NCBI GenBank assembly: GCA_008330645.1 | Contig: VLTN01000033.1 | Span: forward strand, 248,001 to 312,000 | Length of the DNA stretch: 64,000 nt | Reading direction: 5' to 3' | Origin: Cafeteria roenbergensis | Taxonomy: Eukaryota; Sar; Bigyra; Bicosoecida; Cafeteriaceae | Shown here: positions 1-64,000 of the stretch, piece after piece | Numbering within the stretch: the first letter of the stretch is position 1 | Layout of the letters: each line of letters opens with the position of its first letter | Program-made: the position numbers and the translations under genes | Notes under the pieces: generated by a model | What the model saw: the letters and a program-made list of their open reading frames with translations, nothing else | Database searches by the model: none | What the model was told of the DNA's origin: nothing

Positions 1-3000
1 TCGAGGACGAGGACGACGGACCTCCGTTCGGGGAGGACAGCGACAGCGCCGACCTGGACGGCGCGTCGTCGGCAGGCCCGAGCCCCATCAGCCTCCACCA
101 GCCGGCGCGCGAGCGGGCGGTGACCGGTTCCTCTGGAGCCACTGGGCCTGGGGCCGGCCCGCTGACACTCTCTTCCCCGGCCTCGTCGGCGCGCTCCAGC
201 CAGCGGGCTGCGTGGCCGGCCGCCGAGGCTGAAGGGGCGGCCGCTGGCTCTCGCGGCGGGGCTGGGAGCGGAAGAGCGCCCAACGTCCCGGCGTCGTCCC
301 TCGACGACGTCTCTGCAGACTTCAGCGGCTTCAGCGGCGGGGACGCCACGGATGACGTGGCGGAGGCTTTCCGGCCTCTCGACCTGACTGCGGGCACTGT
401 CGGCGGCAGGGCCCGGAGGCAGGGCGCGTTGGGCGGGTCTCAGGACACCGAGGGCGCCGGGAAATCCGCTCGCGATGTGACTGGTCGCTTGTCCCGCGAC
501 GAGGCTGGCGGCGAGGAATCCACAGAGGGCGTGTGGGCGGGCACCATGACGGGTGAGCGGAGCGCCGACGACGGGGTGTACGGCACGGTCGACTCCGAGG
601 CCCTGAGACAGGCAGTCGAGACGGCTGTGACCTCGGCCATGTCAGGGCAGTCCAAGCCCGGCCACCGCAAGGCATCCGGGGCGTCTTCGACCTCGTCCGC
701 GTCGGCGGCGGCCGCGGCTGCAGCAGCTGCTGCTGCAGCCGCGGCGACAGCAGCAGCCATGTCCGTGTCTGGTGGCGCACCCCCCAGCGGCGCCCGAGGC
801 CCCCGGGCCAGGAGCCTGTCTCCGCAGTCCTCCCCGAGCGTCGCCTCCGTCCTCCGGGGCAGGGGCAGTCGCCGCGACCCGCGTCACAGCCGCAGCCCGA
901 GCCCGGCGCGTCGCTCCGACGCCGCAAGCGACATCCTGCGCAGCGGGGGCATGTCGCGGGTGCCAATGGTGGAGGTGGACGACACCCCGCGAGACCGCGG
1001 AAGCGACGCTGACGAGGACGGGGACGACGCCGAAGAGTACCGCGACGCGGCCAGGCGCCGTGGCGGCCACCACGACAGTGGAGCCAACAGTCGGGGCGGC
1101 CGTGGTCGCGGTGCCGCGGGCGCAGCGCCGCTGCGGGCAGCTGGTCAAGCAGCAGTCAGGCGCGAGTCTCCGTCGAGCTCGAGGCGAGCGGGCGGCAGCG
1201 TGCTTCGCTCCCACCGATCGTCGACCGACGTGGCGCGGGCTGTTGACGACGAGGTCAGTCGCCTGATGGCCATGGCCGGGCCGCCGGTCAACGTCGCCAC
1301 GTGGCTCCAGCCTCCCCTGACGGCGGGGCCAGGGGTCACGCACGCCAAGGGCTTTGCGCCGCCGACGTCGGCGTCGGTGCGATCGTCCGCGGACCCCTCT
1401 TACTTTGGGGCGAGCGATGCGTTCGAGAGCCGGTCCGTTCTCGGCGATTCGTTGCTCCGCTCCAGGGAACAGCGTGGCGTCGCAGCGCGCCGTCGCGACA
1501 GGGGCCGCAGCTCCCGCTCCCCTGTCGACGCTGGGAGGGGAGGCAAGGGCGTTCGGAAGGATCCGGCAGGGTCTCCGTCATGGCTGCAGGACGGCGACGA
1601 GGACGACCTCCTCAGCTCTGCCGGGCCGGGGCGAGGCGCCCGATCAAGCTCGACAAGCAGGAGCCCCACCCGGCAGTCCGGGCTGGCCAGCACGGGCCAG
1701 CGGGGAAGGACGCGCGACCGGTCGCCGGGCTCGGCCGATGGGTCGGCCGCTGGTGGAGGAGGCTCGCGTCGGCGTGCTGACGCCTCCAGATCAAGCGTGG
1801 GTTCGGGAGCGTCAAGGTCGAGGTCGCGCCGACTCCAGCCGCGCGTCAGCGGCGACCCCTTCGCCGGAGCGGCATCGCCTGTGTCACCGGCACGGCGTGC
1901 ACCGGCAGAGCCTGCGGAGCCGGCAGGGCAGACCGAGCAGACGAAGCCTCCCACGGGCGGGCCGGCCGAGCCTGCCGGTGCTGCTGGGGCGGGGGCAAGG
2001 GGGCACGCCAGCGCCGGGACGGCGAATCAGGGCTCGCCTTCGAGGGCAGCGGCGGGCGGACATGGCGGGGTGTCGTTCAGTGGGTCGCTTGGCGGCGGCC
2101 GAGGCCTCGGGGCGGAGTTCGCGGCGTCTCCGAGCGACGCAGCGTCTCTCGCTAACACGGGCACAGCCGCCAAGGGAGACCTCCTCCTCGGAACAGTCGT
2201 ACCGCAGGGTGCAGGAGCCGGCAGGGCCGAGACGGGCTCCGGCGGAGCCACTGCCGGCGGGGGAGGCAGCCCCAGCCGCCTCGTGAGCGGCAGCGGCAGC
2301 GGCAGCGGCAGCGGCAGCGGCAGTGGCAGAGTCGGACCCAGCGCTGAGGGTGATGGTTCTGCTCAGACTGGTGGTGGTGGTATCGGGGGTGGTGCACCCG
2401 CTGAAGACGACGGCGCCGGGGTGATCGACAGCGGAGAGGATAGCGACGGTGGCGTGCTGCTGGGCTCGGACTCTGACAGCGACGACGGACGGGTTGATGA
2501 CATCACTGCGCCCATGAAGCCGTCGGGGCACGGGCCAAGCGCCGGCGCGAGGGCGGGCTCTGCCGGGGCTGGGCCCAAGCGGTCAGAGTCCTTTCTGGGC
2601 CACATCACGCCAGACTCAGCCGCGGGGAGCGAGGCAGGCGGAGCCTCGTCAAGCGGACACCAGCCGGCCTCCGGCCGGTCCGGCGGAGCCAGTGGCATCA
2701 TAGTCCCGGCCAGGCCCGCGGCGGCCAGTCAGGGAACAGGCATCGCGGGGTCGGACCGCCGGGGAAGCGGCACAGGGCAGCCTGGCGAGGGTGCAGCGGC
2801 TTCAGCTGCCGCAACGCCAGCTTCCGCGGCCGGCGCCACGCCCGCCCCGTCCCGAGTTCGCCCCGGAATCCCGCCCCTGGCAGTGGGCGGTTTCGCGTCG
2901 CATGGCTCCATGTCCTTCCTGGGGGACTCCCCGATGGCTGGGGGGTCCAGCTCGGCCACGCCCAACATCCGCGTGAAGCCGCTCGGCAAGCGGCCCGAGT

Positions 3001-3779
3001 GGCTGGACGATGTGCCAGAGGCCGGCTTCAAGTCCTCCGGAGGGGCTGGGGCCGGAGGCGTCGGCAGGGGCGCAGGCAGAGGCGGAGATGGAGGCGGGAG
3101 TGGCCGAGCGGGCGGGCCGGCCTTGCACAGCAAGTCAGCGCGGGACATGCCTGCGCCTGCGTCGTCCAACCCGCCGTCCGCCCGCAGGACACACTCAAGC
3201 AGAGCCAGGCCCGGCAGGTCGGGACGAAGTGACCACGAGGTCAGCGACCAGAGCATCGAGGCGGCCCTGTTCCGCTCTGCCATGGCGTCCGGCAGGAGCG
3301 GCGCTGCGGCTCGCAGCGGTGCTGGGTCCGAGGGGCTTCCTCCCCCTGGCCCGCCGTCGTCCGGGAAGGCCTCTGCGAGGGAGGAGCTGGCTCCTGGCAG
3401 AGCCGCCCGGCAGAGCGCGGTGGACGCGGCCCTGGGCGGCATGCAGGCGGGGCTGAGCAGTCTGGGCCTCCTTGCTGGAGGGGGCGGGGCTGCCCCGGCG
3501 CGGACCGGGTCTGCGTCCGGCAAAAGGTCGGGCGAGTCGGGGGCGGAGGGGGGGGTGGCGGCCGGGGGCGTGCGCCGGGGCAGCCAGCCCGGCTCTGCCA
3601 GGAGGCCTCGAACGAGCGCGGGGGGGTCATCGACTGGGGGGCTTGTCGGGGGCCCCTCCGCGAAGAGTGGTCGGCCGACGTCGGCGTCGAGCCTTGCGCT
3701 GCTGACGGGAGTGGTTTCCCCCCCAGAGGCCCGCCCGGGAAGCGGAGGCGGCGGCTTCGGCTCCGGTAAGGCGAAGTGA
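1..3779 (+). CDS. Low-complexity Ser/Gly/Ala/Arg-rich protein, 3' part (runs off left edge)
   Basis: The frame is open from base 3 to a TGA at 3777-3779 with no stop, so the true start lies left of the window; the first possible initiator in view (GTG at 120) is not a convincing start. The visible 1,258 residues are dominated by Ser, Gly, Ala, Arg and Pro, with RS/SR-like stretches (about residues 270-320 and 490-620 of the visible part), a poly-Ala run coded at about 700-760, an (SG)n run at about 2285-2327, and acidic patches. I see no recognisable domain. RS-rich, disordered composition can fit a nuclear, RNA-associated or scaffold protein, but that is a guess. The next gene converges from the minus strand 267 bases downstream. 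The reading frame is secure because it is so long, although GC-rich DNA produces long spurious frames and several antisense frames overlap it. Confidence 0.7.
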   Translation, partial: EDEDDGPPFGEDSDSADLDGASSAGPSPISLHQPARERAVTGSSGATGPGAGPLTLSSPASSARSSQRAAWPAAEAEGAAAGSRGGAGSGRAPNVPASSLDDVSADFSGFSGGDATDDVAEAFRPLDLTAGTVGGRARRQGALGGSQDTEGAGKSARDVTGRLSRDEAGGEESTEGVWAGTMTGERSADDGVYGTVDSEALRQAVETAVTSAMSGQSKPGHRKASGASSTSSASAAAAAAAAAAAAAATAAAMSVSGGAPPSGARGPRARSLSPQSSPSVASVLRGRGSRRDPRHSRSPSPARRSDAASDILRSGGMSRVPMVEVDDTPRDRGSDADEDGDDAEEYRDAARRRGGHHDSGANSRGGRGRGAAGAAPLRAAGQAAVRRESPSSSRRAGGSVLRSHRSSTDVARAVDDEVSRLMAMAGPPVNVATWLQPPLTAGPGVTHAKGFAPPTSASVRSSADPSYFGASDAFESRSVLGDSLLRSREQRGVAARRRDRGRSSRSPVDAGRGGKGVRKDPAGSPSWLQDGDEDDLLSSAGPGRGARSSSTSRSPTRQSGLASTGQRGRTRDRSPGSADGSAAGGGGSRRRADASRSSVGSGASRSRSRRLQPRVSGDPFAGAASPVSPARRAPAEPAEPAGQTEQTKPPTGGPAEPAGAAGAGARGHASAGTANQGSPSRAAAGGHGGVSFSGSLGGGRGLGAEFAASPSDAASLANTGTAAKGDLLLGTVVPQGAGAGRAETGSGGATAGGGGSPSRLVSGSGSGSGSGSGSGRVGPSAEGDGSAQTGGGGIGGGAPAEDDGAGVIDSGEDSDGGVLLGSDSDSDDGRVDDITAPMKPSGHGPSAGARAGSAGAGPKRSESFLGHITPDSAAGSEAGGASSSGHQPASGRSGGASGIIVPARPAAASQGTGIAGSDRRGSGTGQPGEGAAASAAATPASAAGATPAPSRVRPGIPPLAVGGFASHGSMSFLGDSPMAGGSSSATPNIRVKPLGKRPEWLDDVPEAGFKSSGGAGAGGVGRGAGRGGDGGGSGRAGGPALHSKSARDMPAPASSNPPSARRTHSSRARPGRSGRSDHEVSDQSIEAALFRSAMASGRSGAAARSGAGSEGLPPPGPPSSGKASAREELAPGRAARQSAVDAALGGMQAGLSSLGLLAGGGGAAPARTGSASGKRSGESGAEGGVAAGGVRRGSQPGSARRPRTSAGGSSTGGLVGGPSAKSGRPTSASSLALLTGVVSPPEARPGSGGGGFGSGKAK
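703..760 (+). repeat. GCG/GCA-type poly-Ala coding repeat
   Basis: An imperfect trinucleotide run within the left-edge gene encodes about 18 consecutive alanines with one threonine. Codons are mixed (gcg, gcc, gct, gca), which suggests an old and not recently expanded tract. Confidence 0.8.
2285..2327 (+). repeat. AGCGGC hexamer tandem repeat, (Ser-Gly)n
   Basis: About seven copies of a 6-base unit (agcggc) encode alternating Ser-Gly in the left-edge gene. The repeat is nearly perfect, which suggests recent slippage. The length is a multiple of three, so the frame is preserved. Confidence 0.85.
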
Positions 3780-4046
3780 CCCGAACAGCTGACGGGCGGT
3801 CGACTGAGCGCGCTGGTTCGTTTCAGTGCGGTCACACAAGCCAGCGCGCCTGGCGGTGAGCCTGGAGGGCCCCGTAGCGGCGCACGTCGCTCTTGGGCGA
3901 CTGGCGACGCTCCGTACCAGGCAGAGCGCGCTCGTGGTTGAGTGTAGGAGCGTGTGACTGGGCGTGCGTTTGCGTTCGTGTGCCTGTGCGTGCGTGCGCG
4001 GGCAGCCTGTGGGGCGCTGGTCGGTGGCCGACACCGGTTGCAGCCC
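3780..4046. other. Convergent 3' intergenic gap
   Basis: 267 bases separate the stops of two convergent genes. It contains G/T-rich simple sequence (around 3950-4000, gtgcgtgcg-like) and nothing gene-like that I can support. Confidence 0.6.
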
Positions 4047-5351
4047 TCACCGCAGCGGCTCCGCCACAAACACGTCCCTGATGAAGGGCATGGCGTACAG
4101 TCTCAAGCCCCCCTCCTCCTCCACATGCGCCGACTGCGCAATGCACGCCCGCAGCGCCTCGGCCACGGCGTCCCGGTCAACGGCAGGGGCCGCAGCGACC
4201 ACCGATATGGAGCAGAAGTTGCTCACGATTTCGTCTTCTGTCTGAGGCACCGTGTCCCACGCCCGCAGGTGCTGCGTGATGCGAAACAGCGGCTTGGGGG
4301 TCGACGTCGGCGCAAGCGCTTCGCATGGGCCTTCACTGTCGTCCGCAGAGGCTGCCCGCACACGAGCCTGCATGGCTCCAGCTGCAAGGACGGCTGCAAC
4401 GTCGCTGCTGCTGCCAGTGCCGCTGGCCGCAGCGGCGGTGCGAGCCGCTGCCGCCCTCTCAAGCATCCTGGCACCACGCTGAAGCGCGCTGCTCGGAAAC
4501 CTGCCAAAGGCCCCGTGACGCTGCAAGAGGTCTGGGGAGAAGGCTCCCCGGACCGATCCGCCCCCTCCCTGGCCGCTTGCAGCAGCCGGTGACGGGAGGT
4601 GCAAGAGAGAGCTCTGCTCCGGGCCAAGGAACTGGCGACGCCACCGGCCCGACTGCTGCCTTGGGACGCTGGGAGTGTAAAAGACCTCGATTGCCGCCTC
4701 GAGCGCTGCGGGCAGGCACGCCCGGTCCGCGTCGGCCTCCGGCTCACCCGCGCCCCCGCCCAAGGCCGGCCGATCGGGCCCTTCCCCAGGCTGAGCGGAA
4801 GCCCGGACCATGGCTTCGAGGGAGTGGTCCGGCCACCCGCCCACTCCCGCCGTTGACAAAGCGTCACGCGAGTTCCAGGCCAGGACGAGTCTGCCTGACC
4901 CAGGCCTCAGCACGCGATGCAGCTCTGCCAGCGACACTTCGTCAGCGAACCAGTGAAGTGCCTGACCAACACTGACGACGTCAACAGAGCCGGAGGAGAA
5001 GGGCAGGGCAGTGGCGTCGCAAGCATGAACGTTGCTTGCGGGCAGTTCGGGAACCGCATCGGTGATTCCGCTCGCCAGCCCAGTCGGCTCCACCGCGTGC
5101 AATTCAAGCGGGCCGGCTTCGGCAGCCGACAGGGAGGCAGCCATCGCCTTGAGGCATTTTCCCGTCCCCGCGCCCACATCCACAACTCGGAGGGGTCGAG
5201 GCTGGCGCTCCTTCCCGACGCCCTGGGCAAGCAAGCTCGCCGCAGCGCCCAGCATGGCCGCGTTGTACTCCGGCCTGCCTGAGCGGTAGGCGTCAACCAC
5301 GGCCGCGCTAAACCCCTTCGAGGCCATTTCGTGAATGCGGCGCCGGCCCAT
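4047..5351 (-). CDS. SAM-dependent class I methyltransferase (Methyltransf_11 type)
   Basis: Predicted 434-residue protein. The SAM-binding fold is clear: motif I VVDVGAGTGKCLKAM near residue 55, an acidic residue after strand 2 (HAVEP), motif II-like VVSVGQALHWF near 120, and a strand/turn LHRVLRPGSGRLVLAW near 140. The methyl acceptor cannot be told from sequence; this UbiE/CRG1-like group acts on small molecules, lipids or proteins. The N-terminus FSAAVVDAYRSGRPEYN is typical of the subgroup whose helix closes over SAM. I chose the ATG at 5351 because the frame upstream opens with TTG; a second in-frame ATG at 5327 (MASKGF) is equally plausible. The middle (about residues 180-330) is Ala/Gly-rich and probably an insertion. 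It is divergent from the next gene, with 166 bases between starts. Single exon. Confidence 0.85.
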   Translation of the reverse strand: MGRRRIHEMASKGFSAAVVDAYRSGRPEYNAAMLGAAASLLAQGVGKERQPRPLRVVDVGAGTGKCLKAMAASLSAAEAGPLELHAVEPTGLASGITDAVPELPASNVHACDATALPFSSGSVDVVSVGQALHWFADEVSLAELHRVLRPGSGRLVLAWNSRDALSTAGVGGWPDHSLEAMVRASAQPGEGPDRPALGGGAGEPEADADRACLPAALEAAIEVFYTPSVPRQQSGRWRRQFLGPEQSSLLHLPSPAAASGQGGGGSVRGAFSPDLLQRHGAFGRFPSSALQRGARMLERAAAARTAAAASGTGSSSDVAAVLAAGAMQARVRAASADDSEGPCEALAPTSTPKPLFRITQHLRAWDTVPQTEDEIVSNFCSISVVAAAPAVDRDAVAEALRACIAQSAHVEEEGGLRLYAMPFIRDVFVAEPLR

Positions 5352-5517
5352 TTGTCTGGTCAAGGCGCTCCCGCGATGGGCAACCCCCGGGCTGCTTTGC
5401 CGGCTGTGCGAGCTCCGAGCAGCCGCAAACCAAACGGTCGCCTCTGGGCATGCTTGCTTCAGTCAAACATGCACAGATCTGGAGGCCGGCGGCACTCCCC
5501 GACCTGCACCGTTCCCA

Positions 5518-7554
5518 ATGGCTGCCGCTCAGCCTGCTCCGCTCCAAGCTGGGCGTGCTGCCGTGCCTCGAGGTGCCGCGGGGGCGTGGGCTGGCCCGCA
5601 AGACCCCCAACGGGAAGGCTTCGTGCCGCCACGCGGTCCGATGCCGACGGGAATCGCAAAGCACGTCGCCGAGGTCCTGCTTCTTGCAGGAATCGCGCCC
5701 ACCATTTCTCATGACAAGCTGGCACGTGTAGCAGGCGCGCTGGAGATGGTGCTGGAGCCCACCGGCTCTGGCGTGGTCAGCGAGTTGGCCCAGGAACAGT
5801 TTTTTCGGGTGTTTTGCGAGAGTGGCGCAGGCTGTGATATCAAGGCCGGGCTCGACACGGCAGCCCTCCTCTACGACCGTCGAACTCGTGGATTCTTCGC
5901 CGGGCCGCCGGTGGACGCCGTGACATGCGCGTTCGCCTCCATCGCCGAGGGGAATCCGGCAGTGTTCGACAGTGTTGCAGCGTTCGAAGCCCACATCGCA
6001 ACAAGTCCCCCGGCCACGGCCCGTCTGGCGGAGCCATCGTTTGCGGGTGGAGACAAAGAGCCCATCCCTACGAATCGCGTCGCCTTGTTTTGGGGCCCGG
6101 CGACCTCGGCAAGCCGTGAGTGGAGCTTTGAGGTGCTTCGGTTCTCGGGCAGTGGTCTGGTCAGGCAGGCAGTGTCCCCCGCCCCCCCGCCCAGTGCGAT
6201 CGCCAAGGATGGGAAGCGCAGGAGCTGGACCTTCGATGTTGATGCTTTCTTTCCGCTTCCCGAGTCTCCGGACGGCTACATCGACTGCCGCCCATGCAGG
6301 GCGCAAGTGGCACTGGCGCCGTCGCTCTGTTTCAGCGGCTCCCGCAATCGCTGTGCGCTAACGCTGGACTGTAGGCCCAAGTCCGCGCCGCCGTCAAGTC
6401 CCTTTGGCAGGCGGCGAGCATTCTGCTTCCCAGACGCGCATGTGCCGGACGGCTGCTTTGCTCGCGAGACCGGCACACAGCCCAAGATTGTCTGGCTGGG
6501 CGTCCCAGGGTTGATCCACCGTGGCAGTGAGGCGTTTCAGTCCATCGCCAGCATGCTGAAGCACGTGGACTCCGAGTTCGCCTGGCGAGACGGCCAGACA
6601 TTCGACGAGGCAGATTTCAAGTGTCCTGGGGACCGCTTGACCGAGGAAGATTTGGCCTGCATTCGGAATTATCTGACGCTCCATGAAGGGCCGAATCCGT
6701 CACGCATATCTCGCTCCTTGTACACGAGCAGCTCCCAGGGGCAAGGTGGGGCTGGAGCTGGCGGCGCTGCATCACCGGACACTGATTCGAGGCCACATCA
6801 CTCTCCGGCACCAGGGCCGGCCTCAGTTCCAGCTCCGGCCGCACCGGCACCAGCTCCGGCCGAACCGGCACCAGCTCCGGCCGAACCGGCACCATTGGCA
6901 TCATCAACGGCAGAGCGTGGTCGGCTGATGGGGTCAGCCAGCTCAGACCCCGTGCGAGTCGAGGGGGTTGCGAGCGATCAACAGCCTGCAGTCGTTGGCC
7001 TCAGTCAGTCAGACCCGGGTCTCGCGGCGGCATCCGGGGAGCTGCGGTATGACACGGGCGGCGTCGGGCATGTGCAGCGGAGCAGCTTGGACTCCAAGGC
7101 GGTCTCGGCTGGCGAGGGCGCGCAACGCAAAGCAAGCCCGACGTTGCCAAGGCAGGCGCCCGTTCCCGTGAGCCATGAGGGCGGGAGCAACACGGGCGCA
7201 GCAGCTTCGGGCGCTGGGGCAGCTGCATCGAGCGCGGGGGGTGGTGTCAAGCGCTCAGTCGGCGCTGGCTCCGCGGCCGAGCATGACGACCCCCCCCCGA
7301 GGCCCAGCCGCTTCACTTGGGATCGTGACGATGTCATAGCTACGCGTATGGCCGCAGTCGACGTCGTCCTTTCTTGCCTTCGCAAGGCGGCGAAGCAAGG
7401 CTGTGTCTCTCTTGCTGCGCTGACGAGCCTGGTGCCAGAGAAGATCATGCACAAGGGGCTGAGCGACGCACCAAGCGACGTCCGCTTTGTCCTCGAAACC
7501 GTGGGTCCCGACCGCTACCCGGAGTTCTCGGATGACGAATGGGCCGAAGGCTAA
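5518..7554 (+). CDS. Uncharacterised protein, 678 residues
   Basis: Single-exon frame ending TAA at 7554. I chose the ATG at 5518 (MAAAQPAPLQ) over upstream in-frame codons because those overlap the start of the divergent methyltransferase gene. The N-terminal half (about residues 30-400) is balanced in composition and looks folded, with segments such as HVAEVLLLAGIAPTISHDKL and WLGVPGLIHRGSEAF. The middle (about 400-590) is low complexity and includes a 21-base tandem repeat coding Pro-Ala-Pro-Ala-Glu. The C-terminus (about 600-678) is again ordered and acidic at its end (PEFSDDEWAEG). I do not recognise the family, and no membrane segment or signal peptide is apparent. Confidence 0.75.
   Translation: MAAAQPAPLQAGRAAVPRGAAGAWAGPQDPQREGFVPPRGPMPTGIAKHVAEVLLLAGIAPTISHDKLARVAGALEMVLEPTGSGVVSELAQEQFFRVFCESGAGCDIKAGLDTAALLYDRRTRGFFAGPPVDAVTCAFASIAEGNPAVFDSVAAFEAHIATSPPATARLAEPSFAGGDKEPIPTNRVALFWGPATSASREWSFEVLRFSGSGLVRQAVSPAPPPSAIAKDGKRRSWTFDVDAFFPLPESPDGYIDCRPCRAQVALAPSLCFSGSRNRCALTLDCRPKSAPPSSPFGRRRAFCFPDAHVPDGCFARETGTQPKIVWLGVPGLIHRGSEAFQSIASMLKHVDSEFAWRDGQTFDEADFKCPGDRLTEEDLACIRNYLTLHEGPNPSRISRSLYTSSSQGQGGAGAGGAASPDTDSRPHHSPAPGPASVPAPAAPAPAPAEPAPAPAEPAPLASSTAERGRLMGSASSDPVRVEGVASDQQPAVVGLSQSDPGLAAASGELRYDTGGVGHVQRSSLDSKAVSAGEGAQRKASPTLPRQAPVPVSHEGGSNTGAAASGAGAAASSAGGGVKRSVGAGSAAEHDDPPPRPSRFTWDRDDVIATRMAAVDVVLSCLRKAAKQGCVSLAALTSLVPEKIMHKGLSDAPSDVRFVLETVGPDRYPEFSDDEWAEG
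6838..6897 (+). repeat. 21-base tandem repeat coding a Pro/Ala/Glu spacer
   Basis: Nearly three copies of a 21-base unit (gccgaaccggcaccagctccg type) sit inside the unknown gene at 5518-7554. The unit is seven codons, so copy-number changes keep the frame. It lies in the disordered linker between the two ordered parts of the protein. Confidence 0.85.
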
Positions 7555-8084
7555 GGAGCGCGATATACGGAGGCGAGGCCGGCTCGGCGGCGAGTGGGTT
7601 TGGAACGGGGGCTGAACGCGACAGGTGCTGAGTTCCCGGCTCGCTTCGATTTTGCCGCAAAATGAGTCATGGCTCAACGCGTCACATCGCGAGTGGCTTT
7701 GGCAGCGCATGCGCTCCGGCGCAGCAAGGCCTCGGAGCGCGACGCGCCAGCAACCAACGAAGTGCGAGCACTGTTGCGACAATCAAACTTCAGCTTCACA
7801 CTTCACCACAGACGCTGAGCACCCCCTCCCCCCGAGGCGACCCGGGTCAGCCATCCGCCCGTCGAGCTCCAGGAGGGACGTTGGGTGGTTGGGGCAGGGC
7901 GCCTTTGCGTTGGCTTGGCAGCGAGGGGGCGCGGCTGCCTCGCCTGGGTGGCCCAGCGGGCATAGCGCTGATGGGCGCATGGCTCACGCCCGCACCTGCT
8001 CGCCGGTAACCCCTGGGCCCGCACCTGAGCGTGCTTGCCCGGCAGCCGCCCCCCTCCCCTCCAAGCCATCGACCACGGAGCCGC
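7555..8084. other. Convergent intergenic region, no gene seen
   Basis: 530 bases between the stop of the unknown gene at 5518-7554 and the stop of the diaminobutyrate aminotransferase gene. Small open frames are present on both strands but none has a recognisable protein, biased composition like its neighbours, or splice signals. Probably two 3' untranslated regions. Confidence 0.6.
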
Positions 8085-10421
8085 TCACACGCGGCCGAGG
8101 CCGACCTCCGCCTGCTTGACCGCCGTCCTGAAGATGTCTGCCATTGCGTCGATGTCCTCGTCCTCCACGATGAGGGGGCAGAGGAAGCGCATCACGGAGC
8201 CTCCGCGCCCGCCGCGCTCCTGGATCATGCCGTTCCGCAGAGCGAGCTTCTGCACCTCCCCGGCCATCTCGCCGTCAGGCTTGGGAAGGCCAAGGTGGTC
8301 CACCTCGTCAGCAAGGCCGAACTCCACGCCAAGCATCAGACCGCGGCCACGAACGTCCACGATGGTGGACGACTCCGCCATGATGTCGCGGAGGTGGCCC
8401 ATGAGGCGGGCACCCTTCTCTGCGGCGCGCTCGTGCATCTTGTTGTCACGGAGGTAGTCAGTCTGGGCCTTGCCGCAGGCGAAGGCGATTTGGTTGCCGC
8501 GGAAGGTTCCAGTGTGCGCGCCAGCCGACCACGCGTCGAGCTCGGGCTTGTAAGCCATCACCGCAAGCGGCATGGAGCCGCCAGCTGCCTTGGACATGCA
8601 GACGACGTCGGGCACGATGCCGGATCCGTTGTTCTGGAACGCCCAGAAGTCGCCGGAGCGGCAGAACCCAGCCTGCACCTCGTCCACCACCAGGGGGACG
8701 TCATGCTCGGCGGTGATGCGGCGGAGCTCGCGCAGCGCGGTGGGGGAGAGGGCGCCTACGCCACCCTCCCCCTGGATAGCCTCCACAACCACGCAGGCGG
8801 GCTTGGGGATGCCCGACTCGGCGTCGGCGAAGATGGTCTCGATGTACCTGAGGGAGGGAGGCAGCGCAGGGGGGGGGGGGGGGGCGTGGGAGGCGGGCGG
8901 GGCGTGGGCTCGGTGCCGCCGCTGCGAGTCGCTGCGCGGCGCGGCGCCCTCGACAAGGTCGACGCTGGCGGCGGGAGCTGCGCGACCGAGGCGCAAGGCG
9001 CCATCACCAGCTGGGTGCGCCCTGCCACCCGGCTTGGTCTCCAGCGTCTCTCACTTCATGACCGTCTTCTCGCCCTCCTCGCCGTCGACGCCGAAGGGGT
9101 TGCGGTAGGCATAGGGGTAGGGAAGGAAGTGGACGTCGCTCATGAGGCCAGTGAGGGCCTCCTTAGCGCCGAGGTTGCCCATCATGGCAAGAGGGCCGGC
9201 GCCGTGGCCGTGGTAGCCGCCGTGGAAGGCCATGACGGTGCGGCGCCCGGTGGCGTACTTGCACAGCTTCACAGCGGCGTCGAGCACGTCGGTGCCCGCC
9301 GGAGAGCAGAAGTGGAGCCTGCATTGGGGCAAGCGCACAGCGGGAGAACAGCGCGGCGAAGGGGGCGTTGTGCGGGCTGCAAGCCGGGCCCAGGACACCG
9401 CGCCGGGTCGCACCAGGCGGTCTGGGCGAAGAAAGCCCCAGCCACGGCTCGGGAGGGCGCGGCCGGTGGGCTCACTTGCTCAGCTCCTGGGGCAGCACGG
9501 AGAAGAGGGTCTCCATGTAGGCCTTCTTTTCGGGCGTGGCCATGTCCAGGGACTGGATGGGCGCGCCGGAGTCGAGGAACTTCTTGGCTGCGTCGATCAC
9601 GATGTCGTGGTTGTGGCCGAGCGCCAGCGTTCCCGCGACGTTCTTGCAGTCATAGTATTCCTTGCCATCGGTGTCCGTGAGCTTGCAGCCCTTGGCAGAC
9701 TTGATCGCGAAGGGGAACCGGCTGCGCGGAGAAGGAGGCGGGGACAATCACTCGGGCAACCTGCAATCTCAGTGACCCGAAACTTGAATGGCCCGGTGGC
9801 ATAGCGCCGGATTCGTTGCAACTCTGAGCCGTGTCCGGTCGGGCTGCCGCCCGGAAACCAGCTTCCAGGCGTTGAGGCTTTGCCCATGCGCTGCCTCACT
9901 ACCCCACCTCCACATTTCGGCCAGGCCCCACCGCGCGGCGGGGCTCTGGCGGCCATGGCGCGCGTGGGAAGGGTGGCCGCCGGCGCCGGAACAGTGGATT
10001 GGCATGCAGGCCGGTCTCACCGCACGTACGTCCGGGCGTTCGACTCGTGACGGGCGCTATACTGCGAAAGACACGCGTGACAAGGCCGTACGAACGGTGC
10101 GCGTGGCGGGGGTGCCTCGTGGCCGGCGGGAGGCGCGTGCGCGCTGCCGCAAAGTTGTCCACCACCCTCGCGATCCGGCCTGATTTTCGCGTCTTCGCTC
10201 ACCAAGAGGTACTCGTTGGCAGCGAGGCTCGGGCACTTGGCCGGGTCCGCCCCAGAGTCGCGCGGGTTGGTTGCCACGTGGCCGAACTTGCCCGGCTTGA
10301 GGGCGTCGAGAGCCGCGGCCTGGGCGTCGGTGGGACCGAGGTTCATGCTGGCGGCGCGGGCGCCGACGGGGGCGCGGACCGCGGCTGCGGCGGCGCGAGA
10401 CACGATGCTACGAGACATCAT
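8085..10421 (-). CDS. ectB: L-2,4-diaminobutyrate aminotransferase (EctB function, Dat-type)
   Basis: PLP enzyme converting aspartate-4-semialdehyde plus glutamate to 2,4-diaminobutyrate, the first committed ectoine step. Exons (transcript order): 10421-10203, 10061-10021, 9721-9476, 9318-9055, 8847-8085; all four introns start GTGAG and end CAG, phases agree, and the product is 510 residues. Hallmarks: HESNARTYVRRFPF near residue 80, LALGHNHD, GTDVLDAAVKL, GGYHGHGAG, VVEAIQGEGGV, VVDEVQAGF (Asp about 312), PLP-lysine in VCMSKAAGG (about 343), and HTGTFRGNQIAFA. By eye the FRGNQ, FLPYPY and DMATP segments resemble the Dat branch of class III transaminases more than classical proteobacterial EctB. 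The Ala/Arg/Ser-rich, acid-free N-terminus (about 25 residues) looks like a mitochondrial targeting peptide. It is divergent from ectA, 151 bases apart. The context, not the sequence alone, assigns it to ectoine synthesis. Confidence 0.93.
8869..8884. repeat. G16 homopolymer inside an ectB intron
   Basis: Sixteen G in a row on the plus strand, which is C16 on the coding strand, within the intron at 8848-9054. It lies about 20 bases upstream of the CAG acceptor and forms part of a pyrimidine tract (tccctccctcag). The exact length is likely to be variable or prone to sequencing error. Confidence 0.9.
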
Positions 10422-10572
10422 TTCGAAGCTGAAGGGCCCTTCGCCTTGGTGCGGAGGAGTGCCGAGACGCGCGAGCAAGCAAGGCGGAAGCGGCTCTGGC
10501 AGAGGCCTCTCGCAACAGCCGCTGGGCGGCAGTTTCTCACTCGCGCCGCCCCAGCAGCGCCCCCCCGCCCAG
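10422..10572. promoter_or_regulatory. Shared divergent ectB/ectA promoter region
   Basis: The two start codons face away from each other with 151 bases between, so one short region must drive both genes. No TATA box is visible. There is a perfect 12-base palindrome, GAAGGGCCCTTC, at 10431-10442, just upstream of the ectB start, and TTCGAA at 10422-10427. The palindrome could be a binding site for a dimeric regulator or chance. A bidirectional promoter would coordinate the aminotransferase and acetyltransferase. Confidence 0.55.
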
Positions 10573-11443
10573 ATGGCCATCTTCCGGCGTGCCGCCAACC
10601 CTGCCCTTGCCGCTTGCGCGCGACAGGCATCCACGGCCGCGCCCTCCCTCCTGCGGCTCAACGAGGTTGTTGACGGAGTGCGCTTCCGGACGCCCACCCT
10701 CGAAGACGCGCGCACGATGGTGAGAGGTTCGCGGCGCGCATGGCAGCTTCGCTGCCTGGGAAGCCCACTCGAAGAGCTTGGCGCGCATGCGCGAGGGCTG
10801 CTGCCACCTGGCTCCCCCCGAGCCCACTGTTCGCGGACGTGAAATCGCAGTTTGAGATCGTGACGTCCGGCTCCCTGGACGACAACTCGGCCTATGCCTA
10901 CATGGTCTTCTCCACCCACTTTGCGTCCACGTGCATCGGTGAGGCGCGCCGCCTTGGCTGGCGCACCCAGCGCTGCCGGCTCGAGTTTTGGATGTGCAAT
11001 CGCAGCCAGCCCTCTGCATGCCCGCCCGCCCTGTTTCCCGAACGCCCACTGCAGTGGCCGAGGAGCCCGAGTCCGGAGCGCCCCTCGGTTTCGTCATGGG
11101 CTACTGCCCGCCGACCGACCCCGAAGCCTTCTTTTGCTGGCAGGTCGGGGTGACGGAGGCGGCGCGTGGCCGTGGCGTTGCCAGGCGGATGATGGAGTCC
11201 CTGTGCAAGGGCTTGGCCGACACCTCCGGCGTCAAGTACCTCGAGGCCACAGTGACGCCCGACAACGAAGCGTCGCGCAGGCTGTTTGCAGGCTTCGGCC
11301 GACGGGCTGGCTGCCCCGTCAAGGTGACGGAAGATCACTTTCCGCAGGCAATGTTCCCCCCTGGCCACGACGCCGAAGGCCTGTTTCGCGTGGGCCCGTT
11401 CGAGGCCAGCGACATCGGCGCGCACGACAGCGGGCGAGCTTGA
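10573..11443 (+). CDS. ectA: L-2,4-diaminobutyrate N-acetyltransferase (EctA)
   Basis: GNAT enzyme transferring acetyl from acetyl-CoA to the 4-amino group of diaminobutyrate. Exons 10573-10719, 10851-10938 and 11055-11443 give 207 residues; both introns run GTGAG...CAG and the joins restore the family sequence. Family hallmarks: VRFRTPTLEDARTM (residue about 36-49), GSLDDNSAYAYMVFSTHFA, then the acetyl-CoA-binding segment FFCWQVGVTEAARGRGVARR (about 105-124) and LEATVTPDNEASRRLF. The C-terminus GLFRVGPFEA matches the typical EctA ending LLRIGPFD. Bacterial EctA is about 165-195 residues; the extra N-terminal 30 (MAIFRRAANPALAACARQAS...) are Arg/Ala-rich and acid-free, as in mitochondrial targeting peptides. 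ectC follows 245 bases downstream on the same strand. Confidence 0.95.
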
Positions 11444-11688
11444 ATGCGTGGCGCTGTGCTAGCAGCGCTGGCTGTGGTTTGGGCAGTTTCGATCCTGCGT
11501 TGGTACCTCCGGCCTCGCCCGCGGGCTGATCGTGAAGTGCGCGCGCATGCACGCGCACGCACGAGCTCTGAGCGGGTGTTGCGCGCCCGACACCGCGCCG
11601 ACGCGCTGGCGCTACGACCATTCTAGAGCGGCTCGAGGCTCTGCAGCCCGAGCCCGGTTTGCCGCACGCGAACACTCAGCTCGCAGTC

Positions 11689-12409
11689 ATGGCTGTAGCC
11701 TTTGCTTCCGCAACCGCCAGGGCCAGCGCGCGCGCTGTGGCACGCCCTGCAGCCGCGGCGGTGGCCACCATGCAGCGCCGCACGTTCATCCACCGCACGC
11801 TCCAGGACATCACGGACGCCGGCCAGGTTCATGAGGCCGCCACCAAGACGTGGATCAGCAGGCGCTATACCCTCAGGAAGGACGGCATGGGCTTCTCCTT
11901 CCACTGGACCACGCTCAAGGAGGGTGAGCCAGGCCGGGGAGCGCTGCGCGCGTAGCGACGGGAGGGCAGGCCCGGTGCGGCAGTGCTCGCCGGCTCGGGC
12001 GCTGCTGCTGGTGCCTTCGCCCGACCCCCGCCAACGGCCTCGAGCCTGTCCCTTGCCCGCAGGCACCTCCACCCTCATTTGGTACAAGAACCACCACGAG
12101 GCCGTGTTTGTCTTCGCGGGAGAAGGCGAGATTGAGGTTGTGACCCCGGAGCAGTCCGAAGGCGAAGGCACGGTGTACAAGCTTGGGCCCGGGGACTTTT
12201 ACGGCCTCGACGGCCACGAACGCCACTTCCTGCGGGCAACCAAGGGCGATTTGCACGTCGCCTGCGCGTTCAACCCTCCCATCGCGGGCAGCGAGGACCA
12301 CAATGAGGACGGAGTGTACCCCGCAGTCGACGACGAGGGCAACAAGCATTTCGATCTTACCCCCGAAGTGGTCTCCAAGCTTGTGCAGCCGCCCAAGACG
12401 ATGCGCTGA
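11689..12409 (+). CDS. ectC: Ectoine synthase (EctC)
   Basis: Cupin enzyme that cyclises N4-acetyl-diaminobutyrate to ectoine. Exons 11689-11923 and 12063-12409 (intron GTGAGC...CAG) give 193 residues. The core closely follows the family: GMGFSFHWTTLKEGTSTLIW, NHHEAVFVFAGEGEIEVV, YKLGPGDFYGLDGHERHFLR, CAFNPPIAG, and EDGVYP. In characterised EctC the iron ligands are a Glu, a Tyr and a His with the last two eight residues apart; here Glu91, Tyr125 and His133 keep that pattern. EctC is usually about 130 residues, so the first 28 or so (MAVAFASATARASARAVARP...) are extra, Arg/Ala/Ser-rich and acid-free, which looks like a mitochondrial targeting peptide. A C-terminal tail after VYPAVDDEG is also slightly long. 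An in-frame ATG at residue 28 could start a cytosolic form. Confidence 0.97.
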
Positions 12410-13307
12410 GCCGCCCCGACGAGCGGCGGCCGCCCGAGTGCGATGGCCTGCGCTGGGTCAAACGGCGCCGATTTTCGCTGCGCTTCTCAGCGTCAATCAC
12501 GAGGCCGGGCCCAGCCTTGGCGCTCGGCCACAAGCCCCACACGCAACACGCCCCAGCGCATCCCATTGCCGACCAGACAGGCCGGACACAGCGGCAGAAA
12601 GCGCGCAAGGCCGTGCTCACTCGCTCGCCCGCCCAGGCGCCATGCGGCGGCGCTGTCGCCGCGCGCTCGATTCGCGCTGCGCCCGCAAGCTGCGAGCACT
12701 CTCTTGGGGCTCGCTCCGGGCATGCGCTGTCAAGCGATCACGCCACCGCCTCGCCCTGCCGGCCGCAGCAGGAGGGCCTGGCTCGGCGGCTAAACTATGC
12801 GAAGGCGCAGCTCAGCGAGGGGGCACCCCCCGGCCTCCCCAGCCCCCACGGTGTCCGGGGCGGAACACTGGGTTTGCAGCGAGCTCAAGCTGCCGGCGGG
12901 GCGCCGAAGGGCGCCCTGCGCGGGGCTCGTCGCAAAGCATCAGCACAATCTCGGCCTGCAGCGCTCAGGGTTGGGAGCTCGCCCCGCGGGTAATTAGCCG
13001 GGCGATTCCATAGTCGCAACGCCGGCTATCAACTGCAGCCGCCGACGGTTCAACAACGCGGGCGCTGCGAGAGGCTCTGCCCGACCGGAACATTGACGCC
13101 CTGCGCTCGCCCAGCGCCCTGCGGCGGGACAGCGCTCACTTCCAGCCGCCTGGCTGCTCCAGCTTCCACCTGCAGCTGCGCCCAGTCGATCTCCAACCCG
13201 GTGGTCGACCAGCAACTCCTCGACCGCCAGCTAAGCGACTCGCCCGCACCGCAAGCCGGTTGCGTCGACACTCGAGCTTCAAGGCGACTGCGCCGAGGCG
13301 AAGAAGG
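12410..13307. other. Intergenic region between ectC and the transporter; no gene seen
   Basis: 898 bases. Several short open frames cross it on both strands, none with a recognisable protein or paired splice signals. It must hold the ectC 3' end and the promoter and 5' leader of the transporter gene. I saw no TATA box or notable repeat. Confidence 0.55.
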
Positions 13308-15221
13308 ATGGCGATGGCCGCCATGTCCACCAACCGCATGCCCGACAAGGCGTCCGACGACAGCGAGGCGTCGCTGCTCAGCGGGAAGCCGACCTCGGGC
13401 ATCACGCTGGCCATGCTGCCGCTCCGCAAGGGCGGCGCGAGCCCGATGCCCGCCATGGCCAACCTGGTGAAGAGTCTGCTCGGCGCGGGCATCCTGTCTG
13501 TTGCCAACGCCTTTGCCAAGTCTGGACTGGTGTGGGGCATCATCTTGTACCTGCTGGTGGGCGTCGGCGTGACGGGCGGAAACCTCGCGCTGATTGCCGC
13601 CAAGCACGAGCTGAACAAACGCGGCCGACTCGACGTCGAGACGTTCAGCGAGGTCGGCGGCGCTGTCTTCGGCCCGTGGGGCTCCTTCATTGTGAGCGCC
13701 CAGGTGGTCTTCCTGGAGCTGGCCTTCTGCGCCGGCTTCGTCGTCGTCATCCTGGACCAGCTGCACGTCGAGGTGGGGCTGCCCACTGCCCTGGGCTGGC
13801 GCGCCCTCGCCTCCATCGGCCTGGCTGTGCCCCTTGCGCTGCTGGCCAACATCCGGTGGCTCAAGGACCTCTGGCTCGTCAGCGTGTTCGGCCTGCTCGT
13901 CTACGTGGTGGGCATCGTCGGCCTCTCCGTATACGAGTCCGGCGTCGAGCTCTCGCAAGGCACGCAGCCCCCCGACGTGACCCCCACGGCATCGGGCCTC
14001 GTCCTCTTCGTGGGGGTGGCCGTCTACGCCAACGAGGGCATCAACCTCGTGCTGCCCGTGGAGACCACCTTGTCGGACCGCTCCAACGGATACTGGGTCA
14101 CCGCCGTGGGAATGCTCTCGTACAACACCATGTGCGCCGCAATGGGCGCGCTGGCCTTCTCCGCGGGCCTCGGCGAGTGCGGCCTCATCACCGACTGCTT
14201 CACCAACGCGACCGCCGCCGCCGTCGTCCGCTGGGCGCTCGTCATCGCACTCCTAGCCTCCCACCCGCTGCAGCTCTACCCCGCCTCGGAGATCCTAGAG
14301 CGGGGCATGGGCCTCCAGGGCGGCTCGCCCGCGCCTGCGGATGCCGTGGTGCCCGAGGGCGAGGACCCCCCCGAGAGCTGGCCAACCTTCTGGAAACGAG
14401 TCTCGCTGCGCTGCTTCCTGGCCCTGGGTGAGCGACCTTCCATTGCATTGCACCCGCAGGCTGAGAGGCGCGGTGTGTGTGTTACCTTCTGGGCCGGGCT
14501 TGTGTGGGAGGGAGGCGGGCGGGGTCGGATCCGGAGTGGGCTCCGAGCTGGCAGCCGCGGGCTCGCGCGCAGGTTGGACACTCGCAGGCCGGGGCGGGGG
14601 GGGGTGGGGGGAGGGCGGTGATACGCGCGTGACTCGCAGAGTGGGAGTGTGAAGGCGGGCTAGTTGGGGAGTGCGCGGCGGCAGAGCTGGCCGCGCGCCT
14701 GGGTCGCATCGCTGCTTCGCTTCTGGGGTGCTTGGCAAGCGCTCTGGGGCTTCGCGGCGGCGCCGGCGCCGGCGCGCGGTCGAGCCGAGAAGACACGGCC
14801 AAGGGTTTGAATGGGTTCGCCGTTGCAGCGACTGCAAGCCGGGGGCCGCGCCAGCTCGCGCGGGCCGCGAAGGGAGCCGACTGCGGCTGAGGGCGTGGCG
14901 GGGGAGGAGGGGGCCCACTGGGGCGCTCTTGCGGCCGCGACTCTTGCCGTGTTTGGCGTGCCCCTTTCACCTCCCGTTGCCGCAGTGACCTGCCTGCTTG
15001 GATCCCTGGTGCCCGATTTCCCGCTGCTGGCTGACATCATCGGCAACCTCGTCATGACCCTTGTGGGCTTTGTTCTGCCCGTGGCTCTCTATACCGCGCT
15101 GTTCTGGCGCACCATGCCTTGGTACGCGTGGGTGCTCGGCGCCCTCTCCGTCGTCTTCGGCCTCGTGACGTGCGTGTTCGGGACCATCGCGTCTGTGGAG
15201 CACCTCATTGCTAACATCTAG
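13308..15221 (+). CDS. AAAP-family amino acid/auxin-permease-type transporter (Aa_trans)
   Basis: Predicted 451-residue membrane protein with about ten or eleven hydrophobic helices. Exons 13308-14427 and 14986-15221; the 558-base intron (GTGAGC...CCGCAG) is the longest placed here but restores frame, helix pattern and a family-like VTCLLGSLVPDFPLLADIIG. The first helix carries NLVKSLLGAGILSVANAFAK, the AAAP signature also seen in SLC32/36/38 carriers. Helices continue at GIILYLLVGVGVTGGNLAL, SFIVSAQVVFLELAFCAGF, LFVGVAVYANEGINLVLPVE and YNTMCAAMGALAF. The family moves amino acids with H+ or Na+; the substrate cannot be read from sequence. Position inside the ectoine cluster makes an ectoine, aspartate or glutamate role possible, which is inference. 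I chose the ATG at 13308 because the upstream frame opens with TTG. Confidence 0.85.
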
Positions 15222-16217
15222 GCGCGCCCGCCCTCCCGAGTGCGGTGTGACTCCGGGGCGCTGCCGGTGGGTGGTGCTCCGGCCACAAAACCCCGCCCGG
15301 CGAGTCTGGCGGCTCTCAGCGCTGTGGCTGGTGGGGGAATCAGCAGGTGCCAGGTCGCAGGCGACCGGTTTCCCGCATGTGATTTTGCCCCGCATGCCAC
15401 CCCCGCGTGGCCTGCCCTGGCAGGGACGCGCGTGCCGATCCGGCGCGGCAGGCGGACAGCTGCAAGCCCGAGAGCCCGTTGCTTGCACGCCGCGTTCGGC
15501 GCCTGCTCGGGCTGAGGCGAGTGGTGTGTCCGTCGTCGCGCGCCCGGTTCGTCGCGTGGGTGGGCCGTTCTCTGGAGCGAATCGTCATTTTGTGTGTCAT
15601 GACTCTGTTAGCGGGCGAGAGAGTGCGTTGGGCAAGCCCCGTGTTCTGGCGCAGCGCTCGGCGTTGCGTTGCGCGTCAGTGCCCCCCGCGCTCTCTGCCG
15701 CTGTCTCTGTCTCTGTCTCTGTCGCCCTCGCCAAAGTCTCAGTGTGCGTGGGCTGGAAGCGGCTGCATGGCGCACCACCGACCAATGCGACATTTATCTT
15801 GCGACTGCTTGACCCCCACTTCCCACCCGTGGTCCTGACACACGAATCACCGAGGCGCGGCACGGTGGAGGACGATGCGCGACGGCGTGCTCGCGTGTGG
15901 GTGGCCAAACACGCGTGCGTGCGCGTGTGTGGTCGAGGGCGCCTCACGGAAGGCTCGGCCGCATGCAAACCCCGCCATTCGGGCCGCGATAGGGCACGCA
16001 TCGGCAGCGCAACCAGCACAGGCAACAGGCCAACGCCACTCTACGTTGCCGGCCGTCGCTGAACGGAGAAGCTCCGCCGCGGCGCGCCATACATTTGACC
16101 GTTCACAGACATGCGCGCCCGGGCCCTGCCAAGGCTGGTCCCAGGGCCCATCGCCCCGGCTGAGCCGTACCCCCGCGCGAAGGCCAAGCGCCGCGTCGCC
16201 TCGTCCCCGCCCAGCGC
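15222..16217. other. Convergent intergenic region, no gene seen
   Basis: 996 bases between the transporter stop and the ASD stop. It includes a TGTCTC-type pyrimidine repeat at about 15701-15722 and GT/GC-rich simple sequence near 15900-15930. No frame has a recognisable product, and no RNA gene was found by eye. Confidence 0.55.
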
Positions 16218-17753
<1,536 letters not shown>

Positions 17754-18347
17754 GGTACTCGTAAGTGGCTCTGGTCAAGCGGAATTGATGCAATCGCTGA
17801 GCGTTGGCCGGATCTGCAGAGCCAGGGTTCCGAGTCCGCCGGCGCCCTGCTGTCTCCGCGACCTTTGGGTCAGCCGCCAGAGGCGCTTTGGACTCCGTGC
17901 GGAGTGAAGGCGTCAGTCGCTGGCTGCCTGGCAGGACGAGTTGCTGCTCGCCCAACCCGCTCCGTGTGCTGCCGGCGCGAGAGAGCGATTTCGACACGCT
18001 TGCCGGTGTGTGTGCGGGGGACGCACAGAGTCGGAATGCGTGGGCAGCGCCAGCGTGCGGCCGCGTTCTCCGCTGTGGGTCGAGCAGCGGGGCTGCGCGG
18101 GCACCTCCCCGAACGCAGCGCCGATGGGGCGGACTGCGCTCGCTGCGGCCCGGCTCTGCTGGACGGGACCGTCGGGCGCAACTGCCGCTGCCGCGATCGC
18201 CCACAGACCGAGCACGGCCCTGTGCCTTCGCGGGAGGAACCGAGGCTGCTGCTGGGCTGTGTTTGTGTGTGTGCACTCGCGCGTCCAGGAGACAAGCGTC
18301 AGCCCAGCGCGGGGGTGGTCGGCCCGCAAGTTGCAGCGGCGTCGGCG
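17754..18347. promoter_or_regulatory. Divergent promoter region between asd and the hydrolase gene
   Basis: 594 bases separate the two start codons. The plus-strand frame of the hydrolase stays open through most of it without a good ATG, which is common at this GC content and is not taken as coding. No TATA box or clear operator is visible. Confidence 0.45.
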
Positions 18348-20510
18348 ATGCACTTTACCCGCTCGCGCCATGTTCGCACCGCCGTGGAACTGGGCGAGCT
18401 GCGCGGCGAGGCGGCAGCAAAGGCGCTGGACGGGCTTCTCTACGCGGAGCCTCTGGGCCTGGGGCTTGAAAACTTCGACGCGCGTGCGTGGCGAGACTTG
18501 CTTGGGTCCGCCGAGCCGGACGATGCCGCCCAGGACATGCTCGACATGATGCTGGACGACTCCTCGCTTCGCAAGGGCGAGTACGTCCTCGGTCCCCGTG
18601 CGCTCGCGGCCGGCGCGGCCCGCATCGTGGCCAGCCTCCGGCCGTTCGACCGCATCAGGACCGACCGGCGATACCTGTCCCGAGCCCAGGCAGAGGCCTT
18701 GGCCGCAGCGGTGCTCCGCGAGCTGGGCGTCTCTCACCTGGTTGGCCGTCGTGCCCGCGCGCGCCTGCTGGGGCTGGGCCCGGCCGCGGCAGCGGCTGCA
18801 ATGGAGGCCGCGGCAGGCGCCGGCCCGGCCTACACCGCTGCCGAGAGCGGGGACAGAGCGGCGGACGCAGCCGCCGCGCAGGCCCTCCGGTCCGGGGACG
18901 GCCTGCACAGCGACGAGAGCGGCACCCCCACCACTGCCGCCTCGGCCGCCGCCGCCTCGGCCGCCGCCGCCTCGGCCGCCGCCGCCGCCTCGGGGCCCAC
19001 GTTCAGCCTCGTTCCCTCCGTACTGGCCACCCACCAGCCCATGCCCCTCCCCATTCGTGCCTTCCTCGCCGGGCTGACGGCCTCTGCCCGCACTGCCGCC
19101 GCGGCGCTCGGCTTCAGGGAGGCACGGGTCACTACGTCCTGGGGTCGCTGGCACTTCTTCGTGGCAGGGCCAACGCCCCCCGCAGAGACAGCGGCAGAGC
19201 TCCCGGCAGAGCCGCCGATTGTGGTTGTTCACGGCCTGTTCACCACTTCGTCTAGTATGCTGGCGCTGGCGTCAGCTCTGTCGACGGCTCTGCCGCACCG
19301 CACAGTGATCCTGCCGGACCTCATGGGATTCGACTTCAGCCTGTCGCGCACGTCGAGAGAACGCCACCTGCCCTCGTGGGCGGACCAGGTGGCCGCGCTG
19401 ACGGAGGCCCTGCGCCAGCTTCACAGGGCAGGCTACCGCTCGTCGCAGCTCGCGCCGGACGAGATCGTTCCGCCCGCGGCTGTTGCGGCCGCCAACAGCG
19501 CAGGTGGCAGCGCTGGCAAACGGGCGAGGACGCGTCGTGCCGCCGGAGGCGGCTGCTGCTTCGACTGGGTGGGCCACTCGTTCGGAGGCTGGGTCTCTGA
19601 GCAGGCGGCAGAGCTGTACCCGGACATGGTCCGGCGCCTGGTGCTCCTCTGCCCGGGCGGGCACGGCCGCTATCGCCGGTACCGTTCCGAGGTGCTGGTC
19701 ACGGGGGGTGGAGAGCCCATGCGCGCCCTGTTCAGGCGCCTCATGCCGTCCGTTGCGGCGCCCCTGGCCGCGCAGGCGATGCTGGGCGTGGCGCAGTCTT
19801 CCGGCGTCATTCGTCAGCTGGTGTCCATGGGGTCGTCTGACTTCTTCGAGCGCCCCTCGGCTCCACTCAAGACCGAAACACTGCTCCTGTGGGGGTCCCA
19901 CGACGACCTCCACAGCCCCTTCTGGGGCCTCCACTGCGACGGCCTGCCCCCGAGTCTGCCACAAGGGAGAGGCCCGTCGCCGCCCGGAGCAGACCGCCGT
20001 GACGCGGCGGCGGTGCCCGCCCCTGGCCTCCCGGGCTCTGCCGCGGCCCGCACTGCTGGCGCTGCCGCCGCAGGCGCGGCCTCGTCGGGGCAGTCACTCC
20101 CCGCACCGCGCCACATGCTGCAGGACCTGACGCGGGCGCGGGGGTTCTGGCTGGAGCGATCAAACCACGCGATCAATGTGGACTCCGCCCACACCGTGGC
20201 CGTGCTGGCTGCGCGGTTCTTCACAGGGGGGCTGGAGGCGCTCCCGGACGCGCCCAGCGCGCTCCGCATGACGGCGGACGTACCGCTCGTCGGTGCTTGC
20301 GCTGGCCTGGAGCGGCGGCGCGAGCCTGCTTCCGACCAGCCCGTCGGGGGTCCGACGCTGGTGGCCAGGGCGCTGGCAGAGGCGCTTCGGCTGGGCACAT
20401 CGGTTGTGTTTCGGTCGATGAAGGAGGAGCCGGTGACAGAGCCAACAGTGGGCGATGCAGCGCGGGCCGCGGCCGAGAGCGGCGCCCAGAGTCGTCCGGC
20501 CAAGCTGTAG
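18348..20510 (+). CDS. Alpha/beta-hydrolase-fold protein
   Basis: Predicted 720 residues, single exon, ending TAG at 20508-20510. The C-terminal half is an alpha/beta hydrolase: oxyanion strand PIVVVHGLFTTSSS near residue 287, PDLMGFDFS near 325, nucleophile elbow GHSFGG with Ser411, an acid candidate in LLLWGSHDDL near 515 and the histidine in RSNHAINVD near 604. The substrate is unknown; lipases, esterases and epoxide hydrolases share this layout. The N-terminal 200 residues have no domain I recognise; a poly-Ala stretch (about residues 195-215) forms the linker. Insertions of Ala/Gly/Pro (about 380-400 and 545-590) lengthen the domain. I chose the ATG at 18348; the frame is open upstream to 17418 but that part overlaps the asd gene and lacks good starts. 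Confidence 0.85.
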   Translation: MHFTRSRHVRTAVELGELRGEAAAKALDGLLYAEPLGLGLENFDARAWRDLLGSAEPDDAAQDMLDMMLDDSSLRKGEYVLGPRALAAGAARIVASLRPFDRIRTDRRYLSRAQAEALAAAVLRELGVSHLVGRRARARLLGLGPAAAAAAMEAAAGAGPAYTAAESGDRAADAAAAQALRSGDGLHSDESGTPTTAASAAAASAAAASAAAAASGPTFSLVPSVLATHQPMPLPIRAFLAGLTASARTAAAALGFREARVTTSWGRWHFFVAGPTPPAETAAELPAEPPIVVVHGLFTTSSSMLALASALSTALPHRTVILPDLMGFDFSLSRTSRERHLPSWADQVAALTEALRQLHRAGYRSSQLAPDEIVPPAAVAAANSAGGSAGKRARTRRAAGGGCCFDWVGHSFGGWVSEQAAELYPDMVRRLVLLCPGGHGRYRRYRSEVLVTGGGEPMRALFRRLMPSVAAPLAAQAMLGVAQSSGVIRQLVSMGSSDFFERPSAPLKTETLLLWGSHDDLHSPFWGLHCDGLPPSLPQGRGPSPPGADRRDAAAVPAPGLPGSAAARTAGAAAAGAASSGQSLPAPRHMLQDLTRARGFWLERSNHAINVDSAHTVAVLAARFFTGGLEALPDAPSALRMTADVPLVGACAGLERRREPASDQPVGGPTLVARALAEALRLGTSVVFRSMKEEPVTEPTVGDAARAAAESGAQSRPAKL
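18931..18992 (+). repeat. Poly-Ala coding repeat (gcctcggccgcc units)
   Basis: Tandem 12- to 15-base units coding Ala-Ser-Ala-Ala in the linker of the hydrolase gene. Units are nearly identical, so the tract probably varies in copy number. Confidence 0.8.
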
Positions 20511-20596
20511 CCGCCGGCTGTGCAACGGCGCGTGAGCGCAACAGGTTCCTGCTCCGCGACCCGCTGCTCAGCAGCTGCTGCCCCGTCCTCTGCTGT

Positions 20597-20601
20597 TTTG
20601 T

Positions 20602-20654
<53 letters not shown>
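20597..20654. repeat. (GT)n microsatellite
   Basis: About 29 dinucleotides, interrupted early by two TTT steps and then pure, in the 303-base gap between the hydrolase stop and the convergent acyl-CoA-binding gene. It is noncoding and probably length-variable. Open frames across it are artefacts of the repeat. Confidence 0.95.
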
Positions 20655-20656
<2 letters not shown>

Positions 20657-20813
20657 CCCGGGTGCGGGCGAGAGCGCATGTCGCCTCTTCTTTGCGCGCT
20701 GGGCCGCATAAAGGGCGCAGCTGCCTCACACGAAGACGCGTGCGCCGCCCTCTGCGCCCGAGCCGCAGCTACGCCGATGCTATCTGCGTCCGGGACGCGA
20801 CTCGGGGCGCAAG

Positions 20814-22340
20814 CTATTGCATGCGCGCCGCCTCCGCCGCGCGGGCCTCTCCCATGGCCGCCCGAAACGCTTCCACGTCGTCCGTGCTCGGCAGCAGCTG
20901 GATGGGCGTCTCCCCGCTGCTGACAGCAGTCACATCCGCCCCGTGCGCTACCAACACTCCCGCCGTCACGGCGTCCCCGGCAGCGCACGCGCAGTGCAGC
21001 GGCGTTGCGCCGTCCACGTCCGCGGCGGCCACGCTGGCGCCTGCCTTCACCAGCGCCCTCACGGACTCCGGCTCTCCGGCCTCCGCTGCCATGTGAAGCA
21101 GCGTGGTCCCGTCCGAGTCCAGCGCAGTGCGGGCCAGTCCGCCGGCCTGCGTTCCCGCCTTGCCCAGGATCATCAGGACGGTGTCAACGTCCCCGGTTCG
21201 GACCGCCTCCTCCAGCGCGGCAGCTGCCGCAGACAGCGGCCCGTCCGTGGGCGCGGTGGCGAGGTCGACGTCCACCCCGCGCAGCGGTTTCACGCCGCTG
21301 CCGGATGCGCTGGTGCCCCCTCCCATCTCGGGCATAGGCGGAGCTGTGGCGGGCGCGTCGTCTGGGGTTTCGAGCAGCTTGCAAGCCACAGCGTCCACGA
21401 ACGCCGCCGCCAGCGCCGGTGCGACGGCTCCAGCGGCCGCGCGGCCGCCCGAGACGGGTGTCGAGGACGGGGATCCACCGCTAGGCCCCGCCCACAACGC
21501 CACAGGGCCTTGGTCGCCGCTTGCGCGCCTGGCGAGGCCGGCAATGACGAGCACCTCGACGCAGTAGCGCGCCTTTGCCTCTGGCTGCTTCATGCCTCGA
21601 ACGCCTCCCCACGCAGCGCGCTTGGCGGCCCCCACGGGGTCCATGAGCGACGCTGCGCCCGCGGCCCAGCCGCCTCCTGCTGCCGCCGAGTCGGCCGGCG
21701 CGTCGCCGTTGCCCGCCTGCTTGAACAGGGCGTACAGCCGGAGCATGTCAGCGTCCGCCACGGAGTCGCCGAGGCTCTTGGCTGCCGCGCACGCCGATGC
21801 AAAGGCCTGCTCTAGCTGATCGGCGTCGGGCGCAGCCGTCTCGGACGCCTCCTTGCCTGCGGAAGGCAGATGCATCATGCTGCCGCGGTGACGCTCCGCC
21901 AGCGCATGGCCGCGCGTGTCCACAGCTGCCACAGCGGCTGCACTCGGACTCGGTGGGAAGAACCAGTCTGCGAGCCACAGGCAAGCCACAGGGCGGGACG
22001 GTCTTGGGCGAGGGCGGCAGTCGCGAGCCTTCCCGTCCGGCCGCCGCTCGCCACCGCTGCCTGCCCCCCCACACGAGTCCAACCAGCGTGGGGCGCTGTG
22101 GCCAGGCACAGCCGACCGCGGTCAAATGCGGCACCGGCGACAGGGGCAGCGCTTGGTGCAGCGACCCCCTCGGCACGGCGGTCGCCGTGCGGCGGGCTCA
22201 CCGTGCACCACCAGGTCCCAAGCCACGCGGCCCGCCGCCACCACAGCTGCCGCCGCCACAATGAGCCGAGCATCCTGTGTTGACAGCCCTGTAATCCACT
22301 CAAGGGGCCCGCGGGAGGCCGTGCGCGTCTTGTCGGCCAT
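20814..22340 (-). CDS. Membrane-anchored acyl-CoA-binding protein with ankyrin repeats
   Basis: Exons 22340-22202 and 21967-20814 (intron GTGAGC...CAG, 234 bases) give 430 residues. Order: hydrophobic N-terminal segment at residues 25-46 (ARLIVAAAAVVAAGRVAW...), a linker, an acyl-CoA-binding domain at about 97-190 (LEQAFASACAAAKSL, ADMLRLYALFKQAGNGD, then AKRAAWGGVRGMKQPEAKARY), a low-complexity region, and two to three ankyrin repeats at about 320-420 (GTTLLHMAAEAGEPESVRAL, GATPLHCACAAGDAVTAGVL). The ACB domain carries long-chain acyl-CoA between membranes. TM-ACB-ankyrin is the layout of plant ACBP1/2; animal ACBD6 has ACB-ankyrin without an anchor. The ACB domain has an Ala/Gly-rich insertion between its second and third helices. 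It probably sits on the ER or plasma membrane, facing the cytosol. Confidence 0.9.
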
Positions 22341-22457
22341 GGCCCGCGAGAGGAGTGCGTGAGAAAGGCGACGGGCGCCAGCGTTCGTGTCCCCTCGGCA
22401 GCTGCAAATGGTTTTCGTTCACAGTGCCAAAATTGGAACTTGCGAGTTGTTGAGTAT

Positions 22458-22529
22458 GCCGTCTTGAGCTAATGGATAAGCATGTTGTTTTCTACACAAT
22501 AAATCCGAGTTCGATTCTCGGAGACGGTG
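22458..22529 (+). tRNA. tRNA-Arg (UCU anticodon)
   Basis: A 72-base cloverleaf folds cleanly. The acceptor stem pairs GCCGTCT with AGACGGT (one G-T at the tip), the D-arm is in AGCTAATGGATAAGC, the anticodon stem is GTTGT/ACAAT with loop TTTCTAC (anticodon TCT), and the T-arm is CCGAG-TTCGATT-CTCGG. The discriminator is G; CCA is not encoded. No intron. A pol III terminator TTTTT lies at 22535-22539 and internal A- and B-box-like sequences are present. It decodes AGA, which should be a rare codon in so GC-rich a genome. Confidence 0.95.
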
Positions 22530-22846
22530 CTTTCTTTTTATTGCCACGCGAGGCACGCGCATGGGCCGAAAGTCTGTGGCTTTGGCGACAAAGCACGTGG
22601 CCACTGCAAGGGCGCGACTGGTGAGGCACGCGGAAACGGCAGCTGGCCGTCCGTGCCACAATCACCGGCCCAGTGCGTGAGCGACAGGCCAGCGCTCGGC
22701 AGAGCCGCAATCGGGGCACGCGCGAGCAAGGCCACCCTCCTGCCCAGAGGCTGAAGGGGTCGCGCAAACGCGCGCCTCTGGCAACTAGGCAGCGGCGCGC
22801 GTGCCCTGGCTGAGGCCGTTCCGGCTCTCGCTCGCTCGGCGCTGCA

Positions 22847-25800
22847 ATGTCCTCCCCGTCGTCGTTGGCCCGGGACGCCGCCGCGGCTGCCTCGCTCGCA
22901 GACCCTGCTGAGGCGCTCGCTGCCTGGCCGCACCTCCCCGTTCCCCTGGAGGACGTGGATGCGGCTATCGACGCGGAGCGGTCGGCATGGGAGGCGGAGC
23001 GGTCGGCGCCCAGGAGGCAACTGCGGCAGCCCCCGCGCTTGGCTCCTTCCGGCCGCGCGTCCTCGTCGCCCCCCTCCTCCCCGCCTCCCACGTTCGGGAC
23101 AGTGCGGCGAGTGGGGTCGGCTGCGGGTGGCGGCGCGCTGCTGGACTGGCCCGCGCCCGCCTTCGTCTTTCCATCCGACCATGATTCCGTAGGCAAACGG
23201 TCGCACCAGCGCCCGGTGTCCTCCCTCGGCCGATCTGTCTCCCGGGGCGGCTCGCCCGGTCGAGCAGGCACGCCCCCGCGGCACGCTGCTCGGCCTGCCG
23301 CGGCCCCGTCGCTGGCATCGCCTGCCGCCGCGTCGGGCTCAGCGGCCACCCCGAATGCCGCTGCTGGCGCAGCCAATGTTGCGGCCGCCGCCTCCACCGC
23401 AACAACCGCTGCGGGCAGTAGCGGCCCGTCCCGGTGGAGGGGCGTCCCTGGCCCTTTGGCCGCTGCCACCAACGGGGGCGGCTCGTCGTCGCTGGCGAGC
23501 GAGGCCTCGCCCGCGCCGGCTGCCAGGCAACCGCACCCCCTGCCTCCCCCTCCGCAACCGCAACCACACCCGGCGCCGTCTCCGCCTCGCCCCCCCCCAC
23601 CTCCTCCTTCGCCATCTGCTGCCGCCGCGTCGTCCGCTGCCGCTGCCGCTGCTGCGGGCGTGAAGGACGCCGCAGGCCGGACCAGCCCGAGCTCGCACCG
23701 CACTTCCCGCCCCGCCCTCGCCGGCTCTGGCATAGAAGTGATGACAAGATCTGGGACTGGCGAGTCGACTCTGCCATCTCCTCTTCACACAAGACGTCGA
23801 AATGGGAGAGGGGCCCACGCCGGCACCCCGCGGCGCACGCCAAGGGCCGCCCTTCACTCCGGCTCCGCGGCGAGGGAGGTTGCCACGCTTCGTGAAGTGG
23901 TCGCTCACTGTGTGGCTCTGCTGAAGACGTCAGCCGAGCGACAGGCGGCGCTGTCGGCCAGAGTCGCGGTGCTTGAGGCTGCGCTTCTCGGCACGCTGCC
24001 GCTCCCTGGTCACGCCCCCGTCTCCGGAGCAGCGCTTCTCGAGTCGGGCTCGGGCCAGTCGCACGCCCATCATGCAGCCGGCGCGATGTCAGCGCCCACT
24101 GTGTCGACCACCTTGGAGGCGGGCCGCGACGCCGCCACCGGCCCGAGGGCCGGCGGGTGGGCCGCGATGATTCTCAGCGGCTTCTCTGCTGTTCGAGCAG
24201 CCCTGCCGCAGCCGCTCTCGCTGTTAGACTCTACGCCGGATGCTGGCGGCGTCGCTGTCCCGTGGCAGGGCGCTGTGGCGGTTGGAGCCGCGGAGCTGTC
24301 GATGGCGTTGGATGCCCGTGACGCTGCGCTGGCGCCCGGAGAGGGCCTGCTCTGCTTTCACCCGGACCTTCCTGCTCTGCCGGTGGCGGCGTCACGTGCG
24401 CTGGTGGTGGCCGCTGCGAGCGTGGGGCCCGCCGGTGCGTTTCCGGCGGGAGTTGCAGGCTGCCTGGCGCCTTCGCGGTGGGCAATCGGCGGGATTGGCG
24501 GCCAAGCGGCCTTCTGGGCTGCCCTGGCCCCGGCCCACCACGCCTCCGCTGTGCCGGCGGAGCCCTCCACAGCGAGGGGAACGGGCCCCGAGGCAGCGGC
24601 GGCAGACCAACCGCGCTCAGGCGCTGCCGGTGCCGCAACCTCTCCTGGCGCTGCCCCGACACTGGATGGGGCCTCACAGGGCTCTACCACAAGCCCAGCC
24701 AGCGATGGTGCCGTTGCAGGCGCCACTGGCGGGGCTGGAGCCGCCATCGCGGTCGCCGCGCGCCAGCAGGCGGCTGGAGCGTTGGCAGCCCTTCAGCTGG
24801 CGGGACCGGGCGACCTGGCGGCCTTGCGGAAGCACGCACACCCCGAGCGAACTCTGTTGGACGCCGTGGTTCGAGGGGCAGTCGCGGGGGGTGCCCTCCC
24901 GCCAAGCGGTGCCCTCCCCCCGAGCGGTGCGTGGGCGCCGAGCGGCTCGTGCTCTGCGAGCCCAGGCCGGGCGGCGATGGCGCCCACTGCCCCCGCTGCG
25001 GCTGCTTGGGAGCCAGTGTGGGTTGTTGTGGACCGTCCCTCCGTGCGCGGTGATACTGCGTCAGTGGCCTCCGTGAGCTCTGCCAAGGGCGCTACTGCGC
25101 GGGCGGCCATGCGCTGGCTGCGCAGAGTTGCGGCCCGCAGGCAGGCATCCGACGAGGCCGGCGAAACCGCGGGTGCAGGCACCCTCAGCGACGTCCCCGC
25201 TCCCCGCGAGTCCACCGTGCACGTGAGCGGCGGGGCGGCGGCCGGGCGTCGGGCGTGGTTCCTGAGACGGGGCTCCTTGCGTGGGTGGCTACCGCTGGCC
25301 CGCACGGATGTGGTGTCCCACGCAGACGGGGCCGGGGCCGCGGCTGGGCCAAGCAGGGCAGCCGCCGCAGGGGCGTCGACGTCGGCGGCTGGCTCTGCCT
25401 CGACGGCTTCGGCCCGGTCGCTGAGCGTGGGGGGCGCCAGCGCGGCTGGCGTGGCCGGTGCTGGGGGCAGGCCTCGCCGACGGTTCGGGGGCACGCTTGC
25501 TGCGTCAGAGGGCACCACGTCGGCATCGGGGGTGGCGGCCCGCGGGGGGCGGCTCGCCGGTGAAGGTGGCGGGGCGGGCGGCCTTGTGACGGAGTCCGTG
25601 GAGGACTTTGGCGATGGTGACGACGGGGGTGTGGCGGCCGGTGGCGGGCCTGCGAGACTCTCCGGGGGGCTTGCCCGGACGGGAACCATGGCGACGATTG
25701 AGCCCGAGGACATGGATGCGGACGCGGCGCGGACGCGGAGGGGCAGCGCTGCCGACGAGGAGGAGGAGGACAACGACGACGACGACGACGACGAGGACGA

Positions 25801-26854
25801 CGACGACGACGAGGAAGCGGGCGACGGCGAGGCCGGCCGGAGGGTGGCAAGGACCCGGGCGGGGCAGCTGCGCGACACTGACGGCTGGGGCGGCGCTGGC
25901 GGCGAAGGTGCCTCGTCGGGAAACCGCCTCTCGGCAAGCGGGGGTGGGGCAGCGGCAGCGCGGAGAGCGGCTGAGGAGGCCTGTGCTGTCACAAGGACCA
26001 TCACTCTGCGGTGCGGGCCCAACACGGTTTCGCTGTTGTTGGACAGTGCGAGTGACGCAGCGGCTGCGGCAGCCGGGCTGCGTCGGGCAGCCAGCGCAGC
26101 GCTGACGAGGCGAGCCGTGAGGCGGAGGAGACGGCACAGGCACAGGCTGCGATCGGCGCTGCGGCGGGCAGAGGCCGAGGGAGCTGCTGGGGCCGCCGCT
26201 GGCTCGCGTGCTGAGCGCGAAACCGGTGACGCTGCGAGTGCCGGTGCCAGAGTGGATGACTCGGGGTTCGCCACGGACGAAGAGGAGGCCGCAGAGGAGG
26301 AGCGCGTCGACACGGCTGCGCGCGAGGAGCTGGAGGGGCTGGCCGGGTCGTTCTGCTTTGTGGCAATGAAGCAGAGCGGGCCCTCCGCTGCGGCAGGATC
26401 AGCGGAAAGTTCCGGGGCTGGATCGGCGCGCGGGGGCGGGAAGTGGCTCCGCAGGCTGGTACAAGTTGATGCCGACCGCCAGACGGTTGAGTACTTTGCC
26501 GTCGAGGAGGTCGCCAGGGCCCGAGTCGGGGGGCCCAAGGGCGATGCCGTGCTGCTTGCGGGGGAGGTGGGGGCTCCCGCGCGTGCCGACGAGGCGGCCG
26601 TGCGCGGCTGGCACGCCCTGGCGCAAGCGGCCTGCCCGGCTGGGCCCCGTGACCGCCGCCGTCCCCATGGGGGCGAGGGCGGTGGCGCAGGTCTCTTTGC
26701 TGTGGGGCTTGCGCCAACTTCGAGCTCGGACAGCAGCCAAGGCTGGTGGCTGGCCCTGGAGTCGCAGGAGCAGGCGGCCAGCGTGTCGTGGCTGCTCAGG
26801 GCCGGAGACGAAGCGCCTGGGCCGCGCTGGGTTGCTGCTGCTGCAATCGACTAG
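22847..26854 (+). CDS. Large low-complexity protein with coiled coil and possible PH-like C-terminus
   Basis: Single exon from ATG at 22847 (MSSPSSLARD) to TAG at 26854, 1,335 residues. The N-terminal 340 residues are Ala/Pro/Ser-rich. About residues 345-385 (LREVVAHCVALLKTSAERQA...) form a heptad-like helix. A more ordered block follows (about 440-560), then low complexity, a very acidic run (about 970-990, mostly Asp/Glu) and a basic stretch RRAVRRRRRHRHRLR near 1,090. The final 150 residues have the cadence of a PH domain: WLRRLVQVDADRQTVEYFAV, VLLAGEVGA, GLFAVGL, WWLALESQEQAASVSWLLRA. That would suggest phosphoinositide or protein binding, but the call is weak. A degenerate repeat coding GALPPSG occurs at about 24893-24950. 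No other family is recognised. Confidence 0.7.
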   Translation: MSSPSSLARDAAAAASLADPAEALAAWPHLPVPLEDVDAAIDAERSAWEAERSAPRRQLRQPPRLAPSGRASSSPPSSPPPTFGTVRRVGSAAGGGALLDWPAPAFVFPSDHDSVGKRSHQRPVSSLGRSVSRGGSPGRAGTPPRHAARPAAAPSLASPAAASGSAATPNAAAGAANVAAAASTATTAAGSSGPSRWRGVPGPLAAATNGGGSSSLASEASPAPAARQPHPLPPPPQPQPHPAPSPPRPPPPPPSPSAAAASSAAAAAAAGVKDAAGRTSPSSHRTSRPALAGSGIEVMTRSGTGESTLPSPLHTRRRNGRGAHAGTPRRTPRAALHSGSAAREVATLREVVAHCVALLKTSAERQAALSARVAVLEAALLGTLPLPGHAPVSGAALLESGSGQSHAHHAAGAMSAPTVSTTLEAGRDAATGPRAGGWAAMILSGFSAVRAALPQPLSLLDSTPDAGGVAVPWQGAVAVGAAELSMALDARDAALAPGEGLLCFHPDLPALPVAASRALVVAAASVGPAGAFPAGVAGCLAPSRWAIGGIGGQAAFWAALAPAHHASAVPAEPSTARGTGPEAAAADQPRSGAAGAATSPGAAPTLDGASQGSTTSPASDGAVAGATGGAGAAIAVAARQQAAGALAALQLAGPGDLAALRKHAHPERTLLDAVVRGAVAGGALPPSGALPPSGAWAPSGSCSASPGRAAMAPTAPAAAAWEPVWVVVDRPSVRGDTASVASVSSAKGATARAAMRWLRRVAARRQASDEAGETAGAGTLSDVPAPRESTVHVSGGAAAGRRAWFLRRGSLRGWLPLARTDVVSHADGAGAAAGPSRAAAAGASTSAAGSASTASARSLSVGGASAAGVAGAGGRPRRRFGGTLAASEGTTSASGVAARGGRLAGEGGGAGGLVTESVEDFGDGDDGGVAAGGGPARLSGGLARTGTMATIEPEDMDADAARTRRGSAADEEEEDNDDDDDDEDDDDDEEAGDGEAGRRVARTRAGQLRDTDGWGGAGGEGASSGNRLSASGGGAAAARRAAEEACAVTRTITLRCGPNTVSLLLDSASDAAAAAAGLRRAASAALTRRAVRRRRRHRHRLRSALRRAEAEGAAGAAAGSRAERETGDAASAGARVDDSGFATDEEEAAEEERVDTAAREELEGLAGSFCFVAMKQSGPSAAAGSAESSGAGSARGGGKWLRRLVQVDADRQTVEYFAVEEVARARVGGPKGDAVLLAGEVGAPARADEAAVRGWHALAQAACPAGPRDRRRPHGGEGGGAGLFAVGLAPTSSSDSSQGWWLALESQEQAASVSWLLRAGDEAPGPRWVAAAAID

Positions 26855-27584
26855 ATTGGGCTGCCCATGGGGCTGTGTGGTGTGGCAACGTCGGCCGCTG
26901 CTTTGCGTGTTTGGCATGCCACGCGCTGCTCCGGGAAGCGAAGCTCCGCCCGACCCGGCACACTCAGAAGGACTTTGCCGCGCACCCCGAGCTTGCCCCG
27001 TCCACTCGCGGGGCCCTCTTGAGTGTGCGAGTTTGCCGAGGTTGCTGTCCGCAATTGGGGGACGGCTGGGCTCGGCTGGGTCGACAAGCCGCCCGTCCCA
27101 TGTGCAGACCGAGCGCGGCAGGCTGCGGAGCTGGGAATGGTGAGGACGTGTCACTGCGCATGTTTCCCGATCGGCCGAGCCATTCCGCTGCCGCACGAAC
27201 GCCAATGGCAGGCGTCGCACTTGGCTGGTGCAGACCTCGCACGAAGCAGGGTGATGCTGTTCCGTTTTCGCTTGCATGCCTTCGGCGGCACCGCGGCTGA
27301 GTGGTCGCGAGAGCTCTGCCGCCTTAACTTTGCAAGCAAGCAATGGCGTTCCGCACTCTCTCGCCCCTTGGAGGCAGGAGCCGCAAGCAGCGCGCCCGTC
27401 CTCTGTCATACGTGGCAGCTGTCACGGGGAGGCGGCTTGTGAGTTCGTTTGACTCCGGAGAGCGGAAGCCTCCGCCCAGATTCGTGGCCAGCTGAGCGTG
27501 TTGCCGTCATCGTGACGCCCCCGCGAATAGTCCGCCCCTGGCCCGTTCGCAGGGACACACTGGCCTTTTGACTGGACCAGGGCC
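26855..27584. other. Intergenic region upstream of the ABCC gene
   Basis: 730 bases between same-strand genes. No frame in it has a recognisable product, and its base composition is a little less GC-rich than the flanking genes, as expected of untranslated and promoter DNA. No TATA box is obvious. Confidence 0.5.
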
Positions 27585-30500
27585 ATGTCACACGAGAGCA
27601 TCTTCACGCAGGCGGCCGAAGCGCTCTGTGGCGCGGCGCCGCACCCCGAATGCGTCGTGGCAACGTTCGCACAGCTGCCCCCCGCGGCGCTCATGATCGT
27701 GTTGGCCCCCTTTCTGCTGGGCAGCACGGCGCCTCCCCTGGCGGGGCGCCCCATTCCCATGTTCCATGGAATCTTGACCGGCTGGCCGTGGGCGGGCGTG
27801 TGGATTTGCCTCACGCTTCTGTCCAGCGTTTCGTACGCAGCGCACCTGGTTGTGGCCAGGGAGCTGAGCACCGGCGAGGAAATGCCCGGCCCCGGCCCGT
27901 GGTTGTGGCCCATTGCTGGCGCCTTGGCCATGGCCCTCAATGCCGCTGTGGTGTGGCGGCAAGCCACTTTGCGCGCAGGCATCCCCGACTACATCGTGTG
28001 GTGGTGGATTGTCTCTTTCTCCGTCTGCCTCGCGTCGGCCATCGTCGGGGTGACGCCGGCAAAGTCGGGCGATGCCGCGTCGACGGAGCAGATCCTCGCC
28101 GTGACCCGCGCTGCCCTCTTCGGCCCGCTCGCCTTGGTTGCCGGCATCAATGTGCTGTCGCGCTGCCGGCTCAGCGACACGGTCGACTGCTTCGGCCTCC
28201 TCATCGGCATGCAGCCGCGCACGCGCAAGGCCCCGCCTGCGCTTGCCACCACTGGCGCCGCCGTCGTTTCCGGCTCCGGGTCGGCCTCCACTCCGCTGAG
28301 GGCTGGGGCCGCGGCCCACCCGAGCGCGGCCTCGCCCAAGAGCAGAGCTGTTCTGGCCAATGGGGGCTACGGCACCCTCGCGGCGGACGACCACGACACC
28401 AGCGCTTCGACGCCAGCCGCCCTGTTGGGCCACGAGGACGCCCCGCTTGGCAAACTCTCCTCCGAGTACACCACGGACTACCGGCCCGACGACCCTCGGT
28501 CAGAGATTTTCGGCCCCGCGGCTCTGTCCGGCAAGCACGCGATCGGAGGCAAGCCTGCCGCCCCTGCCGCTGCCGCTGACGCTGCCGCTGACACTGCCGC
28601 CCCTGCTCTCTCGGACGAGGAGCTTGAGGCCGCGGCTGCCGAGCGCGCCGCAGAGGCAGCTGCAGCGTGGCGCGGACTCTCCCCAGAAGAGAGCGCGGGC
28701 CTTTGCTCCCGCCTCGTCTTCTTCTGGATGCAGCCCGTGCTTGTACGCGGGTGGGCGCAGCCCCTGGACGGGGCCGACGTCCCACCGCTTGCCAGGGCTG
28801 ACAGAGCCAGATTCGTCGGAGGCTCCTTCGCCCAAGAGTGGGACAGGCAGGTGGAGACGGCCCGCAAGGCCAGGGCGGAGGCCAAGGTGTCCCCGCAAGC
28901 TGCGAAGGCGGACCCGGCTTGGGATGCCGAGGCGGCGGAGCGCAGCGCAGCCCCGAAAGCAGCCAGCGCGGCCGACGCGGCCATGGCGCCCGCGACGTGT
29001 GGGTGGCGCTGGTGGGGCAGCATCCTGTGGAAGGCGGTGTCGTGCGTGACTGCCACGGGAGGCTGCCTCTCGGGCGGTGCCCGCTGCTGCCGCTTCCTCA
29101 TCTGCGGCCGAATCCGGGGCGCCCCCTACCGCCCCAGCCTGCCCGTCGCCCTGGCCCGCGCCTACGGCCCCATGCTCTACCAGGCCCTGGCGTTCAAGCT
29201 GGTGTACGACCTGCTCCAGTTCGCCGGCCCGGCCCTTCTCAACTCCGTCGTTGTGTACCTCACCGACGTTGCCAAGGGCGCTGAGGGAGCCTCGGCCGGA
29301 GTCGGGTTCGGCTATGTCGGCCTCATGGCAGCCTCCGCTGTCACCCAGACCATCGTCCTTCACCAATACTTCATCAGGGTGTTCCGTGTGGGGCTGCGCC
29401 TCCGCACCGCCGTCACTGGGGCGGTGTTTCGCAAGGCGCTTCGCCTCTCCGTGTCTGCCAGGCAGCGCCGGACCGTCGGTCAGATCGTGAACATCATGTC
29501 CACCGACGCCAACCGGATGCGCGACCTCACCACCTACCTAGTCATGCTCGAGTCCGGGCCCCTTCAGATCGCCCTCAGCGTCGCCTTCCTCTGGCAGCAG
29601 ATTGGCGCCGCCGTGCTGGTCGGCGTGGCCGTAATGGTCCTCTTCATCCCCCTCAACCTTGCCATCGCCCGCCTCCAGAAGCGCCTGCAGAAGGAGCTGA
29701 TGGTGGTCAAGGACAAGCGCGTCAACAGCACGTCAGAGGCCATCGGCGCCGCCAAGCTCATCAAGCTCAACGCCTGGGAGGAGCGCATCGTCGGCCGCAT
29801 CGAGGAGACCCGCTCCAAGGAGGTCGGCAAGCTGTGGACTTACATGCTCGTCAGAAACATTTCGAGCATGCTGTGGGTCGGACTCCCGCTCATCGTCTCG
29901 CTTGTTAGCTTCGCCACTTTCGTTTGGACCGGAGGCCAGCTCACCGCCGCCAAGGCCTTCACCTCCCTCAGCCTGTTTGGCATTCTCCGGTTCCCCCTTG
30001 CCATGTTCCCCAGCGTCATCAACAACTGCATCGAAGCTCTGGTGTCCGTTGAGCGCATCGAGTCCTTCCTCGGCGCCGGTGAGGTGGAGGAGGGCTGCTG
30101 CGCCCGTGTTGACACGCTCGGCCTCGGGACGGGCTCCGGCGACGTCGACCCCCGCGCGGGGGAGCACCGCGCAACGAGCGTCCTCCCCGCCGTGGAGCTG
30201 CGCGACGCCTCCTTCTCTTGGTCCTTGGCGGAAGTGCCCGACGCGCCGGCCGCTGCCGCAGGAAAGGGGTCTGCTAGCGCGCAGGCAGCCGCCACTGGCG
30301 CCTACCAGGCGGTGCCTGACGGGCCCGGGGTCGATGGAACCGCTTTGCGGACCTCGCCTGACCAGGCCGGAGGAGCGGCCCCGGGCCGCGCAGTGCTCGC
30401 TGGCGTTTCGCTGGAAGTCAAGCGAGGCGAGCTTCTCACGGTGGTCGGCCGCGTGGGCAGCGGCAAGACCAGCCTGCTTCACGGCATGCTTGGCGAGCTG

Positions 30501-33341
30501 CACCGCATCTCCGGCTCTGCCACCATCCGCGGGAGCGTGGCCTTCGTCTCCCAGTCCCCGTTTATCCTCAACGACACACTGCAGAACAACATCCTCTTCG
30601 GCCGGCCCATGAACCGGGCTCGCTACAGCCTGTGCCTTCGTGTCTGCCAGCTCGAGCAGGACCTCAAGGAGCTTCCCGGGGGCGACCAGTGCGAGATCGG
30701 CGAGCGCGGCATCAACCTCTCCGGCGGGACTCGCGCCCGCGTGAGCCTTGCTCGCGGAGTGTACGCCGACTGTGACACCTACCTGCTTGATGACCCGCTC
30801 TCTGCTGTGGATGCCCACGTCGGCAACCGCATCTTCACCGACTGCATCTGCGGCACGCTGAGCGGCCGCACGCGAGTGCTCGTCACTCACGGGGTTCCCT
30901 ACATGCGCCGCTCGGACAGGGTGGCCGTCATCTCCGCGGGCCGCCTTGTGCAGCTGGACACGTATCGCGCGTTGGCCCACGGCGAGTCCGCCGGAGGAGA
31001 AGGTTTGGCGGCCATCCTGGCAAGCTATGCTGACGAGGAGGCGCGGATGGCGGCCGCCACAGCTGACGACGGCGGCGCCACTGCGGCTGGGGCCGGCTCC
31101 GCCTCGGGGTCTGAGGCAGGCAGCAGCGATTCTGGGGCTGCAGCGGCAGCCGGTGGCGCGACAGCGGGCGACGACGACGACCTTGTCGACATCCTCGACG
31201 ACGACGAGGGCGACGAGGAGGAGGCGGAGCTCGCCAGGCTCGCGTCTCCTGGTGCGGTCGCGCCAGACGCGTCCGCCACGGGAGCGGCAGGCGCCAGTGC
31301 CGCTGCGGCGGGCACGGCCCCTTCGCAAGCGGACGCACTGCTCGGCCCCAGGGGCACAGCGCCCTCGCCCGCGGAGGGCAAGGGCGGCAAGGGCGGGGTG
31401 GCCACCGAGGCGGCGCGCAAGGTTGAGGGCAAGCTCATCGGCCGCGAGAAGATCGGCCGCGGCACCGTGCGCCTCAGCGTCCTCGGCTCCTACATCAAGG
31501 CCATGGGGGGCTGGGGCTACGCCATCCTGCTGGTGTCGCTCTTTGCGCTGTCACAAGGCAGTCAGGTGCTCGTCAACTGGTGGCTGTCGCACTGGAGCTC
31601 GTCCGTGCAGGGCATGCCGGCGGAGCAGGCCAAGGCTGCCAACCAAGACTACCTCGCCGGCTACGCTGGCCTGAGCGCGCTCTCCTTCCTCATCGTCTTG
31701 GTTCTCCGCGTTGACGTGGCCCTGATGGGCGTCACCGCTGCCAAGAAGCTGCATGACAGCATGCTCAAGCAGGTGCCGTGGGCCCCGCAATCCTTCTTCG
31801 ACACGACCCCCGCCGGCCGCATCCTCAACCGCTTCAGCGGCGATGTCTACACCGTGGACGAGACGCTGATGCCCACTCTGGCGTCGCTCCTCCTCCAGGT
31901 CTTCTCCGTTGTTGGCACCATCGCCGTCATTGCGTCGGCAACGCCCCTGTTCCTGACGCTGCTCCTCCCGCTCTCGCTCGTGTACGCCTACACCCAGCGC
32001 TACTACGTGTCGACCTCCCGCGAGCTCCAGCGCCTCAACTCCGCCTCCCGCTCGCCCATCTTCGCCCAGTTCAGCGAGGCCCTCTCGGGCGCGGTCACCA
32101 TCCGCGCCTACGCCGACCAGCCTCGCTTCCGCCGCCTTAGCGACGCGCTCGTCGACACTAACCAGTCGGCCTACTTTGCCGGGGTCTCGGCTAACCGCTG
32201 GCTCGCTGTCCGCCTCGAGCTCGTCGGTGCGCTCATCACCACCGGCGCCGCCCTCTTCGCCGTCCTCGCCAGGGACAGCGTCGACCCCAGCGTGGCTGGC
32301 CTTTCCATCTCGTACGCCCTCAGCATCACCCAGACGCTCAACTGGACCGTCCGCATGATGAGCGACGCCGAGACGCAGATCGTCGCCGTGGAGCGCATTG
32401 AGGAGTACGCGGAGCTGGAGACGGAGCCGCGCGACGACGGCAAGGACGCCGAGTCCATCCGCCAGCGCCTTGAGGCCGAGTCGCGCCTGGCCACATGGCC
32501 CAGCAGGGGCGCGGTCACGCTGCGCGACCTCCGCCTGAGCTATCGCAAAGGCACCCCCGAGGTGCTCCATGGCGTCAACCTCGACGTGGAAGGCGGCCAC
32601 AAGGTTGGCATCGTCGGCCGCACCGGCGCTGGCAAGAGCAGTCTCGTGTCCGCCCTGTTCCGCCTCGCCGACGCCCAGTCAGGCCTCGTCGCCATCGACG
32701 GCGTCGACATCACCAGTATACCCCTCCGCATCCTCCGCTCCCGCGTGGCCATCATCCCCCAAGAGGCCATCCTGCTCGTGGGGACAATTCGCTCAAACCT
32801 CGACCCGCTGGGTGAGCACGCCGACTCGGCCGTGCTGGCCTCGCTCGAGCAGGTGGGCGTGGCTGACCAGCTGCGGGAGCGTGCAGAGTCCCCGGCGGAC
32901 GCGGCGTCGGCTGGCAGCAAGGACGCCCCGTCCTTGGCAGGTTCGGCGAGGGTGCCGCCTGGAGTCGTGGAGGGCGCCGCATCCATTCTGGACATCAAGG
33001 TCTCCGAGGGCGGGGAGAACTTCTCGGCAGGCACACGGCAGCTGTTGTGCGTCGCGCGCGCGCTGCTTCGCCGCTGCAAGGTGGTGGTGATGGACGAGGC
33101 GTCCTCTGCGATGGATGCCGCAACGGACTCCAGCCTGCAGCACACGATGCGCACCGAGTTTGGCGGCGTCACTGTGCTCACGATTGCCCACCGCCTTCAC
33201 ACCATCATCGACAGCGACAGGGTGGTGGTGATGGACAAGGGCCGCGTTGCTGAGCACGGCGCCCCTCGGGCCCTGCTGGACGACGCCGAGTCTTCCTTTT
33301 CGTCGCTGGTGCGCGAAAGTATGCGTGCCGGCGAGGCCTGA
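27585..33341 (+). CDS. ABC transporter, subfamily C (MRP-type full transporter)
   Basis: Single-exon gene coding 1,918 residues, longer than the usual 1,300-1,550. Order: five-helix TMD0 (about residues 25-200), Ala-rich linker, TMD1 (about 515-830), NBD1 with Walker A GRVGSGKTSL (about 955), signature LSGGTRARVSLARG (about 1045) and Walker B TYLLDD (about 1065), an acidic linker (about 1150-1270), TMD2 (about 1300-1590), and NBD2 with Walker A GRTGAGKSSL (about 1678), signature FSAGTRQLLCVARA (about 1813), Walker B VVVMDE and the H-loop LTIAHRLH. NBD1 has Asp in place of the catalytic Glu after Walker B, as usual in ABCC. The signature Gln is Thr in both domains, which is unusual. The family exports organic anions and glutathione or glucuronide conjugates at plasma or vacuolar membranes; the substrate is not predictable here. 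Confidence 0.97.
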   Translation: MSHESIFTQAAEALCGAAPHPECVVATFAQLPPAALMIVLAPFLLGSTAPPLAGRPIPMFHGILTGWPWAGVWICLTLLSSVSYAAHLVVARELSTGEEMPGPGPWLWPIAGALAMALNAAVVWRQATLRAGIPDYIVWWWIVSFSVCLASAIVGVTPAKSGDAASTEQILAVTRAALFGPLALVAGINVLSRCRLSDTVDCFGLLIGMQPRTRKAPPALATTGAAVVSGSGSASTPLRAGAAAHPSAASPKSRAVLANGGYGTLAADDHDTSASTPAALLGHEDAPLGKLSSEYTTDYRPDDPRSEIFGPAALSGKHAIGGKPAAPAAAADAAADTAAPALSDEELEAAAAERAAEAAAAWRGLSPEESAGLCSRLVFFWMQPVLVRGWAQPLDGADVPPLARADRARFVGGSFAQEWDRQVETARKARAEAKVSPQAAKADPAWDAEAAERSAAPKAASAADAAMAPATCGWRWWGSILWKAVSCVTATGGCLSGGARCCRFLICGRIRGAPYRPSLPVALARAYGPMLYQALAFKLVYDLLQFAGPALLNSVVVYLTDVAKGAEGASAGVGFGYVGLMAASAVTQTIVLHQYFIRVFRVGLRLRTAVTGAVFRKALRLSVSARQRRTVGQIVNIMSTDANRMRDLTTYLVMLESGPLQIALSVAFLWQQIGAAVLVGVAVMVLFIPLNLAIARLQKRLQKELMVVKDKRVNSTSEAIGAAKLIKLNAWEERIVGRIEETRSKEVGKLWTYMLVRNISSMLWVGLPLIVSLVSFATFVWTGGQLTAAKAFTSLSLFGILRFPLAMFPSVINNCIEALVSVERIESFLGAGEVEEGCCARVDTLGLGTGSGDVDPRAGEHRATSVLPAVELRDASFSWSLAEVPDAPAAAAGKGSASAQAAATGAYQAVPDGPGVDGTALRTSPDQAGGAAPGRAVLAGVSLEVKRGELLTVVGRVGSGKTSLLHGMLGELHRISGSATIRGSVAFVSQSPFILNDTLQNNILFGRPMNRARYSLCLRVCQLEQDLKELPGGDQCEIGERGINLSGGTRARVSLARGVYADCDTYLLDDPLSAVDAHVGNRIFTDCICGTLSGRTRVLVTHGVPYMRRSDRVAVISAGRLVQLDTYRALAHGESAGGEGLAAILASYADEEARMAAATADDGGATAAGAGSASGSEAGSSDSGAAAAAGGATAGDDDDLVDILDDDEGDEEEAELARLASPGAVAPDASATGAAGASAAAAGTAPSQADALLGPRGTAPSPAEGKGGKGGVATEAARKVEGKLIGREKIGRGTVRLSVLGSYIKAMGGWGYAILLVSLFALSQGSQVLVNWWLSHWSSSVQGMPAEQAKAANQDYLAGYAGLSALSFLIVLVLRVDVALMGVTAAKKLHDSMLKQVPWAPQSFFDTTPAGRILNRFSGDVYTVDETLMPTLASLLLQVFSVVGTIAVIASATPLFLTLLLPLSLVYAYTQRYYVSTSRELQRLNSASRSPIFAQFSEALSGAVTIRAYADQPRFRRLSDALVDTNQSAYFAGVSANRWLAVRLELVGALITTGAALFAVLARDSVDPSVAGLSISYALSITQTLNWTVRMMSDAETQIVAVERIEEYAELETEPRDDGKDAESIRQRLEAESRLATWPSRGAVTLRDLRLSYRKGTPEVLHGVNLDVEGGHKVGIVGRTGAGKSSLVSALFRLADAQSGLVAIDGVDITSIPLRILRSRVAIIPQEAILLVGTIRSNLDPLGEHADSAVLASLEQVGVADQLRERAESPADAASAGSKDAPSLAGSARVPPGVVEGAASILDIKVSEGGENFSAGTRQLLCVARALLRRCKVVVMDEASSAMDAATDSSLQHTMRTEFGGVTVLTIAHRLHTIIDSDRVVVMDKGRVAEHGAPRALLDDAESSFSSLVRESMRAGEA

Positions 33342-33445
33342 TGCGCGAAGCAGAAATGGAGGACCGCCAAGCCACGCGCACACACGAATTCACGCCCCTG
33401 ACGCTCGCTGCAGGCACTGCCGTGCCAGGAGCCTGTCCCAGCCAG

Positions 33446-35194
33446 TCACCCGTCGCGTGGCGCCGCCGCGCCCGCCGCCCGCCGGCGCTCTTCCTCAGCC
33501 TGCTCCATCGCCACCGCCGCTTCGAAAGCAGCCCTGTTTCCGCCTCTGGCGGCGCCAGGAGCCGGCGGGGGGGGCACGGGCACAGGGTTGGGCTGCGCCG
33601 CGGCCGGCTGCAGGTCGGGACGAGCGCCGGCCACCTGCCCGTCCGCCTCTTGGGCTTGGATAAGCCGCGCCATGAGCTCGCTCGTGCGATCCGCGGCTTC
33701 GCGCTGCTGCTCCGCCATCGTTTGCCGCAGGCTCCTGATGACGGCCCGGAGCGACTCCACCTCAGCGCGCAGAGTCTGGACCCGCGGGCGGAGCTGCTCG
33801 AGCTCCGCCTGGTCATGGGCCATTGCCCTGTCTCCAGCAGTGTCCGCGGCGGGCGGCCGCACACGGGCCTCGTCGGACGCGGCGAAAAGCCGAGCCGTGA
33901 GGCTGTCGATGGTCTCCATGTGGTCGCGTGTTGTCGCTTCTGCCCGGCGAGCTGCGCTGCGAAGGTCGTCGATGGAGCGGTTCGCGATTCGCAGCCGTTC
34001 CTGCGCGCTAGCAAGCTCGCGCGCGAGGGTGTCTGCGTCTGGGCCGGCGGCTGCAGCCGCTGGTGCTGGCGCCCGGGCCGCCTCCAGACGAGCTGCCAAG
34101 GCGGCATCCTTGTGCTCCTGGCAGGCGCGCATTGCCGCGTCTAGCTGCTCTCGCAGCGTGCACACCTCCTCCCTGTGACGCCTGTCGAGGCGCTTTCGAG
34201 CAGCCGCTTGCTCCATGAGCGCCTGCTGTGCCTCCGACTCCTTCTGCATGGCCGCTGCGGCACCCTCGCTGGCTTCTGACAACTGACGCCGAAGCTGGGC
34301 GACTTCGTCCTCCAGCTGGCTGCTCTGGAAGCGAAGTGCAGCCTCGCAGCTCTGCTCGGACCTGGCCTTGGCCTTGGCCTCGGCCTCGGCCTCGGCAGCT
34401 CGCCCGCCGCCGTCGCACTCCAACGCCGCCACACGGGCGTGCAGCTCCGTGCTCTGTCGCTGCAGCAGCTCCTTCGCGGCCTCCGACTCCGACAGGGACG
34501 CCTCCAGCTGCCGGACTTGGACGCGCAGCGCGCTGGCCTCGGCGTGCGCTATGTGCACCTTGTCCTCGGCCTCCGTCACCGCAAGCTCCTGGGCGCTCGC
34601 GCGCGATGTTCCCTCTGAGGCCGCCGAACGAGCTCGCTCTCTCAGGGCTGTGATGCTGGCGTTGGCTTGACCCAGCTGGAGCTCGAGGCTCTCCACGCGC
34701 TGAAGCGCGTTCCGCAGCTCGTCTGCGCGACCAGCGCCGTGCTCGAGCTCCCGAAGTGCCTCCAACTCCACAGTCAGGCGAGCGACATCAGCGGACAGCT
34801 GAATCGACCTGGCGTGAGTCTTGGCCTTCGCCTCCAACGCCGAGTCCCTGTCCTTTGCGGCACGCTCGTACCTCCTCCACAGGGCCCCGGTAGTCTCGGG
34901 TGCGTGAGCTGCGACACAACCACGCTCCTGAACTGCAAGTTCCGATTCCGCAAACGAGGGGAAGCGCAGCAGCCTGCGGCTTGACCATCGAGCTGGCTTC
35001 GCCCCAGCCGCTGCGCCACCACTCGAGGCCAAACGGGTGGGTTTCCACTGGGCCGTGACCTCGCACGCTGCGGCGGTGACCCATTCTTCTGGGAGGGTGA
35101 TGCCCACGACTGCGAGAACCAGGGGAACAACACTCCGGACATCACCGTGGACAACCGAGGGCACCCCACCGGCTACGCAGCGCACGCACGGCAT
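33446..35194 (-). CDS. Long coiled-coil protein
   Basis: Minus-strand frame ending at 33446. I prefer the ATG at 35194 (MPCVRCVAGG, 582 residues), because upstream sequence looks like a divergent promoter; an in-frame ATG at 35305 would give 619. Residues 1-110 are non-coiled, with a hydrophobic patch SVVPLVLAVVGITLPEEWV. From about 115 to 530 the protein is almost wholly helical with heptad spacing (ARLTVELEALRELEHG, LELQLGQANASITALRERAR, ELEQLRPRVQTLRAEVESLR). The tail is Pro-rich (NPVPVPPPPAPG) and ends in a short charged helix. Such proteins are typically cytoskeletal, basal-body or Golgi tethers, but I cannot assign a family. Its 3' end converges on the ABCC gene with a gap of about 100 bases. 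Confidence 0.7.
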   Translation of the reverse strand: MPCVRCVAGGVPSVVHGDVRSVVPLVLAVVGITLPEEWVTAAACEVTAQWKPTRLASSGGAAAGAKPARWSSRRLLRFPSFAESELAVQERGCVAAHAPETTGALWRRYERAAKDRDSALEAKAKTHARSIQLSADVARLTVELEALRELEHGAGRADELRNALQRVESLELQLGQANASITALRERARSAASEGTSRASAQELAVTEAEDKVHIAHAEASALRVQVRQLEASLSESEAAKELLQRQSTELHARVAALECDGGGRAAEAEAEAKAKARSEQSCEAALRFQSSQLEDEVAQLRRQLSEASEGAAAAMQKESEAQQALMEQAAARKRLDRRHREEVCTLREQLDAAMRACQEHKDAALAARLEAARAPAPAAAAAGPDADTLARELASAQERLRIANRSIDDLRSAARRAEATTRDHMETIDSLTARLFAASDEARVRPPAADTAGDRAMAHDQAELEQLRPRVQTLRAEVESLRAVIRSLRQTMAEQQREAADRTSELMARLIQAQEADGQVAGARPDLQPAAAQPNPVPVPPPPAPGAARGGNRAAFEAAVAMEQAEEERRRAAGAAAPRDG

Positions 35195-35844
35195 AGTGAG
35201 CAATGCAGCAAACCGCAGGTTGGGGGAGGGGGGGGCGGTGGGGTGCTCGCTCCGTGGGTTCGGGGCCCTCGCGACGGCAAGCTCAGGCGCTTCGGAGTGT
35301 GGCATGCAGAACTTGGGCCTCCCTTCCAGCCCTGCGAACCACGCGGGCGGGCCAGGGCAACGGCAGCAGGCCAGAGGGCAGTCTCTGCTCACACTTTGGC
35401 TCCGACGGGTCTACCTCGATCGAGAGCGTCGCCGACGGGGCGCCAGCCGCCCCGACAGGAGCGATCAGGAAAACTTCCACCAGTATCGGCCCAGCCTCCA
35501 CCTCCCCGCCTTCGGGGAGCAGCTCCGCGCTCCAGACGTGGCACTTCCAGGGAAGGTCAATCGGTTTGGGGAGCCTGGAGGGTGCAGCCATAGCCGCGTG
35601 TGTCCTGTACCCTGCTCAAGGCGCGAGCGAAGCGGCGGAGAGTGAGTCTCTGGGAACTTGCGGATCTCTCCTCGCCCTCCGAAAAAAATTCGCTGCAGAG
35701 CTCGATTGGTGGTGGTGGTTGGAGAGTGACTGGAGCCCCGAAGCACGCGCGTTGGTTTGCGCCCCGCCGCGCCGCGGCAGCGCATCGGCCTCGCGAACCT
35801 ACAACCGGCGTGTTTGCTGCCCTACCGACTGTGCGTGGCACGCG
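35195..35844. promoter_or_regulatory. Divergent promoter region
   Basis: 650 bases between the starts of the coiled-coil gene (minus) and the secreted JmjC-like protein gene (plus). Both flanking frames stay open into it, but neither extension has plausible protein composition or a supported start. No TATA box was seen. Confidence 0.4.
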
Positions 35845-38800
35845 ATGGTCGTGGGCCTTCGGCGCGCGTGGCTGGCGGCGGCGGCGGCAACTCTGCTTGC
35901 AGCCAGCGCAGCGGCCTCGGGCGCGAGCGCCCTGGAACCGCGTCACAATGCGTCGAGCATGTCGGGCGCGCTGCTGGCTGAGCCTGGCCTCTCGCCCGTG
36001 GGCGCTGCGGGCCCGGGTACCGCTGAAATGCAGGCCAAGGCTTCGCGCCTCGCCAGCCACTTGCTGTCCCTCGAGCCCCTCTCGGCGATTCCCACGTTCA
36101 GGGAAGACGCTCACGAGGTCGCGTCGGACAGGGTCCTCACGACGTTCGCCCAGGCGCAAGCAGCTTGCGATGCGGGCAGGCCGCCGTTCTCGGCACCGCT
36201 GGCGCTGGCCGTGCTGCAGTCGCGCCTCTGCCCGAGCCGCTGCGCTCCGGCCCAGCGACCCGCTCGCATCGGCGCAGGGGAGCTGCAGGCCAGCGCCCCT
36301 ACGTGCCCGTTCGATGTCGTCTGGTGGCGACGCCTTCTCGACGAGCGCCTCGGGCCAACGCTCGCTGTCAAGCTCATGACCCCCGTGTCGGCAGCCGTGG
36401 CGTTGGCCGTGCGGGCTTGGTTTCCCGTGCTGGCAGCCGCGGCGCAGGTGGACGATGACAACCGCGATCCTTCTGGCTGCACTTGCGCCGGCCAGCTGTC
36501 GGCCCGGCGCCTCCACGACTGGGCTCACGAGGCGGCACTGCCCGTTGCGCACGCAGACGGCGAGTGCGAGCCGTGGCCCTCGCAGCTCGCGTCCGTGGCG
36601 GACCTGATGGACGCCCACGGGCCCTCCCCTCGCCTTCCCGCCTCGGCGTCCGACGCCAGGGCGGTGTGCGGCGCGGTCGCTTCCCTCGGCCGCCGCCTGA
36701 GGCTGTACCGAGCAGACGCCGACCACAGAATGGCTGCCCGAATCGCCGCTGGCGCAGTGCACAGCTCGGCGGGGGCGGAAGCGGCCGTGGTGCCCCCACG
36801 CGAGCTCGCCTCCGTGGATGTCCGCTCGGCCACGTACCCTGCCGTGTTCCACCGGTACCTCGTGCCGGGAGCGCCGGTGCTGCTCAGGGGGGTGCCCCTC
36901 GTCAGGCCGCTGCCGTGCAGCCCTCCCTCGCTCGAGGCCCTCAGGCTCGGCGGCGCCGGCAGCGGCGGGGACGAGGGGCGGGCGGGCGAGACTGCAGCGG
37001 GCCGCAATGCATCGGACATCGCGGGAGCGACAGGGGACGTGCTGCCGGGAGAGGCAAGCACAGTGGCGGTGGGCGCCGCGCCTCCCACTGGGCTGGATTT
37101 GGCAGCATCCCGGGTTCCGCGGGCGTCCAGGGCGCTTGTGGGGCAGTGTGTGGCAGCGGCAGTGCAAGCGGCGGCGGCGAGCTCGCTCGGAGGCGGCCCG
37201 GGTGGCGCCGGCGACGAGGCGGCGGTGGCTGCGGCCGCGGAGCAGCGGGCCTGGGCGACGCTGCTGGCGCTAGAGCGGCGCGGGCAGCGGCTGGCTGAGC
37301 GCGAGGGCGGCAGCGGCGCGTGGCAGGGCGTCACGCGGCGCAGGCGGCGTGGGGAGGAGGATACTGGCGGCCTGCTGGCGCCCGGAGAGCGCCCGTGGGA
37401 CAGCAACCCGTCCGGCCTGTCGCTGCCGCTGCTACGCGCGCTGGAGGTGTGCGGCGAGCTGGGGTGCGGGCTCCTCGACGGCGAGGTCCCGGTGGACGTC
37501 GTTGCGCGCACTGGGGGCGCGGGCGCGGAGGCGGAAGCGGGCGCGAGGAACGCGTCGGGAGGGGCAGGGAGGCTGCTGTCGTCGTCTGCCGCGGCCACTC
37601 ACGCCGCTCACTCGCACAGATGGTCTCCAACGGGCGTGCTGACGGAGCAGGATGCTGCGGTGCTGTCCCACGGGGGCTGGGGCCGCCACGGGGACGCGAG
37701 GCACTCGTGGCGCAGGACGCGGCTTGGGGGCTTTGGCGGGTGGAGCGGGAGCGTGGGAAGCGGTGGCGGCGGCCACCACACCGCTTTCGACGCTGACGAC
37801 AGCGGGAGCGCCTCCAGGATGGAGGGGGGGGAGGGCGACGCGCCCGCAAACGACACCGCGGGGCTGGGGCAGCTGGCCACCGGCGAAGGCTGCCACGGTC
37901 TGCCCCCGACGAAGCTGGCGTCGGCCAAGCAGATCAGGCTGGCCCGGGATGCGCTCGTGTGGCTTCGCGCGTCGATCCAGGCGCCGGCTCCTATTTGGAA
38001 CGATTTCATCGGCAGGCTCCCGCAGGCCGTGGCGGCCGCAAGCCCCACCGCGGGAGGCGCCCCTGGCGCTGCGGCGTCCGTCCCCGGCTCGGCCGCGGGC
38101 GCCAGCGGCGGCGGTAGCTCCGGCCAAGGCGGCCCGACGCTTGGCGTGGGCCTGGGCCCGCAGGACGAGACGCTGGCAGAACGGGACCGGGCTGCATCAG
38201 TGTCGGGGTGGCGCCCGGGCGTGCAGGCCAGCCCGCCGCAGGCACACCTCCACAACGGCGTGACGCGCAACATGAGAGATGCGGCGTCGCTCCTGGGGAG
38301 GCACTGGCCTCGCGTGCTTGTGACCCACTCGATGCCGCTTCACACCGCCCCCCTCGACGCGCACCGCCTGGTCATACCGGCGGTGCGCTCGATCGTGGCC
38401 AGGGTCTACGCCCACGATGCCCTTCCCCTGCTCTACCGCACGATGGGGGGCGCCCTGCCGGCGGACGCGAACCCATTCCTCACCACGGCGCCACCGCTGC
38501 CCGGCGTGCCGGCAAACGACAGCGTGATCGGCTCTCCCGCCCGCCGCCTGGCCCGCCGGTACCCAGCCATGGGCCTGGCCGACTCGTGGCAGGGCGTGGT
38601 CACGCCGGGCCAGGCTCTCATCGTTCCCGCAGGGGCCGCGGTCGCCTGGCACGCGGTGGACGACCCGGAGGCAACGGTTGTGGACGACGCCGGGAACGAT
38701 GCCAGTCCGGCTGTGGTGGTAGAGTGGTGCTTCATCGACGCGGCGGCTGTGCCCAAGCTGCGCAGCGCCGCGTCGCTCAGGGCGCTGACGTCGCCCGTCC

Positions 38801-41800
38801 ACCGCGGGCTGCTGGACGCTCTGTCGTCGCAAGCCCTCGACACCACCATGGTGCGCCTGCCCCCGCTCAGGGCATCGCTCGACGTCCTGACGGCATGGCC
38901 GCGGCTCAAGCCGGAGGCTGTGGCGGCGTCGGGGGACTCCATCTCCCACAGGTTCGACGGGCTGCTGCAGTCAGGCGACGGGGGCGACACCGGTGGCAGT
39001 GAGGGCGGCCTGGACCAGGTGGAGGCTGAGGCCTCAACGCAGGCTGGCCCGCAAGGCGGCCTCGGGGACGGCGGGGCCAGCGGTGCTCCCGGCACCGAGG
39101 GCACCGGCGAGAGCTCTGCCGAAGCCGACCCCGAGACCACGCCGCTGCTCGAAGAGCCGCCGCAGCAGGAGGCGGGCGAGACTGAGGCGGCCTTCCGGCG
39201 CCGGACTCGGGTGTGGAAGCGGACGCAGACGGCGAGCAAGGCCGGGGGCGCGCCCTCCACCACGCCCGGACGCGGCGCGGACCGCAAGCGCAAGCTGAGA
39301 GCCTGGCAAGACATCCGGCGATGGCAGCACCGCATCCGTCAGCTGCTCGCACCGGCTCCCGAAGACCTGCACGTGCCGGCTGCGTCCCGCCGCTCGGCCG
39401 TTGTGGCGTTCCGGGTGCCAGTGACGCGCAGGAGCGGCAATGAGGGGGCGGTGGGCGCCGCCGGCCAGGCCAAGCTCGTGCCCCTGGCCAGGGAGTTCGT
39501 CCTGGTGTGGACCGAGACGGGGGCACCCCCTTCGGCCTCAACAGCCCGCCGGCGCATCTCGGTGGCGCCACACGGCAACGCCCCCTCCGACGCTCCCGAG
39601 GAGGCCGGCGTGGCAGCGCAAGCTGGCCCTAGTGACGCGGCTGCAGGCCGCCAGCGCAGCGACCGCGCCGGCAGCCGATCGCTCAGCGCGGCTGAGCGCC
39701 GGGCAGCGGCACGACGCAACCGCCAGCGCAAGGCCGCGGCCGCGGCAGCAGCCAGTGACGTCCCCGAAGGGGGCGCTCGCAGCGACCAGGAGGCGGCCGT
39801 CGGCGCAGCGGCTGCGGAGCCGGAGCCGCTTCCGCAGCGCGCAGCTCCTGGCGGCAAGGGCACTGTCGAGGCCATCCTCGGTGATGCCTCGGCTGAGGAG
39901 GCAGCGTTTCTCCGCTCCTCGCCAGAGGTGGTCGAGGCGCTTGCCGCGTTGCGACGGGTGCAGGCTGTGGGCCCTGGCGACCTTGCCTCGTCGGCGTCAC
40001 TGCGGGAGCACAGCGCTCACATCCAGGCTGAGATCGGCGCCGGGGCAGTCGCCTCCCTCGCTGACATCGGGCTCGAGCTGCGGCAGGTGGCGCAGGGCCA
40101 CGCTGAGGCCCGCATGCTCGCATCCTCGCTGGCTGACTTTCACGTGTTGGGGGCGACCAGGGTTTCACTCGCAGGAGACTTCCTGCTTCGGGACGGATCG
40201 GCTGCGGACGTCGGCGCCTCCTTGATCCGCGACGGCACGGAGGCCGACATTGTCTCTCAGCTACAGGCCTCCCACGACGGCGAGCAGAGCGCCCAGCCCT
40301 CCATCACCGCGCTGCCTTGCAGCAAGGTGCTGTCGGACTCTGACAAGGCCGACCCCTTTGCCGACCCCGACCCCCACGCGGCGGCACGGCGCACTCTGCC
40401 TCCCGAAATGCTGACTGACCCCACCATGGTGTGCGCGCGCGTCTACGGGCTCCGGCCCGCCAGCTCGTACACCTTCCGGGCTGCCGCCGTATCGGAGGCC
40501 AGCCCAGTGTCCTTCTTCTCGGAGCCGTCGGCCCCAGCGCGGACGCGCAGCCTCACGCTGCCCGGGACCATGCTGCCGCCCGTAGTGGCAGAAGTATCCT
40601 CGTCCAGCGCCACCCTCTCGCTGTCGCTGCCCACCGACGACGGCGGCATGCCGGTGATGGGAGTGTTGGTCGTTCGCCTTGACTCTCCCACTTCGCAGCT
40701 TGCGAACGAGGTGCTGCTTGCGCCGGCCAGCAAGGTTGTGGTGCGTGGCTTGCGGCCAGCCCACACGTACCGGTTCGCAGTCGCTGCGGTGACAGCGATG
40801 GGCTTCGGCCAAATCTCGCCGCTGAGCGACGAAGCATCCACGCCTGACTTGGGGTTCGCCTTTGCAGCCGGAGGGCGGCCTGGAGGTGAGCCGCTGCGCG
40901 ACAGTGTCCCAACGCTGCGCCCTGCACCGCGCTGCGCTGCGCTCGTTTGCTGCCACCATCCTGTTGCGCTGTCGCGAATCGACACCAGCGTTGCGATGCG
41001 ACTGGCTATCACTCGCACTTCGCAGCAGCCTTGACAGTTCGAGGCGTTGGCTCGGGGGCGGAGTCGCTTGTGACGCCCAGCGAGCTGGAAGCTGCCCAGG
41101 CCGTGAAGAGCTTGGAGCTCGACTCCGCAACAGATGAGTTCGGCAAGGCGTTCCGCAACCTCGGGGCGCACGGGCGCGTCATCTTTGCGGCCCACGTTGC
41201 GGTGCGCCAGCTCCTTCGCGAGGTGAGTCGGGCGCGCACGACTGTCTGAGCGATGAGCGCTCTCAAACGAGCCACTGCCAGGCCGCCGTCTTCTGGCCCC
41301 CGCTGCCACGCCCGTCCGAAGCCCCTCCGCTTCCCGTCCTGCAAAAATGCCCTCGTTGGTGCAGGGCTACCATGTTGATGTTGGCGCGTTCCTGCAGCGC
41401 TCGGGGCTCGCCCACGCGTCAGAAGTGCTGCACAAGGCCGCCGTAGCCGAACACTCGGAGCAGCAGCGAGCGGCTGCCCGGCTGACAGCTGGTCACGATT
41501 TGGCTCCGGATTCTGGCGGGCCAGCAGTCCCAGGAACAACTGCGCCGTCTCGTGCTGCAATCGAGGCGCTTCGTCACACTGCTGCGGCTGCCCAAGGGCA
41601 CCACCCCCACGGAGACGTCATCTTCGGCAACGAGGAGCCGCTTGCGCCGCGGGTACGGGACCTCCTTGAAATGCCGTGCCAGGGCGCAGTCGTGCTTCTC
41701 TCCGACAGCGCACAGCTCATTCGCCTGCAGCGGGAGGACGGCTTCGAACGGGACTGGACCATTGCTGGCTGGGCCTCTCACTGGTCCCCCCGGGCTTTTG

Positions 41801-42171
41801 ACGTGCATGCCGAGGTTGTGGTTTCCAACCCCCCAACTGGGGCAGGCGGGCACGATGCCGCCGTGCCAACGGCGTTGAACGCGCACGCGTTCCGCGGTCG
41901 CATTGTGGTGTTCACGCGGGGGGCCATTCCGCTTGCGGTCAAGGTGCGCATCGCGGCCAGCCACGGCGCCCTCGGGGCAGTCATTGTCGACACGTCCAGG
42001 CGGTGCTCGGACGAGTCGTTCGGGCAAGTGTGTGTCCCAGGCGCCGCCAAGGCTGCGAACGAGGGCTGGGCAGCGCTTGACCCAGCGAGAATGTGGGACA
42101 ACGCTCGTATCCCTGCCTTGATCGTTGGTTCCGATGCGGGTGCATATTTGATGTCGCTCGCATCGCACTGA
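35845..42171 (+). CDS. Large secreted protein with JmjC-like, FN3 and protease-associated (PA) regions
   Basis: Exons 35845-40885, 41026-41222 and 41365-42171 (introns GTGAGC...CAG and GTGAGT...CAG; frames agree) give 2,014 residues. The N-terminus MVVGLRRAWLAAAAATLLAA is a good signal peptide, and NxS/T sites follow. YPAVFHRYLVPGAPVLLRGV (about 330) and PGQALIVPAGAAVAWHAV (about 920) resemble the start and the last strands of a JmjC/cupin_8 domain, split by long Ala/Gly insertions; I could not find a convincing HxD...H iron triad. Segments near 1182-1240, 1528-1570 and 1572-1672 (LRPASSYTFRAAAVSEAS, LRPAHTYRFAVAAVTAMGFG) are fibronectin type III-like. Exon 3 holds a PA domain: FRGRIVVFTRGAIPLAVKVR, AASHGALGAVIVDTS, ARIPALIVGSDAGAYL. 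It probably acts in the ER lumen or outside the cell. Joining exon 3 rests on phase and splice signals. Confidence 0.7.
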
Positions 42172-42439
42172 GCGGTCGAGTGGCGGCCAGTTGCAGCACA
42201 TTGACGATTTGCGTTGCGGACTGTTGGGCCGCCCCTGTGGCGCAAAGCGAGCGCAACCTTGTTGCCAAGCTGCCGTGGCGATGGGCTGCACCTTCACACC
42301 ACCGGGCCGCGACAGCGGCAAGTTTCACATTTGGAGCAGCGGCTTCGCAAACTCACACAAGCACTGCCAATGGCTCGCCCCTCGAGGTGTGCGCCCGCGC
42401 GATCGCAAGCCAGCCGCGCGGCCATGCCGCTGCGACGCC

Positions 42440-43864
42440 TCAGGCATCAGGCCTGGGCCGCTTGGCCAACGGGCTCGAACTTGCCGGGGACTGCCGCTTC
42501 CTTGCGCGCAGGAGCGCGGTGGCCATCAGCCGCTTGCGCTGGTCCTCGCTGCTCGGTGGGGCGGGCACTGCCTGGCGTGCCGCCGGAGCGGCGGCCGCAG
42601 CCGGCAGCGTCGCGAGAGGGGCAGCTGCTGCCGCCGCCGAGCTGGAGCTTGACGCCGCGTGACTTGGCGACGAGTCCTGGCCGCTGGTCGCCTTTCGGCG
42701 GGCGTTGAGCAGGAGCTGTGCAAATTTAGCAGCCTGTGGCTGCGGGGCGCCCGTCGCCACTGGGGCGGCTTGGGCGGCTGGCGCCGATGTCTGGTGGGCG
42801 GCTGCCACCGGCACGGGGTCGGCGTGGGGTGGCGCGGCCGCGTGGCCCCTGGAGTCGCCCCTCTCCTGCATGAACAGCTGCATGTAGTGGCTGTGGTTGC
42901 TCGTCAGCTCTCGAACCATGGCGACGACCGTTTCCTTCCGGCGCCTGTCCTTTGTCAGGTCCTTGGCGAATGGCCGCACGCGGGGTCGAACGGTCTCAGC
43001 CACGCTCCGGAGCACGTGCAAGGACGGGAATTGTCCGTGGCCGGCCTTGGCAACGCGCAGGTACTCATTGTATTGGCCTGAGGTCTCCTCAAAGAGCCGC
43101 TCGCGAGCAGCATCGTCCATGCCTTCGGTGGGAAGCCCGGTGGGCTGCTGCGCCGGGGGTGGCGCCGCGGGCGCCTGCGAGTGCGCAACGGTGGGCTGCT
43201 GGCGCGCCTGTGACGCCGCCCTCTGCTGCTCCTGCGCAGCAGCCGCCCTGAATGCCTCAAACGCTCGCCTCCCAGCCACCAACGAGTGCTCGTGGATGAG
43301 CCGCTTCATTTCGACCCAGTGGGCCTCCTGCAGGCGCTTGAGCGGGTCCACCAGGCCCAAGCACTTGGCCGTGCGAACCTTGCCGTTCGTGCCGCGCTTC
43401 AGAATCCGGATGTGAAGCAACGCCCCAGACAGGTGCGTGCTCTGTCGAGCCCGCTCCTCGCGCTCCCTGATCAGCCTCTCCTCGCGCGTGTACTGCTCCA
43501 GCGTTCGCTGGGCATTCTCCCTGCAGCTCTGCACCTGAATTTCGAGCTTCTCAGCCTGGGCTGCCCGCTCGGCGGCCTCGGCTTGGAGGCTTGCCACAGC
43601 GGAGGCCGCCCGCATGAGAGACGCCGAGGTGGCGAGGACATGGCGGGACTGCACAATGTTGGAAACAGAGGCCGAGAGCGGCGGAATGGCCTCGGCCACG
43701 ACAGTGGGGATGCTTGCGCTTGCACCCTCTGCGAAGCGCGCGTCAAAGGTGCTGACGGCGTCTGCCGCGTCACTGGACGCTGCCTTCGCAACGGTCTTGG
43801 CCAGGGGCGATGCGGGGCGGGCAGGCGAGCCGCCGAGCGCAGAGCCTGCAGCAGAGGCAGCAGC

Positions 43865-43903
<39 letters not shown>

Positions 43904-46900
43904 TGCCCCGCTGTTGGCACCAAATCCTGCTGCGGCCAGTGCACTGCCGGACGAGGCAGCAGCTTCGGCCGCAGCCGGCACTGGGCCGAACGCAAGGGGT
44001 TGCGTGGGCGTGCGTCTCCCCAGCGTCACGCCAGCCGCCTTCTCGTCCGGCCCGGAGAAGATGTACGAGGCCAGGCGGACCAGTCGCAGCAGCCGCCGCG
44101 CGCGTGCGGACCCGGTTAGGCGCCACTCGGTGGCCTTGCCATACTCGAGGGCAGCCAGCGCCGCAGCAGCGTCCTCCTTGGCGTCCGCTGCAGGCACCGA
44201 CGCAAGGGCAAACTCGTCTGGATCCACGCCGCGGTCCACCAGCTGTTGGGCAGCTGCAGAGAGCGAGGACGGGTCGGCGGGCGACTCGACGGTTTCAATA
44301 GTGTCACCCATGGCGAGCTGGACCATCATCCTGGCTCTGCGCACCACCCGCTGGTGCAGAGTGGATTTGATGCCCTCGGCCGCAGGGGTGGCTGCTCCGG
44401 CCTCGGACGCGGCAACAGGGCTCGGAGCTGCCTCGCCAGCAGCAGCCGGGACATCGCCGGGCGCGGGCGTCACAGGGGCCGGCGTTGATGGCACAGCGGG
44501 GCGGGCCGGCACAGCGAGCTTGGTGGTGACAAAGTGGAGAATCAGCTGCGTGGAGTGCTTCGCACGGCGGAGCTGGTCAAACTGGAAGTGGTGCCCCTGA
44601 CAGAGGTTGAGGAAGACCTGGCGAACAGCGAGAATGTCACTCGATAGCGGCGGGTCCGGGTCGACCAGAGGGGCACACAGGCGCCGTTCCGCGGCGTCGT
44701 CCCTCGGCAGAGCCGCGATCTCGTCTGCGGTCCGGCCGCCACGGAATGGCTCCCAGCACATGGACGAGTGCGGCATGCTGGGCGCAGGGGGGACGTCACG
44801 TCCGCTTGCCCCCTCTTGCGAAGCCTGGGGCGGCAGTCGGGGCACTACTGGGGCCAGGACGAACTCAGCGAGGTCTTCCGAGGACACGAGCCTGTCCTTC
44901 TCAAGCCTCACTTCCTGCTGCTCGTTGTAGCATGGGCTGCAGAGCCACGTCCGAAGGCCCCGCTCCGCCAGGTCGTTGCGGAAGAGCCAGTGCTTGCCCG
45001 CGTGCAGAAAAGTCTTGCACAGCTGGCAGGAGGGCCGAAGCTTGGCAACGACAAAGTCCTCAACCATTCGGTGGCGCTTGATCTGCTCGAAGACGTGGGA
45101 GAGGAGCGGGTCGTCGCTCTGCAAGCGGGAGCGGCTGTTCTCTACCAGCTGCCCCTCGCCTCCCGGCTGTGTGCCGCGGCGAGCAGCGCGAGAGCGGCTC
45201 TTGGACTTGCTGCCCTTCTTGGACTTGCCGGCCTTGCTTCCCCGCTTCGACGGCTTCGATGCCCCTGCTGCGCTTGTGGGCTTGACGGGGTTGGGTGCCG
45301 CTGCAGCCGGAGCGGCCGATCCCGAGGCAGCACCTGCGGGCGCCCCTTGTTTCCCTTGTGCCGCTGCAGCGGCAGTCGACGACGACGACGACGACGAGCC
45401 AGAGGGCGCCATGGCTGGCGGAGCAGTCTTGGTCGACGAGCGTGCAGCCGGCGCTGCAGCCGCTATGGGAGGGGACGACGCAGAGCCAGCGCCTGGCAGC
45501 GACGCGGGAACCAGACTGTGTGCCTTGGATGCGGTGGAGGACGATGGCGCCTGGACGTGAACAAGGGCCACACCAGGGGCGGTCTTGGATGACGTTGCAA
45601 ATGGTGCGGCTTGTCCTGCGACCGGTGCCGACGATGATGACGGCGAAGCCGACGACGAGCCTGGCGGCCGCTCGCCGCTAGATGCAATGGCGCCATCCGC
45701 TCGCGCTGCGAAGGATGCAGGCGCCTCGGAGAGGGCTCTCACCGGCAGGACCGGCGACTGCCCGGGCAAGGACGGCGACGGAGACGCAAGCAGCGATGAC
45801 CCGTTCTCCATGGCTGGGGCAGGGGCTCCAGCCACTGCGCCTGCCGCAGCTCCTGCCGCAGCGCTGGAGCTGGAGCTGGAGCTGGAGCTGGAGCTGGAGC
45901 TGCCCGAAGCTGGGCCTGACCCGGCGCTTCCATTGGGAACAGGGATGGAAGCATCGGTGGTTGGGTCTGTCGGGGACTCGTCGAGACCGAGCTCGTTGTC
46001 GTCGTCTCCGCCAACGTCGATGCCGTCTGCATCCTTGGAGGGGCCGTCCACGTCGCCGTCGCCATCACCATCGAAGGCCATCGGGTCAAAGTCGTCCCGC
46101 AGGCTCTCGAGGGCAGTCGCGGCCGGCATTGCGAGCTCATCGGCGCCATCAGCGTCGGCATCCAGGCTCGGAAGGTCCGAGGTCGACTCGGATTTCGTCA
46201 GGTCCCCGAGAGACGGCGAGACATCAGCGCCAGGGTTGGGCGTCGACATCGCCAACGCCGGAGTCGCAGCTCCTGGCTCCGTCGGCTCATCGTCAGCTGC
46301 GGGCTGCTCCTCCTCGTCGTCCTCTTCCTCGCCGTTCTCGTCGCGGTTGGCAGCGTTTGCGCGTCGGCTGGCTGCGCGGGCGTCCACAGCCCCGTCCACG
46401 CCTGCGTCGCCGTCCATCTCCTCCGTGGCAAAGAGCACGTCTGCTCCTGTTGGCTCGGCGCCCACTCCGAGGGCCAGGGCTGTGGCTTCCGCCGCTGCCT
46501 GGGTGGGAATCTTGTTGTCCTTTGCAAGGTCCGCGGCCCACTTGCCGACCTGGGTTGCCCAGTAGTCGCCGTCGTACAAGGGGATCTCGTTGATGGGGCG
46601 GTCGTAGCCCCCTTCCTTGCCGCACCTCGAGGGGAAGACGTCCGCCAGCAGGCTGGTCACGCGCTCGACGACGCCCTCTTTCTGTGCGTTCTCAAGCAGG
46701 GTCACATACCACTTGCGGAGCATGTCCGCCCGAGGGGTCTGCTGGTCCTTGGGGTGGCAGTAGAGAATGTAGTCGTCTCCCTTGCCAGGGGGGCAGGCCC
46801 ACAGCACGAGCTGGTCGAAGCCGCGCTCCCTGAGGTCGCGGGTGTACTCCTGGAGCACGGCGTGGAAGGCGTCGGTGCGAGCCTGGGGCGGCTGGAAGTA

Positions 46901-49900
46901 CCGCACGGAGTCGAGGTAGGAGAGGTACGCCGAGCGGCGGTTCGGAAGCGGGGCCTCGTCGCCGTACTCCTGCAAGAACATGACAAAGACGAGCACGTCA
47001 ACGCCGTCCTGCTCCTGGAACATCCCGAAGCACTTGGACCGGTATGGATAGGAGCGCGGGTAGCCGTCAGCAGCTGTGTCCTGCGCCCCCGGCGACGGCT
47101 CGCGTGAGACGAGAGCCGCGGAGGGAAGGAGGATGTCGGAGGATCCATCCGGCTGCGCGCTGCTGGCTGCTGCAGGGCTGCCCGCAGCAAGGACGCGAGC
47201 GCACTCGTCGCGGTCAGCCTGCGCTCCCGGCGGCGGCCTCGACGCCCCGTGCTTGGGCAGATTTGCGTGCGCCCTTAGGGCGTCGGGCACCCCGTGGCGC
47301 TGCTCCGTGTCGGCCAGCATGCGAATGGTGGTCTTGGGGGCCGCTGGCAGCTGGTGCGCCGGAACGCGGATCTGCCTCGCCATGGACCGCACGCGCCGCT
47401 GTACGGCTGCGTTGGCCACAGCCTCGAGGCGGGCGGCGAGGCGATGGATGGGCAAGTCCTTGGCCCGGTAGCCCGGGTCAGCGGCAAGCGGCTCGGTGAC
47501 CCCCACCTCGTCCATCGTCTTGCACACGCAGTCGGGGCAAAAGAATGCAGCAGACGAATCGAGAGAATCAGGCGACGTCGACCTGGCGGCTGACGAGGAC
47601 GAGGAGGAGCCGGTGTCGCCTGCAGGGCTCGTTCCAGGGGGCGCGGGGCCCGGGGTCTTTGCCGCTCGGTAGTTGTGCAAGGCGCACACCTGATGGCACC
47701 ACGCCGAGCAGTTGTTGCACTGGATCCAGGACTCGATGTCGGAGGCCTTGCGGGTGAGCTTGCGAAGAGCCGACTTCGGGACCGTCGTCCCGCTGACGGA
47801 GACGGTGTCAGGAAGGCTGGGGAAGCAGGATGTGCACCAGTGCCCGCGATCGGTGGGGTCCGCGTAGTACTGCTTGTTCTTGGCGATGCGGGAGTTGCAC
47901 TCGTTGCAGAAGAGCTGGGCTGGTTCGAAGACGAAGTCCTTGTTGGCGCAGAGGGAGCAGGTGTGAGCGCGATCGTCCCGAATGGCGGCGGCGAGACGCT
48001 TGCGGCGGGTCTCCTCGGCGGTTGCCCAGAGCCTCTCGAATTCAGCCGTCAGCCGGATTGCGTCCTGGTGCACTGGATTGGCGAAGGGGTTGTAGAGGCG
48101 GGCGTTGTAAAACGTCTGCCGAACATCCCTCGCGAAGGCATCGGCGCTCGCGTACCGGCGCCTGTCCAAGGCCTTGCGGATCGTGCCGAGGTCCATCCGC
48201 CTGCGGACAACTTTGCAATAGTCCGGTAGGCGCAGCGCTGCGTGATCCACGGGCTCGGCAAACCACCTGTTCTTGTCGCTCTCGAGCAGCTGCTCGATGA
48301 TGGGCTTCCAAAGCTCGGGCTGGACCTTGTTCAGGCCAACGGCTGAAAAGCCGTTGCGCAGCATAGAGCGGTGGGCCTCAAGCTGCTTGCGCGTCATTGC
48401 GTGGCAGAGGGAGTGGGTAGCTGAAGGGGTCAGCCAGGGTGCAAGCAAGCCGGCGCATCCCGCAGCCGAGGAGGCCGCTGAGACGGCCATGGCAGCAGCC
48501 GCTGAAGAGTCGGCTCGGATCCCGATCGGCGGGGCTGCGCCCGGGTGAAGTGCCCCTGCTGTCAGGCGCGCGGGCCACCCCTGGCCGGCCTTGCGTGCTC
48601 GAATGGCAGCCGCGATGGGCTCGATGACCTTGCCGACGCCATCGAGCGAGGGAGAGGTACGGGTCATCAGGGCCAGCGTGTCGGGGGGCACAAGGGGGGG
48701 GATCGCCTCGGCCGTGATGCCGAGGTTTTGCTTGATCTCGTCCAGCGGAATATGGCCGGGCACGCGCGGCTTGATGTCCAGCAGGCGAACCCGAAACTGC
48801 ACGCCTTCCGACTTCCGAAGAGCGTCTTCCTTCGCGCGGTAGGCCTTGACAAAGACGGGGTGGGCCTTCATCGACTGCGACTGCCCGCTCTGCCTGCTGT
48901 GCTCTTGCTTGCACTGCTGCGAGCGCTGCCTCCAGTTGACAGCGTTTTGCTTGGTCCGCTCCAGGATCCTGGCCAGCTCATCGCGGGCCGCAGGCATTGA
49001 AAGGAAGGGTGCCATCTTGGAGAGGGCGTCCGCCTTGTACGAGTAGTGGAGCAGCTGAAAGTGCGACCAGTAGCGATCCCGCTTGAGGGGGTCAGACTTG
49101 TAGGTGCGAAGGGCATTGCGGAAGTAGTCGAACGAAGGCTTGTTCCGAGAGTCGGTAGGGAACGCCAGGAAGTTGGCAACGGTCTCGTAGCGGCTCACTG
49201 CGTCCTGGTCAGGCTGAGGGACAGGGGGCGCCCCAGGCGGCAGCGGCTTGGAAGCCCGCTGGTTGTACGCCTTGACCGCGTGCAGCTGTGCGCGCAGCGA
49301 CTTGCACGCCTCCGTGCAGTTTTGCTGATCCACGCAGTGCTGCACGTGCAGGAAGAGCCGGATGACCTTGTGTCGCTGGTCTTTGTCGCCAATTCCGTAC
49401 GGGAGCCTGCACAAGGCATTGCGAATGTCATTCTCCACATCCGCTGGCAGGCGGCCCTCGGGAGGTGCCGGTGCCTGCACCGGCGCCGCTGCTGGCACCA
49501 TGGCTGCGCTTGGCCCTGCGTGCGAGGCCGGGAGTGCCGCGGCCGCGGGGACTCCGAGCTTTGGCCCATCCGGACGCGGAGCCCCATGTGGAGCGTAGGC
49601 ACCGGCGCCAGGTCCGTGGGGGTGGCCCGACGGCACCGGAGTGGCGTCTGCCAAAGGCTGGGAGACGAAGGCTCCGCCAGAAGCAACAGGACCTCTCGCC
49701 AGGGAGCCAGTCGCGACGTGGCTGTGCACAAGCGGCTTGAGGTCCTCGCCCACGCGGCGGCCTGCGGGCTGGGCCGATGGGGTGTGGAGGGTGGCTACTG
49801 GCAGACGGGCAGCCGCCACGCCCGTTGCCTGACCGGGCGCGCTGGCTGCAGAGGGGTGTCCGTAGGGCGCGGCGGGCAAGCGAGACTCGTGTTTCACTGG

Positions 49901-50297
49901 TCGCCGCGAGCTAAGGCGCCGCATGACGGCGTCCCGAGCGAACCCCGGATCGAGGTACACCTCCTGCACAGTGATATGGCCATGCACATGAGCGAAACGG
50001 GGCCTTCGCGCGGGCAACGGGAACGCATGGCGGCGCGGCAACTCGCGGCCGCTGACGCCCGCCCATAGCCACAACGCGCGGACAGTCCCACCGACCGCTG
50101 CGTTGAACGCCCCTGGCTGCTGCAGCGAGGGCGCAAGCGCGCGACGCTCGTGCACTCACCCGGCTCTGGGCGGTGCGCCGAATGATGTCCTCAGTTTGCA
50201 CAACCAGCTTGTGGACCGCATCGTTCTTGTCAGGCGGGATGCCCCGGTGCCCGCGAGCCAAGTACTGGCTCTCCACAACTTTGTGGCTGCGGGACAT
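42440..50297 (-). CDS. CBP/p300-type histone acetyltransferase (KAT3) with bromodomain, PHD, KAT11 and ZZ regions
   Basis: Exons 50297-50160 and 49963-42440 (intron GTGAGT...TGCAG) give 2,553 residues. Order: possible TAZ1-like Cys/His segment (about 234-284), bromodomain (about 596-690; LWKPIIEQLLESDKNRWF, DYCKVVRRRMDLGTIRKAL), Cys-rich RING/PHD region (about 710-860; WIQCNNCSAWCHQVC, FFCPDCVC), KAT11 catalytic domain (about 1017-1192; MFLQEYGDEAPLPNRRSAYL, WACPPGKGDDYILYCHP, LRKWYVTLL), a long Ser/Ala-rich linker, a ZZ-like finger (about 1687; CQLCKTFLHAGKHW), then ILAVRQVFLNLCQGHHFQFD. In p300 the Trp of WACPP and the Tyr of the EWY/KWY segment are catalytic; both are kept. It acetylates histones as a nuclear co-activator. 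Plant HAC proteins lack the bromodomain, so the layout is animal-like. Poly-Ser tracts are coded by CTG/CTGGAG repeats. Confidence 0.95.
43866..43898. repeat. (CTG)11 coding repeat, poly-Ser in the KAT3 gene
   Basis: Eleven perfect CTG on the plus strand, read as AGC (Ser) on the coding strand, near the C-terminal third of the acetyltransferase. Perfection suggests recent slippage. Confidence 0.9.
45863..45902. repeat. CTGGAG hexamer repeat, poly-Ser in the KAT3 gene
   Basis: About six to seven copies of ctggag, read on the minus strand as alternating agc and tcc codons, so both halves give Ser. The tract lies in the disordered linker after the catalytic domain. Confidence 0.9.
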
Positions 50298-51144
50298 CGC
50301 AGCATTTTTGCAACGGGGAGGAAGGCGGCGTCAGAGCCGCAATGCAGGCGAGCAAGCGAACTGCCGGCGCCCACCGGCGCCCCCGCTTCCCTGTAAACTG
50401 GCGCGAGCCCCCTCAGACCGACTCATCGATAAAAGTACTAGGTTGTTCAAGCGGCTCGGGGGCGCATCAATCATCGTGGCGGCGGCAGTTGCTCGGTGTC
50501 CGGGACAGCCAAGCTCGGCCCTCTGCCCCGCGCTTCGCAGCGCGCCAGGGCCGCTCTTCAGCAGCTGCCCCCCGACTCACATCTGCAAGTAGACCCGTTC
50601 CTTGTCCTCTTGGGTCAAGGCGGCCTGCCAGTCCATGGCAGGCGCCCGCGGGTGTGGCAGAGGCAGGGCGCTTTTTTTTTGTTTCTGTCTCGGCTGCCGT
50701 GCAGCCTAGGGTCCTGCGTGCAAATCCGAAATTCGGACGCTAGAGTTCTGCCTGAGTGACCATCCCTCCTGCAGCTCCCCCTTTGGGAATTGAACACCTC
50801 CCCTAGCTTCTCTCTCTCCCTCACTCACTCACTCTCTCATCCCAAGTGGCCATGCCTGGGCCTCCCTGTGCGGGCATTGGCTGGACGAGGCCGCGGCCCC
50901 GGCAATCCGCCAGCGGAGCGTCGGGCGCAGTTTCAACTCTGCCGGGCGCTCGAGCAAGCAAGCCCGTGAGCTCAGACCAACGGCCGCGGGAGCCGCACCG
51001 CGCTGGCTGCTTCACCACTGGCCGTTAAACGGTGACGAGGGGTTCGCTTGCGATGTGTGCGGCACCAGCAACGCTGTCGTCGGCGCATGGCAGAGATTCG
51101 AATGGAAGTCTGGGTTCGCCACGGCTCGTGAATCACGCGAGAGC
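50298..51144. promoter_or_regulatory. Region between TMCO1 3' end and KAT3 start
   Basis: 847 bases. It should hold the KAT3 promoter and the TMCO1 3' end, both minus strand. It contains a T9 run at about 50672-50680 and CACTCACT/CTCTC simple sequence at about 50820-50840. Small open frames show nothing recognisable, and I found no tRNA fold. Confidence 0.5.
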
Positions 51145-52224
51145 TCAGCGGCGGCCGGCCTTGACGCGCTGAGACATTTGCGCGTCCTCGATCTGCTGCT
51201 GGAAGGCAGACATATCGAACATTCCAGAGCCGCCAGAGACCTGCCCTCCGGGCGTCTTGTGGCCAATCGCCTTGGTGAAGGCAGCGCGGAGCCCCATCGA
51301 CGACAGCGCAAAAATTCCAGCCTGCCGAGAAAACGAGCACAAAGGCGCGCGACGGGCGAAGCGGCGATAGCAGTGATCGACCCGCGGTCGTCAGCCCTGC
51401 GCACCAGGCCACCCAACCTGGCCGGCATGGCAAGGGGTGCGGAGGCGCGGCGCAAGCCATGTGCAGCGCATGCCTGGCCCAGAGCTGCAGCGGCGCCAGT
51501 GCAAAGCCCCCCAGCCGGAGCACTCACAACCGAGCACTGGTAGAAGTTCTCGCCAGCGATGCCGCGGTGGGTGACGCCCCGGAAGAAGCTGATCGTCTCG
51601 AAGGGCAGCAGAGCAACCACCTCGCCGTCGAACACGCCAGAGATCCACCAGTAGATGGCCATCATGGTCACGAACAGGATGAAGGACGGAATCATGTTGC
51701 GGAACGTGAGCTTGCTCCGCAGCTGGGCAGAGTCCGCTTGGACGGCCTTGGCATTGGCCTCGAGCTGCGTGCGCTTGCCGATGCCGCTGGCCAGCTGGCG
51801 GCGGATCTCCCTGACTGCAGGCACGAGGAGCGTCACGCGCACGCGCTGGGTGAGGTGCAATTGCGCTCCCCCCGCCAGAGGGTGCGCCTGGGGCCCAGCC
51901 GCTCGCGCTGGCCTGCGGGGGCACTAGGCAGGCTCACGCTTCTCGGTCTTGGCCTCCAGGGCGCTGGCCACCTTCTTGTACTCGTCCGTTCCGTACAGGA
52001 AGAACCAAGACACATCTGGGTCGTGGAGATCGGGACGAACGCGGCAGCTGAGCAGCAAGTGGGGGGGAGTGGCGAGGCGCGGCGCGCAGCAGGCCGCCCC
52101 TTTGCGCTCGCGTTGCAGGCGCGCTCGCGAGCGCGCTCCACCAGCGAGCCAGCGCCTCACACTCGGAAAGCAGCGCGGAAGACAGCGACACCCCGACGAT
52201 GGCTGCGCACTCCAGGAGCCCCAT
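51145..52224 (-). CDS. TMCO1: TMCO1-like ER membrane protein (calcium-load-activated channel, Oxa1 superfamily)
   Basis: Four exons, 52224-52161, 52015-51938, 51814-51528 and 51321-51145; all three introns run GTGAG...CAG and phases agree, giving 201 residues (human TMCO1 is 188). First helix MGLLECAAIVGVSLSSALLSE, then VSWFFLYGTDEYKK, a cytosolic coiled coil (about 40-85, REIRRQLASGIGKRTQLEA), second helix IPSFILFVTMMAIYWWI, the family-specific GVFDGEVVALLPF and SFFRGVTHRG, YQC, and the third helix GIFALSSMGLRAAFTKAIG. TMCO1 belongs with EMC3/GET1/Oxa1 insertases and works in the ER, where it is part of a ribosome-associated translocon and has been described as a calcium leak channel. The Met-rich C-terminal tail (SGMFDMSAFQQQ) is distinct. 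Confidence 0.92.
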
Positions 52225-52779
52225 CTCTGCGCCTTCGAGCAGCCACGTGCGCCGCAGGCTGCGCCGCTGGCGAGCGGCCGGCAGAGCCCGCAGGCGGCAC
52301 GTGGTGTGGTGAGTGTGCGGCAGCGCGGCCGCGCTCGCCTGGCCGGCACCTCGGAACGGCGCACGCCCTCTGCACACAGGGCCGAGGCCTCCGTGGCTTC
52401 GAATGCCCCGCAGGAAGAAGCCCAACGCCAAGCGGCCCCAGGGTGAGGGCCAGGGCTCGCAAACACTGACGCATCACGCCTTGGAACCTCTTGGCAGCAG
52501 CATGTGCGCTGCAGCAGCGCGAGGCGCGGCTACGCAGCGAGGCAAGCGAATGGCTGAGTGGGCCTCGCCCGGTTGGTTGCGCGCGCTCGCCGCCGATCTG
52601 CGAGGCCTGCGCCCGAATTCCCGACGCTCTCCGCAGCGGCGGGTACTCCGGCAGAGGCTGGGCCCGTGGCGAGTACGGCTGCGCGCCCGGCGGAGGCACC
52701 CGTGACTCCGCCGTTCCATGCTCCCCCGGAACTGAGAGGCGTCGACGTCGCCGTGCTTGAGCGGTTCCGTCAAGACGCC
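52225..52779. promoter_or_regulatory. Divergent region between TMCO1 and the F-box gene
   Basis: 555 bases between the chosen starts. The F-box frame opens after a TGA at 52555-52557 without an ATG until 52780, so part of this region may be coding through a non-visible first exon. No other feature was supported. Confidence 0.4.
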
Positions 52780-54918
52780 ATGGCCCAGGAGGAGTCCAGG
52801 ATGCGATCGCAGCGGCTTGCGGACATCGCCGCCGTCGTCGCGTTTCTCGAGGGCCGCGACGGGCACGCTCCCGAAGACCCGAGTCCTGCACCGCGCGCGG
52901 CGGAGCCTCCCCTCCCGCCTGGGGACGATGCCCCTGCTGGTGGCGGCGGGGCTGCAAGCACAGCGGCGGCGACGGCTGCTGCTGCGGCACCCAGCTGCAC
53001 GAGCGCAGCGCATGCGAGCCATCCCGCGCGCTCCGCGAGGCGGGGCGGTGATGCCCCGGTCCTCCGCACTCCGGCGGAGCGCCGGGCGGCTGAGGCAGCG
53101 GTTGCCAGCGACGTTGCGTCCCTCGTCCGCCCGGACGACGTCACCGAGGCGTTTCGCCTTGGAGGCTTGGGCGGCACGGAGCTCGCCGCTCGCGCCCTCC
53201 AGCAGGTTGAAGGCATTGCTCCCACTGCAGCATCGCGGCCCGCGGACGCCGCTCCCACGGCGCACGTGCAAGCTGCTGCAGGGGCCTCGTCGCGGAGCGT
53301 GCCCAGCCTTGCGCCCGTGCGCTTCACGCCTGCGGCCGATCTGCTTGTCTCTCCTCGCCCCCCTGCCCGCTCGGTGTCTGCTGTGCCGCGGGACGCCCTC
53401 GTGGGCGCCTTGGCAATGCTAGACGCTGTGTCTCTCGCCAGGTGAGGTCGCCGCCATCGCAGCCCGCGCCTCCCCTCGCCCGCCAAATCGCGGCCTGGCT
53501 GCGGCTGCGCTTGTCGGCCACCGGGCCCCCCAGCGTGCCGCGGCTCTCCCGCATCGCTCGCTGGCAATGCCTTGCCTGCGAGAACAAAAAAAACGCCTCC
53601 ACGCGTGCGTGCCCAAGCCGGAAAGCGGTCGCGGCCCCAACGCATGGAGTCGGACGCCGCCGCGCTCCAGAGCCCTCTCGCCCGTCCCTCCCGCACACCC
53701 CTGCCGCGCAGGTGCCGCCGTGTGTGCAAGGAGTGGCGTGACGCGTCCGGCAACGAGCGGCTCTGGCGACGCCACTGCCGTCGCGTCTGCCGTCTCAACA
53801 TGGACCGCGACCTTTTTGACAAGACCCGTGCTCAGGCGAAGGCGCTTCACTCCTGGCGGCTGGCCTACCCACGGGTGCCTCAGGTACACAGCACAGGTGA
53901 GCATCGCGAATCGACGCGTCTGCGGGTGGCCAGCGCCAGGCCGCAGCTCAGCGCCTGAGGCGGGGCAGCGCCCAACCTCCGCTCCTCACTCGAGCGCCGC
54001 CGTTGTCGTCCGCTTGCAGGCATCTACGTCCTTCGAGGAGGCTACTTCCGCCAGCCATACCGCGACGCCTGGCACGACCCGCCCCCCTTTCTGCACTGCA
54101 TCTACCACCGGGTGCTGGCGCTCAGGCCTGATGGCTCTCTCCTCTACGGCAATATCCCTGGGCCGGTGGCAGACGCCGTCAAACGGATCCGGCGCGTCGC
54201 GGCCTTCACCACTGCCGCCAAGGCCACGAACCCGGCGGTCGTGGCCGCTGCGCTGCTCGATGAGAGCCAGCCCGAAGGTTCGGCGGCAGGTGATGCTGGA
54301 GGCGCGGCGGCTGCCCGGAGGAAGCGGGCGCAGCTCAAGACCGTCCAGGACATATCTCGGGCCCAACAGGCTGCGGCGGTGAATAGCGGTCGGTACTGCC
54401 TCGATGGGTCGACGCTGCGAGCAGAGGTGTGGGCTGAAAAAGGTCGCATTCTGCGATGGCAGCTCAGGCTTGCAAATTCTGCCGAGAGCGAACCATGCGA
54501 AGGGGGCCGTAGTCCACAAACTCGCCCCGTTGCCTCTGCCGCTGCAGCGGCCGCTGCGCCTGCCGCTTCCTCCGCGTCGCCAGCCCAACCTCGGCCAGGA
54601 GCATGCGCGGGCGCGGGCGCGGGCGCGGACAGCAATGCCGCCGCCTTCGCAGGCCTGTTTGACCGGCTGGTCGTGTCTCGCATGGTCATGGCATTCTCGC
54701 CGGGCACGACGGCAGAAGATGCAATGCACGCTGCCCTCGCTGCTGATGGGGCGGAATCCTCTGACGACGACTCGGACACCACCCCCAGCGACGTGAGGCC
54801 CTCTCGAGCAGCAGGCCTGTCACGCGGCTTCCGCTGGCCCGAGAGCGATGAGGCCGACATTCAGATTGACTCTTTGGGGGGATTGTGCTTTGAGTTTCTG
54901 CCGGTGGATGGGTTGTAG
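52780..54918 (+). CDS. F-box protein, FBXO9/Hrt3-like
   Basis: Exons 52780-53441, 53712-53896 and 54020-54918 (introns GTGAGG...CAG and GTGAGC...CAG) give 581 residues. The F-box spans the first junction: LVGALAMLDAVSLAR joined to CRRVCKEWRDASGNERLWRR (about 206-240), the classic pattern that binds Skp1 in SCF ubiquitin ligases. After it come CRLNMDRDLFDKTRAQAKAL and a C-terminal region like FBXO9: GIYVLRGGYFRQPYRDAWHD, HRVLALRPDGSLLYGNIPGP, GRYCLDGSTLRAEVWAE, DRLVVSRMVMAF, FEFLPVDGL. FBXO9 carries an N-terminal TPR; here the N-terminus is Ala/Pro-rich with one helix (VAVLERFRQDAMAQEE), so the TPR is absent or on an unseen exon. The start is uncertain: 52780 is the first ATG in frame, but the frame runs upstream to 52558. 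Confidence 0.8.
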
Positions 54919-55094
54919 CGCGTGGCGTCCTGGACACCTTGGCTCCCGGCGGCGGGGCGGCGCTGCCTTCTCTCACACATTCACGCAACGGACACTGCCC
55001 AGCATCCGAATCGAAAATAATCACTGGAGCGATGGTTCGACATACGCGTTGCAAAGAAAATCACTGGAAACACTGCAACGGGAAAAGAGCAGGT
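54919..55094. other. Short convergent 3' gap
   Basis: 176 bases between two stops, locally AT-richer (around 55010-55075: gaaaataatcac, aaagaaaatcac), which suits 3' ends. No gene. Confidence 0.6.
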
Positions 55095-58000
55095 CTAGTA
55101 AAGCCCGCGAAGGTCAAGTCCGGGCAAAGTTGTGGCTCGGCGCCGGGCCGGCCGCGCTGGTGCTGGCTCGCTGCTTGATGCAGCGACCGGAGGCGCAAGC
55201 TCGCGGCTTGCGGAGAGCCGCGGCGCAACAGCCTGCGTCGCCGAAACCGCAGCCGCTGGAGCGGCAGCCGCCACTCCGGGAACATGGGGCGGATTATATT
55301 GCGCGCCAGGGGGAGCGTGCTGCGGGGCGAACCCGTGCACGTCGTGCCACACGGGTGCACCATGCACGTGGGCACCAGGGAATTGGCCCGTGACGCGGTC
55401 GAGACGCGACGCTCCGAGCTGGCCTGGTTCAGCAGAGCGCGCCGAATGCGCGCTGGGCGAAGCGCCCAGCGGCCATGCTGGATAAGCTCCGGCGCCGAAA
55501 TCTGTGCTTCCGTCCACAATGGCATCCAAGTGCAGTGGCGGTGCATGCATGGCCCAGGGCTGCGCCGGTGGCGGGTGGGCCTGACCCCACTGTGGATGCG
55601 CGGCCCAGTGCAGTTCAATCCAGCGCGGGGGCGGATGTCCCGTTGAGGGATAGTGCCAAGGCGGTTGAGCCACTGCTCCCTGGTGCCACTGCGGGCCCCA
55701 CGCTTCGTAGTGCCGAGAGGCGGAGGTGGGCGAAAGGCCGCCTGCGGGAGGCATCATGAATGATGGGTCACCAAACGATGCCCTTGCGACCGGCAGGCGA
55801 GCCGCTGGCTGGCCGCCTGAAGCAGAGCGCCAATGTCCGCTGCCTGACCCAGGCCGTCCCTTGGGGCTCCTCCCGGCTGTGCTGTGGTCCGAAAAGTCAA
55901 ACACACGCCCTTGCGGGCGCACCTCCACAGGCGACGAGGGCTTCGGCTCCCTGTGCTCGAGCATGCGAATCCACAAGAATCTAGGGGTGCCTGCGGCATC
56001 AATGAAGCCGAATCGGCTTTCGCCGGCTCCGCGAACTTCCATGGCTGCAAGTGCAACCTCAGGGGGCGCATCGTCACGCGCAGTGCTTGACGCAAAGCGC
56101 ACTGCCGCATTGGTTCTCCGACCAGAGGAGGCGCCCCACACGGAGACGGACAGCAGCGGGGCCCACTGCCCGAAGATTTCTGCGATCGCAGCTTCGCTGG
56201 CGATGGGCTGAGGGACGAAGGGGAGGAACAGGCCTTCGGGCACCCGACCATCCCACCCAGCAGGGAAGCCAGCCACCTTGGCGCCGGGATGGGGGACGGG
56301 GGCAGCAGCAGGCAGGCCCGTCATCCCCAGTCCCACCGCTGCATCTGGCGCTCGGCTGGGAGCAGGACTGTCGGTCTCGTGTCTGCCCAAGAAATCTTCC
56401 AGAGTGACCTCGGGCGGCATTGGCAAGGCGTCTTGACTTCCAATCAAGATGGATGGCTGCTTGCCAGCGGTCGCGAGCGAACAGCTCGTAGGACTCGAAG
56501 ACTCTGCCGCTCTAGCTCCCGACATTGGGCTGCGGCTGAGCCCCGCGAAGGAGTGAGTGGACTTTAGCCGGCTTGACGGCATGTCGCCGAGCGTCGGCCT
56601 CCCAATGGTGTCATTCAAACTCATGGCAGGGGCTGAGAAACAGGTCTTAAGCTCTCCCCGCCGCTTCCCCTCTGCCAAGGGACCCGGCACATCATCTTCG
56701 ATCTCGTCCACCTGAGACTCGGCTAGGTCTGACACATGCTCGTGCTCCACGGATACGGCTTCGACGTCGAACGAGTCTGCAGTCTCGCGAATTCCAACGG
56801 CTTGCTCATGTTCCGGAGTGCCAGCTGCTGCAGTCCCAGCAACGCCAGCATGTGAGCCCTCCGCTGCTGGGTGCCGAGCGTCGGCCGCTGGCTTGGCCTC
56901 GTGGGATGCCGTGCCCGTGCAGGTGCCGCCCCCGGAGCTACCAAACTTGCCATCGAAGCTTGACGCGTCGCACCACGGGGTGCGCGGTGATGGATGCAGC
57001 CAGGAGTGCGCCGGGTCCTTCACCGCACCAAATGCTGAGGCCAGCGGGAATGCCTGATGCAGCGGCAAGATCGTAAGCGTCGTCCGGCGGGCTCCGCTTT
57101 GGCATGAGAGGGAACCTACCACGAGCGCAGCGCACATCTTCTCGGCCTGTGATGGACCCAGGGGACAGATGAACGGAATGGCGTGGAGCAGCATCCTCTG
57201 GCCGATGATAAACACCGGCACTGCGACGGTCGGGTTTCGCCTGGCGAAGTCAACCGACCTGTTGGCCTGCTCGACAATGTCAGCTGTTACTTCGGCTACG
57301 ACCTTGCCATCCCACAAGCCCTTGGGGAGGCGAAACAAGCGGCTGTTCCTTGCGAGTCCGCGAGGCAGCCGGGTGTCCCACGCGAGCAGGGGAGTGGAGC
57401 GAGGGCTCGAGAGTCGCTCTTGGCCCCGTCCAAGGGAGGCAGGGTGCCTGGAGGCTGCCTCCTTTGCGACGAGCAGCCTCTCCTTCTGTGCGGCAGTCAA
57501 GCCGGCATAGCTGTCGTCCGCTGCAGCCGGAACGGGCACGGGCTCGGCAAACTCCTCGCAGTACTCGTCCGCTGGCACGTCTACCACGCCACGCACCCCA
57601 TCGGGGCACACCACGTCCCCGTCGTGCCCACACGGTCCAAGACCGGACGGGTTTTGGGGCATCAGCATTTTCCAGCCGAGGCTAGGATCAACCTCCAAAG
57701 GAAGGTCCGACCGAAACATGGCCGCCTGCGCGCTCGGCTGTGCAAGTTCGGCCGCGGACAGGCACCGCCTGACGGCGATTTCCGGCAAGTCGTGCTGGTT
57801 GCGGAAGGTCACGGAGGCCCCAGCGGCTGCGGGCGTCTCACCGTGCTCGCGGGCCACGAACCAGACGGCCACGACGGCAAACAAGCTGCCACCGGCTGCG
57901 GCAGGCACTTTGGTGTCAAACACGACGGCCGCCGGCGCCCCTGCGTCCGTCCCCACGACGGCCGCGCCACCTGATTCCACCGCGCGCTTGAACGCCAGCT

Positions 58001-58121
58001 TGGCCACCGAGATGGCCGCAAACGGACACAGGTTAGCTTCCTCGCTGGCAAGGTGCAGGAACTGTGTCACCTTGTCGCAGTCCTCCGGGTCTCGAACTCG
58101 GCAAGTGAACGTTCCCTCGAC
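55095..58121 (-). CDS. Unrecognised protein, last exon of a minus-strand gene
   Basis: A 1,009-codon frame ends at 55095. Its 5' limit is drawn at 58121, where GCGCAG precedes GTCGAGGGAACG, a good acceptor; upstream sequence in frame is poor. So at least one exon lies further right. An exon beginning MLQLNGPAFGVEADG (ATG at 58390) is one candidate, but its donor (GTTGGG or GTGATT) does not match the GTGAG rule. The protein starts VEGTFTCRVRDPEDCDKVTQ and has an ordered first 330 residues. LFLPFVPQPIASEAAIAEIF and NAAVRFAS (about 690-750) have the cadence of an RRM, which is weak evidence for RNA binding. The C-terminus is Pro/His/Ala-rich (PPRWIELHWAAHPQWGQAHP). Function unknown. Confidence 0.6.
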   Translation of the reverse strand, partial: VEGTFTCRVRDPEDCDKVTQFLHLASEEANLCPFAAISVAKLAFKRAVESGGAAVVGTDAGAPAAVVFDTKVPAAAGGSLFAVVAVWFVAREHGETPAAAGASVTFRNQHDLPEIAVRRCLSAAELAQPSAQAAMFRSDLPLEVDPSLGWKMLMPQNPSGLGPCGHDGDVVCPDGVRGVVDVPADEYCEEFAEPVPVPAAADDSYAGLTAAQKERLLVAKEAASRHPASLGRGQERLSSPRSTPLLAWDTRLPRGLARNSRLFRLPKGLWDGKVVAEVTADIVEQANRSVDFARRNPTVAVPVFIIGQRMLLHAIPFICPLGPSQAEKMCAALVVGSLSCQSGARRTTLTILPLHQAFPLASAFGAVKDPAHSWLHPSPRTPWCDASSFDGKFGSSGGGTCTGTASHEAKPAADARHPAAEGSHAGVAGTAAAGTPEHEQAVGIRETADSFDVEAVSVEHEHVSDLAESQVDEIEDDVPGPLAEGKRRGELKTCFSAPAMSLNDTIGRPTLGDMPSSRLKSTHSFAGLSRSPMSGARAAESSSPTSCSLATAGKQPSILIGSQDALPMPPEVTLEDFLGRHETDSPAPSRAPDAAVGLGMTGLPAAAPVPHPGAKVAGFPAGWDGRVPEGLFLPFVPQPIASEAAIAEIFGQWAPLLSVSVWGASSGRRTNAAVRFASSTARDDAPPEVALAAMEVRGAGESRFGFIDAAGTPRFLWIRMLEHREPKPSSPVEVRPQGRVFDFSDHSTAGRSPKGRPGSGSGHWRSASGGQPAARLPVARASFGDPSFMMPPAGGLSPTSASRHYEAWGPQWHQGAVAQPPWHYPSTGHPPPRWIELHWAAHPQWGQAHPPPAQPWAMHAPPLHLDAIVDGSTDFGAGAYPAWPLGASPSAHSARSAEPGQLGASRLDRVTGQFPGAHVHGAPVWHDVHGFAPQHAPPGAQYNPPHVPGVAAAAPAAAVSATQAVAPRLSASRELAPPVAASSSEPAPARPARRRATTLPGLDLRGLY

Positions 58122-59355
58122 CTGCGCCGCGCACGGAACAGACGTGGGGGTGTGAAAGTGGGCGACGGCAGCGAAGGCCCAGCGCGTGCTAGCAGGGCAA
58201 GCGCAGGGGAAAGCAGGGCAGACGGGCAAATCACCGACCCAACCTGACTCGCAGACCTGCAGGGCAGGAAGGCATTGCCGTCGCTTGCAGCCTGCGTTGC
58301 CTTCTTGCAGCGCGCCCCGGGCCTGAGCATGCGGCGCCTGCTGCTGCCGTCGGCCTCGACCCCGAATGCAGGACCATTGAGTTGTAGCATGGTGAGCAGC
58401 GGGAGCAATCCGACGCCAGGCGCAGGCGGCCGCATGTAGGCCGGCGCAGGGATTTTTATCCCAACGACGCAGTACCCGGCCCTGCTGCCAGCGCCCTCAG
58501 CAATGCCCCGCGCAGCCCATCCCAGCGGCCGAAGCTGGAGCCGTCCAGTCCACGCGTACGTCGAGCGCTGGTGCTCACAATCGCGATGAGCTGGGCGTCG
58601 GTGCGCGCCAGCGTGCGCATAAGCAGGTGAGGCGAACGACCGGTGCCATTGCTGCCCGTGTCACAGGCCCTCGCGCCAGCGTCGCCCGACTCGCTGGGAA
58701 GGTTCATCGCCGCGGCCGAGTTGGCCATTGCCCGAGGCGCGGCGGCCCAAAGGGCGGATTCCCGCCTCCTGACGTTCCAAGTGTCATTGACGACAGGCCC
58801 TCCGCAATGCCATCAAGAATTGAGGCACGTCGAGGGTCAATCACGAAGTGCTCTGTGTGGAGCAACCCCGGACTTCCGATAGCACCCGCCCAGCCCCCTC
58901 GCAAGCGTGGCGTGTGGCCGCATGGCTGCAGGCTCTCAAGAGACCCGCTGAGTGATGGCGGGAATGCGCCCAGCCCTAGCTCGCAGCCGTCTCGTCGCAA
59001 CCGCGGCATCTGGTTGAGCGTGTCGGCAACGAGTCCGCGGGCATGCGACTCTCGGCGCTTTGGCGAGAGCGTGCCGTTGGGCCAAAGCCCCGAGTGCGCA
59101 TCCGTGGTTGCGCCACTGCACCTACGTGCGGCGGGCCAAGGGCGGCGGACTTGGCACGACTCCGGGTGCATGCCGCAGTTGCTCGACGCTTTCACCGCCC
59201 AATGTAAGTTGCGGGCTCGTCTGTGGTTTGACTCACGGGCGAATTCGAGGGCCCTGCCACCCGCCACCGTTGACACTCGGCGCAGCAAGACTTAACTTGG
59301 CGCACTTGCATCAGCGTGCCGGGAGAAGGGGAGGGACGGAGTGGGGTGCAGCTTA

Positions 59356-59382
<27 letters not shown>
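58122..59382 (-). other. Gap that probably holds small exons
   Basis: The minus-strand frame entering from the right reaches a GTGAGT donor at 59382-59377, and the frame to the left begins at a CAG acceptor at 58122. Between them, open stretches at about 59130-58790 (KRRESHARGLVADTLNQM, HTEHFVIDPRRASILDGIAE) and 58770-58585 (RRRESALWAAAPRAMANSAA, LLMRTLARTDAQLIAIV, then GTGAGC) look like exons. I could not join them with consistent phase, so I do not give a model. Confidence 0.45.

Positions 59383-64000
<4,618 letters not shown>

Follow-up and report, generated by a model that had tools for sequence, protein, structure and literature searches.

Gene organization of the cluster

The window, that is, the whole stretch of 64,000 nucleotides of the Cafeteria roenbergensis genome that was analysed, contains three adjacent intron-bearing genes at positions 8085-12409, which code for an L-2,4-diaminobutyrate (DABA) aminotransferase on the minus strand and for EctA and EctC on the plus strand. 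The aminotransferase gene (509 aa) was modelled with five exons (10203..10418, 10021..10061, 9476..9721, 9055..9318 and 8085..8847), the first of which carries an N-terminal extension and the last the PLP lysine K342. The ectA gene (207 aa) has exons at 10573..10719, 10851..10938 and 11055..11443, and ectC (193 aa) at 11689..11923 and 12063..12409, the second of these bearing the metal ligands E91, Y125 and H133. An earlier sequence-only reading of this DNA had given the same limits, and in our models the aminotransferase does end at 8085 and EctC at 12409; its intron counts of 4, 2 and 1, respectively, were reproduced as well.

All seven modelled introns start with GTGAG and end with AG, and the frame is kept at every exon join, through sequence that is conserved in the respective families. 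In the window, GTGAG accounts for 115 of the 5904 GT dinucleotides of both strands (1.9%). This uniformity supports the models but is not an independent test of them, because the exon joins were chosen using the GTGAG donor motif, together with homology and phase, as a guide. Retention would cause a frameshift or a stop in the case of six introns. The seventh, intron 1 of the aminotransferase gene (10202-10062, 141 bp), would cause neither, since the open reading frame 10017-10919 spans it; it is therefore the least certain intron and could be retained in the transcript. The three genes are predicted to be spliced and expressed.

The three genes had also been credited with a promoter space each. 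This description fits only in part: the ectC ATG lies 245 bp from the ectA stop codon, but the aminotransferase and ectA genes are divergent and their ATGs are separated by 154 bp (10419..10572), a candidate shared promoter.

EctA and EctC

Both proteins score above the curated cut-offs of their families: EctA reaches 153 bits with the equivalog model TIGR02406 (cut-off 120.6), and EctC 144 bits with NF009806 (cut-off 128) and 142.2 bits with PF06339 (cut-off 27). With the aminotransferase passing TIGR00709 (see below), the family signatures noticed in the sequence-only reading are thus borne out for all three proteins, as are the active-site residues. Using the Paenibacillus lautus numbering, in which Glu-57, Tyr-84 and His-92 are described as the iron ligands (PMC6344544), 10 of the 11 ligand-site residues of EctC are kept: W21, S23, R25, T40, Y52, E57, Y84, H92, C104 and F106 are identical in this protein and in 84 of 84 relatives. 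The remaining residue, N38, is replaced by histidine here and likewise in 78 of the 84 relatives.

A search of the 36.3 Mb assembly found ectC, and an ectA above the cut-off, at this locus only. The highest identity to a bacterial protein is 54% for EctC and 39% for EctA. In quick trees, built without eukaryotic ect sequences because the collections searched held none, EctC had no supported placement and a long end branch (1.21), and EctA, also on a long end branch (1.62), grouped with Magnetovibrio and a Rhodospirillaceae MAG with an SH-aLRT value of only 82. On these grounds we rejected the naming of a bacterial donor. The plasmid records matching EctC were represented by 4 examined among the 40 listed of 119, and viral contigs scanned with EctC and with the aminotransferase yielded no relative. 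We infer that the ect genes were acquired from prokaryotes.

Classification of the aminotransferase

The aminotransferase passes the subfamily model TIGR00709 ('dat') with 489.2 bits against a cut-off of 401.6, and fails the ectB equivalog model TIGR02407 with 331.7 bits against 552.2. Two narrower models also remain below their cut-offs (PRK06938, 566.4 of 671; PRK06931, 504.2 of 753). In the tree it lies with five Dat proteins, apart from 81 EctB proteins (SH-aLRT 100), and at 12 diagnostic columns it is Dat-like in 10, EctB-like in none and neither in 2. The PLP lysine K342 is aligned with lysine in 87 of 87 rows. Membership of EctB was rejected on the basis of the TIGR02407 score and the tree and, by its sequence, this protein is a Dat/RhbA-class enzyme. 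The earlier description of a complete ectoine cluster therefore stands insofar as a DABA aminotransferase, EctA and EctC are all present, but not insofar as the aminotransferase would be the EctB of an ectABC set.

The five Dat relatives, which are those examined among the 40 listed of 234 plasmid records matching the aminotransferase, share 46-49% identity with it and reside in siderophore loci (four) or in an NRPS locus (one). The gene may have come from a prokaryotic source of this siderophore/NRPS type, different from that of EctA and EctC. As regards bacterial ectC loci, an EctB-class neighbour was found in 78 of 80, a Dat-class neighbour in none, and neither within the flanks of the other two; these loci are the 80 nearest to this EctC, out of at least 581 relatives (at least 591 stretches), so that the count is not a census. 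In the Cafeteria assembly (36.3 Mb), no other aminotransferase locus exceeded 154 bits on the EctB model.

Aspartokinase and aspartate-semialdehyde dehydrogenase genes near the cluster

The pathway neighbourhood is wider than the three genes. A gene for a bacterial (asd_B) type aspartate-semialdehyde dehydrogenase (ASADH; 350 aa, minus strand, 16218..17753, exons 17753-17488, 17174-17018 and 16847-16218) lies 3.8 kb to the right of ectC. It exceeds the cut-offs of NF011456 (412.1 vs. 223) and TIGR01296 (377.1 vs. 324.2), and its product is the substrate of DABA aminotransferase. An aspartokinase gene is found 16 kb to the left, beyond the window and on the same contig, so that genes leading from aspartate to ectoine all lie within about 28 kb. 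This kinase stays just under the TIGR00657 cut-off (199.6 vs. 208.7 bits) and is about 27% identical to the kinases adjoining bacterial ect genes, for which reasons we do not regard it as an Ask_Ect. Next to bacterial ect genes, an ASADH-like gene was represented by one weak match (41.6 bits) among 89 loci.

It is quite possible, at a little under an even chance, that chance alone placed these two genes near the cluster and that they belong to general amino-acid synthesis, in which case only the three genes would form the functional cluster. The genome has one homoserine dehydrogenase, and aspartokinase and ASADH may accordingly serve threonine and methionine; moreover, the kinase is not Ask_Ect-like and other genes intervene, namely a transporter on the right and, on the left, a methyltransferase-like open reading frame (4047-5462) and others. 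Against this, the 36.3 Mb assembly contains only two clear aspartokinase and two ASADH loci, and the chance of such proximity is about 0.002 for the kinase and about 0.0004 for ASADH (hand arithmetic, done post hoc and assuming uniform placement). Furthermore, the other copies look committed elsewhere, the second aspartokinase being fused with diaminopimelate decarboxylase (C3) and the second ASADH being of the asd_EA type (C24). The nearby pair may be devoted to ectoine. The intervening amino-acid transporter (451 aa, plus strand, 13308..15221, exons 13308-14427 and 14986-15221; PF01490, 163.8 bits) is perhaps part of the cluster too.

Predicted ectoine pathway

Taking the locus as a whole, we consider it very probable that this marine bicosoecid flagellate has a resident nuclear ectoine pathway, in which a Dat-class enzyme would perform the DABA step. 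Aspartokinase would phosphorylate aspartate and ASADH would then reduce the product; the Dat-class aminotransferase would transfer the amino group of glutamate to aspartate semialdehyde, giving L-2,4-diaminobutyrate, whose gamma-nitrogen would be acetylated by EctA; and EctC, an iron cupin, would close the ring, yielding ectoine as a compatible solute. Dat enzymes are known to have the activity needed for the DABA step (PMC10228743), and the one encoded here is predicted to supply EctA with its substrate. The organism would then be expected to accumulate ectoine, and the pathway may respond to salt.

Alternatively, EctA and EctC might make ectoine while the Dat-class gene serves another use of DABA (1,3-diaminopropane, a siderophore or a peptide precursor), its position being secondary. 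This would agree with the siderophore and NRPS settings of the five relatives examined and with the lack of Dat in the 80 bacterial loci; we nevertheless find it improbable, given that the gene diverges from ectA at such a short distance, that by family its product is exactly the substrate of EctA, and that the assembly search revealed no EctB-class enzyme elsewhere. Even less probable is that the genes have decayed or fallen silent, as the long end branches of EctC and EctA might suggest, considering that the frames are open across all exons and that the ligand residues and the PLP lysine are conserved.

Bacterial contamination or misassembly is hardly credible, although EctA and EctC belong to families otherwise mainly bacterial and the host feeds on bacteria: introns were modelled in all three genes and are also present in the eukaryotic-looking neighbouring genes, the contig that bears the cluster is 415 kb long and belongs to a GC-rich assembly, the GC3 of the three genes (0.82-0.88) suits the GC-rich window, and no bacterial relative is closer than about 54% identity (50% for the aminotransferase). 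As far as sequence allows, contamination was therefore rejected, in agreement with the earlier view of these genes as nuclear, and there is good support for a DABA aminotransferase-ectA-ectC cluster that resides in the eukaryotic genome.

Comparison with known ectoine systems

Few cases of ectoine synthesis are known in eukaryotes. The sequence-only reading mentioned ectoine genes in Halocafeteria, correctly according to PMC5796728 and PMC5924519, and considered a clustered, reoriented eukaryotic version to be notable. The cluster is real, but its novelty is smaller than claimed, since these sources already report intron-bearing, clustered ect genes in that organism. Halocafeteria seosinensis is likewise a bicosoecid stramenopile, with spliceosomal introns in each ect gene and with ectABC and ask_ect reported to be clustered; a lateral origin was proposed for them (Harding et al. 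2016, 2017, via PMC5796728, PMC5924519). It is an obligate halophile, whereas the flagellate studied here is an ordinary marine one; its cluster includes ask_ect, and here an aspartokinase that does not resemble Ask_Ect lies 16 kb away on the contig; and it has ectD, whereas no TIGR02408 match was found in this genome (the same search in nine ect bacteria gave six above the cut-off, one below and two without a match).

Compared with the bacterial ectABC(-ask) operon, for instance that of Vibrio pelagius L024, the EctA and EctC families and the three chemical steps are the same, but a Dat-class enzyme encoded on the opposite strand replaces EctB, introns are present, and the kinase is neither adjacent nor Ask_Ect-like. 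Compared with the Dat/RhbA/PvdH-type aminotransferases, with which it shares a score above the TIGR00709 cut-off, this enzyme is eukaryotic, has introns and an N-terminal extension, and is encoded beside ectA and ectC rather than siderophore genes. Physical association of eukaryotic ectA and ectC is also reported as gene fusions in protists, Branchiostoma and Saccoglossus (PMC5796728); here the genes are separate, with the aminotransferase alongside.

Relative to the sequence-only reading, the analysis adds the Dat class of the aminotransferase and the wider pathway neighbourhood. Tentatively, and with more doubt than confidence, we suggest that a non-halophilic marine flagellate put together a mosaic cluster distinct from the bacterial operon, combining within about 28 kb aspartokinase, ASADH, Dat, EctA, EctC and perhaps the transporter from parts of different origin, with a siderophore-type aminotransferase replacing EctB. 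Such a locus bears on the formation of metabolic gene clusters in eukaryotes. If an enzyme of a class other than EctB can catalyse the step that opens ectoine synthesis, as the family assignment suggests, searches based on ectB only would miss producers. A related gap is that axenic diatoms are reported to contain ectoine without a recognisable EctC (PMC7024275). Cafeteria feeds on bacteria, has been sequenced and is kept in culture; its predicted pathway, intact and clustered, can be tested at marine salinity. It also has a bearing on how grazers might supply marine bacteria with ectoine.

The N-terminal extensions noticed in the sequence-only reading are confirmed on the proteins. Their helical moments were matched by 168 (EctA), 589 (aminotransferase) and 83 (EctC) of 1000 shuffles, so that amphipathicity is not above that of shuffled sequences. 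The first 30 residues of each protein contain four K/R and no D/E. The ectoine enzymes may be located in mitochondria; for Halocafeteria, mitochondrial targeting is reported as predicted (PMC5796728, PMC5924519).

Class of the Aminotransferase

The aminotransferase on the minus strand of the cluster (8085-12409) matched the TIGR00709 ("dat") model with 489.2 bits against a cut-off of 401.6, and the diaminobutyrate aminotransferase signature claimed in the sequence-only reading holds, the class being Dat. The top-scoring model was PRK06938 (566.4 bits, below its cut-off of 671). K342, the PLP lysine, is common to all 87 aligned rows. Identity with EctB, the standard ectoine aminotransferase, was rejected, as TIGR02407 gave only 331.7 bits (cut-off 552.2) and both the tree and the alignment columns spoke against it. 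In a quick tree of 87 rows (LG+G4), the protein and five Dat relatives were separated from 81 EctB sequences with an SH-aLRT of 100; at 12 class-separating columns it was Dat-like in 10, EctB-like in none and neither in two. Four of these five relatives, from Picosynechococcus, Halorussus, Thalassospira and Sinorhizobium (rhizobactin), lie in siderophore operons, and the fifth, from Methylocystis, in an NRPS locus. The closest plasmid relatives were Dat or RhbA, with 45-50% identity, among the matches listed (40 of 234 records). Elsewhere in the genome, matches to the EctB model reached at most 153.6 bits, and one of them, on contig C105, is an acetylornithine-type transaminase. Taken together, these sequence comparisons assign the aminotransferase to the Dat class and not to EctB.

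The 80 bacterial ectC loci nearest to the Cafeteria EctC, kept out of at least 581 relatives, carried an EctB-class gene beside ectC in 78 cases and a Dat-class gene in none; the other two, L041 and L049, had neither within the flanks examined. Because the aminotransferase is Dat-like by models, tree and columns, and nearly all of these bacterial ectC loci carry EctB, the predicted cluster is a mosaic, in which EctA and EctC of the ectoine families stand with a diaminobutyrate aminotransferase from another class, with the same predicted product. This exchange is the most interesting part of the finding.

In Alkalibacillus L041 and L049 (ectC at 8001), no ectA or ectB match was present within 16 kb. 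An orphan ectC was also seen on a conjugative Marinobacter salarius plasmid (L027:3986-4381), with no ectA or ectB in the 8.4 kb covered.

EctA, EctC and the Predicted Product

The family signatures attributed earlier to EctA and EctC were both above curated cut-offs: EctA gave 153 bits with TIGR02406 (cut-off 120.6), and EctC 144 bits with NF009806 (cut-off 128) and 142.2 bits with PF06339. The solved structures closest to EctC are the ectoine synthases 5onm and 5bxx. Among 11 ligand or conserved residues named in PMC6344544, 10 are identical in EctC; the eleventh, N38, is His here and in 78 of 84 relatives.

The EctD model (TIGR02408) had no match in the genome; the same search in nine ect bacteria gave six matches above the cut-off, one below and two without any. 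The product is likely to be ectoine and not 5-hydroxyectoine.

EctC and EctA form long branches. In the EctC tree (85 rows) the placement among Bacilli, Desulfobacteria, Clostridia and others is without clear resolution, and in the EctA tree (82 rows) the protein joins Magnetovibrio and a Rhodospirillaceae MAG (support 82); no donor can be named from these trees. Bacterial contamination was rejected, since no relative in either tree is close enough for it. The original observation is real and its main interpretation sound.

In its main text, PMC6972860, which lists Cafeteria roenbergensis BVI, does not name ectoine. In the literature searched on ectoine and this species, one paper has it only in a gene-duplication remark, and none was found there for ectoine and Cafeteria burkhardae. 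Within this limited literature, no report was found of the exchange of EctB for Dat or of the nearby aspartate-semialdehyde dehydrogenase (ASADH).

Precursor Genes and Neighbourhood

The genome has two ASADH loci (PF02774). The first, on the minus strand at 16218-17753, 3.8 kb to the right of ectC, gave 377.1 bits with asd_B (cut-off 324.2) and 412.1 with PRK14874 (cut-off 223). The second, at 361707-362240 of contig C24 (L118), gave 367.3 bits with asd_EA (cut-off 301.2), and two ASADH classes are therefore present. Clear aspartokinase loci (TIGR00657) are also two, on contigs C3 and C33, with two weak pieces on C46. The C33 gene (237809-239978 of the window's contig; three exons, 486 aa), 16.1 kb to the left of the aminotransferase, scored 199.6 bits, slightly below the cut-off of 208.7, and shows about 27% identity at best with kinases adjoining bacterial ectC. 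Because this kinase and the window ASADH flank the cluster, every step from aspartate to ectoine is covered by predicted genes inside 28 kb; the two may be dedicated to ectoine. Homoserine dehydrogenase is single-copy, on contig C4.

The model that the C3 locus fits best, with 607.9 bits against a cut-off of 802, is that of the bifunctional aspartokinase-diaminopimelate decarboxylase; the candidate is a long open frame from C3:36310 onward (L113:325-3897). An enzyme of this kind would be unusual in a eukaryote. The amino-acid kinase genes at C46:130166-131462 and 134636-135516 (L017-L020, L023) lie 4 kb from each other and are apparently a tandem duplicate.

Gene Models and Genomic Setting

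Gene modelling reproduced the coordinates and the intron counts (4, 2 and 1) of the sequence-only reading, giving the aminotransferase five exons (509 aa), EctA three (207 aa) and EctC two (193 aa). The aminotransferase and ectA are divergent, with 154 bp from ATG to ATG; ectC, in the orientation of ectA, begins 245 bp downstream of it. All seven introns start with GTGAG and end with AG (115 of the 5904 GT dinucleotides in the window are GTGAG), a count that is no independent test, as exon joins were placed using this motif, phase and homology jointly. If retained, six of the seven would disrupt the reading frame or bring in a stop codon. The 141-bp intron 1 of the aminotransferase would do neither and is the weakest.

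The genome comprises 36,303,456 bases in 167 contigs, that of the window having 415,007 bases, and the GC content of the window is 65-75% in 2-kb steps. Between ectC and the ASADH gene lies an amino-acid transporter (PF01490, 163.8 bits). A methyltransferase domain (PF08241, 43.3 bits) is encoded by an open frame at 4047-5462 (minus strand), which lies between the C33 kinase gene and that of the aminotransferase. Further open frames carry an alpha/beta hydrolase domain (17280-20507, plus strand; PF00561, 43.6 bits) and acyl-CoA-binding and ankyrin domains (20814-22121, minus strand). A tRNA gene at 22458-22529 (plus strand) is the sole Rfam match above the gathering score in the window.
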